NCBI GenBank assembly: GCA_963575745.1
Contig: CAUYUJ010014626.1
Span: 132,774-196,773, forward strand
Length of the DNA stretch: 64,000 bases
Reading direction: 5' to 3'
From: Prorocentrum cordatum
Lineage: Eukaryota; Sar; Dinophyceae; Prorocentrales; Prorocentraceae
Shown: positions 1 through 64,000 of the stretch, piece by piece
How the letters are laid out: every line of letters begins with the position of its first letter
Numbering within the stretch: the first letter of the stretch is position 1
The notes under the pieces: generated by a model
Told to the model about the DNA's origin: nothing
Databases searched by the model: none
What the model saw: only the letters and a program-made list of their open reading frames with translations
Made by a program: the position numbers and the translations under genes

Positions 1-29
1 CCCCAAGAAGGGGAACTCCAACAGACATT

Positions 30-560
30 TCAAGTGTCCCACCCCAAGATGGCCTCCGAGGCCCCCAGAGGCCCCAAGAAGCCTCCAAGAGGCCCCCAAG
101 AGACCGACAAGAGCCCTCCAGGAAACCTCCAAGAGGCCTTCAAGAGACGTCCCAAGAGAACCGAAGAGACTTGTAAAAGGCCGATGGCCAACACCCAAAA
201 ACGGCGGCGGTTGAGGCCGAAGGCCACTCACTAGCTCCACCGATCCCTGGCGCTTGCGTAGGATCCTTGGCGCGTCGAGGCTGAGTGGTGTTGGCCCTTC
301 CAACAGGTTCCCAGCGGGGTCTCGGCCAATGCCACCGGCCACATGGACTCCATCGCAAACCCTCAAAAGCAACATCCCGTAGGCAAAGTGGGCCCAGATG
401 GCCTCCAAGATTCCCAAGATGGATCCAACACGGCCAAGATGGCCCCAAAAGGGTCCTGGCCAAAATGACCTCCAGATGCCCCCAAGACGACCCGACATGG
501 CCCCAAGATTGTTCAAGCTGTCCCTTAAACGGCCCAGGAGGCCTCCAAGAAGGACTCCAG
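30..560. repeat. Degenerate CCCAAGA(G/T)GGCC repeat blocks
   Basis: A 10-12-bp phrase, CCCCAAGATGGCC or CCCAAGAGGCC, recurs throughout. Similar blocks: 1437-1780, 2365-2880, 4046-4345, 10650-10870, 13480-14110, 14250-14540, 41110-41760 and 43478-44460. The reverse orientation fills 28200-28345 and 34275-34560. Frames through them (PRRPQ or LGGLL rich) are not genes. Confidence 0.8.
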
Positions 561-668
561 GAGGACCCGAAGAGTGTTTGTCCTAAAGTGTTTCTTCCAA
601 AGGAAGAAGTTTACCATGACCACCCAGTTAAGCGGCAGCTGGCGCCGTGACACCATTCGCACGGACAC

Positions 669-1096
669 GGAGGAGGAGGAGGAGAGCAGCGGAGAGCACT
701 GACACTGACACTGGCACACATTAAAAGCAATGCCGCGACGGAGGAGGAGGAAGAGGAGGAGGAGGAGGAGCAGCGGAGGAGGAGAAATAAGAAGAAGAAG
801 AAGCAGAAGAAGAAGAAGAAGAAACAGAAGAAGGAACAGAAGAAGAAGAAGGCGAGAAGCGAACTAGACCGGGACCCACATCGAGGATGGGCCGCTGCGT
901 GGCGAACCACGGTACAGCATTGCCGGCCCACTGTCATTTCTCGTCCTCTCTCCCCCTCTCCTCCTCCTCCTCCTCCTCCTCCTCCTCCTCCTCCTCCCCC
1001 TCCTCCTCCTCCTCCTCCTCCTCCTCCTCCTCCTCCTCCCCCTCCTCCTCCTCCTCCTCCTCCTCCTCCTCCTCCTCCTCCTCCTCCTCCTCCTCG
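669..1096. repeat. GAG/GAA and CTC microsatellites
   Basis: Purine-rich triplets (669-860), about 90 bp of unique sequence, then CTC repeats (953-1096). Poly-Glu, Gly or Ser frames here are artefacts. Confidence 0.9.
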
Positions 1097-1262
1097 TCCG
1101 CTTCTACGGGGCATTTGTGCGAGTACCCTAGGCTATGCCACGGCTGGTCTGAGCATTCGCGAGCAATCACTTGCCTGTGTCCTCCTCGGGCTTGTCCTGA
1201 GGTGTTGGAAGGCTTTACGCTTTCTCACCTTATCGGCTACACGCAAGAGTGACCCTGGGTAA

Positions 1263-1386
1263 GAGTGACCTTTGGTGCGCGGCTTTGGGGGAGCGCAAGG
1301 TGGCCAAATCCAAGCGCGCAAGCAGCCGCTATCGCATCGCGATCAGCGATCGGGGGGCCCCGATGAGCCCGCACCAAAGGTCACTC
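1263..1386. repeat. Inverted repeat, 17-bp perfect arms
   Basis: GAGTGACCTTTGGTGCG (1263-1279) and its reverse complement (1370-1386) enclose 90 bp. This could be a small inverted-repeat element, but no second copy was seen. Confidence 0.6.
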
Positions 1387-1868
1387 CGTCGAAGGGGATA
1401 ATCGAACCTTACCAGGCTTCCAGCAGCCCATGCCGGCCTTAGAGGCCTCCAAGATAGCAGATAGCCCCAAGAGAGCCCAAGCGGCGCCCAAGAGGGCCCC
1501 AAGGCGGTCCAAGAAGGCCCCGGGCCGGCCCAAAAGACCCTCAAGTCAACCTCAAAAATGCCCCAAAACAACCAAGGAGACTTCCAAGACGGACTTGAAG
1601 CGCCCGAGCCCAGAGAGGCCGCCAAGACGGCTTCCGAAGGCGTCATACGGACCAAGAGAGCCCAAGACGGCCCTAAGAGGCTCCGAAGAGGCCCCAGGAG
1701 GCCCCAAAAAGGCCTCTCAGAGGCCCTCAAGAGACCCCCCGGTAAGCCCCAGGAGTTCACAAGAGGGCCCCAAGAACCCCAAGGAGGTCTCCTCCTGCCC
1801 TCTCCTCGTCCCCATGATTCTCCCTCGCCTCCTCCTCCTCTCTCTCGTCCTCCCCCACATGTTCTTAC

Positions 1869-1990
1869 GTTTTCTTCCACACGGGCTTGGAGAACACCTA
1901 ATCCGACGTTGGCCCAGCGTTTGGTCACATGGGCGTTTCCACAAGGCTGGGGAGGGCGATGGTTCGCTGCAGGCGTTTTTCGACCCGCCG
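1869..1990. repeat. AGGCGTCTTCGA repeat family, copy 1
   Basis: Shares GGGCTTGGAGAACACCTAAT, CAGCGTTTGGTCACATGGGC and GCAGGCGT.TTTCGA with 34850-34985 and 36673-36780. All follow pyrimidine-rich DNA. Confidence 0.6.
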
Positions 1991-3009
1991 ACCCTGCAGC
2001 CTGCCGAAGAGGGCGCTCGGCGTGCAAGACGTTGTTACATGTTTAGCCCTCGCAAATCGGCGGCGAGCGAGGGGGGGAAGTGAGAAGGAGAAGGCCTTCT
2101 CAGAAGGCGGCGGGACTTCTCAGAAGTTCTCGCGCCTTGTGAGAAGTTTTCTGTGTCTTCGGAGAGGGCTCGAAACACTTCTCAGAAGGCCAGGGGACTT
2201 CCGAGCCTTCTGGGAAGGCCCGCCCCTTCTCACTTCCCCCTGGGCTCGCCGCCGCGTTAGTACATGCTTAGCCCTCACAAACAATTCCCAATGGGCTTTG
2301 GCCCGACCCGCCGGCCGGCCACCGAGAAAGGACCACAAGAGGTACCCCGCGGGCTGTTTCGTCCAAGATGGCTCCAAAAAAGTCTCCAAGACTGCGAAGA
2401 TGGTTCCAAGACGGCCCCCAAACGCCCCCAATACTGCCAAGATGACCCCAAGAAGGCTCAACACGATGCCAAGACTTTCTCAGGACGCCCCCTATGTTTC
2501 GATTGAGTTTGCGTTCTCCTCTTCTCGGGCTCCCGAAAACCCAAGACAGGCCCAAGAGGCCGCCAAGATCGCCCCAAGACGGCCCAGGCGGCCCACACGT
2601 GGACCACAAGACGGCCCAAAATGGCCTCAAGATGGCCCCAAGACAACACCAAGAGAGTCCCAGGACGGCCCAAGAGAGTCCCAAGACTGCCCCCAGGAGC
2701 CCCAAGAGGTCCCCAAGACTGTCCAGAGAGTCCCCCAGGGCGATCTCCGAAGGCGCCGAACGACCCGAGAGCACCCCAAAGAGGGCCCGAGAAAGCCCCA
2801 GGGTGGCCGAAGGGAGCCCCTATGAGGCTCCCGGGGGGGGCTCAGATGGCCAGAAAAGGAAACCCAAGACAGCCCGAAGATGACCGTAGAGGGCCCCCCA
2901 GCGTGCCGGGGGTGGCAAGGCGTGTGAGACAGCTACATAGCTGGCCACCTTTCGCTGGGGTCCAAAATCTAATCAAAGAGGAGGTCTCAGGACTCACCCG
3001 CGCACCTCC

Positions 3010-3880
3010 AAGCGGGCGCGATCGCTTTGCGCACCCGCCCCCAATACGGCACACCCCTCACATGTTTCGTGGCCCCTCCACCTAGGGTGTTAGTGAACGC
3101 GGCCGCATGGCGTACACGCCCCCACTTCGGCACAACCCTCACACGATTCGTGGCCCCATAGGGAGCTCCAACTACGGTCTCAGTGGTCGCAACCGAACGG
3201 CGGCGCCGCCCCCATTTCAACACCCCTTACACGTTTCGTGGCCCGTGAGGTGCACCTAACGGCCCAGTGGGCCCGACCGCATGGCGGCGCCGCACCCATC
3301 GCGGCACACCTCTCACACGCTTCGCGCCCTTCAGACAGTTCCAGACTGCGGTTTTAGTGGGCGCGACAGCGTGGCAGCGCCGCCCCCATATCGGCGCTCC
3401 CTCACAAGTTCCGTGGCTCCCAGGGAGCCCCACCTAAGATTGAATTGGCACGACCGCACAACGGCGCCGCCCCCATGTCCGCACACCCCTCACACGATTC
3501 TTGACCCGTAAGGTGCCCCACCGAATGGCCCAGTGAGCGGGACCATATGGCGGAGCCTCTTCCTTATTGACACACCTTTCACACATCTCGTGCCCCTTAC
3601 GGAGGTCCACTTAAGGGCCCGAAAGCAAAGTCCGCATGGCGCCACCGCATCAGTAAGGCACACCCATCACACACTTCGTGGCATCACAGGGAGCTCAAGC
3701 AAAGACCCCACTGGCAGGATCCGCGAGGCGGCACCGCCGCATTTCGGCACACCCTCCACACGCTTCGTGACATAGGGAGCCCCACCCAAGGCCCAGTGTC
3801 AGGGTCCGCGTGGGCCCACCGCCCAATTTCGGCACCCCTCACACGATTCGTGGCCCCCATCCGCACGGCCCCAGGGTGGA
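3010..3880. repeat. 88-bp tandem array (about ten units)
   Basis: The key phrase CACACCCCTCACACGATTCG or a variant starts near 3051, 3132, 3220, 3306, 3395, 3483, 3572, 3660, 3749 and 3833, spaced 81-89 bp. Units are diverged. Frames through it are noise, since 88 is not a multiple of three. Diverged units also occur in inverse orientation near 47.05-47.25 kb. Confidence 0.85.
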
Positions 3881-4505
3881 TCCCTCTCGCTGCGCACTAC
3901 CTATGAGTAGCGGGCCATACCCAGCGTTACTCGCAGCTGCGTAGAATCGGGATCACCGCCAGGCTGATGTATATGTTCGCGTTCTCCCCCTTCCTGATCG
4001 TCTGCAAGTCTTAGGCGGTCCACGATACCCTCCCAGACTGGCCCGTCACGGCCCAAGAGGGCCTCAGGATGGCCCAGAGACTGCCCAAGAGGGAACCAAG
4101 ACAGCACAGAGGCCCGCAAGACTGCCAACTGAAAAGGCCCTCAAGAGGGCCCCAAGAGGGCCCCAAGAGGGGCCCAAAAGGGGGAACCTCACAGGGGCCG
4201 TGGGGGCCCTCGCCAGCAGAATGGCCCCAAGACCCCGAACGTGCCCCAAAGAGGCCGCCAAGAGGCCCCAAGAAGCCCCCCGAGGGCAGCAAAAAGCTCC
4301 CAGGAGCCCCCACACGGCCGCCCCCAGGGCCTCCAAGGGGCGCACAAAAGAGGCCCCGCAGCAGACATGGAGGAAGAGGAAGACGAATCAGACACAACTG
4401 CACGCGGGCAGCAAGACGGGAAACGGCAGACAACACATACGAAATCGGAAGCCGCACAGATCATCTTCTGAGGGTCGGCGGAACGGCGCAAGCCTCTTGG
4501 ATAGA

Positions 4506-4655
4506 ACGGCCTACCGTTGGCGGCGCCATGGGTTGCGCGATCGGCGGCGCCAGTGAGAAAACGGCTTGATCTTCGTTGTGCCACAGGTTACGCACTCCGC
4601 GGCCGATAAGAAAACGGCCTGCTAGTGGTTGCGCCACAGGTTGCGCACCCAGTCC
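4506..4655. repeat. About 55-bp tandem repeat, three units
   Basis: AAAACGGCCTG followed by GTTGCGCCACAGGTTGCGCA or a variant appears three times in succession. Confidence 0.6.
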
Positions 4656-5309
4656 AGTCCAGTCCAGGCAGTAGTCAGCTCACCTCGCAAGCCAACAAAA
4701 AAACGGGCTGCGCTCAAAATACCAATCGTGCTCCACAGGCAATCGGCCCGGGACAGTATCTCCGTGGGCTGGTTGCAAGGCTGGTGTGGGACAACAGATG
4801 AGAACAGCAAACAGGACCGCACGAATGCTGCGCAGAAGCTGCGGCGTGGCAGGAGCAGAAGCTGCCGCGGGGCCCGTGACCGACGACGACGACGACGTCG
4901 AAAGGTCGGCCCCAGACCCGCTGGGAGGAGGAGGAGGAGGAGGAGGAGGCGAAGACGGTGATGAGTCTTGCCGGTCTCGTCTTCCTGAGACTCTGGGGGG
5001 CTGCTCCTCGCCGCGGCTGGGTCCACCTCGAAATCCTGCCCAGGGACCAAATCCAGGGGTCGACTTTGACGACACATGGCGACGACAACGGCGCGGACGA
5101 CGAAGGGAGACGACGATGGCGACCCAGGCTCGGTGTCGTTATCCGCCCTGCTGGCTTGGACAGGAAGGCATTTGCACCGATCCTGCGCCAGGGTTTGCCT
5201 GGCCATAAGGCCTCAGCAGGCCAACAAGGGCCAGAATCGTCCTACACCTGCAGTCCTCAGTCCTCAGTCCTCGAACCTCGACCTCGACGTCCAGCGACGA
5301 CCTCGACGT

Positions 5310-5313
5310 CCGT

Positions 5314-5373
<60 letters not shown>

Positions 5374-5376
5374 CAA
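5310..5376. repeat. GAC microsatellite
   Basis: An almost pure ACG/GAC run within GC-rich sequence. The flanks contain CCTCAGT and CTCGACGTC short repeats. Confidence 0.85.
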
Positions 5377-5834
5377 AGTCGGGCTTCCAGGAACCCCTGG
5401 CTCCTGCGGAGCGGGCACGGGACCGCGGATCTGGGCCGCCCAGTCCTCCCTCTCGGCGGACGTCCAGATGTCCTTCCAGCCCAGGGCGAAGCCCAGGCCT
5501 GGAGGACGCGACGTTCGAGGGTCGACGAATCGAGGACAGGGGGGCCAAGGATCAGGGCTTTGGGCAGTCTTCGGTCCTTGCTGGGCCCCTGGAAGCCTCT
5601 GAAGACCAGGGTAAGCCCTTTTCCGTGCCGGAGAGGAGAGCACAACCAGAGGCAGAAGCAGGTAGGGAGAGCAACGAAGAGGGAGCGGGGGAGGACGCAG
5701 GAGTCAGGCCGACCAGCTCGGACGAGGCAGCGGACCCCGCCCACTCTCCCGCCTTCCCTCCCATGACAGGCGGACCAATGCTGGCACAACTGGACACGAG
5801 CACTGGCACTCACCCCACTCCCACCTAGCAAAGG

Positions 5835-6330
5835 AAAGGCGCTCGCGTGTGGCCCCACTTCCGACGACGTGGCGAGAGGAGAGAAAATCTCTACGCGGCG
5901 CCTTCGGCGAGAGCACCATTCGACTTCCTCTCGCGCTGCCCGGGCGAGAGCAACATTGCGCTCGCTCGCGCGCGGCCCCCCTTCCGCTGCCGACGACTGG
6001 GCGAACGAAGCATGTGCGCCGCGCCCACGCTGGAACACCACTTTTTTGGCAGAATCTGCACGGCGCTTGGACGATACATTTTGCCCACTCGCGCGCGGCC
6101 CCGCTTCCAACGACTGGGCAAGCGAAAATATGCGCCGCGCCCAGGCGGGAAGGCCATTTTCGAGGGAAATGTGCGGCGCGCTCGGACAGGAGCTGCGTTT
6201 CGCCAGGTCTCGCGCGGCCCCGCGTCCAACAAGTGGCGAGCCCGAGACGTGCGCCGCGCCCAAGCGAGAGCGCAACTTTTCAAACAAAATACGCGCGGAT
6301 CTCCAAGAAGGGAGACATTCCGATATTTCG
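5835..6330. repeat. 122-bp tandem array (four units)
   Basis: CTCGCGCGCGGCCCC-type phrases start near 5842, 5965, 6088 and 6209, 121-123 bp apart. Each is followed by an AC-GACTGGGCGA-type segment and GCGCCGCGCCC. It runs into a CA microsatellite. Confidence 0.8.
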
Positions 6331-6432
6331 AGTGCGATGTGCGCTGCGTCCCATTCCTGTCGCGCGCACACACACACACTTGTTTGCGTCGGCAGCTGGG
6401 CAGAGGTTACTGCTCCGGCGATCGGAAATTCA

Positions 6433-6433
6433 A

Positions 6434-6507
<74 letters not shown>

Positions 6508-6560
6508 GCACACGCACACGCACTCGCACACCCACACGCACACACACACACACACACTCT
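6433..6560. repeat. CA microsatellite
   Basis: A long CA run with CG and CT interruptions. A 280-bp stretch after it (6600-6900) is unique sequence with no gene I can support. Confidence 0.9.
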
Positions 6561-7169
6561 GCTTGGCGGTAGCGGCCGCGCGCACGGCGACGAGGCGGAG
6601 TAAGTAGCAGTACTAAGCGCGCGGTCGCGGCTGGGTCCTCAAGGATCACTATCGTATTGCGCAACGTCGACGGCAAAATGCCCATGACGAAAGGAACAAC
6701 GTCGGCATTGCATTGTGGTGAATTACTAGATGCGGAACCGCCCGTTTGAAATCATCATTCACCATGGGCAAATTAGACGGCCGATTGGGAGCAAATAATA
6801 GCAACGAACGAGAATGGGAGTCAAGCTAGCCAGCTGGAACGATTACGGCCCCTGCCCGCGCCCATCTTCCCCCGTAATCAGACTGGGGCTGTTTCAGAGC
6901 AGTGCCCCAGACTGTTGTACAAAGCCCTTTGTGAACGTTTTCTAATTCGGCGTTTCGACATTTTCGCGGAAGGGGGGGGGGGATCTGGCTCCAGACCTCT
7001 GCTCAATGCGACTGTTTGCGATAGTGCGTCCTATGGGGGAGACTCCACCTGTTTGAAACAGGCGCCCAAAACAGCCAAGATCTACTCCCGGGGGGAGGGG
7101 GGCGAGGGCCCGCGCCGATCGGCCAAACAATGGACAAAAGGCTATCACTTTCTAGGGAATCATGCAGCA

Positions 7170-7365
7170 ATTCTGGGCGCTCCGGGCTGTGGTAAAGGCC
7201 CGCTTCTCAGAGTCCAGGGCGCTCCACTCTGTTTTGCATGGAGCCCGCGCTGGGCTGTCTTTCAACGCAGTCTAGGGCGCTCCGGACTGGTAAGAGGCCC
7301 GCGCTGGGGCCTCGTGCATCTCAGGGCGCCCTGGATTGCTTCCTAAGAGACCCGCGCTAGGATGG
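7170..7365. repeat. Short tandem array, about 43-56-bp units
   Basis: GGGCGCTCCGG.CTG and GGCCCGCGCTGGG recur four times with uneven spacing, ending near 7365. Confidence 0.6.
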
Positions 7366-7887
7366 CGAGCGGCCTTCCACCGTCTTGGGGTGCGTGGCCG
7401 AAGCGGGCTCCGTCGTGCGGATTCTTGCTGTTGCGTCGTGTTGTCGTCGTCTCGCCCCGCCACCCGACCGCGACCCACCTGTGACTCGCCCGCGACTAGC
7501 TCGCGACTCACACACGACCCACCCGCGACCTACAAGCGCTGCGACGACGGCGGGCTCGTTTCGTTTGAATTTACCCAATGACGTAACGAACCCATTTGCA
7601 ACAAGTGGCGGTATCAACGGGCCTGTCTTGAACGAATGATGGCATGACAGGGCGCACGATGTCTTGTCAAAGCCGCAAAAGGGTTGCCTACGCGTTGCAG
7701 GCCCAATGGGACAAATATGAAGCATCAGCGAAAGATAGGAAGGTGCCTGGAAAAGACTGATCGGCGACGACGGCAAAGACAGGGAAGGTCATGAAAGCAG
7801 GGGATAACAAGAAATCCCACTAGCCCTTTAAGGCGTCGGTGGTTCAGTCCGTGTCCTCTTCCCCTTCTTCCTCCTCGGCGAGAGGTT

Positions 7888-10310
7888 GATCAAGATTCCG
7901 TATTATGTACACCACCTTCCCCCACCTGACCAGGGGCGAACCCAGAGGCATGACAACCCCCCTCCCATCATCCCTGCCGAAAACAACATGGAAAGATGTC
8001 GGCGCTAAGATCTGGATCACGCGCAGGTACGACGCGATCATCTCGCATAGTCCTTTGACAGGGACGACGGGGGGTGGGGCCAGCATACTGCCTGCTGCGC
8101 GCAGGCCCATTGCCCTTGCCAGAAACAATACGAAATACGCTTGTGCGGCAGAATCGTGGTCATACGCGGGCAGCCCGCGATCAAATTGCACTGTTATTTG
8201 ACAGGGTGATGGGGGCGTGCCCTGGCACGCGCGGCGCACCTCGTGGGCGTCGCGCACATGGCTGGCGCCTGCATTGGTTCCGGATGATTGCCGATGGCGG
8301 TCCCAGCCCATGCTGGGACTCGGGTGCTACTTCTGTGCTGGAGGGCGGGTGAGAGTGATCGAGACGGCAATCCTTCGGGAGGGTGATTTGATCACTCGTC
8401 CCTTTTGATATACACCCCCTCCCCCGCCCGACCAGCGACAGACACAGGACAATGGCCCGCCCCCCTGCCACCCCAGTCAGAAAGAATGCAAAGTACACTT
8501 TGCGAAAGATCTTGGGTCATGTCCGGGGGGGCAGCGAGCTCTTTGCATTCTTTTTGACAGGGGCGGTGGGGGGGCCAGCTAATGGCCTTCTGTGCGCAGG
8601 GCCACTATCACTGTCCAAAAAATGCAAACTGCAGTTCGAAACTGAATCTGGATCATGCGAGGGCACTCGGCGATAATTTGGCGTTGGTTTGGGACGGGGG
8701 CGGCGGGGGCGCTGGCATATTGTCTGCCATGTGCAGGCCCACCAGACATAATGATGGCACTCCGCCGCGATTGTGCCTTGGTTTTCGAGAAGGATGATGG
8801 GGGCCGACATGCTTCACGATGTGCGCGGGCGCGGGCGCACCTGGCCCACTCTGCGCGTGCCCCAACGTGACGCACCTGGCGCGGCTGGAGCATGTGGCAC
8901 ACTTGGCGCGCGTGGAGCACGTTGCGCAATCTGGCGCGGCAGGCGTGGAGCACGTGGCGCACCTGGCACGCTTGGGCCCCAGGGGCGCCTGGCGCGTCTA
9001 CACCCCTGCTTAGAGTTAAGCAGATTCTACGCTAAGAAGATGGGCTTCACTCGAAACGTGCTCTTGAACAGCAGTCCAGGTCCAGATCTAGAAAAGTTAT
9101 GCGAACAAAGACGCTCCGAGAAAACGCCCAGGATCCAGTCCAAAGCCTTGGCGTTCTTATATGAAACCTGGAGCACATAGAAGCCACTGCTTTTCCTTAA
9201 GATCTCTGATGGGTGTAGTGCGCGTGGTGCGCCTGTCACGCGTGGCGCACCTCACCCCAGCGTCGCGCACGTATTGGCTCCCGGTAGCTGGCCATCCAAA
9301 GACGACCCCTAAATATGCTGAGACTCGGGTACTACTTATGTGTTGGGAGGGCGGGTGGGCGTGAGCCAAACTGCTTGCGTCTGGGAGATGCGTCTTGATC
9401 AATGTTCCTTATTACTACGCACCCCCTCCCCCACCCGACAGGCGACAAACCCAGGACCATGCCGACAACCCCCGACACCGCTGTCAAAAAACAATGCGAA
9501 GTGCACTTTGCACGAGAATCTGGATCATGCGCGGACGCCGCGCGATCCCTTTGCACTGGTCTTTGACTGGAACGGCGGAGGGGCCAGCATCCTGCCTGCT
9601 GCGTGCACGGCCGATGCACCCCCACCACCCCCTGCAACAAAAAACGACAAAGTTAGTTAACTTTGCACCAAAGCCTAGATCATGCGCGGACGCCCCACGA
9701 TCACTCTGCACTGGTTTCTGGCGGGCACAATGGGAGGGCCGGCATACTGCCTGCTCTGCACAACGCCAAGACACGCCAGCCATCCCTGGCAAAAAACACA
9801 CACCCAAAGCGCACTTTGCAGTCTGGATCATGCGTGGGCGCCCGACGATCACTATGCACTGGCTTTTGACAGGGACGGCTGTGGGCTGGCATATTGTCTG
9901 CTGCGTGCAGGCCCACCATCCGTTCCAACGAACGATGCAAAATTCACGTTGCCAGGGACTGTGGGGGGTGGGCGGTCTGCTGCCTGCTGTGCGCAGGTCC
10001 ACTTCCCTTGTCAGAAAAAACTGCAAAGTGTTTGCGGGTGCACAGTCACACGCAGTACACTATGCTCCCACACCCGCCGTCATTGTGCACTGGTCTTTGA
10101 CAGGGATGGTGGAGCGGTCGACCTGTTGCCCAATGTGGCGCACCCGGTGCGCGTGGCGCAGCTGGCACGTGCGGCGCACCTCGCGGCCATCGCGCACCTG
10201 GCCGGCGTCTGCACTGGCTCCCGAGGACTGTCGATGGCGCCCCCTGCCTGTGCTGAGACTCCGCTGCTGCTTGCAAAGGGGGATGGCGTACGGGAGTGAG
10301 CGACATGGCT
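7888..10310. repeat. Higher-order tandem array with about 1-kb spacing
   Basis: TTGATCA followed by a TATTA/TACACC/CCCTCCCCC block occurs near 7888, 8388 and 9396. The other marker, GGCGCACCTC...TCGCGCAC followed by TGCTGGGACTCGGGTGCTA or a variant, occurs near 8230, 9225 and 10150. Between them are shorter units with TGGATCATGCGCGG and TGCACTGG...TTTGACAGGGA. No coding sequence is convincing here. Primary repeats of about 100-200 bp are nested in the larger one. Confidence 0.7.
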
Positions 10311-10378
10311 TGCGGCTTGACCCTTTCGAACGGCAGCAGTTTTCGCGCGAATCGTTTTCGCGCGGAGGGCGGACCCTC

Positions 10379-10454
10379 GAGGAGGAGGAGGAGGAGGAGG
10401 AGGAGGAGGAGGACGAGGAGGAGGACGAGGAGGAGGAGGAGGAGGAGGAGGAGT
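10379..10454. repeat. GAG microsatellite
   Basis: Pure GAG with two GAC interruptions. Confidence 0.9.
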
Positions 10455-10870
10455 GTAGCTTGACCCTTTTCCCCCTACCCCCTCCCACTTCGTCTGGATG
10501 GGGGGGGGGGCGCCGAGCGGACAGAGCGTCCAAAAAGGCACTGGCGAGAAGGCACAAATCAGAGTGATTTTCGTAGGTTCGGGACCCATGTTGGCCTCCT
10601 GGTGTGGCAGTGCCAATTCAGCCCCCCCCACTCCTTGTTCACCGATCGCCTCCAAGATGGCCCCAAGACGGGAGAGCCCTTAGAGTGCCCGAAGAAGCGC
10701 TCAAGAGGCCCCAAGAGGCCTCCGAGAGGCCTACAGGAGGCCTCCAAGCGGCCCCCAAGCGGCCCCAAGAGGTCCGCAAGCAAAACGTCACAAGAGGCCT
10801 CCAAGAGGCCCCCAAGGCACCCCAGGAGGCCCCGAAGAGTTGCCAGGAGGAGACCCCAGGAGACCTCTGA

Positions 10871-11484
10871 AATGAAAAAAGTCTTTGCGTTTGGTGGGTC
10901 GGATCGGCTGACTAGGTGAAGAGTGAACGGCTATCGGCTGACTAGGTGGAGAGTGGATGTATGCTCACGCAGAATACCGATAGGAATGGAGCAGGGTAGG
11001 AAAAAAACAAGCAGGACGAGAGGAGTGGAGCCGGACCTGTGCAGGGTCTGGCCCTTTTTCCGAAATGGAATCCGAGGGCAAACTGGAAGGGAGGAAGGAA
11101 GGGGAGCTGGTACTGCAAAACTTGTCATGAAGAATATCCCAGGGGTAAGTTGATTTTCTTCCGGGGGCCCGACAAGACAGGCCGATCAACACCGAGTCCG
11201 TTCCCAGCTAGACTGCCCCCCCTGCTTCGACGCCCTGGCTGCACTACGTCTGCAACCGAGCCCCGGCAAACACTGAATCCGAGGTCTATGCAGGTGGAAG
11301 CGGCGAGTACTTGGAAAACTGGCCTTACGACCTGACTGACATATGTCGGTCGCCATTCGAAAAATGGAGCTGGAACGTGACCAGGGCTGGAGAAACTCAA
11401 ACAAGCAGGAAGACGAGGGCGATGACAAGGACGAGAAGCAACGACAGCCATCTGCGTCGGCTTCACCGTAAAGTTTTCGCTATC
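10871..11484. other. Unassigned sequence 3' of the last recognised cryptochrome exon
   Basis: This should be intron or further cryptochrome sequence. CGGCTGACTAGGTG is repeated at its start. I see no convincing exon with FAD-binding motifs. Confidence 0.4.
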
Positions 11485-11665
11485 CCTGGAGGCCGCTGTA
11501 GCAATCGGGCCGATCTCTAGGATGAAAGGGCAGATCATCAGGATGATACAAGCTCATCGCACCTGGATCGGTGCGAAGCTTGCTGCCGCCAGCAACCAGC
11601 CTTGCTCTTACGAACTCTTCCACGTCAGTCTGCTCGATGGAAACTGGCTCAGGGAGGCACTTCAC
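11485..11665 (-). CDS. Cryptochrome exon 4
   Basis: Encodes VKCLPEPVSIEQTDVEEF and GAMSLYHPDDLPF, followed by HPRDRPDCYSGLQ, which fits the DLPF...PDVFT region of CRY-DASH proteins. The acceptor is GCAAG/GTGAAG. The 3' border is uncertain: a TAG follows soon after CTCCAGG, and CCAGG/GATAG would be a GA donor. Confidence 0.8.
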
Positions 11666-12853
11666 CTTGCAGAGATTGCGTTGTGATTCACATCACAGCG
11701 GGACTCTCAGTTGAGATATGACAACGACAAGACGCCCGGGTCGAGTGCTGGACACCTTTTCAGGAAACGAGCCGCTGGGCATCGTTTATCCGAACCCTAT
11801 CCCCATCTAGGTGGCCTTTTCTCCACTTGGGGATTTACCCCCCGAGATGGGGATATAGGCCGTCTCCCTCGGGTTTTGGAGGGTATATCCCCAAGTCGGG
11901 GGCGGCGGGAGGGGGTGGGCTGGTGGGAGGCTTCATGGGGTTGGGGTTGGGTTAACCGATAAGCCTGTGATAGCTAGACACGCCAGCACGAGCGAATGAG
12001 CCGGGCAAGCCTTCCACGAGCTGCTCAAGGAATACTGCGCCGGGTGGTAAATTGCACGTCTTGTGCTGATCGACCAGGTTGCACCCACAGTGGGACGCAC
12101 ATGGACATACTAATACTATATGTCCTCCTTGGAGGCGCGCGTCCGACCCCAACATATAGTATACCCATCTTGTAGTATATCGTTTCCCGAGCGGTGTGGC
12201 CAGAAAGCGCCCGCCACGACGCATATACTATAAGATTTCTCGGTGCGCGCGTCGCCCCTGGGGGGGCGACGCACATATAGTATAAGTATGTTGGGGTGTT
12301 GCACCCACAGCGCCGACTGCAAGTAGGAGTTACTGAAATGGGGAAGCAAGACAGCAAGGAACGCCAAAAAAGGAGACAAGCTGAAGCCACTTACGCTGAG
12401 CCGCACTGGGGCAGACAGGCTGAGGCAGGCTGGCCACACCCAACCTGAGCTGAAGATTAAACTGTACGTTTAGCTAAGAGACGCTAGTTTAAGCTCTGAC
12501 GCTGAGCGAAGCTAAATCAAGTCGAACAATGCTCAGCAACGCCACGTTGAGCTATCCCACACCCCACCAAGCCAGCCATGCAAAGCCGAGCGAGGATAAG
12601 CAAAGCTTAACAAAGCCACACGAAGCTGCGCGGCGCTGAGGCTCGCAGAGCTAAACCAAGGCAAGACGAGCCACACAACGCCACTCCAAACTGAACTCTG
12701 CCAAGCTACACCAACGAAGACTGAGCCAACATTAGAAGCGAGAGTTAAATACATTCAGTAATTCAAATGCCCACGCTAAGGCTAGAATCGGCGCCCCAAC
12801 AAACCCGAATTATGTTCAGATCTCTGGGGGAAGGTTCGGAGTGCTTATATAAG

Positions 12854-12898
<45 letters not shown>

Positions 12899-15800
12899 AG
12901 ACGAAAAAGAAAGAGGAGGCGAAAGAGAGAGAGAGAGAGAGATCAAAAAAGAGAGAGAGAGAGAGAGTCTTCTGTGCACGCTTCACTAATGAAAAAGTCC
13001 AACCTCCCCCTCTTTGGAACCAGGCTCCCTCCCCTCGAAAATCTCCCCCTCTCTTGAAATCCCCCTCTCCAGAACAAACCCCCCACCCCCCGCTTCCCTG
13101 GCGAGAGCCCCCCCACACTCTCCCCTGATCTTTGAAGTCGGGGGCGGGCTGGTGCGCAACCTCCCCCCTGACATCCTCCCAGCGTGCACACAAGGGCTTC
13201 TGTTGTTTGTTACTGCCTCCCGCGCGCGGGACAGCTCCTGGGAGCCCCTGGAAAAAAATACCCTGGCAAAGCCCAGGCAAGGTCCCAGGAAACTCGTACC
13301 ACCGCCCCCCTCATCAGATCAGGAAGCCTCCAGGGTCTGAGGCCTTCTGGGCGCATTCCTCAGTGAACGCCCCCAACGCAGGAGTTTGCTTCTGGGCGCG
13401 GCCCTCAGGACTTCCGAGACCCGGGATCGGCCCACGAGCCTCAGAGCGGCCCAGGAACGGCGACATCAATGCGAGGCGGGCCCCAAGATGGCCCCTGGTG
13501 GCTCAAGATGGTCCCAGACAGCCTCCCAGAGGCCCTTGGGATACCAAAATCATTCAAAAACCAATGGTTGCTCAACGGTTTTGGCCTTCTCGCCTTTTTG
13601 CTTCCTGTGACCACAGGTGGGGCCCAGACAAGCCCCCAGAGCGCTTCAAAGACTTCCAAAACCACCCCAGGGGAGACCCAAAAAGAGCTCCGGGAGAGCC
13701 CAAACAGAGGCCCAGGAGCGGGGATCCATGGGTGACAATCTCCAATTAGGCCCGAAGACAGCCCCAAGTGGCCCCAAGCCAATCCCGAGGGAGCCATGGA
13801 TGATCCAAGATTGGCCCCGTGAGGCCCCGAGGTGGCCACAAGACAAGTGCTTCCTTACATGATTTCTGCTTTCTCGCATTGTCGTTTCCCGTGGGATTCT
13901 CCGACCTCAAGATAGCCCCAACATCGCCCACGATGGCTCCTAGTGGGAGCTGGCAGGGCTCCAAGAGAGCTCAGAAGACTCACAACAGCGCCCCAGGAGA
14001 GACCCAAAACAGCTCCGAGAGAGCCCGACAGCAGCCCAGGGTGGCTGGCACCAAGATGGCCCAAAGGTAAACCCAAGAGGCCTCAAGAGAACCCCGAGGA
14101 AGCCCAAGACAGCCCCCGAGAGGCCCCCAGCAGGCCCAGCTCCTTCAGAAGCCTGGGGTTTTTTCCGCGACTTCAGCTTTCACGCACTGCTGCTTCCTGT
14201 GGGCTTCTCCGGCCTCAAGATGTCTTCAACGTCGCCCAAGACGGACCCAAGCTGGAGGCTCCAAGAGAGCCCCAACGACTCACGGGGAGCGCCCCTGGGA
14301 GAGGCCCGGGAGAGGCCCCGGGAGAGGCCCCAAAGAGCTTCGCCAGCGCTCTCGAACGTCGAAGACCGGGATCCATAGGAGGACGAGGAGGAGGAGGAGG
14401 AGGAGGAGGAGGAGGAGGAGGACGAGGAAGAGCAGTAGGAGGAGGAGGAGGAGGAGGAGGAGGAGGTGCACCCAAGACAGCCCCCAAGAGGCCCCAAGAT
14501 AACCCGCTCAGGATGGTCTCAGACAGCCGTCGAGAGGGCTCCAGGATCAAATTCCGCAAACGACTCCGGTTTTCCAGTGACGTGGGATGCCTCCCTGTCT
14601 TGTTTCCTGTGGAATTCTGAAGCATCGAGATAGCTCCGGCTTTGCGCACGATAGCTCCAAGCAAAGCCCAAAAGAACTGAAAGAGAGAGCTCCAACAGAG
14701 GTCCGACAGCGCGCCAAGCAAGACACAGGCACGCCAAAAAGCAAAGAGCATTGTTTATCACAACCCAAGGTGGCCGCCTACAGAACAAAAAACACTAAAA
14801 CTTGTCCAAAGTGGGCCACTACAAAACCTAAAAGGCAAGCTCCTGATACAGGCGCGATGAGCTCCCGGATCCATCCCAGAGGCTTCCATCAATCCCACGG
14901 GAGCTCCTCTGCTCCTCTTCCCCTACACATGCACCCCGTGCCTTCATAGAAATAAATGGACGCTCCGTTCCGCGAGCATGCGCATGACCTCCCGTGGCCT
15001 CACCCCCTCACTCAGGACACTTCCCAACATACCCAAAGGGGAACAGCGATACAACACGGGCCAGAGGAATGAGCGACGCGAATACACAAAACAAGCTGGG
15101 TGCACGACTGGCGCCTCAGTTTTGAAGCCAAAGTGAAACGAATGCGAACGCGAATCCTTGCCTTTCAAAATCTATGGATGCACAAATCTAGATATGTCTA
15201 TACGCGTGTACAAAGATGTACACGTGGCAGCCCCGTGAAAATACCCAACGGATGTTAAAGCTAAGCTGAACGAAATGGATCATGTCGGCACGAGCGAAGC
15301 AGTGCAACGGCAAAGTGGCTGCGTAATACAGAAAGCCAAGGACAGGCCGAAGCGAAGGCGAAGCCAGCGCCGAAGCTAAAGCTGAGCCAGAGCGCGAACG
15401 GAAGCTGGGCGGGGCAGAGCTCAGCAGTCCCAAGATCACCTGGACTGTTCTGCTCGCTTGCTTGGATGGGCTGAAGGTCCGCGATCGCGCTGTTCTGCGG
15501 CTGGCGTGCTCTTGCGACGCCAAAGATTTAAGGGCCCCTTTCCGCATCCAACACAGCGTGCTTCCACTTGTCGCCACAAGTCCTGAAGGACTTGGTCTGC
15601 CTTCAGACGGGGGAAATTGAGACCCAACACGAAGCCTGTGATACACGGTTCCGGAGACCTTCACCCCTTGAGCCCCCCGCCCCCACGCCTGCTCCATGGC
15701 CCCATCGCACACCCCTGGCTGCCCCAGCGCGGTCATCGACGTGCGCGGAAGCGCAGCCAGATAGGCTCTGCGCAGAGGAGCCAAGCCTGAGCTGAGCGAA

Positions 15801-18644
15801 GTTCGATGAGTCAGGTTCAGCGAGGCTGAGCCGAGCTGAGGGAACCTGAGTTCAGCTGAGCAGGGTCGTGCCCGAAGTCCACGCGGTGGGAAAGAAGTCA
15901 GAGCGAGAGGAGCAGCAGGAGAGGCATCGGCGCGGCGTGGCTGCAGGCTCTGCTCGGCTCACGGACATGCCTCCTGGCTGACGTCTTGACGCCTGCTGGC
16001 CGAGGCCCCGAAGTCGCGGTTTTGACTCTGAGCACGAACCTCCCGAGTGGCAAGATACAGCGCCGTCCCAACTTGAATCTGCGGGTTCTCACGCCCGAAT
16101 CCCGAGTGTACTAGCACGCATGCGGCATCCGAGGGGAGTCCGAATCCCGAAGTGACCTTTCGAAAGGCTGCACCCCACCCCAAGCCTTCTAAAAAGAGTC
16201 CAGAGGTTCTGCCCTCAAACGGCAGCATGATTCAGCGATTTTACCCCGAAGCTGGTGCGGCCCCCCCGAGGGACCCTGCCGGGACGCTGACAGTGCGACG
16301 GGCCTGGCAAGCCAGCCCTCTTCCCGGGTCTCCCGAGGCCCTCGTCCGCACAAAGCTCCTGGGCTGAAGACGGAAAACAACTGCATAAACAGAAACTTTC
16401 GGAGTTCCGCGCGGATGTCTTGGATCTGCGCTGGACCCCCCTCCCTGGCGTGCGGAGCGTGCCGGGGGGCAGCGCCGGAGTCGCCGCCAGGGTCCCCGCG
16501 CCGATGCAAGAACCCGCCCGAAGCTGCAGAAGTTTGTGCTTATGCCGCTTGTTCTTTTGCTGGCCCAGGCCCTCGTCCGCCCCAAGTGCCTGGGCAGCTG
16601 CTTTCTTTTTGTTTCTCTCCCCAACGCAACACCGCGAGGCTGCGCAACAGCGTGAAACGGAGCAGCGAAAGGCGGCCGTTAACCCGCACGTGCCCGCGTG
16701 CAGAGTGCCCACGGGGCAGCTGCTTTCCGTCCCCCGGTCCAGCCTCGGAGCCCTCGGGCAGCGCGCCCAGCACGTCCTCCGGCCGGCCGTGGCACACCAG
16801 CAGCCGAGACCCGCGCCGCTCCAGCTCCTGGGAACGCACACAGACACACGTGTGCCGTGTGTCCTCCCTGGAGGCTTGCGCGCGACCCGAGCACATGCAG
16901 CACAGCCATCTGATCGGATCCCGAGCGGCACGGCCAGATAGCGCCCGCCACGAAGCGCATACGAGAAGGTAGCTGAGCGCGCGCATCGCCCCTGTGGGGG
17001 GGGGGGGGGGCCACGCACACATAGTCTTAGTATGCTTGCGCGACGCCGACTCCTCACCCAGGCGGACGACGCACTGGAGCCAGAAGCGCGCGCGCAGCGC
17101 GCAGGTCTTCCGCGCCGAGAAGGTAATCGGCTTGCGGGTGGGGATGGACCTCTGGCAGGCCGGGAACCCCTCAGATCTTGGCGCTGCAATCGTTTCGCAA
17201 CTCGCGATTTCGCCCAATTTCGGGCCCCGGGACCCTCACCGATCGATCCGGGCCGACAAATGGCGCAGAAGGATGGGGCCCCGGACCCGAGTCGTGTTTT
17301 TTTGCGACGATGCAGTCTTGAGTTGTGCAACGTCGGAGCCCCGGGTCTGGCGGCAGTACGCCAGAGAGCCTGCTCTGGGGGCCTACGGCAGGTTCGTGTC
17401 GTGCCGACTTCGGCGTTGGTTTCTGACACCGCGGGGATCGTTCAACCTTGAACGATCGGCCGTTTCCGAAACGTCCAAGTCGTTCCACATCGAGCGATTC
17501 TGGGTCGCCCGTGGCGTTCAACATTAAACGCCGCTGGCGGGGTCGCCGCCGGTCGACAACACGCGAACCTACCGTGGGCCACGCCTGGGTCCGGGCAGAG
17601 GCGAGCCGACCGGAGGAGGGAGGAGGAGGAGGAGGAAGGAGGAGGATGAGGAGGAGGAGGAGGAGGAGGAGGAGAAGAAGAAGGAGGAGGAGAAGGAGGA
17701 GCAGGGGGACGAGCACGCCGTGCGCGGGGTACCAGGCGCGGCGCACCCGCTGGGCTCTCGCGCCGGCTGCGCCGCGCCCGGGCCAGCCCGATGCACCCCA
17801 AGAGGGCCCCAGGGCGCACTCTCTCCGAGCGCGGCCGCCAGCTTCTGGCAGAGGAGGAGAGAGGAGAGGGGAGGGGAGGGGAGGGGAGGGGAGGGGAGGG
17901 GAGAGGAGGGGAGAGGAGATGCGAGGCGAGGCGATGAGACATACTAATACTGTAAGTCCTCCTTGGCGAGGAGGGGAGAGGAGGGGAGAGGAGAGGAGAG
18001 GCGAGGCGAGGCGAGGCGAGGCGAGGGAGTGGGACGCACAGAGACATACTAATACTGTAAGTCCTCCTTGGAGGGGCGCGTCTGGCCCGAACATATAGTA
18101 GACCCATCTTGTAGTATATCGTTTCCCGAGCGGTGTGGCCAGAAAGCGCCCACCGCGACGCATATACTATAAGATTTCTCGGTGCGCGCGTCGCCTCTGG
18201 GCGGGCGACGAACATGTAGTATGAGTATGTTGGTGTGACGCCGAAGGAAATCCAATTTTCGGGCCATGGCTCGGGTCTCCGGCGGCCGTTTGGGACGATC
18301 CGGGCACCCCAGACGCCTTTCGGAGAGGCGCAGCTGCTGGAGAGCATCCTGAGGCTGGGAGACCGCCAGGAACCGACGAAAGCACCCCGAAAACCTCGAC
18401 CTTTGAAGGCGGCCGACCTCTTGAACTCTGGATCGGTCACGCGGCCGTAGGGCGACCTGTCCAGGAAGCGCGGGTCGAAGCAGAACACGGCCGTGAACGG
18501 CCGCCTGTCGGCCAGGGCCGCACCTACCACCGCCCGCAGCACTGGGTTGTCCTGCACCCGCAGGTCGTTGCGGGCCCACCAGACGCAGGGCCCAGTGCTC
18601 GTCGGGATGACCCGGGCCTCCAAAGAGGGGCCACCGAAGGACAT
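11485..18644 (-). CDS. CRY-DASH-type cryptochrome/photolyase, N-terminal part in four exons (3' end not found)
   Basis: Flavoprotein family that senses blue light or repairs UV-damaged DNA. Only the N-terminal antenna (alpha/beta) domain is visible. I read exons 18644-18418, 17149-17053, 16827-16744 and 11665-about 11485. Joined, they stay in frame for about 196 residues and give family motifs in the right order: VWWARNDLRVQDNP, FCFDPRFL, RARFWLQCV, GSRLLVCHGRPEDVL, EPVSIEQTDVEEFV and GAMSLYHPDDLPF. The last is typical of the DASH class. Introns are 1268 nt (GT-AG), 225 nt (GA-AG) and 5078 nt (GC-AG), the donor mixture known from dinoflagellates. The ATG at 18644 follows an in-frame TAG, so it may be the start, but an upstream exon is possible. 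The FAD-binding C-terminal half is not recognisable between 1 and 11485. It may lie beyond the window, or the copy may be truncated. The identification is strong. Splice sites are inferred from reading frame and family alignment, not from RNA. Confidence 0.85.
11818..11990. repeat. Dispersed repeat with inverted arms, copy 1
   Basis: GGGGATTTACC and GGGTATATCCCC form an imperfect stem around GATATAGGCCGTCTCCCTCGG; the right end has GGGTTAACCGATAAGCC. About 150 bp is shared with 43255-43405. Lies in cryptochrome intron 3. Confidence 0.65.
12091..12297. mobile_element. Dispersed element, copy in cryptochrome intron 3
   Basis: About 207 bp flanked by a perfect 13-bp direct repeat, GTTGCACCCACAG (12078-12090 and 12298-12310). 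The termini are near-perfect inverted repeats, ACATACTAATACTATATGT against ACATACTTATACTATATGT. The core GAGCGGTGTGGCCAGAAAGC is shared with the 18.1-kb copy. There is no coding capacity, so it is a non-autonomous element. Confidence 0.75.
12440..12760. repeat. GCTAAGC-like low-complexity stretch in intron 3
   Basis: Short A/G/C motifs such as AAGCTAA, CGAAGCT and GAGCTAA recur irregularly. Similar GCTGAGC phrases recur near 15.3-15.85 kb. Confidence 0.5.
12859..12970. repeat. CA then GA microsatellites
   Basis: CA run 12859-12896, then GA runs to 12970. Confidence 0.9.
14380..14466. repeat. GAG microsatellite
   Basis: GAG triplets with GAC and GTA interruptions, embedded in the CCCAAGA-type repeats of intron 3. 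Confidence 0.9.
14640..16320. other. Intron 3 sequence without a supported gene
   Basis: Mostly unique DNA between the cryptochrome exons at 16.7 and 11.7 kb, with AGCTGAG/GCGAAGC short motifs. A Leu-Arg-rich minus frame near 15.5 kb is discussed under rejected items. Confidence 0.4.
16320..16640. repeat. Cluster of CCGAAAGTTCATGCTTATG-family units
   Basis: At least two units in opposite orientation (16378-16455 minus, 16518-16585 plus), plus two copies of a GGCGGACGAGGGCCTGGG-like block. The family recurs at 25620-25725, 39700-39770 and twice near 63.63-63.80 kb. Lies in cryptochrome intron 3. Confidence 0.6.
16744..16827 (-). CDS. Cryptochrome exon 3
   Basis: Exactly 28 codons, from ELERRGSRLLV through CHGRPEDVLGALPEGSE. 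This is the GS-x-LLV-x-x-GxPE strand and helix of photolyases. The donor is GC (GAG/GCTGG). Joining to exon 4 gives GSEVKCLPEPVS with no frame change. Confidence 0.8.
16828..17052 (-). mobile_element. Introner-like element forming cryptochrome intron 2
   Basis: This 225-nt intron is almost entirely one copy of a dispersed element that also occurs at 12091-12297, 18030-18244 and 19752-19924. The element (16830-17049) lies between two AGGAG pentamers, one at each splice border. Removing the element plus one pentamer restores the coding frame, which is what target-site duplication by an intron-making insertion would produce. Donor GA, acceptor AG. Confidence 0.7.
17053..17149 (-). CDS. Cryptochrome exon 2
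   Basis: A 97-nt exon carrying SARKTCALRARFWLQCVV, the conserved helix after the FDPRF strand. Reading to GGT GAG and then splicing to GAG CTG restores LGEELERRGS, which has the usual family spacing. A GT donor four bases earlier (CTGG/GTGAGG) would give the wrong frame with an AG acceptor. Confidence 0.8.
17388..17582. repeat. Palindromic dispersed repeat, copy 1 (in cryptochrome intron 1)
   Basis: Shares about 190 bp with 42535-42726. It contains the perfect palindrome GATCGTTCAACCTTGAACGATC split as ten-base arms, and a second near-palindrome GGCGTTCAACATTAAACGCC. Borders: CGGCAGG.TCGTGTCG at left, CCACCGT-like at right. Confidence 0.75.
17614..18025. repeat. Purine-rich minisatellites in intron 1
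   Basis: GAG/GAA triplets (17614-17705), GGGGAGAG and GGGGAGGG units (17855-17930), then GGGGAGAGGA and GGCGA units (17965-18025). Confidence 0.85.
18030..18244. mobile_element. Dispersed element, copy in cryptochrome intron 1
   Basis: Very close to the 12.1-kb copy through the core and both AT-rich termini (ACATACTAATACTGTAAG and the ACATGTAGTATGAGTATG end). No clear flanking duplication is visible, because the left side runs into GAGGCGAGGC repeats. A 31-bp fragment of the same left end sits at 17936-17966 within the same purine-rich repeats. Confidence 0.75.
18245..18404. repeat. Dispersed repeat in intron 1, copy 1
   Basis: About 160 bp matches 26505-26655 at roughly three bases in four, with shared GGCGGCCGT, GGGACGATCC, GAGGCGCAGCTG and CCCGAAAACCTCGA. 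It is intronic here, so the protein-like reading in both copies (NALHQLRL) is not cryptochrome. Confidence 0.65.
18418..18644 (-). CDS. Cryptochrome exon 1
   Basis: Encodes the first strand of the antenna domain, with VWWARNDLRVQDNP and FCFDPRFLDRSPYGRVTDP. It ends in AAG AG before GTCGGC. The pentamer AGGTC occurs at both splice borders, so the exact cut is ambiguous, but the GT-AG reading completes an Arg codon. A dispersed repeat (18660-18842) starts just upstream of the ATG. Confidence 0.85.
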
Positions 18645-18659
18645 ACCATGGTCGGGAAT

Positions 18660-18842
18660 GTTTGCCTAGCGTGTCGCCGCGGCGGCCCCGGCGACACGCT
18701 ATGCCTTGCGAGCGGATGGCGTGTCGCTCCGCTCCGCGGGGCGGGAAGCGCGGAAAAACTCGGGACGTTGACGCTGGGTGGCCGAAAATCTGGATACCGT
18801 GTCGCGCCCGGGCGTGGTGGGCCAGAACCGGCAGAGCGCCAC
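18660..18842. repeat. Hairpin-bearing dispersed repeat, copy 1
   Basis: Begins with an 11-bp stem (GCGTGTCGCCG and CGGCGACACGC), then GGCGTGTCGCTCCGCT, CGGGACGTTGACGCT and GTGGTGGGCCAGAAC. Lies directly 5' of cryptochrome exon 1. A second copy is at 33808-33985. Confidence 0.8.
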
Positions 18843-18873
18843 GCTTTCCAAAAAGTCCCTTCTCTTCCTCATC

Positions 18874-18968
18874 CTCCACCTCCTCCTCCTCCTCCTCCTC
18901 CTCCTCCTCCTCCTCCTCCTCCTCCTCCTCCTCCTCCTCCTCCTCCTCCTCCTCCTCCTCCTCCTCCC
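18874..18968. repeat. CTC microsatellite
   Basis: Pure CTC for about 95 bp. Poly-Leu, Ser or Pro frames are artefacts. Confidence 0.95.
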
Positions 18969-19039
18969 GAAGCAGACCCAATGCACGCCTGGGCGGTTTG
19001 GCCATTTTTAACAAGCACTCAATGGTGGCTTCGTGGCTT

Positions 19040-19437
19040 TTCTCAAGGATTCCGATTGTGAGGAATTCCAATAGAATCCCTTGTGGCGCTTTCCAGAGGA
19101 TTCCGATTGTAATGCTTTCCTGTGGAATCCCTTTCTGGCGCTTTCCAAAGGATTCCGATTGTGAGGCTTTCCAATAGAATCCCTGTGTGTCGCTTTCCAA
19201 AGGATGCCTGTTGTGAGGCTTTCCAATAGAATCCCTTTGTGGCGCTTTCCAAAGGGTTCCTGCTGTGAGGCTTTCCAATAGAATCCCTTTGTTGCGCTTT
19301 CCAAAGGATTCCTGTTGTGAGGTTTTCCAATACAATCCCCTCGTTGTGCTTTCCACCGGATTCCTGCGGTGTGGCTTTCCAATAGAATCACTTTGTGGCG
19401 CTTTCCAAAGGATTCCGATTGTGAGGCTTTCCAAAAA
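19040..19437. repeat. 52-bp tandem array built from 26-bp half units
   Basis: GAGGCTTTCCAATAGAATCC recurs at 19163, 19215, 19267, 19319, 19371 and 19423, exactly 52 bp apart. Each unit is two related 26-mers (GATTCCGATTGTGAGGCTTT and GAATCCCTTTGTGGCGCTTT). The minus strand stays open across the array, but the frame changes with every unit. Confidence 0.9.
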
Positions 19438-19632
19438 ATCATAAAAAACTGACATATAGAATTCCGTGGTGGACCGCCAGATTCTACTCGAAAGTTCAGA
19501 GTTGTTGGTTTTGGGTTTTTTGGTGTTTGAGTTTTTTGTTTTCTGATCCGTTTTCGGTTTCGTTCGGCCTCCACAGAAAGATGCCGATTGAAAACGCGCA
19601 AACTGCCCAGGCCTGCATCGGGTCTGGCGCCC

Positions 19633-19747
19633 CTCCTCCTCCTCTTCCTCCTCCTCATCCTACTCCTCTTCCTCCTCCTCCTCCTCCTCCTCCTCCTCCT
19701 CCTCCTCCTCCTCCGCCTCCTCCTCCTCCTCCACCTCCTCCTCCTCC
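19633..19747. repeat. CTC microsatellite
   Basis: CTC with CAT, CTT and CCG interruptions. Confidence 0.9.
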
Positions 19748-19751
19748 GCAC

Positions 19752-19924
19752 GTCCGAACCGAACATGGAGCACAAACGCCTTATAGTAGATCACGAACTA
19801 GGCGGTGTGGCCCGAAGGCGCCCGCCACCGAGCATGCGCTAGAAGATTTCTGAACGCACAGATCCCCCCGTTGGGGGGTCGGTCGACGCGCAAACCATAC
19901 AAGCATGGTTGGGGATGCCGACGC
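19752..19924. mobile_element. Dispersed element, diverged copy upstream of cryptochrome exon 1
   Basis: Shares the core GGCGGTGTGGCCCGAAGGCG, the AGATTTCT segment and the GCCGAC end with the other copies, but the terminal inverted repeats are eroded. It abuts a CTC microsatellite. Confidence 0.55.
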
Positions 19925-21865
19925 TCGGGGCAGAGATGGAGCCAGGATCCAACCACGGAGATCTCCACTTGGGAAGGCTTCGGTTTACGCGCTGACATAC
20001 CCCCCAGCCAGTCTTGACCAGCCTCAACAAACCCCCCGAATGGTCTGGGGCGGTCTCGACACCCCATCCCCAGGGCGCGGAGCGCCCCAAGGGCGCCGCC
20101 AGAGGCGGCGCCAGGGTGTTGAGGGGGCTACTCGGGGGGCCTATTGATGCCAGCCAGGACTACCTGGGGGGCTGCCTGCGCACACACCGAAGCCTGAGCA
20201 TCTCCACTGCCCCCGCTCTCGCTTGTTCACTCGATGACCGCGCCGCGCTGCGAAATCCAAGGCGGAGCACCCGCGCGGTGAGCACCTGGCGCTCCGCGCC
20301 GGAGTTGGCTGCGCCCAGAGTGCAAGCGGAGGGAGGGGCGAGCGGCAGGGGGAGGGGCGGAGACCCGCAGATAAGGGGGAGAAGAGAGCGGCCGGCAGGA
20401 GCCCAGGCGGCTCGAGACTCGGTGTGCTCTCTGCGGCTGGCGCCTTGAATGACTGGATTGTGAGACCCCCGATAGGCCCAGGGCGAGACCGCAATGCCAG
20501 CACGCTATGCGGAGATGAGTGTGTAGCGCATCTGGCGACGAGCGCGGCTTAGTTCAGTTCAGCTCAGTTCAGCCCAGCTCAGTTTAGTTCCTCCTTCTCC
20601 TCCTCCCCTCCTCCTCCTCGTCCTCGTCCTCCTCCTCTTCCTCCCCGTCCTCCCTCCGTCCCAAGACCCAACGCGACGACCTAGCCGACCAGAACCATCT
20701 TTCAACGTCGCAGCGCGGCAGAGACGATCCGCACGCGCGTCGGGCCGAAGTCGGGATACGGCATCGCGAATTAGCCCGCATGCACAAGGAAGGGGAGGAA
20801 GGAGGCGGCCGCAGAGAAGAGGACGGAGCGCGGGGGCACACTCACGCAACGAAGCTGCGGCAGGTGCACGGGCGCGGCCGGGCTGACGGGTAATTAGCCC
20901 CTGGCATCGGCTGCGAGTCGGCGTCGCTGTACACCCAGGGGGGGGGGTCCAGCAGCCCCAGTGCGGGCAGGGCCCAGCAAGTGGAAGAGCGGGAGCAACC
21001 AGCAACCGGAGAAGCAGGGCGCCAGAGGAAGCGCGGGGCAGCGGCGCGGGAGCCGGCGGCAGGGGGAGGGGCGCCGGCGCTGCAGCGGCCGCAGGGAGCC
21101 CAGGGCGGCGGTGGCGAGACAGGCTGCAGGGGCAGCCTGCCGGGACGACCCGTCGCGGGGCACGGGGACGAAGGCGGGTCGCAAGAGAAGACAGCGCCAC
21201 TCCGTAGCCGCTGCAAGGCTCACGGCAAGGAGTTTGGCGTCGCCCAATGGGAGCCGCACGTGGGAGCCGCGCAGGCCCGGCAGGCCGCCACGTGGGAGCC
21301 GCACGGCAAAATTGGCGGCGAGCCGCAACGGCGGCGGCCCCCAAGTAGGGCAGCGAGACTGCGGACAGGGGCAAGACCCCCTGCGACCGCAAGGGCTGCA
21401 AGGCGGCGCCAGCACAAACTGGCATGGCGCGGTGCTCTCTATGCGAGAGCGCTGCGCCGGGGGGGGGGCGCAGACCCAGGGCTGGTGCACGGCATCACGG
21501 CCAGGGATCCGGCAGAGGGGAATCGGGCCGCTGCGCGGGGCCGACAGGAAGGGGCGGGCGCCAGACCGGCAGCCACCAGGGAGGAGGAGGCGAAGCGGAA
21601 GGCAAGCCGCAGCAGCGGGGACCCCCAACTGTGGCAGCACGCACTGCCGACAAGGAAGGGGCCCCTGTAAGGCGCGGGGAATGCAAACAGCACCCCCGGC
21701 GAGAAGACCAAGCGAGCGACCCGCCAGGCGGGGGAGAGGCCGAAGGGGCCAAGCGACGGGAGGGCGGCGAGGCGGGAGGGGGGGGCGCCCGGGCACCGCC
21801 ACGCACTATCTGAGCCGGACAGCGCGCCGGAGCCCTGAGCGGCGGGCGCGCGGCGGAGGCGCGGC
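19925..21865. other. GC-rich sequence without a supported gene
   Basis: Open on several frames only because of base composition. A TTCAG short-repeat patch lies at 20550-20590. Nothing else is identifiable. Confidence 0.4.
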
Positions 21866-22190
21866 AGAAATCCATCTAACTGGTGCGTTGACTGGCGGGA
21901 AAGGATCGGGCGGCGGTCTCCCGGGGCGGAAGGGCGCCGACATCGACAGCGGAGCCAGGCAGCGCAAACCGTGGAGAAAGCGGCGGTTGGAAGGCCCACC
22001 GCGATCATCCGTGAAGCCAGGTAGAAGCGCACCTAACTGGCGCGCGGCCCGGTGGAGAAGCCACGCGCGGCGCCAGGGTTGGCGACCACATGCCGTCCCA
22101 GCGGAAACGTTCTGTGTTGGAAAGCCCACCGCAATCGTCAGAGTAGCCAAGTAGTCGGAACCATCTAGCTGGCGCAAGGACTGGCGGGTC
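21866..22190. repeat. Degenerate 130-160-bp tandem repeat
   Basis: CATCTAACTGG-type boxes at 21873, 22030 and 22163. The last two are preceded by GTTGGAA.GCCCACCGC.ATC and a GTAGCCA.GTAG segment. Three units, the first partial. Confidence 0.65.
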
Positions 22191-22419
22191 ATGCGCGTGG
22201 GTCGCCCGGGCTGCGCGGCCGCCAGCTGCTGTGAGGCCGGGGAGCTGGCTGCGCCCCCAGGGCCGCCCCGGTGGCCACATGGCACCTGGCACTTCAGAGC
22301 CCTCGCGGGCGGGATTGGTCTGGTGCAGGCGCGGTGGCCTCGCTGTGCCGCTTGCCCCCCTGCCCTGCCCCAGCAGTTTGCCCCTGGCAGCTCTGCTTGT
22401 GCCGCCAGATCGCGTCTCA

Positions 22420-24757
22420 GTCAACGCCCAGCCACCTGTCGTTGCAGAGGCGGCGCATGTCGTAGTTGACGGTTGCCAACTCCGCCACGAAGGCATTTCA
22501 GAACTCCTCATGGCCTCTGGGGTTGTAGACACGCTTGTCATGGCCCCTATTGTCCCACTTGTCGCAGGCCCTGTGTAATCCTTCCACAAAAAGTACGCCG
22601 CACGCCTCTAAGGCGGTTGACCACCTGGGCCCAGGTCTCAGTCCTATTCTCTGAGCGAGACCACCGCGGTGGCCACTGGATGCCGGACCTGGGGGTTCGG
22701 CACAGCCGGTCCTGTCGCTCCCCCAATCCCTCCAGCTGCGGGTACTCGTACCTGAGGTTCTATATCGTCCAGTATCGCAATCCCACTGCCTGTCACGGTC
22801 CCAGGTCCAATTATACCAATTGCTTGTCCATCTGGTCTCGTCCCGACCTCCGAGGGTGGTCTCCAGGTTTCATGGGCGTCGTAAGGCGCGTCTGTGAGTG
22901 GGGGCTGGGCCATGCTGGAGGCGACCCGCGAGGCGCCTGGGTTTCCCCCACCGGGCTCTCCTCGGGTGTCCCCGTAGGGCTTGCCCAGTTGGGATTTCCA
23001 AGCCAGGTGTGCCTGGCTGGGCCCCTCCCCTACCGCGAGCCTTAACTCGCCTACGCGTACGCACAGATGTCGCCCTGGCTTCAACTGGCCCTAGGATCCT
23101 TCCTCGGGCGCATCCGGGAGGAGGTGCCCCCCATGCTCGTCGGGTAGCGTGCACCAGCAGGCCGCTCTGCATTCACCTGCATCGCCCCTGTTGTACACGT
23201 AGTCTCCGACGCTGACGAAAGGTGCGGGTCCATCGTGCATTCCCGAGACTACCGGTCTGACCGTGGGGCAGAACCCTCCTCTCAACCCAGCCCACGCGCT
23301 CGCCCCGCGCTCTGGTTCGGTGGCTGGGAGGCACGTGGGGCACCTGCGCTGCGGTTCCCGCTGGGGCTGGGGTCCCAGTCCGGGGGAAGGCTCCTGCTGG
23401 GGCTGGCATCCCTGGTCTTGCCGTCGTCCAGGTCCGCGCTGGAGCCAACCAGCTGCACCTCGCGGATGTTACGAGAAGTGGCTTGGTCCACGGCGTTCCC
23501 GGCTGGAACATCGCGCGGCTCGCTCGGTGTTTCAGTGCGCGGCGCCTCGTGGTGGCTGGGGCGAGGAGAGACATCGGCTGCGTGCCTGCCAGGTTCCTGG
23601 TCGGCGCGCGGAGTTAGTTTCCCGCGCTCCGTGCCCTCCGCGCGATGTGGCGCAAATGGGCCGCGCGTCCCGGGTCCAGGTTCGGCGGTTCTGCGGTAGC
23701 CGTCAAGCTGAGCTGCACTTGTCCACCGTATGCCCTGACTGTCCAGGAAGGCTGCTGGTGCGTTGGCGTCGTGGCGGAGGGGGTTGGTACCCCTGTTCGT
23801 GTTTCTGGTCCCCAGGAAGCTCCGCCAAGCCTGCTTGAAATGGTGAGCGGCCCCCATTTACCTTCCCTTTGCCTGCCACCCCCCACGCGACGATGTCTGC
23901 CAGGGCAGCGCACCTCCCCGTCCCGCCTTGGCTGTATATCATCGTCGTAGACGAAAGTCAGGAAAGCCAAGCATTCTTCACGCGCCCAACACCTGGCGTC
24001 CTCTGTCCACTCTCCATACCTCCTGGGGTCCTTGGCACGCCGCCCATCAACGAACTCACGGCACGCTCCGTCGATGTCGCAGTGGAGCTTGCGGGCGTGG
24101 TCGACCATGATGTGCGCGATGTCCTGACCAAACCTGCCTCGGCGCGCCCAGGCGCGGATCAAGTCCGCGGCCTCCAATGCAGCAACTCTCCTGCATGCCA
24201 GGCCAGGGCAGGCTGGGGGCGGAAGTGGGTCCAGGTCGGCCAGCACTGCTGCGGAGTCGTCGGGCATCACTGGCAGCGGGGCGCGTGCCTCGTGCCGGAT
24301 GTCCGCCGGCCCGTGCGCCGACCGGGTGGCCCTTGGCTGTGGGAGGGGGCACCATCGCAGCGCTCCTGGCCCCAGGGCCACCAGGAAGGCAGAGCAGCAT
24401 GCCCTCGTCCATCCAGGAGGGGACCTTGGAGACCCCATTGGGAAGGACGGGGTTGAAATTCTCCCGGCTGGTTTGGTTCCTCTCGTTCTGGTTGATGGCC
24501 CACTCCACCAAGTGCGCGTACCGGAACTGCAAGCACGTCTCCTCCCATGTCCACGCGTCGCGGTCCAGGTTCCTGGCCGAGCGAGCACGCCCATTCTCCC
24601 ACAGGGTTTGTGGGAAGTGGCAGAGGTGGTCCCTCTCAGCTGCAGCGAGCGCCGCGTTGCTTGCGCTCCTGGGTAGGCATCTGGAGGAGACAGCGATCCA
24701 GTGCAAGTTAATGTAGGGCCCGTAGTTGCACCCGACGTAGCCGACTAGCCTGACCAT
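22420..24757 (-). pseudogene. Unrecognised dispersed protein family, copy 1 (frame-broken)
   Basis: Protein-like segments in transcription order: an N-terminal piece (24757-about 24330, with RNLDRDAWTWEE and NFNPVLPNGVSKVPSW); a piece at about 24300-23935 with LADLDPLPPPACPGL and IAHIMVDHARKLHCDIDGA; GFCPTVRPVVSGMHDG near 23.28 kb; and a tail near 22.7-22.4 kb with TWAQVVNRL, VYNPRGHEEF and YDMRRLCNDRW. Several pieces match copy 2 (28.4-32.1 kb, plus strand) residue by residue, so they were once one coding sequence. In the tail, two TGA codons stand where copy 2 has Cys and Trp, and frames shift between pieces. No known domain is recognised. It could be a decayed retroelement or gene-family protein, or intron-interrupted, but the TGAs argue for decay. 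Confidence 0.6.
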
Positions 24758-25619
24758 CTCGCCCGTTGTCTGTCGATCCGGCGCTCTTCCGGTTGTGGGC
24801 AGAAGCGGGCGGAGGGGCGCAGTGGCCAGGTAGGTTGGGCAGCCCGTTGTCTAGGAGCCCGGATCCCTGGGCCCCAGACCCTGAACCCCCGGGCACCCTC
24901 CGGTCCGCGCTGCGGTCTACGTTGGCCTGGCTGGGTCGGGACTCTGCACGAGCTTGCCTGCTGGCCCCCAGTGCGGGAGAGCGCCTTCACTGAGCAGCTG
25001 GGGGGCTGCAGCTGCCGCTGTGCCTCCTCCTCCTCGGTGGGGAGCTGCGCCGGCGCCTCCGGCTGGAGCCTGTGGCAGCCCTCGTCCTGGAGGCGTCGCC
25101 CGCCCTATTCCTCTTGGGCTCTCCCCAGGCCGCCCTCGACGGGGGGGGGGGCCTTGCTGGTTGCGCCCTCGGCGGCGACCAGGGGGGGGGCCGGCGTCTG
25201 CCTGCGCCTGCGCTGCGGCGCCGACCTTCTGTCGTCCCCGGCCTCTGGCGGCCGAGTCAGGTGCTGCCCGATGGCGGTCGCGCCGTGCCAGACTAGAACC
25301 ACACAGAATCCCCCAGACAGTCTCCCTCCTCCCTCAACTCCCTGGAGCTCGCCTCATCTGGGCTCAACTCCTGGAGCTCGCCCAAGCTTGTAAGGAGACG
25401 ACGAGCTCAAGGAACATGAGCACACTCGAGAAAGGGCGGGATGGCATGTGGAGAGGAACACCCAAAACTAAGGCCACCTAACTTCAAGCTTCGCGCTGCA
25501 CAAAGTGAAAGACGAGCTCATCTTCGCATCCTCGCGCCGCCCCCCTGGAGAAGTCCGGCTGCCCAGACAAGCCCGCAGAAAGCAGAACACGAAGCGCGGC
25601 TGTAATCGCGCCCCCGCTG

Positions 25620-25725
25620 ATGATCGATTGTGCCTCGAGCGCTGCCAAGCGGGGGCCCAGCGCCGATCCGAGACATCAGCGCGGACCTCCGAAAGTTCAT
25701 GCTTATGTTATGAGTTGTTCCCCGA
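25620..25725 (+). repeat. CCGAAAGTTCATGCTTATG family, plus-strand copy
   Basis: The order GGGGCCCAGCGCCGATCC, GACATCAGCGCGGACCTCC, GAAAGTTCATGCTTATG is shared with the 16.4- and 63.7-kb copies. Confidence 0.65.
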
Positions 25726-26129
25726 CGGAAGGAACTGGAAGAAGTTACTCGTCTCGGGGAGACGTAAGACCCGGGTACGGGGGACTCGAAAATCCCCGAC
25801 GAGGTCGTCAAAAAAAGGACGAGGCCGAGCCTGCATTTTGACGAGGCCTCCCGCTGCAGACATCCCACGAAACTCCTCCTCGTCAAAATCCGAGTCGCGG
25901 TCGTCAAAAAACGATGGCGAACCCGAGTCCCGGCAAACCCGGGTCTTACGCTCCCCCGATGGTCACTCGGGGGTCCCCGCCAGGGCGTCCGGCGGCCCTC
26001 GAAGGAGGGCCTCCGCGAGCAGTCACACGGGGGGCTTTGGAGAGCCTCCGAGAGCCGACGCCGCAGGGCCTCGACCACGCAGACTGGTGCCGAAGAGACC
26101 TCAGGGGGTGCTTCCGAAGGGGCCCTCTG

Positions 26130-26136
26130 AAGGATT

Positions 26137-26217
<81 letters not shown>

Positions 26218-26312
26218 TTTGCAATCCTTTTTTTTGCAATCCTTTTTTTTTTGTTTTTTTTTTTGCAATCCTTTTTTTTGCAATCGTTGGTTTTTTTTTT
26301 TGCAATCCTTCG
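26130..26312. repeat. 74-nt poly(A) with inverted TTTTTTTGCAATCC repeats
   Basis: AAGGATTGC leads into 74 consecutive A (26139-26212). Five T-tracts each followed by GCAATCC or GCAATCG come next. The left border is the exact reverse complement of the T-unit, so the region can fold on itself. Confidence 0.9.
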
Positions 26313-26504
26313 TTCAGGTGACGCCCCTGGTTCGCGAAGGGATAGCCACAACTGCGCGCGGCAACGGCGGTGCGACTCATGGTCACCGTCCATCCTGGTC
26401 ATCGTCAGCTCGTGGACCAACCTCGCGAATCGGCGGAGGCCGGCATTACCACGACTAAGATCTGCATCGCCAAGGCCGCGCGACATATTGGCCCTCGTCG
26501 ACTT

Positions 26505-26655
26505 CTGCTGGTTTTCGGGCCGTAACTCGGGCCTCTGGCGGCCGTCCGGGACGATCCAGGTACCGCCGGAACGCTCTCGACGAGGCGCAGCTGATGGAGC
26601 GCATTCCGAAGTTGGAAAACCGCCAGGGTCTCACGAAAGTACCCGAAAACCTCGA
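26505..26655. repeat. Dispersed repeat, copy 2
   Basis: Second copy of the 18245-18404 repeat, same orientation, outside any recognised gene. Confidence 0.65.
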
Positions 26656-26937
26656 AGCTCACAAGCCTCGAGCCCATTCCCCCCCTCTTCATGGTCATCG
26701 TGACTCTTTCCTGGAATTCGATCGATCGCCGTCTGGTGCAGCTGGCGCCCGCTCCGGGCGGAGCCTCGACGGCCTCCTCGTCGCGCGGTGCCTCCACCGC
26801 GGACGCCATGGCGGTGCCCCGCGCCCCAGGGGAGGGCGCAGAGTACCGGAGCCGCTGCCCGCTGGACCAAACTGGCCGCCTCGAGCGGAAGAGACTCGCA
26901 GTGACTGCACTGCTGGCGATGACAAGACTGAGCACCA

Positions 26938-27034
26938 GCACCACCACCACCACCACCAACAACACCACCACCACCACTGCTGTCGTCATTGTGATGATCA
27001 TCGGCTATACTTTGATCACCGCCACCAGCGGCGC

Positions 27035-27126
<92 letters not shown>

Positions 27127-27638
27127 GCATCAGCAGCAGCAGCAGCATCATCGGCAGCATCATCATCATCATAATCATCATCAGCATCATCAGCATGATC
27201 ATCATCATCATCAATATCAACATCAACATCAACATCAACATCAGCAGCATCATCAGCATCATCATTACCATCATCATCAGCAGCATCAGTATCAGGATCA
27301 CCATCTTCATCATCAGCATCAGCATTGGCATCATACTCGTGATCAGAATCATCAGTATCATCACAATCAGCGGAAGCATCATCATCGCCATCATCATCAG
27401 CAACAACAGCATCATTGCCATCAGCATCAGCATCAGCATCATCATCATTAGCATCAGCATCAGCGTCATCATCATCAGCATCATCATCCGTACCATCATT
27501 ACCATCTTCATCATCGTCAGCAGCAGTATCAGGAGCATCATCTTCATCATCAGCATCATCACTGGCATCATAATAATGATCATAATCATCGTCATCACCA
27601 TCATCGTCACCAACATCATCATCGTCGTCATCATCATT

Positions 27639-27683
<45 letters not shown>

Positions 27684-27790
27684 ATCATCATCATCTTCAT
27701 GTTCATCTTCATCTTCATCAGCAGAACAACGATATCACCATGGCCATAGCCATCGATATCGCCATCACCACCAGCACCACCACCACCACC
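26938..27790. repeat. CAC/CAT/CAG triplet array
   Basis: CAC first, then CAT mixed with CAG, and CAC again at the end. His-, Ile- or Met-rich frames are artefacts. Confidence 0.9.
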
Positions 27791-28399
27791 TAGCACCAGA
27801 ACCACCGCGCGGGCTTCGCGCGCGCTCTCCCCGCTCGCAGTGAGGTGTCCAGAGTTGGGCGACGGTTGCGGATAGGACTTTAGTCCGAAGGCGCTACGGG
27901 AATACGTAGTAAACAACCCTTCCCTGAGCAAGGAGGACCCAAGGAGGACGACGCAGAGGACGAGGGGGGAGGTTTGGAGGTCGAGAAAGGGGAGAATTGT
28001 CCAGGAGCATGGCGGCGACGAAGACGAAGCAGAACGGCAAGGAGGGAGAGCAGAGAAACGGCGCCGCTGAAGAGGAGCAGCAAAAAGGAGGACAGAGAGG
28101 AGGAGCCACGGTGCCCCTCGTCCACATGTGCACCTCCCAGTGGCTTGAGGCCCATCCTGCCACCGTGTCTGGGACGTTGGTCAGAGACATCTTGGATCCC
28201 TGTTGGGGTCTTTCGGGAACCTCGTGGAGGCAGTCCTGACGCCTCTTGGGACTCCTTCGGGCTCTTGGGGCTCTTGCGGGCATTCGGGTCCTCTTGGGAG
28301 ATTCTTGGGGGCCTGCTGGCAGTCTTCGGGTCCTCTTGGGGCGAAGGCCTCGAAATGTGGGTTCGCACCGATTACCCGACCCTGGGCCAACAGTGTGCT

Positions 28400-31300
28400 G
28401 GTGATAATGCTCCTACTGGTACGCGAGACCCGCCTCACTCTGGCCCCATACGGTAGCCCCAGTCACACCGGCGACATCATCGAGGCGGCCCTTGGCATCT
28501 GTGTGCCCTACAACGAGGCGCGACCCGCCGTTGGCGACAGCTTTGGGAAGTCCCACAACCTCGCGAAGCCGGACTTCCGTCGGCTCCATGAACACATCGA
28601 AGACTTCATCGAGGCCTGCTCGAGACTGGCCACCGTGACTCGTCACCACCCCTCCTCGGCCGCCAGCAGCAGACAGCTACGTGGAAGGAGACCGCCGCCC
28701 GCGACTTCCTCCCTCAAGACACCTCGACTGGTCGCTGCCAACTCACGACCCCTGCCGACCTGTCCGCTCTGCGCCCCGACGTTTGCGCCATTTGCGCTCT
28801 CTCGAAGGACCTGCTCGGCTCGCCCGTTGGCCTCCTACCCAAGAACCGGAACTTCGAATCCCCCCCTACCTAGGGGGAGGGCTCTTTGGCACAGGGAGGG
28901 ACCTGCACTTCCCCCCCCCCGACGGGCGCACTCCCAGGTGCCACGCTGCTCCCACCCACGCTGCAGACCGGGGACAGCCACTTTCAGACGACCGATCAAG
29001 CCCCCAACGTCTACTGCGACTCTTGCAGACGTGGCCCATTCGACCCCCGGAAGGACAACGGTGGCGCCTGGGTTAACCCCGAGACGCGCCAGCTGCCGGC
29101 CGCAAGCCGGCTCGAATGCTACAGGAGAGGGCAAGACTGTCGCTGGCACTGCATCACCTGCTGGAGACTAAGCCAGGACGTCCTAGGCCTGCCCATACCC
29201 GAAGGAGTCAGGCTCGCAACGGCCGGCGCCACAAGTACGCCCACAACCTGGAGCAATCACACCCGCCGACCTCTGCCGGCCAGGCCTCCTGTGCAACTAC
29301 CCGAGGCGGACACGCCACTATGGCGACTCCTCCTCCCACAGCGCGTCACACAAGACCCCATCCTTACCAGCACCACCATCCCCATCCAGCGCACTGAGGA
29401 CGACAGGTTCGGAAGAGAGATCGGCAATGGGAAATGGCGATGCAGATGCGACCGCTGCTCTGGCAGCGACCCCTTGCACGAGTGGTAGTGCGGAGACACT
29501 CCCAAAGGCATCTCTACCTTCCGCCCCGGAGAGCAGGCCCCAGGCTCAGGCGCTCACGGCCTTCCGCTCTTCGACGATCGCAGACGCCTCCTCGCCCCTA
29601 AGAAGTCGAGCGCCACGCGGCACTGCGCGCGATGCCTGGGGGACGTCTGGAACGCCCGGCCCCTCGATGTCCAGGCGATCCTCGCCCGGGATGGGTCCCG
29701 AGCTGTCCTACCCACCTGCCCAGGCGAGCGCGCCCGACCACCTCCCCGGCCCCGCCGCAGCGGCCCCTTCGGGCGCCACTGGACGACGGCCGCAGCGCGG
29801 CTCCCGCCGTGTGAAGGGCCCCAGGAGCAAGCCCCGCCTGAAGTGAAGGACCCCTTCCGCCCCGCGAGCCAGAGACCCCCAAGCCGAGGCACCAGGTCCC
29901 CGTGCCCCGCAGCACCCTGGACGCACGGGGCCAGGCAGCGCGGCCGCCCGCCACCCACCGCGGTGGGAACCTCCGCGCCGCCAGCACCCCAGGACCTCAA
30001 GACGGGTTGCCTCGCCAGCAGCGCTCTCCCCGCACGGTGGTCGGCACCGCATTGGTCGGAAACCTTACCGCAGGTCGCCCAGCAACACAGCGAGCAGCTG
30101 CACGTCCCAGAGTTAAGCCAACCAGCCGCGGGGCCGCAGCTCCAGCAGCCACGACAGTTCTTACAGCAGCTACTACAGCCTCACCCCGCCGCCGCACCAC
30201 GACCAGAGGCAGCCACTGGAGCCACTCAGCCCCGACCGCAGGTACGCCAGAGCGCAGACCAGTCGCAGTCCCGCCGCCCCAGCCCCAGCCGCAGCCCACC
30301 CGGGGCGATTGCGGCTTCAATCCGACGACCGCCTGGCCACTCATCCCCCCGACCCTGCTCGCGATTTACTCGACAGCATCCCAGCGCTCGCTCCTCCCCC
30401 GTGCCCTGCACTCAAGGTGAGGGTCATCAGCGACCTGGAAGCTGTCACTGACGTTCCCCTCTGCCAACCAAAGGCAAGGCCGACAACACCATATCGCACG
30501 CCATGGTGGCCTACGCAAGGACGCTGCACCCCGGCATTGACGATGCCTGGAGAGCCTGGACCGCACTGCGACGGGACGAAGCACTCTCCCACCAGGGGAT
30601 CCCGCGGGACCCCAGTGCTTGGGCGGAACCCATTTGAATTAATTTCCAACATATACGGCACCATCGTCCCCGAGTCCGGGATGCCCGAGGGCACCGAGTG
30701 GGACGGGAAACACGCTGCGCTGGCCCACCTCATCAGCTACCTGCACAGCCAGAGGTACCAGCCCGCCCCCGGAAGTGAGCACAATATGGCCGACCTGTGG
30801 GACGCCTACAGGCTGAAGCACGACAAGCACGCAAAGGACAAAGGACGGGACACCAGCAGGTACAGCCGGCAGCTGCTCCTCGGCTTCCTGGAGTCCGTCG
30901 ACATCCACAACATGCGCGCTGCCCCGCTAGTCGGATACGACCCGAGAACGGGAGGGAGACGCCAGCGGCCCAACCACAACAAAATCGCCGCTCGCCCCCC
31001 AGGGAGGGACCACGCATACAACCGGCCCGCCTCCGGCGGATCTCCAGGCCCGAGCGTAACGGACGCGCGGGCAGGACTTCCAAAGGCTGCCCAGCGGCCA
31101 GCCGCGGACCGGAGGAGCACCAACCCACCCAACTCCGCTCGGGCTCGCAGCCCCCCACGCTGCACTCGGCAGGCGGCAGCATGCAGCTCAGGCTCAGGCA
31201 GTGGACCCCCTGCGGGCACCGCCCTACCGCACGCCGCCAGACGTGGCACAGCTGCCAGCAACGACACCGTCGACCCCTCGCCCGCGATTGCCTCCTCCGA

Positions 31301-32060
31301 GCCATCCCCGGCCTCCCCGACCCCGCCCCGCGGTGAGGTCCCAGAGGGGCCCCTCCAGCGAGCCGCCGCCACCAGGAGGCCCCGCGCCCCAGGACGGGGG
31401 GCCCGCGCCACCCGGCCCCCGCGACGCGCTCCCCACGGAAGCAGAGCGAAGGGGGACGGGCCCTGCGAGCGGTGCAGTCGGACGGGGGACCCACGGACCA
31501 CCGCCTGCCGAGACCCCCGACGAACCGGCGCGCAAGACGCCCCTGGCCTGCGGAGCACCCCAGCCCCGCCCACCCCTCGCGGCACTGGCAGGGGGAAGCT
31601 GGCGCCTTCGACGGGCACGAGAGGCAGGCGTACCCGCCCAACCGCGCCCACTGCACAGCGCACCCCCCCGTCCGTTACACTCCCCGCCCCAACCCCCACG
31701 ACTCGCTTTACCACAGGCCCCGCCAGGCCATTAAATGGCACTGCACGTGGAATTACGCGGCCAGAAGGGAGGAGAGCTGGCCCGAGGTCGTCAACCGCCT
31801 CAAGCGGGAGTGTGGCCCAATGCTGGTCATCGGCTGGAACGCCCTCTGTGATCACAGGGAAGGACGAAGGACGCCACGGGGCCACGTACAACCCCGACGG
31901 AAAAGATCAGATCTGCGGGGATTTCGTCATCCAGCTCATCGAAGAAAACTTCGACATCCGCAACCTGTGCCAGAGACTCAGCCTTCAGATCGACTGGCAC
32001 CAAGCCTGGGATAAGCAGATCCAGAAGAGTGAACACCTCCCTGGGCTCGGCAAGGCATAG
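28400..32060 (+). pseudogene. Unrecognised dispersed protein family, copy 2 (frame-broken)
   Basis: Plus-strand protein-like segments: DIIEAALGICVPYNEARP and FRRLHEHIEDFIEACSRL (28.47-28.64 kb); WKETAARDFLPQDTSTG with CAIC (28.69-28.86); a Cys-rich piece with CDSC, LECY and CRWHCITCW (29.01-29.17); LLDSIPALAPPPCPALK (30.36-30.42); ISHAMVAYARTLHPGIDDAW (about 30.49-30.55); HAALAHLISYLHSQRY to VDIHNMRA (30.64-30.92); ESWPEVVNRLKRECGPM to NALCD (31.77-31.85); then, one frame over, YNPDGKDQICGDFV to LPGLGKA and a stop at 32060. Frame changes occur near 28.68, 30.47, 30.63 and 31.855 kb. The change near 31.855 coincides with continuous homology to copy 1, so it is a frameshift, not an intron. The function is unknown. 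The CxxC pairs could bind zinc. Confidence 0.6.
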
Positions 32061-33370
32061 GGAAAGGCCCAGAGCCTCCTGGGAAAGGCAACCGTCGCGG
32101 TGACCCGACATGCCCCAGCAACGAGCCTTCCAGGCAACGGCGCCCAGCGAGCTCCACCCAGTACTGACCGGCCTGGATCCACACTAGCCCCAGTCAAAGC
32201 TCCGCGATTTCGGTGCTTGCCCCAACTTCCGCTGCAGCGGCAGCATCAGCCTTGGCACCCCCCGTCCGAGCCGCTGCTCCTCCGACCCCCTGGGCGCCCT
32301 GCGCGGCACTCCCGCCCGCCGGCACTGCGCCCTGCGCGCCAGGTCCTCCCCCGTGGCGGCCCTCCGCCCCTGGGAGGCATGCCGGCCTGGTTCGCCCGCG
32401 TCCCTGGTCCCCCCCCCGGGGCCGGGGTCGCCCTCCATTCACCTGACGGTTGCACCAATTCGGTGCCTCCCCACGCCCCCACCTCCACGCGTCCCCCCGG
32501 GCGCCGTGTTGGTGCTCCCCCCGCCACTGCGAGGCGTGACCTCACGCCTCTGCGGGCTCTCCTCGCCCCCCCCTGGCGCCGCGAGCGCCCGGCACTCCGC
32601 CTCGCGCCTGCTCCGGCTCGGTGCCTTCCGCCTCCTGCCCCCGCCCGCGCTCCTCTTGGGGGACGCTGGCTCCCCTTCCCCGGGGCTGTCGCCCGTCGCC
32701 CCATCCGCCACTGGGCTCCCTCCACCTGCGGGCCGCTGCGTGGCCCTCGGCCGCCCTGCGCCTTCGCCCGGCAGCGCCCCGGCCGGCCCACCAGGTGCCC
32801 GCCGCCCGCCTGGCGGCCGTTGGCCCGGGCCGGCCCACGCTTCTCTCGCGCCGCGCTCTGCGGGAAGGGGCCGCTCAGCCCCCCCCCCCCCCGCCCCCCG
32901 CCCTGCTGCCGCCTCGGCTCCTCACTGGGGTGCCGCGCTCTCGCTCTGCTTCCCCCTCGGCCCCCTTCGCTCGGCCTGCCCCCCCCCCCCAAGCCGCGGG
33001 GGCGCTCCCGCAGGCAGTGCAGCAGCTCGGCGCCCTTCGCTCCCCGGCGGCCCCCGCCCGTTCGGCGGGCCCACCGCTCGGCCCTCTGGCCGCGCTCTGC
33101 TCGCCTCGGGGCCTGGGCTGGTCTTGCCGCCCGCGCTCCCCCACCCCCCACCCCCCCCCGCCTTGCCTGGTTTGCAGGCCCCACGCGCCTCCCCTGGAGG
33201 TGGTTTCGCACTGCTCATCCTCTATGCCGTCGACTGCATGCAACAGCCCTACTTCAGCGCCCCGCCTGCACCCCGGACCGCTGGCCCCTCCCTCGGGGAG
33301 TCCGGCGCTTCTGTCCGCGAACACCTTCAATGATGGGCACGCGGCAGTGGTTTCGGAAGGTCAATAGCCG
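32061..33370. other. GC- and C-rich sequence without a supported gene
   Basis: Long Pro/Ala/Arg frames on both strands arise from C-rich composition. No motif is recognised. Confidence 0.4.
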
Positions 33371-33807
33371 GCGGTGCAAGTCAATAGTCTTGACCGCTCA
33401 GGCAGCCATACCGAGGCTCACCAGAGCCACTCCCTTCTCAAACGTGAGATCCATCACTGGCCCCCATTCGTGGTGAACCACTCCAGCCACGGTGAACCAC
33501 ACAGGAAAACACAGGATGTAGCACCTTCGGTCGTTCATCTTGTTTGCTTTCAGTGGCCACTGATGCAAGGCTTCATGCGAACATGCCGATGACTGCAGTC
33601 AGCGTTGAGGCCGTCGTGGACGCCAGCGCGCTAAACACTGTGTCTTTCGCCGCGGACCAGCCTGAGCCCATCTCGCGCGCACGCCGACGCAATGAAGAAG
33701 GTGCATGTGTGGGCCGAGCAGGCATTGCACGGCTCTGGAGTGGTCAGGGCCCTGGCTCAAAACACGTTTCGTCCAACCGCATCCTGCCTTATCCTACGGA
33801 CGGGAGC

Positions 33808-33985
33808 TTTTGCTTCGCGTGTCGCCGCGGCTGCCCCTGCGACACGGTAGCCCGTGCAAGTGGATAGCGCGTCGCTCCGCTTCCCAGGGCGGGAGGCTCG
33901 GATAGGCTCGGGACGTTGACGCTTGGGGGCCCCGAAGCGGATAGCACGTCGCGCCGAAGCGTGGTGGGCCAGAACTGACGGAACG
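33808..33985. repeat. Hairpin-bearing dispersed repeat, copy 2
   Basis: Same block order as 18660-18842 with a shortened stem (GTGTCGC and GCGACAC). CTCGGGACGTTGACGCTTGG and GTGGTGGGCCAGAACTGACG are shared landmarks. Confidence 0.8.
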
Positions 33986-34849
33986 ACGCGATATACCTAA
34001 TTTCCTGCGCGAATCCTCCACCGTGCCATGAGGCACGAAGTGGAGTGCGCTCGGGTCCCCTCGAGCGCACTGCATTGAGTATGGTAAAACATCTCCCAGA
34101 GGACCGCAGACACTGGACTCCCGAAATTCTCGGGGGCTCTCGGGGTCTCTTGAACCACTCACGCCCAGAAGGCTGGTGGGACTTGGATCTCTGGCACGCC
34201 GTGCACTCCTCTGCAAGCAAAAACGGGCGGCGGATCTGGTAGCCTTCGGTCGTGGACGAGTGGCCTCACACAAGCCTCTTGGGGGCTTCCTGGGGACCTC
34301 TTGGGGGCCTCTTACCGGCCCCTTGAAAAAATCTCGTTAGGTCTCTTGGCGGCCTGTTGGCGGGCATCTGGCGGCCTCTTGGTGGCGTCCTTGGGGCCTG
34401 CTGGCGATCTCGGGGGCCATTTTGGAGGCAAGGGCTCGCAAGGAAAGTTCGGGTTCCCCCTCTTGGGCACCTCTTGGGGCCGTCTGGGTCTGGGTGCCTC
34501 CTGGGCCGCCTTGGGGGCCTCGGGGCTTCTCTTGGGGCCATATAAGCGGACCTCTTCGGTTGTCCAGGGCGCTTTGAAGACCACACAGCAGAGAATTGCA
34601 ACATCATAGAAGCGCAGATGCGTGCTCCAATGATTTGAGCGTCTTGGGCCAGCTCCTGGCGCCTCGACAGCCCAAGAGGCGCCCAAGAGGGCCCCATGAC
34701 GGTCCCTTGGTACAGTCTTAAGACACGAGGAGCTGTGGATCCCCAGCCGCGCTCCCAAGGCCTCGGTGTGTTTCCTCTTCCAACCTCCTTCTGCACCTCC
34801 GGGGAGGTGTTTACCCCTCTCCCTACCCCCCTCCCTCTGCCTCCACCAG

Positions 34850-34985
34850 GTGTTCCCCCAAGGATTTCCACAATAGCTAACAGCTTGGCCATATGATGGC
34901 CCAACGTTTGGCCACATAGGCGTCTCCAAAGAGGCAGGAGGGCAGCGCTGACTCGCCGTAGACGTCTTCGATACGTCGCCCCCTT
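34850..34985. repeat. AGGCGTCTTCGA repeat family, copy 2
   Basis: Contains TTTGGCCACATAGGCGTCTC and CTCGCCGTAGACGTCTTCGA. The pyrimidine-rich left flank (34760-34850) also resembles 41005-41070. Confidence 0.6.
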
Positions 34986-35107
34986 TTGCGTGCAAACGGG
35001 TGCTTGGCACACCAGACTTGTGAGGCCTTCTTGGCTCTGAGCCACAGGAGGCATCCAGGAAGCCCCAAGAGGGACCCATGATGCCCCCTAAAAGGCGTCC
35101 TTCTCGA

Positions 35108-35360
35108 AATCCTCCTCCTCATCATCATCAGCAGCAGCATCATCAGCATCATCATCGTCGTCATCATCAGCAGCATCATCAGCATCAGCATCAGCATCCT
35201 TAACCTCAACCCCTCCTCCTCCTTCTACTCCTCCTCCTCCTCCTCCTCCTCGCCCTCCTCCTCCTCATCATCATCACCATCATCAGCATCAGCATCAGCA
35301 TCAGCATCAGCATCGGCAGCAGCATCATCAGCATCATCCTCGTCATCGTCATCGTGATCG

Positions 35361-35431
<71 letters not shown>

Positions 35432-35432
35432 G

Positions 35433-35484
<52 letters not shown>

Positions 35485-35505
35485 TATCATTATCATCATC
35501 CTCAT

Positions 35506-35546
<41 letters not shown>

Positions 35547-35673
35547 TCGTCGTCATCGTCATCATCGTCATCATCGGCATCATCATCACCACCATCATAA
35601 ACATAATCATAATCATCATCGTCATCCTCAGAATAATCATCAAAATCATCATCATCATCATCAGCAGCATCAG

Positions 35674-35725
<52 letters not shown>

Positions 35726-36165
35726 TTCATCTTCATCTTCATCTTCATCATCATCATGATCCACATCCTCCTCCTCCTCCTAATCCTCCTCCTTCTCCTC
35801 CACCTCCTCCTCATCATCATCAGCATAATCATCTTCATAATCAACAGCATCATCAGCAGCATCATCAGAAACAGCATCATCAGCATCAACATCAGATTAA
35901 GCATGGACAACCACATCATCATCACCCGCAGCATCGTCATCAGCATCCGCAGCAGCATCATACTTATCATCAGTAGCAGTATCATCATCAGCCTAATCAT
36001 AATCAGCATCATCAGCATCCTCATCTGCATCATCAGCATAATCAGCATTACCACCACCACCATAGTCATCACCATCATTAGCAGCAGCAGGGCCATCATC
36101 AGCAGTAGCATCATCAGCAGTAGCAGCATCATCAGCATCAGCATCAGCATCGTCTGCATCCCGCT
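35108..36165. repeat. CAT/CAG triplet array, about 1 kb
   Basis: Begins CTC-rich, then CAT with CAG and CGT interruptions. Same strand as the arrays at 27 and 57 kb. A CT run (36247-36304) follows. Confidence 0.9.
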
Positions 36166-36242
36166 CCTCCGATACAGCTGCTTATAAATCTAAATGTAAG
36201 TATCAGTCTCTCTAGCTTGGCCCCTCGCGTATTTTCTGTGTG

Positions 36243-36281
<39 letters not shown>

Positions 36282-36672
36282 TGTTCTCTCTCTCTCTCTC
36301 TTTCTCCGTATTGCTCCCCCTAGTGTTCCCCCAAGGCTTAGTGGTTGTTGGAAACGCCCAGGGTGTTGTATGAGCTCCAAAGTTTGGTCGCTGGAGCGAT
36401 GTTGTTTTATAGGTTCCTGCAGACGTGTCGTGATAGCTGGATCTACAACACGCTGGGTGCTTGGTGTCGTTTCCCTCGTTACTGAATTGGGACGTCGTTT
36501 TGTTTACAAGCTCCCCCTGGCCTACCCGGGGCCATCTGTGCGCAATGGCGCCTCTGATGCCGCGTTCCGTACGTTTCCAACACAGCTCAAAGCGTGACCA
36601 TTGCTTGTCTGAAATTGTACCGTTCCCAATGTGAGAATGCGACCCGCTCCTGTCCTGTAACCGCTAAGCTCC

Positions 36673-36780
36673 TCAAGTGTTTCCGCAACGGCTCGGGGAG
36701 CACATAATCCAACAGCTTAGCCAGGCGTTTCCAGAAAGGCAGGGACGGCGTTAACTCGCCGCAGGCGTCTTCGATAGAAC
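36673..36780. repeat. AGGCGTCTTCGA repeat family, copy 3
   Basis: Contains CACATAATCCAACAGCTTAG and CTCGCCGCAGGCGTCTTCGA. Slightly shorter than the other copies. Confidence 0.6.
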
Positions 36781-36836
36781 GTACTCATGTTCAGAACTAA
36801 GATCAGCGGTCACTGATAGCGACGCTCCTTATACAC

Positions 36837-36973
36837 TTTGCGCACATGAAATATGTCAATCCGTAAACCAATACTTCAATACACGCTCTGGCCCCGGTCC
36901 AGCCAGGCCTCATCAGGGACGTCAAGCTGGTGAATTCGTAGCCGTCGTTGTTCCCATTTATATTGAGCTCCAC
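36837..36973 (-). CDS. Possible exon of a membrane protein
   Basis: The acceptor-like TTGATTGCGCAG is followed by a frame encoding VELNINGNNDGYEFTSL and then ARACIEVLVYGLTYFMC, a likely membrane helix, ending at a GTGTAT donor-like site. The same frame continues open on both sides (36803-37096). The order of a charged extracellular strand followed by an E-containing helix loosely resembles polycystin-type channels, but this is a guess from a short stretch. No partner exons were found. Confidence 0.3.
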
Positions 36974-37205
36974 CTGCGCAATCAACGGCACCGGTTTGTC
37001 GGTGTTCCGTCCTTCTGCTCCCCATGCCTTCCGCTCCCTGTCCGCTGCCTCGGAGCCGCCGACCAAAAATCCTTCTGCTCCCCACACACACGGCACCCCC
37101 TCTCCAACCCCATCCTTCGCCTCCTCAATCTACACACCCAGGCCTACCCCTCGGCATTCAAAATGGCTCCCCAGGACCCTCCGGGGGATCCAAGCGCGCC
37201 AGCTG

Positions 37206-37274
37206 TCCGAGCTGCGTCCAGCCGCGGCAACGCGGAGACCCCCCGAAGGCAAAGTAACGTTGTCTCAACTCGCG
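37206..37274. repeat. 68-bp repeat shared with viperin 5' flank
   Basis: About three-quarters identical to 39347-39415, same orientation. Landmarks GAGCTGCGTCC and CCCCCCGAAGG. The second copy lies immediately 5' of the spliced-leader relic of the viperin-like gene. Confidence 0.55.
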
Positions 37275-38067
37275 CCCCTCCGTCCTCCCCTTGTCCCTCA
37301 TTGACCGACGGGCCCCCCACCAGCACACGGCGCGGCCTGCGTAGAAATTTGGGTCAGGCTTTGGGAGGGTCAACGGCAGGGACAGAAGATCAGCGAGACC
37401 GACGCGCGGACCCCAAACAATCAGACATGGTAGAGGTATGGCGGCGAGGATTTGGCGAGATGAGCGCCTGGCGGCAGGGCAGGTAGGTGGCACCAGCACG
37501 AAAGGAATACAAAAGTCCCCTCGCATTGAAACGCAATTGTCTGGGCCACAAGTCTGGGCCACAGGATCTTGGTGCTGGCGTCGACCTCCGAGGCCCCGAC
37601 GGGGGGGGTTGGAGCAGGGCGATTTGCGACCACGGCAGCTCAAAATCGGTCCCTGGAACCCTCCCGAGGTCCACACGCACCAGTTTTCTTTTTTCAGCGC
37701 CTGCATGGAAACAGCTAAAGAGGGACACCAAACTAGACAATTTCACATCGCGTGGCCAACCTGGAACCGCTATACGCCATTCCGTGGTCCGCCACACGGT
37801 GCCAGGACATCAAAGTCGCGAAATACAGCACGACGCTGCGCTCTTCCTGCCCTTGCCCCTGTAATTAATGGCATCCCCTAGACAAACATGGCTGCGTGCT
37901 GTCGCCTTCAGCTGTTCGAGGGACTCTGTGATGGACTGAAATGGGGCGCAACTGAAAAAATTGGCGGCTGCTGCCAGCCCCGCGGGGTTGTCGAACGAAC
38001 CCGAACAAGCTGTCTCCGCGCGTGCGCCTGTGAAAGTTGGCTCCTGCGCGCTGCTCGTAGCTGCAGC

Positions 38068-39252
38068 TTACCACTCCCACACGCCTCCTCTGCCCCTGAA
38101 CTTGTCATGGCTGAAGCCAGAGGATACCTCGTTCCAAGCAGCTTCTACACCAATATCGAGAGACGACCGGCTGCGACGGTACGAGCCGTTCACATTGGTG
38201 TAGAGCTTGCCGTCCCAATCCATCATTGCGTATGTTCCACGCATGTCCTCGTTGCCCTCGGCGACCAAAGTGATGTTATGAGGTCTCACCTTCGATCGAT
38301 GACTGGTGAGCCAATGTTCGAACTCCTTGCTTGAAACGCTCATGTCGTCGAAATGTTCGTCGTTCTCGCCTTCAATCTTAAGGACTTGGAACACTTTCCA
38401 CCTGTCTGGTCGCAGCTCGATGACGAGCTGGGACATGTCGTCTCCGAGAGTTGGACGGGAGACCACGGTGTTGAGCTTCAGGCCGTACCCGAGCCTCTTG
38501 GCCTCCCTCCACATGGACCTGACGTGGTCCAAATGCGACTCCTTTGCCCGAGCCGCTCTGGGTGGGGCCCGCCCGATCTCGCCGTGGATGTCGTCGGTGC
38601 TAGCGTCGATAGATACGCCCAGCCAATCGAGGTGAGGCCGCATGCTCTCGAGCCAAACCTCGGTCAGCAGGCTGCCGTTGGTGACCACGCACGTGACAAA
38701 TTTCAGCTGTTTCGCCCTCTTGACGAGCTCCATCAGATCTGGATGAAGCAGCGGCTCCCCACCCACAAATGTTATTTTCTCGACCCCCACTGCGGCCAGC
38801 TGCTCCAAAATCCGAAGCTTGTCCTGGACGCGGATACTCTTCCCCTGGTCCTGCTTGAAGGTGGCATAGCAGAACTTGCATCTGAAGTTGCAGCGTGTCT
38901 CTATGTGCCAGTTCACGGCGGGGGGCAGCTTCGGCGGTCCTGCCTCGCCGAGTGGCTCACCATCCTCCTCCTTGGTGGGACCGTGGGCATCGGTCGGACC
39001 TTGGCCCACTGCCCGCCGGCGGGTCTTGGCTTGCGCGTGGCTCGCCGGCTCCTGGATCAACGTCGGGCGACGCTGTCGAAGGAGGGCGACGCTGCCCCCG
39101 ACGTGCGCGCCCACGGACCGGTGATCCCACGTCAGCCTGAGTGCCTCCAGAGGTGGGCAGCAGAGCGCACTCCAGGACGAGGCGAGGAAGCGAAGCGTCA
39201 GTGCTGAGGCTGTGGCGAGGCGGCACCGCCGCCGCGGGGCCGCGCGGGGCAT
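38068..39252 (-). CDS. Viperin-like radical SAM protein (probable nucleotide dehydratase)
   Basis: Viperin-family enzymes use an iron-sulfur cluster and S-adenosylmethionine to convert nucleoside triphosphates to 3'-deoxy-3',4'-didehydro forms that block viral polymerases. The open frame runs 39372-38068 (434 codons), but I prefer the Met at codon 41 (39252) because a spliced-leader relic lies inside the earlier codons. In 434-codon numbering the cluster motif CNFRCKFC has Cys161, 165 and 168. GGEP is at 204-207, TNGS at 231-234, and KLNTVVSR, RWKVFQVLKIEGEN and the C-terminal FRGRGGVWEW match the viperin pattern, including an aromatic end. The N-terminus (MPRAAPRRRCRL, then a hydrophobic stretch) could be a targeting peptide or membrane anchor. 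The reading frame has no introns. Function is inferred from family. A generic radical SAM role is the alternative. Confidence 0.85.
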   Translation of the reverse strand: MPRAAPRRRCRLATASALTLRFLASSWSALCCPPLEALRLTWDHRSVGAHVGGSVALLRQRRPTLIQEPASHAQAKTRRRAVGQGPTDAHGPTKEEDGEPLGEAGPPKLPPAVNWHIETRCNFRCKFCYATFKQDQGKSIRVQDKLRILEQLAAVGVEKITFVGGEPLLHPDLMELVKRAKQLKFVTCVVTNGSLLTEVWLESMRPHLDWLGVSIDASTDDIHGEIGRAPPRAARAKESHLDHVRSMWREAKRLGYGLKLNTVVSRPTLGDDMSQLVIELRPDRWKVFQVLKIEGENDEHFDDMSVSSKEFEHWLTSHRSKVRPHNITLVAEGNEDMRGTYAMMDWDGKLYTNVNGSYRRSRSSLDIGVEAAWNEVSSGFSHDKFRGRGGVWEW

Positions 39253-39307
39253 CGCCACTGCTGGAGAGCCCTGGAGTGTCTTCTGGAAGAGCCGGCCGCT
39301 CCGAAAG

Positions 39308-39332
39308 CTTGGGCCAAAACGGCTTGAGCCAG
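39308..39332 (-). other. Degenerate tandem spliced-leader relic upstream of the viperin-like gene
   Basis: On the minus strand, CTGGCTCAAG is followed directly by CCGTTTTGGCCCAAG. The 3' end of the dinoflagellate spliced leader is CCATTTTGGCTCAAG. The second unit matches 13 of 15 and the first matches 9 of its last 10 bases. Head-to-tail relics arise when a trans-spliced mRNA is reverse-transcribed, reinserted and trans-spliced again. The relic ends about 55 nt before the preferred ATG. Confidence 0.65.
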
Positions 39333-39346
39333 GTCCAGCTCCGTCC

Positions 39347-39415
39347 TCTGAGCTGCGTCCGGCCGTGGCCACGAGGGGGCCCCCCGAAGGACCACCAAGG
39401 TTGCCTCAGCTCGTG
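39347..39415. repeat. 68-bp repeat at the viperin 5' flank
   Basis: Partner of 37206-37274. It begins 15 bp upstream (minus-strand sense) of the tandem spliced-leader relic, so it likely marks the pre-insertion side. Confidence 0.55.
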
Positions 39416-40301
39416 CTGCGGTGAGGGGGGCGGCGCGCAGGGCCAGGGGCAGCTGGGACAGGGCCAGCGAAGGACGCCCGAAGCTGGCGGCGGCGGAGGG
39501 TACTGGGGGCAGGGCCGGCGGAGGAGGCTGGCGGCCCTGGGGGGCAGCGCTGAGGCCCAGGCCCACCATGGAGGGCCCCAAGGTGGTCAAAGGTGGTCCC
39601 CCAGGGAGGCCCCCAGGCGAGGAACAGCACGTCTGCAGAAAGGCACAGGCCTTCGGAGGTCCCCGCGGACTGCTCGGACCCGCGCTGGGCTCCCCCCCGG
39701 CGGTGCCTCCAGCGCCGCCCCTGGCGCGCTCCTTTCCCGCGCGGACCTCCGAAGGTTTCTGGCTTGCAGGCCTTCGCCATTCTGCCAAGAGGGCCCTCCG
39801 AGGCCCACAGGCGAGGACAGCAGGGGCCAGCATCGAGGCCAGGGGCAGTCGGGGAGAGAAAGCAGCACTGCAGCAGACACGTGCAGCACTGCAGCAGGCA
39901 CATACAATGAGAAAGCGTGCTGTAGACCCTGCCTTCCTTTTCACACGCGCATTTTGCTCTGGCGCTTAGAGAAGGGTGCTGGTGAGCAACGTATCTGATT
40001 GCCTAAGCGCAGGGGTGCGCGCCCGGTCGGCGGAAACCTCGAGGCTCAAGAGATCTTGGAACAGATTCTTCGTCGATCCGTGAGGGTCCTAAGGATTTGC
40101 GGCAACTCGAAGCCTCCCATATCATCTTGTTGGCTCTTGCGAATCGGCGCTGGCCGACGCTAAGTCGACACGAATCGACTCGAAGTCGGCACTGCCTCAC
40201 CGATGACCATATGCTAGTCGACGCCGACGCACTCGAAAGAGGAAATTACGATGGTCTGCGAGGCTCCCATGATTTGCTACCGAGCCAGGGTGCCCCAGAG
40301 G

Positions 40302-40470
40302 GATGAGGAGGAGGAGGAGGAGGAGGAGGAGAAGGAGGAGGGGGAGGAGGAGGAGGAGGAGGAGGAGGAGGAGGAGGAGGAGGAGGAGGAGGAGGAGGAG
40401 GAGGGGGAGGAGGAGGAGGAGGAGGAGGAGGAGGAGGAGAGAGAGGGGGAGGAGGAGGAGGAGGGCCCTG
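40302..40470. repeat. GAG microsatellite
   Basis: About 170 bp of GAG with occasional GGG and AAG. Confidence 0.9.
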
Positions 40471-41830
40471 GGGCCATCGAGGGATGAGACATCTCAGGGG
40501 GGGGGGACCTGCTGGCCAGACGATCTCGTAACTGGGGTGCCCACTGCAGCGGAGGGCACCGCACTGGGCTGCGCGGGCGGCAGGGGGCAAGGGGGTGGCG
40601 AGGAGAGCTTGCCTTGGCTGCAGAGGACGACAGCACCTGTGGCGGGACCAGTCAGGGACAAGGCTGGCGGAGGAAGGTCTGGGTAGCTGGGGGCTGTCGA
40701 GGACAGGGCGGGCGAAAGAACTGCCTGGCAGCGACGGGCGAAGAGAGTTCCATGTCGTGGGATGCGTCTCTTCAGACACCGGGCAAGACTCATTCAGTCC
40801 AAGCTAGGTTTGGAGAGTCCCACCAGCCCTCTGGGCGCAAATGATTTAGAGCGCTTCCTTTTCTCCTTGATATTACCATTTGTTGAGCTGCCTTCCATTT
40901 GGATATACATCTGCTGTTTGAGTCAGCATTGCTACAATGTCTTGCATCTAGATTCGCATTCTTCGTACTGAAAGTCTGACTGCTGCTAGTATTAGCCATC
41001 CCTTTTCCTTTCTACCCCCTTTCTATCCCTTCGGGGAGGCGGTTACCCTTCCCCCTACCACCTCCCATGAGGTCGGGACCAAGGAATCGCGCGATGCGAT
41101 GCAGGGTCCAACATTGGCCAAGATGGTCCCAAGAATGCCCGAGATAGCTCAAGCGGGCCTCCAAGATATAACAGTATGACTCACGGTGGCGTCCAACATG
41201 CCTCCAAGACGTTCCAAGTGGGCACGGACCCTCCCAAGGAGACCACCGAGAAACAAAACATCAGTCAAAAACGTACAGTTGCTCAGTGGTGTTGGCCGTC
41301 TCGCCTTGTCGCTTACGGTGGGCTTTTGAGGCCTCTAGATGGCTCCAAGATCGCCCCAGCGAGCCTTCAGAAGGCTCTCTGGGGCATTCTTGGTAGGCCT
41401 CCTGGGAACATTCTTGGGAGGCTTTGGGGGCAAGATGGCTCCAAGATGGCACCGGACGCCTTACTATAGCCTCCAAAATGGCGCAAGATGGTCGAAGGTG
41501 GCTCAAATTGGCATCCAGCATGTCTCCAGGAGGCCCCAAGACGACCCAAAGACTGTGCCAAGTGACTTCGGAGCCCCCAAGGATACCCCCAAGAGACACA
41601 AGCCTTCAAGTCCATGTGGTTCTTCAGTGATGTTGGCCTTCTAGCCCTTTCGCTTCCGAGGGGGTTCTGAGGCCTCTACATGGCTCAAATGTCGCCAAAG
41701 AGAGCCCAAAGGGAGGCCCAAAACAGTTCCAAGACGGCCCCGAGAGAGCCCAAGGGAGAGAACCTTCTGAGTGTCACCCTCTTGTTTGCTCGATGGCCTC
41801 CAGGATGGCCCCGAGAGGACCAGCAAGGCC

Positions 41831-41898
<68 letters not shown>

Positions 41899-41905
41899 AA
41901 CACAC
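41831..41905. repeat. CA then GA microsatellites
   Basis: CA run followed by a GA run. A second CA/GA/A-rich patch lies at 42345-42465. Confidence 0.9.
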
Positions 41906-42534
41906 ATGTTTTGGCCTCGCGGCTACGCGCGCGGCGGCGCGGCGTAGACAGCCGAGGGCAGCGAGCGCACAGCCGGGCCAGCTCACGCGGCGGGAGGACC
42001 AGAGTTCCGCCCACAGGAGATCAACTGGGCCACTCGCGCGGGGACGACAGGGGGTTGGGATGAGGGGGGAGAGGGGGCGAGTGGCAGCAAGTGGTGGTGG
42101 TGCGCAGTGCGCGGGGCAAGAAGGGCGCAGCGCGGAAGCGCAACGGCACGTCGAAAGGGTGGAGGAGCGACAGGCAGACGGCCCGACCAAGGCAAACAAT
42201 GGGATGAAACAAGCGCGAAGGGGGCGACGGGGGCGCGGAGGGACAGTGGAGGGCTGACGGCACAGCCGCGGCAGAAAGGAGGACAGGTCAAGGCGTGGCC
42301 GACAGGGTAGGGCAACAGTGCGAGGCAGGCCAAGGGGCGGCACATACACACGCACACACAGGCACACACGATGCCCAGCAGCACGATGCCTGTGTCGTGG
42401 CTGCTGTGTGAGAAAAGAGATAGAGAGAGAGAGAGAAGAAAAAAAAAAGAAAAAAAAAAAAAAAGGCGCCACCGCGCGGATGGCAGCGACAAGGCGTCAT
42501 GCGGCCCCGAGAGGCCCGCGAAAATCGATCGTTA

Positions 42535-42726
42535 CGGCAGGCTCGTGTCGCGCTGACTTCAGCATTGGTTTCCGACACCGCTGGGATCGTTCATCCTTCA
42601 ACGATCGGCAATTCTCGAAACGTCAGATTTTTCACCATCGACCGACTCCAGGTCGCCGGCGTCGTCCAATGTTGAACGCCAGCGGCGGGGTCGCCGCCGG
42701 TCGACACGACGCGCACCCACCGTACA
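42535..42726. repeat. Palindromic dispersed repeat, copy 2
   Basis: The same order of blocks as 17388-17582, including GGCGGGGTCGCCGCCGGTCG and the GATCGTT...AACGATC hairpin with shorter arms. Confidence 0.75.
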
Positions 42727-43254
42727 TGCTGCTGGCAAGGCCCAGAATAGGTCCCCGAGAGAGCCTTCAAGGCCTACAAACTGGTCGCGAGAGAATAACA
42801 AGATGGCCCAAAAACATCTTCCAAGATGCTCCCACATCCAAAGACACGCGAAGGCACGTGTGGTTGGCCCATGGGTTTCTAAAGCTGCTCCCAAGCTTCG
42901 CTTTGACAGCTGTTCCTCCCTTTGCTCTACTCGCTGCCCCTACACTTTCCTGATCAGGGCAGCTCGCCTGGGCATAGATTCTGGATGGACCTGTGGGGAT
43001 ACACTTTGATCGCGACCGCGGCGAGACAAGTCGGGCGGCGTGAAGGAACGAAGCGCAGATGCATCGGCCTAAATTAGCGCACAGGAGGAGGGGGGCGAAA
43101 AGAGGGAAAAAAGCCCCCGAGGCGATACACGAAGCGTGAAGAATACAGCGGGCCCTCTGCTGGGCCTGCGGCCCCGTTCGAATGTTTGGAGGGTCTGACC
43201 TGCCAGCTGGTAGTGAGCATCATTGCGCCGATCCCTGTCCCCCCTGGCGTGGCC

Positions 43255-43405
43255 TGGGTCCCGCTGGCCGATTTACTCCCCCAGATGGGGGTGTAGGCTG
43301 TCTCCTTCGGGTTTCGAAGGGTATGTCCCCAACTGGGGTGGCAAAATGGTGGGGCTCGGGATGGGGATGGGAATGGGGATAGGGATCGGTTAAGCGATGC
43401 TGGTA
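43255..43405. repeat. Dispersed repeat with inverted arms, copy 2
   Basis: Matches 11818-11990: GATTTACTCCCCCAGATGGG, GTAGGCTGTCTCCTTCGGGT, GGGTATGTCCCCAA and GGTTAAGCGAT. Confidence 0.65.
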
Positions 43406-44722
43406 CAAGCTTGCCCATCTTGAAGGGAGGACTCGTCCCCGTCAGCTCGGTTTTGTTGTTTAATTATGTTACCTCCAAGATGCCCCTAATACGGCTTCAA
43501 CACGGCCTCAGGATGGCCTCAAGACGGCCCCAGATGGCCACAAGATGGCGAACGACGGCTCGAGATAATCCCGAGAGGGCCCAAGAAAGCCTCAAGACGG
43601 CCCAAGAGTGCTCGAAGAGGACGCTCAGGGGGCCTCCAGGGGCCAATGATTGGAAAACTAAGTTCTTGTACGATTTTACAAATGTTGGCTCTTTGGCCTC
43701 GCGGGCGTCCGAGATGGCCAAAAAAACTAACAAGAGGCCCCCAAGAGGCCTTCATGACGGCCCCAGACGGTCCAAGAAAGCCCCAAAGCCCCCAAGGGGA
43801 ACCCGGAATGCCCCGAATTCGGTCCCAAGAAGACCCCAAAGAGGCTCCGGGAGGCCTCCAGAAAACCGAAGAGGCCCCAAGAATGCCCAAGAGAGCTCAA
43901 TAAGTCCCGACTAGGCCTCTATACGGCCCCAGACGGCCCAACACGGCACCAAAGCCCCCAAGAGGGGCCCAAAATGCCCCGAACACGGCCCCAAGAGGAG
44001 CCCAAAAGAGGCTCCAGGAGGCCTCTAGAAACCCCAAGAGGCTCCAAGAGAGCACTAGAGGGCTCAAGAAGCCGATCCCATCCCTGAACGGCAACCACCC
44101 TCGCAAAATCACACACTCCGGGGTTGCTTTTTGGCACTCTGTTTGGCCTCCAGACGGCGCCAGGACAGCTAAGGGGATCCAAGATGGCATCAAGATACCG
44201 CCAAGCTGGTCCAAGATGCCTCGAAGACAGCCCCAGATTGCCCCAAGACGGCCCCCGAGGCAGCCAAAGAAGGCTTCAAGAGGCCCCAGGCGGGCCCGAA
44301 GAAGCCAAAATCAGTGAATATCCACATGTTGTTCGATGGTTTCCGAGTTCCCACATTTTGGTGCTCGGACCAGGAGAGCCCTAAGACGGCCAAAGTGGCC
44401 CCCAAGAGGCCCCCAAGAAACCGTTCAGGAGGCCCCCGAGAGGACCCTCAGAGGCCGAAATTAACACCCGCTCGAGTTTAGACCGCGCGCTGCATTGCAG
44501 CAGTGGGCTGTTCACTCAACCTCATTCACGCTGCGCTGCTGCGCTGACAGGGTGGCGGAGTTAGCCGCAGGCAGCTGGATTACAAGAAAACCCACCCATG
44601 CAAATGAGGGAGCACAACCCTGTCCGATGTGCGAAGAATCACTCCACGTGACGAGATGTGCCCAAGTTGTTCCATTGACCCGCTCAAAAATCAAAGGCGC
44701 GACTCAGCGGTGGGCGCGGGAG

Positions 44723-44810
44723 GAGGAGGAGGAGGAGGCGGAGGAGGAGGAGGAAAAGAGGAGGGAAAGAGGAGGGAAAGAGGAGGAGGGCAAGAGGAGA
44801 GAGGAGGCAG
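44723..44810. repeat. GAG/GGAAA microsatellite
   Basis: GAG triplets then GGGAAAGAGGA units, just 3' of the transporter gene. Confidence 0.85.
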
Positions 44811-44879
44811 CATCGGGCACACCACCGCAGCGTGAGCGTCATTTGATGAAGTAGTGCCTTTGCCTGGCGGCTCCCGCGG

Positions 44880-46103
44880 CTAGGACCTGCTCTGCGTCTC
44901 CCCCTTCATCGCCTCTCCCCGCTGGCTGGGACCCTTGGACCTGGCCTCGGACGCCTTCCCGTCGAGAACCTGCTTCGCGTAGTCGAACATGCCCATGCCC
45001 ACCAAGGTCAGCGCGTAGCCTACGTATTGCTGACCGCTGCAGAACTCCCCGAAGAAGAACACCGAACACAGGATGAGGCCGATGGAGCGCGCCTGGTTCA
45101 CGACCTTCAGCGTGAGTGCCCCAGCCAACTTCACGAACCAGAAGCTGGAGAGCACGATGACGCCCGTGGTCAGTGCGTTGGCGACCAGTAGCCCAACGAC
45201 CATGCGGTTGAAGTCGTAGTGGTAGATCTTATTGGCCTCCATGCAGCCCACGAAGGCCATGGCGATGAGCACAAACGTGGGGCTGGAGTGGTAGATTCCG
45301 TCGAAGAGCGACATCTTGTCGACCAAAACCTGGCTGATGACGGTCTTGGCGGCCTCGAAAACGCAAGACAGAATCATCACGCTTACGCCGATGAGGGTGT
45401 GCGAGACGCTGCCGCCGCCGACCTTCGAAACGCCGTCGACGGCCGACACGCAGACGCCGATGGTGATCACCAGGACCGAACCGATCAGCATCGTGCCCAC
45501 CCTCTCGTTGACGAGCAGCCAAGCGAGGAACAATACCATCACGATTGTCGTGCTCTTCAGGATCTGGATCTCCGGGACCGAGATGAACAGGAATGCATAC
45601 ATACCCAATGCCTGAGCGAGAAAGTTTGATATGTTGATGGGGACAACGACAGCCAGGTACCTATCCCAAGAGAGGTGCTCGACCTCGAGCTTCTTCCACC
45701 CGAATGCTACAGCGGCGCGGGTCACAATCATGAGGAAGACATTCCCCAGGCTGGCAAGAAGTATCGGGAAATGGAACTTGTGGGTCGTCATGATGTGTTT
45801 GTTCAGGAGGATGATCGCCGGGCCGGAGACGCAGTACAGGGCCAGACAGGCTGCGATCTCGACGATGCTGCGCGCGGACATGCTGGTGGCGTTCCTCACG
45901 AAGCTCTGGTGCAGCTTGTCGAAACTGAGGGCCACGACTACCACTACGGGCATCAACTGGCACAGGCGGCCCCAGCCTGGGTGGACAAAAAGGTATTCAT
46001 TAATTACGCTACTCCACAGACCTCTCCAGAGGTGCGTTCTGACCAGAATTTCGAAAAGAATCCAAGGGTGGCGACGATGAGTCTCCAGGACGAGACGCGG
46101 CAT
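44880..46103 (-). CDS. TPT/nucleotide-sugar-type transporter (drug/metabolite transporter superfamily)
   Basis: A polytopic membrane protein of the triose-phosphate/nucleotide-sugar translocator family, which exchanges phosphorylated sugars or nucleotide sugars across plastid or Golgi membranes. The 407-codon frame has about ten hydrophobic segments from residue 79 on. Typical features are SGPAIILLNKHIM (93-105), VPEIQILKSTT (176-186), AWLLVNERVG (194-203) and a final Lys/Arg-containing pair of helices (VKLAGALTLKVVNQARS, 324-340). The hydrophilic tail contains KGPSQRGEAMKG. The first 74 residues look unlike the family, so Met75 (45881) or Met51 may be the real start, or a splice acceptor lies upstream. 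No intron interrupts the core. The substrate cannot be told from sequence. Simple CTC repeats lie beyond the 5' side. Confidence 0.85.
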   Translation of the reverse strand: MPRLVLETHRRHPWILFEILVRTHLWRGLWSSVINEYLFVHPGWGRLCQLMPVVVVVALSFDKLHQSFVRNATSMSARSIVEIAACLALYCVSGPAIILLNKHIMTTHKFHFPILLASLGNVFLMIVTRAAVAFGWKKLEVEHLSWDRYLAVVVPINISNFLAQALGMYAFLFISVPEIQILKSTTIVMVLFLAWLLVNERVGTMLIGSVLVITIGVCVSAVDGVSKVGGGSVSHTLIGVSVMILSCVFEAAKTVISQVLVDKMSLFDGIYHSSPTFVLIAMAFVGCMEANKIYHYDFNRMVVGLLVANALTTGVIVLSSFWFVKLAGALTLKVVNQARSIGLILCSVFFFGEFCSGQQYVGYALTLVGMGMFDYAKQVLDGKASEARSKGPSQRGEAMKGETQSRS

Positions 46104-46105
46104 CG

Positions 46106-46456
46106 CTATCTTTTCCTCATCTGGCAGCCTGTGAGCTCGGTCACCGGGAGCGGAGGCACCCCCCGCTCGCCCAGGGGGGCCGTCGCCGTCTGCGCGGCCG
46201 CCGCCGTCTGGGCGTCCGCCGTCGCGTTCTCGCGGCGCTCGCCGCCAGAGGCCACGGCGCCGATGGCCGGCTGGCCGCCAGGGACGAGGCTGACGGCTGC
46301 GCGGTCGACGACCGCGCCTGCCTGGAACAGCGCGCTACCGTCGAAGATGGGACCCTGCGCTCGGCACGGAAGGAGCCCTTGCAAGCAGCATGCTGTCACG
46401 ACGATGCACGCAGGCCGAGTGACAACGGCGCGGTTCATCTTTTTCTTGACACGCAC
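46106..46456 (-). CDS. Small ORF with signal-peptide-like start, upstream of transporter
   Basis: A 116-codon frame ending 3 bp before the transporter frame begins, in a different frame. It starts MRVKKKMNRAVV followed by a hydrophobic run ending CRAQG, like a secretory signal, then an Ala-rich region. It could be a leader exon of the transporter, an independent small protein, or chance in GC-rich DNA. I do not recognise it. Confidence 0.25.
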   Translation of the reverse strand: MRVKKKMNRAVVTRPACIVVTACCLQGLLPCRAQGPIFDGSALFQAGAVVDRAAVSLVPGGQPAIGAVASGGERRENATADAQTAAAAQTATAPLGERGVPPLPVTELTGCQMRKR

Positions 46457-46614
46457 TGCAGTGCGCCTGGAGCGCGGTCTGACAAGTATCCGGTCATGTG
46501 GAGTGACGGGGGCGTTTCATGTGAGCACCCCTGAGCCAAGGTGGTTACGATGAGAAGGGGGGAGCATAAGGACGAGTCTTCTCCCCAATCTCCCTCCTTC
46601 CGTCCATCCCACAT

Positions 46615-46810
46615 TCCTCCTCCTCCCTCTCCTCCTCCTCCTCCTCCTCCTCCTCCTCCTCCCTCCTCCTCCTCCTCCTCCTCCTCCTCCTCCCCCTCCT
46701 CCTCCTCCCTCCGCTTTCCGCATTCCTCCTTCCTCCTTCTCCTTCCTCTTTCTCCGCCTCCTCCTCCTCCTCCTCCTCCTCCTCCTCTTTCTCCTCTTCC
46801 TCCTCCGCCC
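46615..46810. repeat. CTC microsatellite
   Basis: CTC with short T-rich interruptions, 5' of the transporter and the small upstream ORF. Confidence 0.9.
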
Positions 46811-46989
46811 CTTTTCCTTATAAATAACTTCTCCCTGACGCAACCCGAGGCCGGTCAAAAGGGCGGGCTGGGCTTTCGCCTGAGACTTCCTCACCACTTG
46901 TGCTCCTAAAGCTCACATATGGAGGGCGCATCGTTTTCAACATGTGGCTCTCGCCTTAGCGCCGCGAACATCCGTCTTAAAACTAGCCT

Positions 46990-47260
46990 GGCGAAAGACC
47001 CAACCATATGCAGTTCTGAGTACCGTCATTGTGAGTACCGCCGCCTTCGGTGGATCTCCTTCTGGGGCCACGTAGCGCGGAAAGGTTGTGCCGAAATGGT
47101 GCGGGGCAGCCATGCGGGCGCTGCCAACGGGGCCGTAGCCCCTATGGGGCCCCGAAACGTGTGAGGGGTGTGTGCCGAAATAGTTGGCAGGAACGCATGC
47201 GGGCTGTGCCGCTGGGGCCTTCGGTAAAGCTCCCCATGGGGCCACGAAATCTGACGTCAC
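46990..47260. repeat. Inverse-orientation units of the 88-bp repeat family
   Basis: Two to three diverged units, with GGGGCCCCGAAACGTGTGAG and GGGGCCACGAAATCTGACG, are reverse complements of the 3.0-3.9-kb array phrase. Confidence 0.65.
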
Positions 47261-47561
47261 GGACGTATGACCGTGTCGTGGCAGACACACGCAAGGCACA
47301 GCGAACAACCCAAGGTATGCGCAAGGCAAACAGAACCAACGTGCAACCCCAATGAGGCGCACACCTGTTTATCGCGGACCTGGCGCTCGCACAGATCGGC
47401 TCGGTCGGGCAGACACAGGCGAAATAACTGCAACCACAACAACAGCAGCAGCAGCAACAACAACCACAACAACCACCAAACCCGAAACAACAGAAACGTA
47501 AAGCTGGCACGCAACAGTGAGCGCCCATCTATACATAGATACATAATATATAGATATACAT

Positions 47562-47660
47562 ACATACATACATACATACATACATACATACATACATACA
47601 TACATACATACATACATACATACATACATACATACATACATACATACATGTGTGTGCGCG
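47562..47660. repeat. CATA microsatellite
   Basis: A nearly pure CATA tetramer followed by GT-rich sequence. Confidence 0.95.
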
Positions 47661-47979
47661 TGTGTGTGTGTAGAATTTCATAATCGCATAGAGTTAACAA
47701 AGCATCGACCATCAGGCAACGACATATCTATATGTGCATAGTCCGCCGGCCCCCTTGTGGGGCCACCAGGCTGTAGGCCTAAGGTTCGCAGTTTCCTGTA
47801 CCAGTTGCAGGTTTCAGTTTCCACTGTTACAGTTATGTTTCTTGCTGCTTACTGCTCCTTGTATGTTTCTTGCTGCTTACTGTTCCTTGTTGATGGACCG
47901 CGCGAGGGGGGGAGGCCCAAAACGTGCATTTTTACCACGCCCTGAGCGTGTTGTCTGAATTGCTGGGGTGGGTAAGAAC

Positions 47980-48530
47980 TGACACCCCTCACGCAGATCG
48001 GCGGGGTCAGGGTTTGCCACAGTTCTGAAATCCGGTGGCACCCACCACGCAGATCGGCGGGGTCAGGGTCCGAAAACATAAGGGATATGCCACACTTCTA
48101 AAAATTGCTAGCACCCACCACGCAGATCGGCGGGGTCAGGGTCCAAAAACAAATGGATTTGCCACATGTTTAAAATTTGCTGGCACCCCTCACGCAGATC
48201 GGCGGGGTCAGGGTGCAAAAACAAAAAGGATTTGCCACATTTCTGAAATTCGGTGGCACCCCTCACGCAGATCGGCGGGGTCAGGGTCCAAAAACATAAG
48301 GGATTTGCCACATTTGTGAAATTCGGTGGCACCCCTCACGCAGATCGGCAAGGTCAGGGTGCAAAAACACAAGAGATTTGCCACATTTCTTAAATACGGC
48401 GGCACCCCTCACGCAGATCCGCAGGGTCAGGGTCCAAAATCACAGAGGATTTGCCACATGTTTTGAAATTCGGTGGCACCCGTGACGCAGATCCGTAGGG
48501 TCAGAGTCGAAAAAACAAACAGGTCCCGAC
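47980..48530. repeat. 73-bp satellite array (eight units)
   Basis: ACGCAGATCGGCGGGGTCAG starts at 47991, 48047, 48120, 48192, 48265, 48338, 48411 and 48485. After a short first interval (56) all are 72-74 bp. Units contain an A-run and GATTTGCCACATTTCTGAAA. They are well conserved, so the array is young or homogenised. Confidence 0.92.
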
Positions 48531-49159
48531 ACTGCTTCACGGCGGCGCCCAGACCTCATGATTTAGCTTTTGTATCTCCCATTATCCGAGACAGGGGGCC
48601 GGCGGCATGGGGCGAAGCCCTTACGGATATGTGTATGTATGTATGGACTCGGTCGAAAGCATCGTCGCACCCCGCATAGCAGGGGAAGGAAACCCTGCGC
48701 GAACCACTGTGACAAGCCAGAGTGGAAAACACCCCTGACCTGATTTCCCAAAGCTTACAGGCCATAGAAGAGCGGGGAAGCTCAAATTTATGGACCATTC
48801 ATTTCAGCCACAAGATCAAGAAACAAAGCGCACCCACTGGAAGAGCTTGTGCAAAGAAGAGTGGCAGGACAGGGCAAGGGTTGGGCGTGAAATGGAAAAG
48901 CCAGAGAAGAGAAGCGGCAAGAATGAAGCAAGCCCCATACCGAGAGGGCCACCCTTCGGGCGATGGGGGAGGTCGGGGGGGATGGGTGCAGCTGTCGGTG
49001 TGCAATTAGCGTCGAATCGGATTCGTGATCTGTCTGTCTAAGGACCTCGATGTCCTCTCTACCTTTCCGTCGATCACACTACCAACCTATGAATCGACCT
49101 GTCTGTACATCGAACTGCCTTCCGATCTAACTACTTATCGGCCTCACTCTCGATGCATC

Positions 49160-50510
49160 CACGTCCACGGACAACCACGGCCGCGGGACTAACACCGCGG
49201 GGCAATCACGAGACAACCACACGAAAGCCGCTGGGAAACCACGACACAGGAAGACCACGGGACATCCGCGGGATGGCCGCAGGATGGCCGCGGGACACCC
49301 CGGGACTCACCGCCCGCCGACGGGGAGGAACTACTGATGGCACCGTGACCTAACAAGGCTGGGATCCCCCTCGCCATCACGAAGCTTCGCCTCGCCCGCA
49401 CGTCACGCACGCCACGAACCAAAACGTCCCACTTCGATCTCGCCCCCCAATCTCCAACCTGTTCGGGGATGCCAGGGCCCAGCGGGGGACGGCACCACAA
49501 GGAGGGGCAGTGCGGCGCGCTCGCGAGGCAAAAGCTTGACCACTGTGGTCGAATATCATGCCGCTCAGAAGATCGGCAGCCGGCTGCGAAGCACGCAAGG
49601 CCATCCGCCGCGCGTGCAAGAAGGTGTGCGCAGACGACCGCGCCATCGGAAACAGGTTATACCTGTAAGACCGCCCTTGGGATGGTAGTAAGGTTTGGAG
49701 GGGTTCAGGATGCAACTTTCGATGGGCGATTGGCGGCGGATCGGGTTCGCGAATTCTATGTGTGTGTGTGTGTCGGTCTCGGCATCTACGTACACATCCA
49801 TAGATTCGACCTCCCTACATGTCGGCCTCACGGTGTGTACATCGATACCACCACGGATATATCGATTTTACGATCTATCCACATATACACTGGAGAAACA
49901 CGGGACTACCGCGGGACAACCGCAAGACAGCCAAGGGACATACACTGGACAACCACGGGACAACCACCAGACGGCTAAGGGGAAACCTCGGGACAACCAT
50001 GGGACAACTACGGCACAACCACGGGACAACCACTCACAACCACAGGACAAACGCGGGACGGCCACGGGACAACAACAGAAAAACAGCGGGGCTACCACGG
50101 GACAACCACGGGAACAACAACGGAACAACCACGGGACAACCGCGGGACAACCATTTTTGAACCACGCGGCGATCCATCTCACTATCAATTTGTACATCGG
50201 TCTCACTACTTATCGTCACCATATATCCATATACCGATATACGATCTCTAGATATACTATGTCATTTGTGGCACAAAACTGTTGATCGGTCGGTCTCACG
50301 TTCCACCTATCTAAGGGACAGCCACGGGACAATTGTGGGACAACCACAGGACAACCATTGGGACAACCACAGGACAGTCACGGGCCAACCGCGTAACAAC
50401 CACGGGACAAACACGGGACAACCGCGAGACTATCGTGGGATACCCCCGCGCACACCACGGGACAACCACGGGACAACCGTGGGACAACAGCGGGACAACC
50501 CCGCCGCACG
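49160..50510. repeat. GGGACAACCACG minisatellite, three blocks
   Basis: The 11-12-bp motif GGGACAACCACG and variants fill 49160-49310, 49890-50160 and 50318-50510. The spacers contain ATC/TATC-rich sequence and a copy-poor stretch. Frames rich in QPRDN and GTT are artefacts. Confidence 0.85.
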
Positions 50511-50639
50511 CCCCTGACGACAGGGCGACTAAATCTTGGCGCAACTCTGGCCTAGCCACTGCAGGAACTCGAGCTGCTTGGCCTCGCCCGCACGCACGAC
50601 ACAAACCGAAATCGAAACCGACGGCTGGTTGGAAAGCAT

Positions 50640-50890
50640 GTTTTACTCGCGGCGATAACCCGGGTTATCCGGGGGGGAGGGCCCGCCGATAACCTAGCAT
50701 TACCGCTTCGGGCAGCCCCACTTATGCCCGCGCGCACCAGTATTGCGCCCACCCTGCACCCCGCCGCACCGCTTCGGGCAGCCCCACGTACGCCCTGCGC
50801 AACCGACAAGGCCAGGTTATCCCGGGGGAAGGAGGGGGGAGGGCCCGATAACCCGGATAATCGGCGGACCCTAAAAAAACTGTCTCCCGA
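50640..50890. repeat. Palindrome and direct-repeat cluster
   Basis: GATAACCCGGGTTATC at 50654-50669 is a perfect 16-bp palindrome. Related GATAACC and GGTTATCCCGGG segments recur to 50870. ACCGCTTCGGGCAGCCCCAC is repeated exactly at 50702-50721 and 50768-50787. Confidence 0.75.
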
Positions 50891-51402
50891 TTGGGCGACT
50901 CCGTTTCACTTCTGTCTCAGCCCCCAACATCAGCTGCAGCGGGTTCCCGTCGTGTCGACGCGGACGCTGGCTTGTGAGACCGCGTAGATCGGTAAAACCT
51001 GTGCGATCTACGCTATCGAGCAGCCGATATGCTTCAAAGCTGGCTTGGTCCAAGGCGCCGTTGGCCTTCAAACTTCAAGCCTTGAGCGCCCGCGCCGGCG
51101 TCGCCGCAGAGTCGACGCGGCGCGACCCTGCCAAACCCGACGGTTGCCCACAAAGCGTTCCTTGCCTTCCTGCCCGAGCGCCTCGGTGATCATCAGCCCA
51201 GCGTAGAGCCCCCTGCGTTCGCGCCCCCCCGCGGCGCTGACAGGGGACAGGGAGAGAGAGGGCCCCTTGCGGATCGAGATCCTCAGAACTCCTGGGCAAA
51301 GCGAGAAAGCACAAATCCCATCCTCATCATCCTCTTCCTCCTCTTGCAGATTCGCCTGCCACTGTTTCTCTTCCTCCTTCTCCTCGTCCTCTTCCTTGGC
51401 TC

Positions 51403-51945
51403 GTGGCAGACGTCCTTGGACCTCACGCCCATGCAGTTTCCCCACCCAGAAGGGGTGAGGCTTCAGGGAGTGGTGCCAGGGCCGCCGCCGCTGGTTCTGC
51501 TGTCCCTGCTGCAACCCCTCGCCCCCCCCCTCCTCCTGCTCCTCCTGATGGGCCCGAGCCCGACTGGCGTTGGCGGCCGACCAACAAGTTTCGGCAGTGC
51601 AGCCAGTGCCAGGGACGGACCTTGAAAGATCCTCCTCCGCCCGAGAAGCGCAGAGGGCTTGGCAGAGCCTTGCAAGCCCTCTACGTGAACCTTCGCAACC
51701 ACATGTTGCATGCGACGGAACATGCCCAAGGCATCCTCGTCATTTGTAGTAAGTGCGGTTGTATGTCCGAAAGAAAACGGGCTGCGGGGTTAAAAAGCAC
51801 CTGCGAACGCAGGATGGAAACCGACCACCGCGCCAGAAATTGGTGCAGGGCTCAGAGAAGTCTTCACTCGGACCATAGGCGAGGACAAGTAGTTCTTGAA
51901 TCGTTGATTCCCTTCCCAACCATGCTTCAAATATTAGAAAATTAA
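51403..51945 (+). CDS. CxxC-motif protein fragment
   Basis: A 180-codon frame, Ala/Pro-rich at first, then RPTNKFRQCSQCQGRTL (about 62-78), a helical LQALYVNLRNHMLHA segment and ICSKCGCMSERKRA...TCERR. The two CxxC pairs plus a later Cys suggest one or two small zinc-binding modules, a pattern common in proteins associated with mobile DNA. The start is uncertain because the upstream part reads through a CTC-rich stretch. No family is assigned. Confidence 0.4.
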   Translation: MADVLGPHAHAVSPPRRGEASGSGARAAAAGSAVPAATPRPPPPPAPPDGPEPDWRWRPTNKFRQCSQCQGRTLKDPPPPEKRRGLGRALQALYVNLRNHMLHATEHAQGILVICSKCGCMSERKRAAGLKSTCERRMETDHRARNWCRAQRSLHSDHRRGQVVLESLIPFPTMLQILEN

Positions 51946-52639
51946 CTGGTGAATGTCGTATTGAGCCAAAGTTCGAGATCACCAGCATGTGAGCCACCAT
52001 GTCTACGTACAGTGCGACCCTGGCTATTAACAAAAAATTAGGTCCCACTGACTCTCATGACCAAAATTCGAGCACTGGCACTTGTAGATGATATGCTGCA
52101 CACATTCGCCATCTGTGACGTGCAGTCGCGCACGGAACGGAGGTCAAGAGAAGGGCGAACGAAGAATCTCACACCTTATAGATTGAATTACATGTTTGCC
52201 CATCTCTGCCGAGAGAATTATGCTCCCATCTCGCTATCAATTACTTTTTGAGCTGGCTGCCAGCTGGCTCGTAATCTAGATGGTGTGTCAACTCTAAGCT
52301 TCCGACCCGCATCTGCAAAAAAGCCAGCCTCGCAATTGTGGTGCCAGATCGGCACTACCGGTCCCCATGGAGGGCTCATGGTCATGAGGATAATCCTGGG
52401 TGTGAGGTTGCAAGGACTATGTCTCCTGGGGACTTGGCGAAGCCCAGGCCCCAATCTGTGTGTCCGGGCAGGATATGGCACTGCGTAGACCAGCATTGCA
52501 TATCACAGCCTTGCAGAGCAAGGCATGGATTCGCAGAATAGCGGCACATAACATGGCACTGAACTGCATGCCATGGCTGCACGAACGGAGCAGCCCAAAA
52601 AACCATGCTGGACGACCGACAATTAGGAGATGATGCTGG

Positions 52640-52800
52640 TGCTGCAGCGGGAGCCACACTCTGACGGACCGAAAACGCGAAAATGAGGCCAGCGCTGCAG
52701 CGGGAGCACCATTGGGAAGGACCGAAAATTCGGAAATGAAACCAGCGGGAGCAGGGTTTGGAAGGACCGGAAGCGCGGAAATGAGGCCGTAGAGGGCGGG
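52640..52800. repeat. Three diverged 47-58-bp tandem units
   Basis: GCGGGAGC...GGACCGAAAA.GCG.AAATGAGGCC recurs three times. Confidence 0.6.
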
Positions 52801-53869
52801 CGAGCGCGGGACAGCTTCCGGACGGAGTCGGGGGAGAGAGGACAATTGTACTCATGCTGTGTAGTTGTCGAGAACGGAAAGGGGAAGAGGGAGAGCGACC
52901 AGCCTCTACCTCATCCCTGTCCCCAAGTTTGACCTGCCCAAAGCGATGACATTGGGAGGGATGTGCCCTCAGACCCCAAGCGAAACCTTCAGATCGGCAC
53001 GAGGTAAGGTAATGGCAGACTGAGGGATAGGGACGTGATTCAGGCTGGCAGTAGGAGAGAAGAAAACAGGAGGGGACGGGACCAGACGGGAGCGAGAAGG
53101 AGGGAAAACGAAGGGAAGCAAGCGGGAGGGCACTGAATGATCCCGCTGCCGCCGCCGGTGTACGGAATGAGGTCGCCGTCCTCCAACCTGATGACGACCT
53201 GCGCCGCCACCCCGCCCCGACCCGGTTAAGGGTGGCGGCCCGCACTCATGGCGCCCCCTTGTCCTCCTGAACTCTGGGCGTCGCCGCGATAACCACTGCG
53301 GACGCGTTTCGGCGGTTCTGGCCTCCCAGGGGCCTTCCTTTGGGCCCCAGGAGCATCAGAGACGACCCGCAGCGAAGAGCCGGTCCCAGGGATAGGATCG
53401 AGAGCTTGGGGAGCCCGTGCCCCTCTGAAAAAAGGATGATCGCTTCGTGTCGCACCCCGCTTCAAGAATGCCCAAGGCCCGCGCGTGGGCGGCCGCGCCG
53501 GCGGCGCTCGCCCCCAGGGGCGGTCTGGGAGCCGCACACGCGCTGGGCCGGCGGGAGGGAGGGCAGCGAGCACATGAAGCGACGCGCCGAGTCAGGCTGG
53601 CAGGCAGGCGAGGAGGCAGGACAAGACGAGAGCGCCCAGCAGAGCACCACCGGCAGGGCGCGTCGTCCCGCGAGGAGGGCCGGCCCGGGCAAGAGCAAGG
53701 CAGCGGTGGGTGGGGAGGGCAAGAAGCCAGGAGTGCGCAGGTCCGCGGCCTCGCGAGGCCAGCATGGTGCACCACCCGAGCTGCCCGAGCGCTCGAAGGA
53801 AAAAACAGTGCAGCATGCCCTGATCGTGATACATCCATTTATGGATGCGTATATGTATGCATACATATA

Positions 53870-54300
53870 TACATACATACATACACGCATACCTGCATGC
53901 ATGCATGCATGCATGCATGCATGCATACATACATACATACAAGCATGCAGACATGCATGCATGCATGCATACGTACATACGTACGTACATGCACACAAGT
54001 ATACATACATACAAACAAACAAACATGCATACATACATGCAGACATACATACAGACAGACATACAGACATACACACATACATACATACATGTACGCATGC
54101 ATGCATGCATGCATGCATACATACATACATACATACATACACACATACACAGATACACACATGCACACATACACATACACATACAGATACACGTACACAT
54201 TCAAATTCACATGCAAATACGCATGTTCGTACACGCATGCATGTATGTATGTATACATACATGCATACACCTATGCAAGTAATCAAGCATAGCTAACTTG
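53870..54300. repeat. CATA/CATG/CACA tetramer array
   Basis: Interleaved CATA, CATG and CACA units for about 430 bp. Met/Cys/Tyr/His frames are artefacts. Confidence 0.9.
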
Positions 54301-55073
54301 CTTATGAATATGCGCATGTCCGAATACATACTTCTGTATACATATACATACATATACAGATACCTATATCTAAATATGTACACATCATGTGCATATAGTT
54401 GTTTATGTATGCACATGTGTGCGTGGATAGAAAGCATAAAGGACTGCATGTCAGGGATGCTGAGTGCGGTAGAGGCCGCCTGCGACTGTGCAACTGCTAC
54501 TTGTTGAGCAACGGCTGTCAGCGTTGAAATTATGCGAGTTTAAATTTGTTAACTTCGTAAGGCGAGTGGAAGAAGGAGAAGAAAAAGGACAATAAAGCTT
54601 CGAATGACAAACCGGCCGCGGGCCCAGCGTGGTCTGAATCTTGTGGCGGGTCCGGCTGCTCGACGCTGTAGGCACAGCGCGGAGGAACCATACGACCTCG
54701 AGGAGGAAACCCGTGGAACCATCAGCCTCCCACTACTGAATTCCACCGTGCACATGTCCATAATACCCTGTGGGATCATGGAGCTGGCGGGTACTCATGC
54801 CCGGCTCCGTCGCCCGTTTCAGGGCACTCCGCGGCTCTCCAAGAGGTCGCTACAGACCATCATCCCGATTCTGTCCGACCCCACCCTCACGGCTTGACCG
54901 TGGAGGGCGTTGCGGAGCTTGCGGACGTCGTTCAACGACGAGAGCAGCACCCGGCTGCGCGGCGGGGTCCGGAGTGGCCAAATGGATGTACTCCCCCACC
55001 GTCGGCGATCGTTAATAATCCCTCTCGTTGATTGACAGCCCCGTGACCTGGAGTACGTTTGTCATGAGCACCC

Positions 55074-56153
55074 TCAATACCTGCCCGTCCTACTTCCCCA
55101 ACTCCCCCTGGATGACGACATCGGTCTGGAAGTCGTGGAGCGACAATGGCGCTGTGCCACGCCGTCGCGAAGCCGCCAGCCATCGGGAGGTGGCAGACGG
55201 CGCCGCGACCACATTGCCTCCATGTCGGGACGCCCGCCAGCGTAGCCGAACAGATGTCTCCTCCACGTCGTAAAATCCATCTTGCCCGTCCACGTTTCTG
55301 GCTCCGCTTCCGTATACACGACGACCCTGCTGGCCGAGAGGGCGACCAGCTGTGTGCAGAGCGGCCAGCAGTGCGGCACGGCAAGCGTGGAGGAGAACTT
55401 CAAGAGCAACGCCTCCCCGTGCCCGACCATGGAGCGGAAGCCGTAGAAGGCATCCAAGGCTAGTGATTCCCCACGGTGACGCCGGAGAAGAAGAAGTATA
55501 TCCATCTCCTGGATGGTTCGGGGTAACACCCAGTCCAAGCAAAGTCGGGGGATCGCTGGAGTGCTCAATGGGCTGCGCCGCGGTGCGCGGCTGAGGATTT
55601 CCCGGAGCATGCCCTCCGTGAGAAGGCTCATGGTGCGGGTGTACTCGTCCGCCCGGAGGTCCAGTGCTGTCACCCTGGGCGCCTCCACTGTGCAGATGGC
55701 GGCGTGCGGCTCCAGCACACGCGGGGGCCCCCGCGGCTCCGTATGGCCCGAATGGAAAACCACGAGGCCCTGGCACACGTGACGCGGAAACCCACCACCT
55801 GGAAGCAGCATCTCCATGGGTGTCAGGATTATCGTGTATGCTCGTACGATGGGGGCCCACTTCGCCGACAGGAGCGGGGAGCGCCAGAGGTCCAAAACCG
55901 TCTCGAGTGTCCCAATGCCCACCTGCAACGGCACAGGGGCGATAAGGTACAGGGCCGCTGGGCGATACGCAGTAGCAGTGCGACGCATGAAGTGGGAGAG
56001 GAACCTGGTGAGCGCATTCTGGTTGACGGGGGCCCACAGTGCAACCTGCCTCCCAATGATCTGCGCCCAAAGGCTCTCATCCCCCTTCTCCACCCAGCCC
56101 GCCAACCGACGAGTAGCGGCAATGTCAGAAGCCGTCTGGAGCTCTGCTCCCAA
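55074..56153 (-). CDS. Unrecognised 359-codon ORF
   Basis: An uninterrupted frame of normal composition beginning MGAELQTASDIAATRRLAGW. The region RPAALYLIAPVPLQVGIG (about residues 69-86), the following VLDLWRSPLLSAKWAP and then LVVFHSGH look like a folded alpha/beta protein. The spacing loosely recalls methyltransferase-like domains of some retroelements, but I cannot assign a family. Near the C-terminus a neighbouring frame (SLHDFQTDVVIQGELGK then stop) looks more protein-like, so a late frameshift is possible. Further minus-strand protein-like sequence (LLSSLNDVRKLRNALHGQAV, near 54.92 kb) follows with stops, suggesting a longer decaying element gene. The 5' side abuts a CAT array. Confidence 0.5.
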   Translation of the reverse strand: MGAELQTASDIAATRRLAGWVEKGDESLWAQIIGRQVALWAPVNQNALTRFLSHFMRRTATAYRPAALYLIAPVPLQVGIGTLETVLDLWRSPLLSAKWAPIVRAYTIILTPMEMLLPGGGFPRHVCQGLVVFHSGHTEPRGPPRVLEPHAAICTVEAPRVTALDLRADEYTRTMSLLTEGMLREILSRAPRRSPLSTPAIPRLCLDWVLPRTIQEMDILLLLRRHRGESLALDAFYGFRSMVGHGEALLLKFSSTLAVPHCWPLCTQLVALSASRVVVYTEAEPETWTGKMDFTTWRRHLFGYAGGRPDMEAMWSRRRLPPPDGWRLRDGVAQRHCRSTTSRPMSSSRGSWGSRTGRY

Positions 56154-56189
56154 GATCCCAGACCATTGAGTGACAATGCAGGTCCGCCA

Positions 56190-56200
56190 CCATCATCATT

Positions 56201-56270
<70 letters not shown>

Positions 56271-56282
56271 GCATAATCATCC

Positions 56283-56335
<53 letters not shown>

Positions 56336-56551
56336 ATCACCATTATCATAATCATCATAATCATCAGCATCAACATCATCATCGTCGTAAACATCATCAT
56401 CATCATCATCATCATCATCAGAGTCATCATCATCATCATCATCATCATCATCAGCATCATCATCACCATCATTAGCGCATCATCGTCATCAGCAGCATCA
56501 ACATCAGCAGCAGCAGCATCGTTAGCCTCAGCAACAGCAGCATTATCATCG

Positions 56552-56582
<31 letters not shown>

Positions 56583-56830
56583 CAGCATCAGCAGCATCAT
56601 CCTCATCAGCACCATCCTCATCATCAGCAGCAGCATCGTCATCATCATTACTAACAGCATCCTCATCGGCATCAGCATCATCATCAGAAGCAGCATAATC
56701 ATCAGCAGCAGCACATCATCATTAGCATCACCATCATCATCAGCAGCATCAACAGCATCAGCATCAGCATCAGCAACAGCATCATAATCGTCTTCATCAT
56801 CACAATCAGCAGCATCATCATACTCAGCCG

Positions 56831-56880
<50 letters not shown>

Positions 56881-56910
56881 GCATCATCATCATCATCGTC
56901 ATCAGCATCC

Positions 56911-56951
<41 letters not shown>

Positions 56952-57752
56952 GTCATCATCATCAGCATCATCAGCATCATCATGACAATCAGCATCATCA
57001 TCAGCACCATCATCAGCAGCAGCTTCATCCTCGTAAGCATCATCATCATCAACGTCGCCATCAGCAGCATTGCCATCACCATCACGATCACCGTCACCAT
57101 CACCATCAAAATCGTCAGCAGCAGCATCGTCATCAGCACCACCACCCCCAACAGTATCAGCATCAGTAGTATCACTATCAGCAGCATCATCAGCAGCTGC
57201 ATCATCATCAGCATCATCTGAGTCATCACCAGCAGCATAATCATCATCATCAGCATCATGATGATCATCATCATCATGTTCAGCATCATCATCACCAGCA
57301 TCATCAGCATCATCAGCATCGCCATCAGCATCATCATCAGCAGCCTCGTAATCAGCATCGCCATCATCATCAGCAGGAGCAGCATCATCATCATGATGAT
57401 CGGTATCATCGTCATCGAAACCATCACCATCATCAACAACAGCATCAGCATCATCAGCATCAGCATCAGCATCAGCATCAGCATCATCATCAGCATCAGC
57501 GTCCATCGTCATCAACAACATCATCAGCATCACCATCAGCATCATCATCGGCATCATCAGCATCCCCCCCTCCATATCCTCCTCCTCCTCCTCCTCCTCC
57601 TCCTCCTCCTCCTCCTCCTCCTCCTCCTCCTCCTCCTCCTACGCTCGTGTCCATAGCAACGTCTGTCATTATATTATACTACTCATCATCCCGCTCCTCC
57701 TCCGCCTCTTCCTCCTCCTCCTCCTCCTCCTCCTCCTCCTCCTCCTCCTCCC
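56190..57752. repeat. CAT/CAG array with CTC tail
   Basis: About 1.37 kb of CAT with CAG, CGT and CAC interruptions to 57560, then two CTC runs (57571-57640, 57700-57752). The longest array in the window. Confidence 0.95.
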
Positions 57753-59280
57753 AGTGGGGTTGTTGGCAAGTGGGCACTGCTTATTCCCCAACTACCTCTT
57801 GATCATGCGCCGCTCATGCTGTCAGTTCGTCCTGTCCCCTTTCCTCCAGCATCCACCATCATGCAGGGTTGGCCGAGCACTAGTCCGCTGGACCCTCCGC
57901 CTGGGCAGTTCGTCATCCAGGCTGCAGCTGTGCTCATATGAACTCGCCTTGCAGCGGCCAGAGAGCCGTCTCAGTCGATGGCCCAGGTTCAGCCGAGCGG
58001 TGAAGCAGGATCGGCATGAGCATGGTGATGCAGGGCGAATAGGTCCTGGCGGCTTAAGTTCCGCGCCCTCCTGCGGGCCTGCCTTGTCCGCAAAGCCAAC
58101 CTTCGCATGCCTCCGCTTGACTCACACGCTCGTGCTCGCGCTCCCCTCGGTATGCAGTCGGTGGAAGCCGCAAGGGCGACGCGGCTCCTTCTCCTCGCTC
58201 GATGTGCCCACCGTGAGGTCCTGGAAGGGGAGAGCACGACAGCTTCTCTTCGGCCCATTCTCGGCAAGGCCTTTTTCAACTCAGCAGCCTGCCATTAGAA
58301 GCCACAGCGGCCGCTGACACCGTTCGCAGTACAAACTGTCCGAGCTGCAGCAACGCGCTCATTGTGACAGGCGTACGGTAGAGCGCCGTTGAAGAAGAGC
58401 AAGCTTGCGCAGACTCGGCAAAGGGTTCTTTGCAGAGAACGCTGGACGTCGCACTCGCGTCCTGCTGAACAGGAGCGTTGGACCTATTGGTTCGACGCGC
58501 GCCAGTAAGTTTACACATGGTTTTACTGAGAAGACGGGTCAATGACAGGGGTCTGGGCAGCCACATCCAGTTGCTTGGCGTGGTCATCCTCTTCCCTTCC
58601 CCCTTGGATCTCCCCCTCAACACTCACCATTCGTTTGGGCCCAAAAGTGGTTTCAACCAAATGCTACCGCTTCGGGATTGGTCTACGGACGTGCCTTCTT
58701 CATGTCTCTATTACAATGTCAGTCCTTCTGGATGCCCAGGCTTCTTCAGCTAGGGGCCTATTTCGCTCTTCCTTCAAAGGGACCCCCCCCCCCGTATCGC
58801 CTCATTCAACCCTGCCATGCATTTCTCTGCCGTTACGTGTTTCTTGATGTCTTAAATGCTGCGTTGTGTCAATGCTTTCTCGAGATGGGCCCAAAACTGC
58901 TGTTCAGTTAGGGGCCTTCCCTTCGCTCTTCCTCTGGGACATTCCCCCTGGTCGCCTCTCTAGGCGCTTTGTACTGCTCTAGCGACTGGCTTATTCTGGT
59001 ATCATATGGATGGGAGTGAGTTGGATGCTTCGGCGTAGGATGGTCGATCAGGAATTCTCGTCCCCATGGTACTCATCGGCGGGTTAGCATCGGGTTCAGG
59101 TTCGAAGGGCAGCCCTGTCGTTTCAATATTTAGGCGAACGTCTATCGTCCGCACATGCTTGCTCTATAACAGCTCACTGTTCCTCAATTGGCCTCCCATC
59201 TTCTGCCCTCATGCTCACGAGCTCTTGTTTCTCGCGCTTGTAATGTGTGAGGCCGCCGTCTAGAGCGGCTTCTTCGGGGC
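57753..59280. other. Mostly unique sequence without a supported gene
   Basis: Several 90-190-codon frames exist on both strands with no recognisable motif. GGGGCC-TA-TTTCGCTCTTCC is repeated near 58.76 and 58.92 kb. Confidence 0.4.
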
Positions 59281-59689
59281 TGCGTGAGGAAAGAGGGAGG
59301 ATACTGCCCATTCGAGCCATTAACTCATCATTGGTTTCGCCTGCCTCTGCCTCGGAATTGTTTTCGGTGCGTTGATCCCGTAGCGACTCGTGGCCCTTAT
59401 AGGGGCCAACCCCGACCGCCGAGCTCAGTTGAGTTCGGCGCTCGCCCGGCAGTAGGGGCTCGACCCCTCCCTCGTGGACAGCCAATCCAATCCTCGTCCT
59501 CATCGTCTTCCTCCTCCGCCCCGAGGGAGAGGGCACGGAGAGCGCTCGGCAGTTCCCACCCCTCGCGCACATTGGTGAAGGCAGCGTCGAATCCGAAGGC
59601 GTCGGAGGTGAGCCTCCGCAGCACCCGGGGCCCGTGTGGGACAGGAGGGGAAAGGAGAGGAGAAGCCTCTGGGGAGAGCGTGGGGGAAA

Positions 59690-59852
59690 ACGGAGGGAGG
59701 GGGCGGAGGGAGGGGGGGCGAGAGAGCGAGAGAGAGAGGGAGAGAGGAAGGGGGGCGAGAGAGCGAGATAGAGAGAGAGGCTTACAGAGACAGAGAGAGA
59801 GAGACATAGGAACAAAGAAACAAATGATGGAGAAAGAGAGAGAGAGAGGGGG

Positions 59853-59897
<45 letters not shown>

Positions 59898-60150
59898 AGC
59901 CATAAGGGAGAGAGAGAGAGAGAGAGAGGGAAGCAAAAAATGCACACAGAGAGAGAGAGACGGAGCATAAGCAGAGCGAAAGACAGGTACAGACAGACAG
60001 ACAGGCAGACCGACGGAAGGCGGGACGGAGGGAGGGAGGGGGGAAGGAGAACGAGAGAGAAAAAAAAACAGGCATGAATGCTGGGAAGCAGAGGGATATA
60101 TAAGAGATAAATAGAGAAAGAGAGTGACGGAGAGAAGCACGACGACTCGG
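59690..60150. repeat. GA-rich array
   Basis: GA runs with GGGA and GACA interruptions. Arg/Glu and Leu/Ser frames are artefacts. Confidence 0.9.
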
Positions 60151-60396
60151 ACCGCGTGCCCTGGCGCCGTCTGGCTTGCATGGCGCGCGTCTACCGCTTG
60201 AGCCTGGCGCAGTAGCACACTCAGAGGGGAAACGGGAGACAGACCTCTGGCGCGCAAAGAGCACGACTGGTTGGCAGAGGGCCCGAGTGACAGGACTCGC
60301 AGGAGCACGAGGGACCCCATGCAGAAAACAGGCCGAAGGCATGAGGCACCTTGGCGGGACGCCGCAGCGGCCTCGGTGGAATCCCCTACGAGGTAC

Positions 60397-61527
60397 CTAC
60401 CACTCGCAGGGGCGTGGAACGGCCATACCTGCATGTCGGGCAGGCTCGAGCGCGTAGTGCGGAAGTTTGGGGTGGAACACGCCTGGACACTCGAGGCCTG
60501 GAGGCGGATGCGACCCGCTGCTGGACGCACGAGCGGCAGCCGCGAGGAGCGCCTGGAGGGTGACTGCGAGTCGAGCGTGCCTGCGCACCTCGGCCTCCAC
60601 CGCAGCTCGGCTGCTGGCGACCCGCTCGGTGTCACCAGCGGTCTGAGCAAGGGCCCCCCTGATCCTGTCGTCGGAGAGCCTGCGTGTGCTGGCAGAGCGC
60701 GCCTTTGTAGTCGACAGCGGCAGGGGGGGGAGGGCGGGGCACTGCAGGCGGCGGGCCCGGAGTGGTCGCGGCACCATGGCCGTCAAGGGCCTGGTAGAGG
60801 AAAGCACGCGCAACAGGCCGTCACGCGCAGGCCCCAGCAGCCCACGGCGTCACCAGGGGGGCACGAGACCCTGCGGCGAGGGCCGTGGTCGGCCCAGGGG
60901 GGCGCGCGGCGACCCGCTGCGATTGTAGAGGCGTCCCAGATGGGGTCCTCGCGAGGGCGGCCAGCTCGTCGGCCTGGCTACTGAAGTATTCGGCAATACC
61001 TGAAAAAAGGCCCGCGTCGCGGCCCGCTTGGCCGCGATGGCTGGCAACTCTGTCGGTCCGAAACATGCCAGGCGTCGCTCGGGGTCTCCTAGATGGGGTC
61101 CGAATAATGGGGTCGGAGGATGGTGCCGCATCGCCAAAGCATCGGCGACACATCGGCACCATCGGCGTGGAGAAATTCTGGCTCCACATCGAGCCGCCTC
61201 GACGATGCATCGGCGATGCGGAGCGTTCCTCCGACCCCACCTACTCCGACCCCATATGGGAAGCCCAGGAGTCGCCAAGACGACGCGGTGCACGCGAGCC
61301 CACAGGTCGCACCTGGAGGGTAGGGAACCGAACTCTATACACCGATGCGTTTTGCGGCCCTGCACTGAAACTTGCACAGGAACGCGGATCCTGGTGTATA
61401 CGGGATCCTGGTGTATACGTGTTCCGTCGCTTCCCCGGGAAAACGGGGAAACAAGTATACACCACACCACCCCGACGTCGTCTCCGACCGTAAAAAATCG
61501 TGGAATTGAAAAACAGCCCACCACTGG

Positions 61528-61565
<38 letters not shown>

Positions 61566-62400
61566 TCCAGTTTCCGAGAGGGGGCAAGTGGCAGAGGGCC
61601 GTTCGCCGGACGGGAGAGCTTGGAACCCGTCAACCACGACCTGGTTGTCGACGAAAAAATGTTGCGGGGGTTGGCCGCGCAGCGCTGGCAGGGCCGCCTG
61701 CCGGGCAGTGCCTCCGCCTCCGCGGGGGCTCCCTGCGGGACCCACTGGCGGAGGCGGCGCCCGAGAACTGCGCGGCGAAGAGCGATTAGAACATGGTGAA
61801 GGCGGCTGCGGCCTCCTGCTCGTGAACAACGACTCGGGCGCAGGTGGCGCTGAGGGACGAGTCGACTGAGGCTTGCGCGGTGTCCTGGCGGCACGCTGCG
61901 TCTGTGGTCCTGAACTGGCAAGCCGCACCGTCCACGTACGCGGCCTGGGCCTTTGCGGCCGCAGTTGTGCGCCGCAGCACGGGGATGACCACATCGGTCC
62001 CCTCGTAGAGGAAGTTCTTGGGCCCCAGTACCGCAAGGGCCAGTGGTTGGTCTTGCCTGTTGAGCGCCTTAGCAGTCGTGATACTTCTTCGTCTCCGTGT
62101 AGGGAGGCGCGGCTGTGGAAGCCGTCGCCGCTGGGGGTGCGCGTTGGTTGGCCCACGACGGAGACGGTCCAGGCTCTTTGAGGGAATCAGGCCGGAGGGG
62201 TGGGGCTTGGACTGACGATCGCGACCAGCCTGACGGTTGGCTCGATGGTGAGCCAAAGTCCCGCTGACTTTGCGTTTGCCGCAAAGGCGTTGGAGAGCCT
62301 TGCGGAGCTCGGTAGGTTGGCTGCCGTGCTGGTGGCAGACGCGGTCGACCTCGGGAGAGGCGATGGCGAGGAGCTGGTCGCACGCTGGCTTAGCACGATG
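60397..62400 (-). pseudogene. Protein-like fragments of an unrecognised gene
   Basis: Minus-strand segments look coding but sit in different frames: FLYEGTDVVIPVLRRTT and AAYVDGAACQFRTTDAA (about 62.0-61.9 kb, ending in a stop at 61786), HFFVDNQVVVDGF (about 61.65), LFSGIAEYFSSQADELAAL (about 61.0) and STRRLSDDRIRGALAQT with a long helix (about 60.7-60.55). DNQVVVDGF resembles an RNase H-fold strand, which would suit a retroelement, but this is weak. Two copies of a dispersed repeat lie in and beside this stretch (61320-61580, 62450-62716). Confidence 0.3.
61320..61580. mobile_element. GGTGTATAC repeat family, copy 1
   Basis: Shares about 200 bp with 62450-62660, including GGATCCTGGTGTATACGG in tandem, CACCACACCACCCCGACGTC and the CTCCAGTTTCCG border. 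Here the segment before CTCCAGTTTCCG has expanded into a TA run of about 33 bp (61530-61562). Coding noise in this stretch is not a gene. Confidence 0.7.
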
Positions 62401-62449
62401 AGCCCCCGCGTCTTGAAGAGCAGCCCAGCACTGCGAGGGAGTCCTAACC

Positions 62450-62829
62450 AGGGAAACGAGCTCTATACACCGACGCCGTTTCCGACCCTGCGCTGAAATT
62501 CGCACAGGAACGCGGATCCTGGTGTATACGGGATCCTGGTGTATACATGTTCCGCTGTTTCCCTTTGAAAAACGGGGGAGAAGCATACACCACACCACCC
62601 CGACGTCGCCCCCGACCCCCAAAGAGGTCCTGGGATCGAAACAACACCCGCCACTGGTCATGCATACGTTCCAGTTTCCGGCTAACCCGTGAACCTTCTT
62701 CCGAAGCCGCGAAGCCCGTCGCCCCCGACCCCCAACGAGGTCCTGGGATCGAAACAACACCCGCCACTGGTCATGCATACGCTCCAGTTTCCGGCCAACC
62801 CGTGAACCTTCTTCCGAAGCCGCGAAGCC
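62450..62829. mobile_element. GGTGTATAC repeat family, copy 2 with tandem duplication
   Basis: A second copy of the repeat at 61320-61580. Its right half is duplicated in tandem: 62605-62716 and 62718-62829 are nearly identical 112-bp units containing GAGGTCCTGGGATCGAAACA and GTGAACCTTCTTCCGAAG. Confidence 0.75.
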
Positions 62830-63627
62830 GCCTGGGCGGCACGAGAGGGGCGGCGGCCCGACGTGGCAGCGCGGCCGCGGGAGAGAGGAGCGGGTGACGG
62901 CGGAACCCTGTCGGGGGGCTGCGGGCAGAAGGCAGCCGCGCGGGCTCGCCAGGCTGGTGGGCGCGGTGCCATGTTCCTGGCCTGGGATCACGAGGGATCC
63001 TTGCGCCGAGAGTGGGAAGGGAGAGAGAGAGAGAGAGAAGGAAAGATCTAGGGGGAGGAAAGGGAAGGGGAGGGAGAGGAGGCAGAGGGCAGACCCAGCC
63101 TGGACCGCCTCCTCGTCCTCCTCTTCCTCCTCCTCCTCCTCATCCTCGTCCGTTCCTCCCTTTCCCCCGCTCCCCCTCGTTCCTTTCAACCATCTTCGCG
63201 TTCCCACCTATCGCACCTTACCTCCCCCTCTTCCCATCGATCCTTCCCCCTCGATTTCCCCCTATGCCTTGTCATATGTTGTAATACACCTGGTTTGTGC
63301 TACATTGCAGGCCTCATTGAGCAATGGCGAGAAGACGTTCAGTGTCAGCCCGAAGCTACTGCCTGCAAGTCTGAACAGCATCTGAAAATGCATTACCCAA
63401 TGAGGCGGGTCTTCTCTTCCTCCTCCTCCTCCTTCCCCTCCCTGTTCCCTCCCTCCCACGGTATCGCCGTCCTGCCTCCCAGGATATCAGAATCGGCCCC
63501 CAAGCATCTCCTGAAGCACTTCCTGACCAGGATTTCGGGGCGGATTCACGCGAGTGCTCCCCAAGAGACTCGAAAGGAGACCGTGAAAAGTCCCCCGGGA
63601 TGCTCCTCACCCCAGAGGAACGAAAAA

Positions 63628-63800
63628 CTGCATAAGCATAACCGTTTAAAGATCCGCGCTGATTTCTTAGATCGGCGCTCGATGCCCCGGGCGGCACCTC
63701 CGGCGCCGTCCCTGGCGCGCTCTACGCGCCAGAAGGGGGGCCCAGCGACGATCCAAGCAAACCGCGCGGGCCTCCGAAAGTTCATGCTGATGCCGTCGAG
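63628..63800. repeat. CCGAAAGTTCATGCTTATG family, head-to-head pair
   Basis: A minus-oriented unit (63628-63690) meets a plus-oriented unit (63685-63800), sharing the ATCGGCGCTCGATGCCCCG centre. The plus unit has GGGGCCCAGCGACGATCC and CCGAAAGTTCATGCTGATGC. Confidence 0.6.
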
Positions 63801-63952
63801 CACACAGAACGTGGGGTAAAGCAACACTGCGGAAAGAAACAAACATCTTGTCGCAAAACACACACACACACACAGAGCGGGAAAAAAACACCGTGGCAGC
63901 AAAAGAGTCTACAACAAAAAACGGTGCAACAAAAACACACGCTGGAGACGCA

Positions 63953-63954
<2 letters not shown>

Positions 63955-63999
<45 letters not shown>

Positions 64000-64000
64000 C
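63955..64000. repeat. CT microsatellite at window end
   Basis: A pure CT run reaching the window edge. CA and AAAAACA patches precede it. Confidence 0.9.

Follow-up and report, generated by a model that had tools for sequence, protein, structure and literature searches.

A MITE-like insertion at AGGAG as the probable source of a GA-AG intron in a CRY-DASH-like gene of Prorocentrum cordatum

The CRY-DASH-like gene and its third intron

The window, here the whole 64,000-nt stretch of Prorocentrum cordatum DNA that was analysed, holds six exons of a CRY-DASH-like gene on its minus strand, with copies of a dispersed element in the introns. The gene features, placed against the relative P0001, are as follows.

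26765..26809, minus strand: exon 1 (MASAVEAPRDEEAVE); matched by tblastn to P0001 residues 1-24, the first 16 clear; joined CDS open
18418..18617, minus strand: exon 2, photolyase N-terminal domain, ARVIPTSTGP...EFKR; within a 71-aa match with 94% identity to P0001
17150..18417, minus strand: intron 2, GT-AG register, 7-nt border repeat AGAGGTC; register analysis
17053..17149, minus strand: exon 3, GGT GAG at its end; P0001 match and register
17050..17054, minus strand: AGGAG, copy 1 of the probable target duplication, its last three letters the GA donor end; border and flank comparison
16828..17052, minus strand: intron 3, GA-AG, 225 nt, the element plus five letters of the two putative target copies; only register of six with G[TCA]...AG|G
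16825..16829, minus strand: AGGAG, copy 2 of the probable target duplication, its first AG the acceptor; border and flank comparison
16744..16827, minus strand: exon 4, GAG CTG at its start; P0001 match and register
11494..11665, minus strand: exon 5 (VKCLPEPVSIEQ...); within a 60-aa match with 93% identity to P0001
5401..5498, minus strand: exon 6 (GFALGWKDIWTSAER...), 3' border unfixed; P0001 match

Joined, exons 1-6 gave one open reading of 232 aa, and three more stretches matching P0001 were found in the next 20 kb beyond them; thus the gene appears undamaged over the part covered. P0001 matched PF00875 and PF03441 above cut-off, its best NCBIfam model was TIGR02765 crypto_DASH (206 bits, below the 317 cut-off), and a Crypthecodinium cohnii relative bears the name Cryptochrome DASH. 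The CRY-DASH assignment is tentative, the window gene itself being read without the FAD-binding part.

The coordinates in a preliminary description of this locus (16744-17149) proved right, with an exon at 17149-17053, an intron at 17052-16828 and an exon at 16827-16744 on the minus strand. The exons it numbered 2 and 3 become exons 3 and 4 once the first exon, at 26809-26765, is counted. AGGAG, which it reported on both sides of the 225 nt, does occur at 17054-17050 and again at 16829-16825, and the 220 nt between the two (17049-16830) are the element. It had missed that these 225 nt, a multiple of three, contain no stop in the frame of the gene (ORF 16540-17235), and that a donor-like GTGAGG, which resembles the usual donor consensus, lies 5 nt upstream of the GA donor.

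The insert was missing from all 25 homologous proteins retrieved by two protein searches (24 + 1), and the joined exons aligned to every one of them without a gap. The spacing of LGEELERRGS, first described as that expected in photolyases, is likewise ungapped in homologues. Joined exons 3 and 4 were also gapless against CRY-DASH structures. The insertion point falls between P0001 residues 114 and 115, inside a predicted helix (residues 99-118) where the P0001 model has block pLDDT values of 89 and 96 (residues 101-120; whole-model mean 66.5). One of the six possible registers of intron 3 shows the pattern G[TCA]...AG|G. Taken alone, the border repeat is weak evidence because AG|G belongs to the splice consensus: against that consensus alone AGGAG was not significant (p = 0.17), and each of the five introns that could be placed in the window had a border repeat of 3-7 nt. 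The ends of the window's other four introns carried no inverted repeats beyond those of shuffles.

A dispersed MITE-like family and its target duplications

Copies of the element were recognised at four places in the window, all on the minus strand.

16830..17049, minus strand: copy A, 220 nt, TCGGCG...GTTCCC, filling intron 3; family profile and ends
12091..12302, minus strand: copy B, sense, inside intron 4, a long hairpin; fold z -4.93, inverted repeat score in 0/500 shuffles
18030..18244, minus strand: copy C, sense, inside intron 2; 91% identity to copy B, HMM match 1-218
19747..19920, minus strand: copy D, inside intron 1, lacking its 3' end at the start of a GGA microsatellite; HMM match

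Copy A shares just 73-74% identity with copies B and C. The near-terminal inverted repeats of B and C had scores reached by 0/500 shuffles; in copy A the inverted repeat was unrecognisable (105/500 shuffles equally good) and the fold lay within the shuffle range (z -1.05). A 218-nt consensus was built using 45 of 55 HMM hits (score of at least 60) and three window copies; its ends, as seen on other copies, are sharp (TCGGCG...GTCCCA). The ends of the family coincide with both borders of intron 3, and copy A either lacks the final A of the consensus or shares it with AGGAG.

That the element is dispersed, as first described, was confirmed by the three further window copies and by a first look at the 4.13-Gb assembly, which gave 983 candidates; 40 of these were scored and all 40 matched. 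We retained 106 unique full-length copies from 124 hits (109 full length, minus three duplicates or copies with short flanks), 75 of them from a protein query, which favours open copies, and 31 from a DNA query. An exact direct repeat of at least 5 nt flanked 58/106, compared with 0.5% in a control of 5000 mixed flank pairs; its length was exactly 5 nt in 51 copies and at least 6 nt in seven. In a smaller set of 43 unique copies, 15 had an exact repeat and 24 a repeat with at most one mismatch; in the earlier flank count of 48 rows, some copies stand twice (L031 = L032, L011 = L013, and L001 is the same as window copies A and C). Because direct repeats exceed the control across the family, AGGAG was very probably produced by duplication of a 5-bp target. 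The window copies had suggested 4 bp (GGAG, the last A being part of the element), a reading that was dropped, as the genome copies show 5 nt. Short, fairly uniform in length and dispersed in many copies, the element belongs to a MITE-like family, presumably of non-autonomous TIR DNA transposons. The exact 25-nt core of the element was absent in one scan of viral contigs.

Of the full-length copies, 2/106 lie in recognisable coding exons by a score that is weak: the query copy A itself and one from the protein query (L031). L031, in a second gene of the genome, sits between GAGGA repeats, a GA-AG intron is possible, and its flanks join to LDSPE^EVLS. The coding-context score was 7.0 for copy A and 5.3 for L031, against control quantiles of 2.7 (95%) and 9.3 (99%), and 0/106 copies exceeded 9.3; this score is low in power and was trained partly on the genes of these same two copies. 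With so few copies in recognisable exons, the family would seem to be a general MITE from which an intron occasionally arises, rather than one specialised for introns.

Fate of the insert in the transcript

Very likely, a MITE insertion at AGGAG was turned into a GA-AG intron with both borders drawn from the target duplication. Under this model, a MITE-type non-autonomous DNA transposon (~218 nt, inverted repeats near its ends) would have inserted in sense orientation at AGGAG within the codons CTG GGT GAG GAG of the CRY-DASH-like gene, the presumed empty site being uninterrupted and CTGGGTGAGGAGCTG-like, and AGGAG would have been doubled upon insertion. Copy 1 would then close the exon and provide the donor (GAG|GAG), and copy 2 would provide the acceptor and open the next exon (CCCAG|GAG). 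Splicing would take out 225 nt and exactly restore the original frame and protein, with the junction CTGGGTGAG/GAGCTG. The preliminary proposal that the duplicated target provides both splice borders thus agrees with the 5-bp duplications of the family, the element ends on the exon borders and the GA-AG register. We infer a transposase-driven insertion, a prior empty site and a choice of GA over the upstream GT by the spliceosome. The gene most likely survived by splicing out the insert via the five duplicated letters.

The insert could instead be kept unspliced as 75 in-frame codons, in all or part of the transcripts, which we consider improbable. Its length (225 = 3 x 75) and stop-free gene frame would allow this, and P0026, a public P. 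cordatum gene model with the element, keeps its own copy as coding sequence, also of 75 codons; however, the open frame of P0026 is partly an ascertainment effect because it was found with a read-through query. By chance, a run of 75 codons would be open in 25% of cases at the composition of copy A, in 6.5% at that of copies B and C and in 17% at the composition of two of the gene's introns, so that, with a one-third chance for the length, the coincidence amounts to ~1 in 12 to 1 in 46. A retained insert would also sit inside the predicted helix and set this protein apart from all 25 homologues, and substitutions relative to copies B/C were spread over the codon positions (11/58, 13/61 and 19/65; chi-square p = 0.36). 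Read in the gene frame, the insert had a GC content of 0.573, 0.693 and 0.733 at codon positions 1, 2 and 3, compared with 0.690, 0.526 and 0.841 for the CDS; position 3 ranked highest in both, despite the differing profiles.

Open frames were also common in the family. At least one sense frame was stop-free in 25 of the 31 DNA-query copies. Their consensus was open in the gene frame, and an argument from an ancestral stop in that frame was dropped on this ground. A coding role of the element was likewise rejected, as codon-position diversity in the open frame of these 31 copies (0.187, 0.158 and 0.198) gave no clear coding signal. Net lengths of 3n were found in 60/106 copies of the full set versus 6/31 in the DNA-query set, and we put the excess down to the protein-based query.

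A GT-AG pair (CTGG|GTGAGG...CCCAG|GAGC) would remove 230 nt and yield a frameshifted transcript, leaving the gene partly or wholly silenced. The resemblance of GTGAGG to a donor and an acceptor in common with the GA-AG form speak for it, but its product reaches a stop soon past the junction, and the six window exons are open and conserved, as expected of a gene in use; we regard this outcome as very improbable. Least probable of all is insertion into a pre-existing intron at the same position, with the 5-nt repeat mere splice consensus: AG|G is expected at both borders of most introns here and all five placed introns have border repeats of 3-7 nt, but no older intron sequence remains, each border is occupied by an end of the family, and elsewhere the family duplicates 5 bp of its target.

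Comparison with known introner systems

Introns of P. cordatum use GA donors in 23.8% of cases and AGG acceptors in 79.7% (PMC10666404), and a GA donor is therefore ordinary here. The element, the duplication and the GA-AG borders for which the locus was first singled out all hold, but the case is less exceptional than it was taken to be, GA donors and border direct repeats being known in this group of organisms. Its interest lies in a probable intron birth, sequence-defined and checkable, in a multi-gigabase dinoflagellate genome: with the ends of the family, the length of its target and a presumed empty site at hand, one can trace where each splice border came from. With a GA donor beside an apparently unused GTGAGG, the rule of donor choice in dinoflagellates becomes directly testable in one gene. 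The family suggests that an ordinary MITE, with no specialisation for introns, can yield them as a by-product. A broader view, which we hold to be doubtful, is that the element is doubly tolerated in exons: landing at AGGAG or GAGGA would give a GA-AG intron preferred over GTGAGG, and unspliced transcripts would sometimes be readable, as one sense frame is often stop-free (25/31), making MITEs a steady source of GA introns without intron-specific adaptation. If true, MITE-derived introns would account for part of the 23.8% GA donors.

In the same species, Dougan et al. (2023) described introns enriched in introner elements that bear, near their ends, inverted repeats (8-20 nt) and direct repeats (3-5 nt) (PMC10666404), and intron 3 likewise joins a family with inverted repeats to direct repeats and a GA donor. 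Those introns were defined by pattern, with no family named in the text compared, whereas the present family is defined by its sequence, its ends and a duplication of 5 bp. In Amoebophrya (Farhat et al. 2021; PMC7789003), introner elements are similarly dinoflagellate introns with direct repeats of 3-5 nt at their borders and inverted repeats inside; their splice sites are variable, whereas the register here obeys G[TCA]...AG|G. A transposon origin, probable for intron 3, is shared, too, with introns in the five dinoflagellate genomes of Roy et al. (2023), in which diverse transposon families created introns (as summarised in PMC11453091).

The introners of Symbiodinium microadriaticum and other taxa (Gozashti et al. 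2022; PMC9860276) are non-autonomous, have TIRs and form exact introns through a short target duplication, and the share of GA 5' splice sites among the introns of a family ranges from 0 to 40%. The recruitment of splice borders from the target duplication would be common to both systems. The duplication is 5 bp here as against 4 bp in the Symbiodinium example, and here the duplicated target contains both core splice signals, whereas that example brings its own 3' site; in the origin of its splice signals the present case is nearer to the Florenciella example of the same study (PMC9860276). Unlike those introners, most copies examined here lie outside recognisable coding exons. The locus is a clear example of a route of intron birth that has already been described.

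Host gene and the intron 3 junction

The minus strand of the window carries a CRY-DASH-like cryptochrome/photolyase gene. Its exons were placed with homologous proteins, 6/24 of which are named as transcripts, with most others coming from ~2 kb contigs.

Exons of the CRY-DASH-like gene, placed with homologous proteins
26809-26765, minus strand, exon 1
18617-18418, minus strand, exon 2
17149-17053, minus strand, exon 3
16827-16744, minus strand, exon 4
11665-11494, minus strand, exon 5
5498-5401, minus strand, exon 6

Joined, the six exons gave a single open reading of 232 aa that tracks P0001, a homologous protein. Three more stretches matching P0001, to around residue 324 of 612, lie within the following 20 kb of contig sequence. 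The exon pair and the intervening 225 nt of the preliminary description were recovered, but its numbering was not; these are exons 3 and 4, exon 1, 8 kb upstream, having been missed.

Intron 3 (16828-17052) is filled by an element copy at 16830-17049 (copy A). For each of the five introns placed in the window, every register yielding the conserved protein was listed. Intron 3 has six such registers because AGGAG stands on both sides, and only one of these pairs G[TCA] as donor with AG|G (GGTGAG|GAGTC...CCCAG|GAGCTG), upholding the proposed GA-AG register. Applied to the remaining four introns, the same rule left a single register for each (GC-AG, GT-AG, GC-AG, GC-AG). Splicing to the same acceptor from an alternative donor, GTGAGG, which lies 5 nt upstream, would shift the frame and run into stops. 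The peptide expected once the insert is removed, LGEELERRGS, was ungapped in 25/25 homologues and in aligned CRY-DASH structures.

Removal of the 225 nt by splicing at this GA-AG junction is predicted, and we consider it likely. Were the insert instead kept in the mRNA, in frame, wholly or in part of the transcripts, it would interrupt a helix predicted at P0001 residues 99-118 (pLDDT only 66.5 for the model as a whole, 89 and 96 for the blocks covering 101-120). Its GC content by codon position is unlike the CDS pattern, and the comparison with relatives found no such insert in any of the 25 homologues. Retention thus appears improbable, even though the insert is a multiple of three (one third by chance) and free of stops in the gene frame (chance 0.065 to 0.25, varying with the composition used), the gene-frame consensus of 31 DNA-query copies is also open, and the sole public gene model seen with the element, P0026, retains it.

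A dispersed element family

Three further copies of the element occur in the window.

Further window copies of the element
12302-12091, sense to gene, copy B, intron 4
18244-18030, sense to gene, copy C, intron 2
19920-19747, sense to gene, copy D, truncated (without 3' end), intron 1

All four copies thus lie within one gene in sense orientation and none lies upstream of its first exon, a number too small for a test. Dispersal, as earlier claimed, was also evident genome-wide, where all 40 scored of 983 first-look candidates matched. When 45 hits were aligned together with three of the window copies, the family ends were sharp (TCGGCG...GTGCGTCCCA) and the flanks unconserved. An exact 5-nt direct repeat bordered 51/106 unique full-length copies and a longer one 7/106, whereas flanks drawn from different copies matched over at least 5 nt in 0.5% of 5000 draws. 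By source, repeats of at least 5 nt were present in 13/31 DNA-query and 45/75 protein-query copies. Together, the sharp ends and the excess of repeats over the control mark the family, at the sequence level, as a MITE-like DNA element whose target duplication is 5 bp long. The AGGAG around copy A fits this duplication, consistent with the suggestion that a duplicated target supplied both borders.

Inverted repeats near the ends of copies B and C had scores reached by 0/500 shuffles, and copy B formed a long hairpin when folded (z -4.93). In copy A, no inverted repeat exceeded chance (105/500 shuffles as good), and the fold was within the shuffle range (z -1.05). At sites where B and C agree, changes in copy A were mostly A/T to G/C (27/83 A/T sites vs 8/101 G/C sites changed to A/T). 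Copy B has a 13-nt repeat, CTGTGGGTGCAAC, at both sides (12298-12310 and 12078-12090), the left one following TCGGCG as though the 5' end of the element had received a copy of the right flank.

A second gene and the coding context of copies

A protein search with the copy C translation (E up to 1, 399 candidates) gave a single match, the deposited Prorocentrum cordatum protein P0026, whose residues suggested the ends GAGGA|TCGGCG and CCCA|GAGGA. The DNA of contig C4064 (locus L031) bears the predicted letters, with GAGGA repeats on both sides of an element starting at ~locus position 1733. Its register CCAGAG|GATCGG...CCAGAG|GAAGTG is again GA-AG; joining the flanks gives LDSPE^EVLS. Deposited P0026 retains the element as coding sequence, and the model may be mistaken there.

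Copy A and L031 ranked first and second of 106 for two-sided coding context, by a low-power score trained partly on their own genes, copy A being the search query and L031 found by protein query. With this low power, 0/106 copies exceeded the 99% control quantile and coding context was recognised for none of the other 104. Some copies lie within GGA microsatellites (L107, L105). The family is most simply read as an ordinary MITE whose occasional insertion at a coding AGGAG/GAGGA gives a GA-AG intron.

Border repeats and known introns

AG|G is found in 79.7% of P. cordatum acceptors (PMC10666404), so three letters of the 5-nt repeat are what splicing would predict; the two further matches at intron 3 gave p=0.17. 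Across the five window introns, extra border matches summed to 11 vs 3.6 expected (p=0.006; p=0.011 with intron 3 left out), values that are rough because registers were picked after the sequence was seen. The case for intron origin stands on the element family, not on the single AGGAG site.

Intron 2 (17150-18417) is bordered by a 7-nt repeat, AGAGGTC (p=0.02 taken alone), and contains several dispersed and simple repeats. Intron 1 holds a tandem array at 19045-19434 (52-bp unit, 7.5 copies). Four dispersed repeat pairs in the 75-80% identity range (17384-17575/42533-42723, 18650-18828/33798-33975, 18256-18399/26512-26655 and 26992-27293/57259-57564) are possibly more short element families.

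The literature listings and passages covered contained no description of copy A's family. TIR elements whose target duplication supplies the splice borders are already described as a source of new introns (PMC9860276), and introner elements and GA donors are known in P. cordatum and other dinoflagellates (PMC7789003, PMC10666404, PMC11453091). Intron 3 is a well-documented case, and the repeated borders of the window introns agree with the dinoflagellate intron-border repeats mentioned in PMC7789003.
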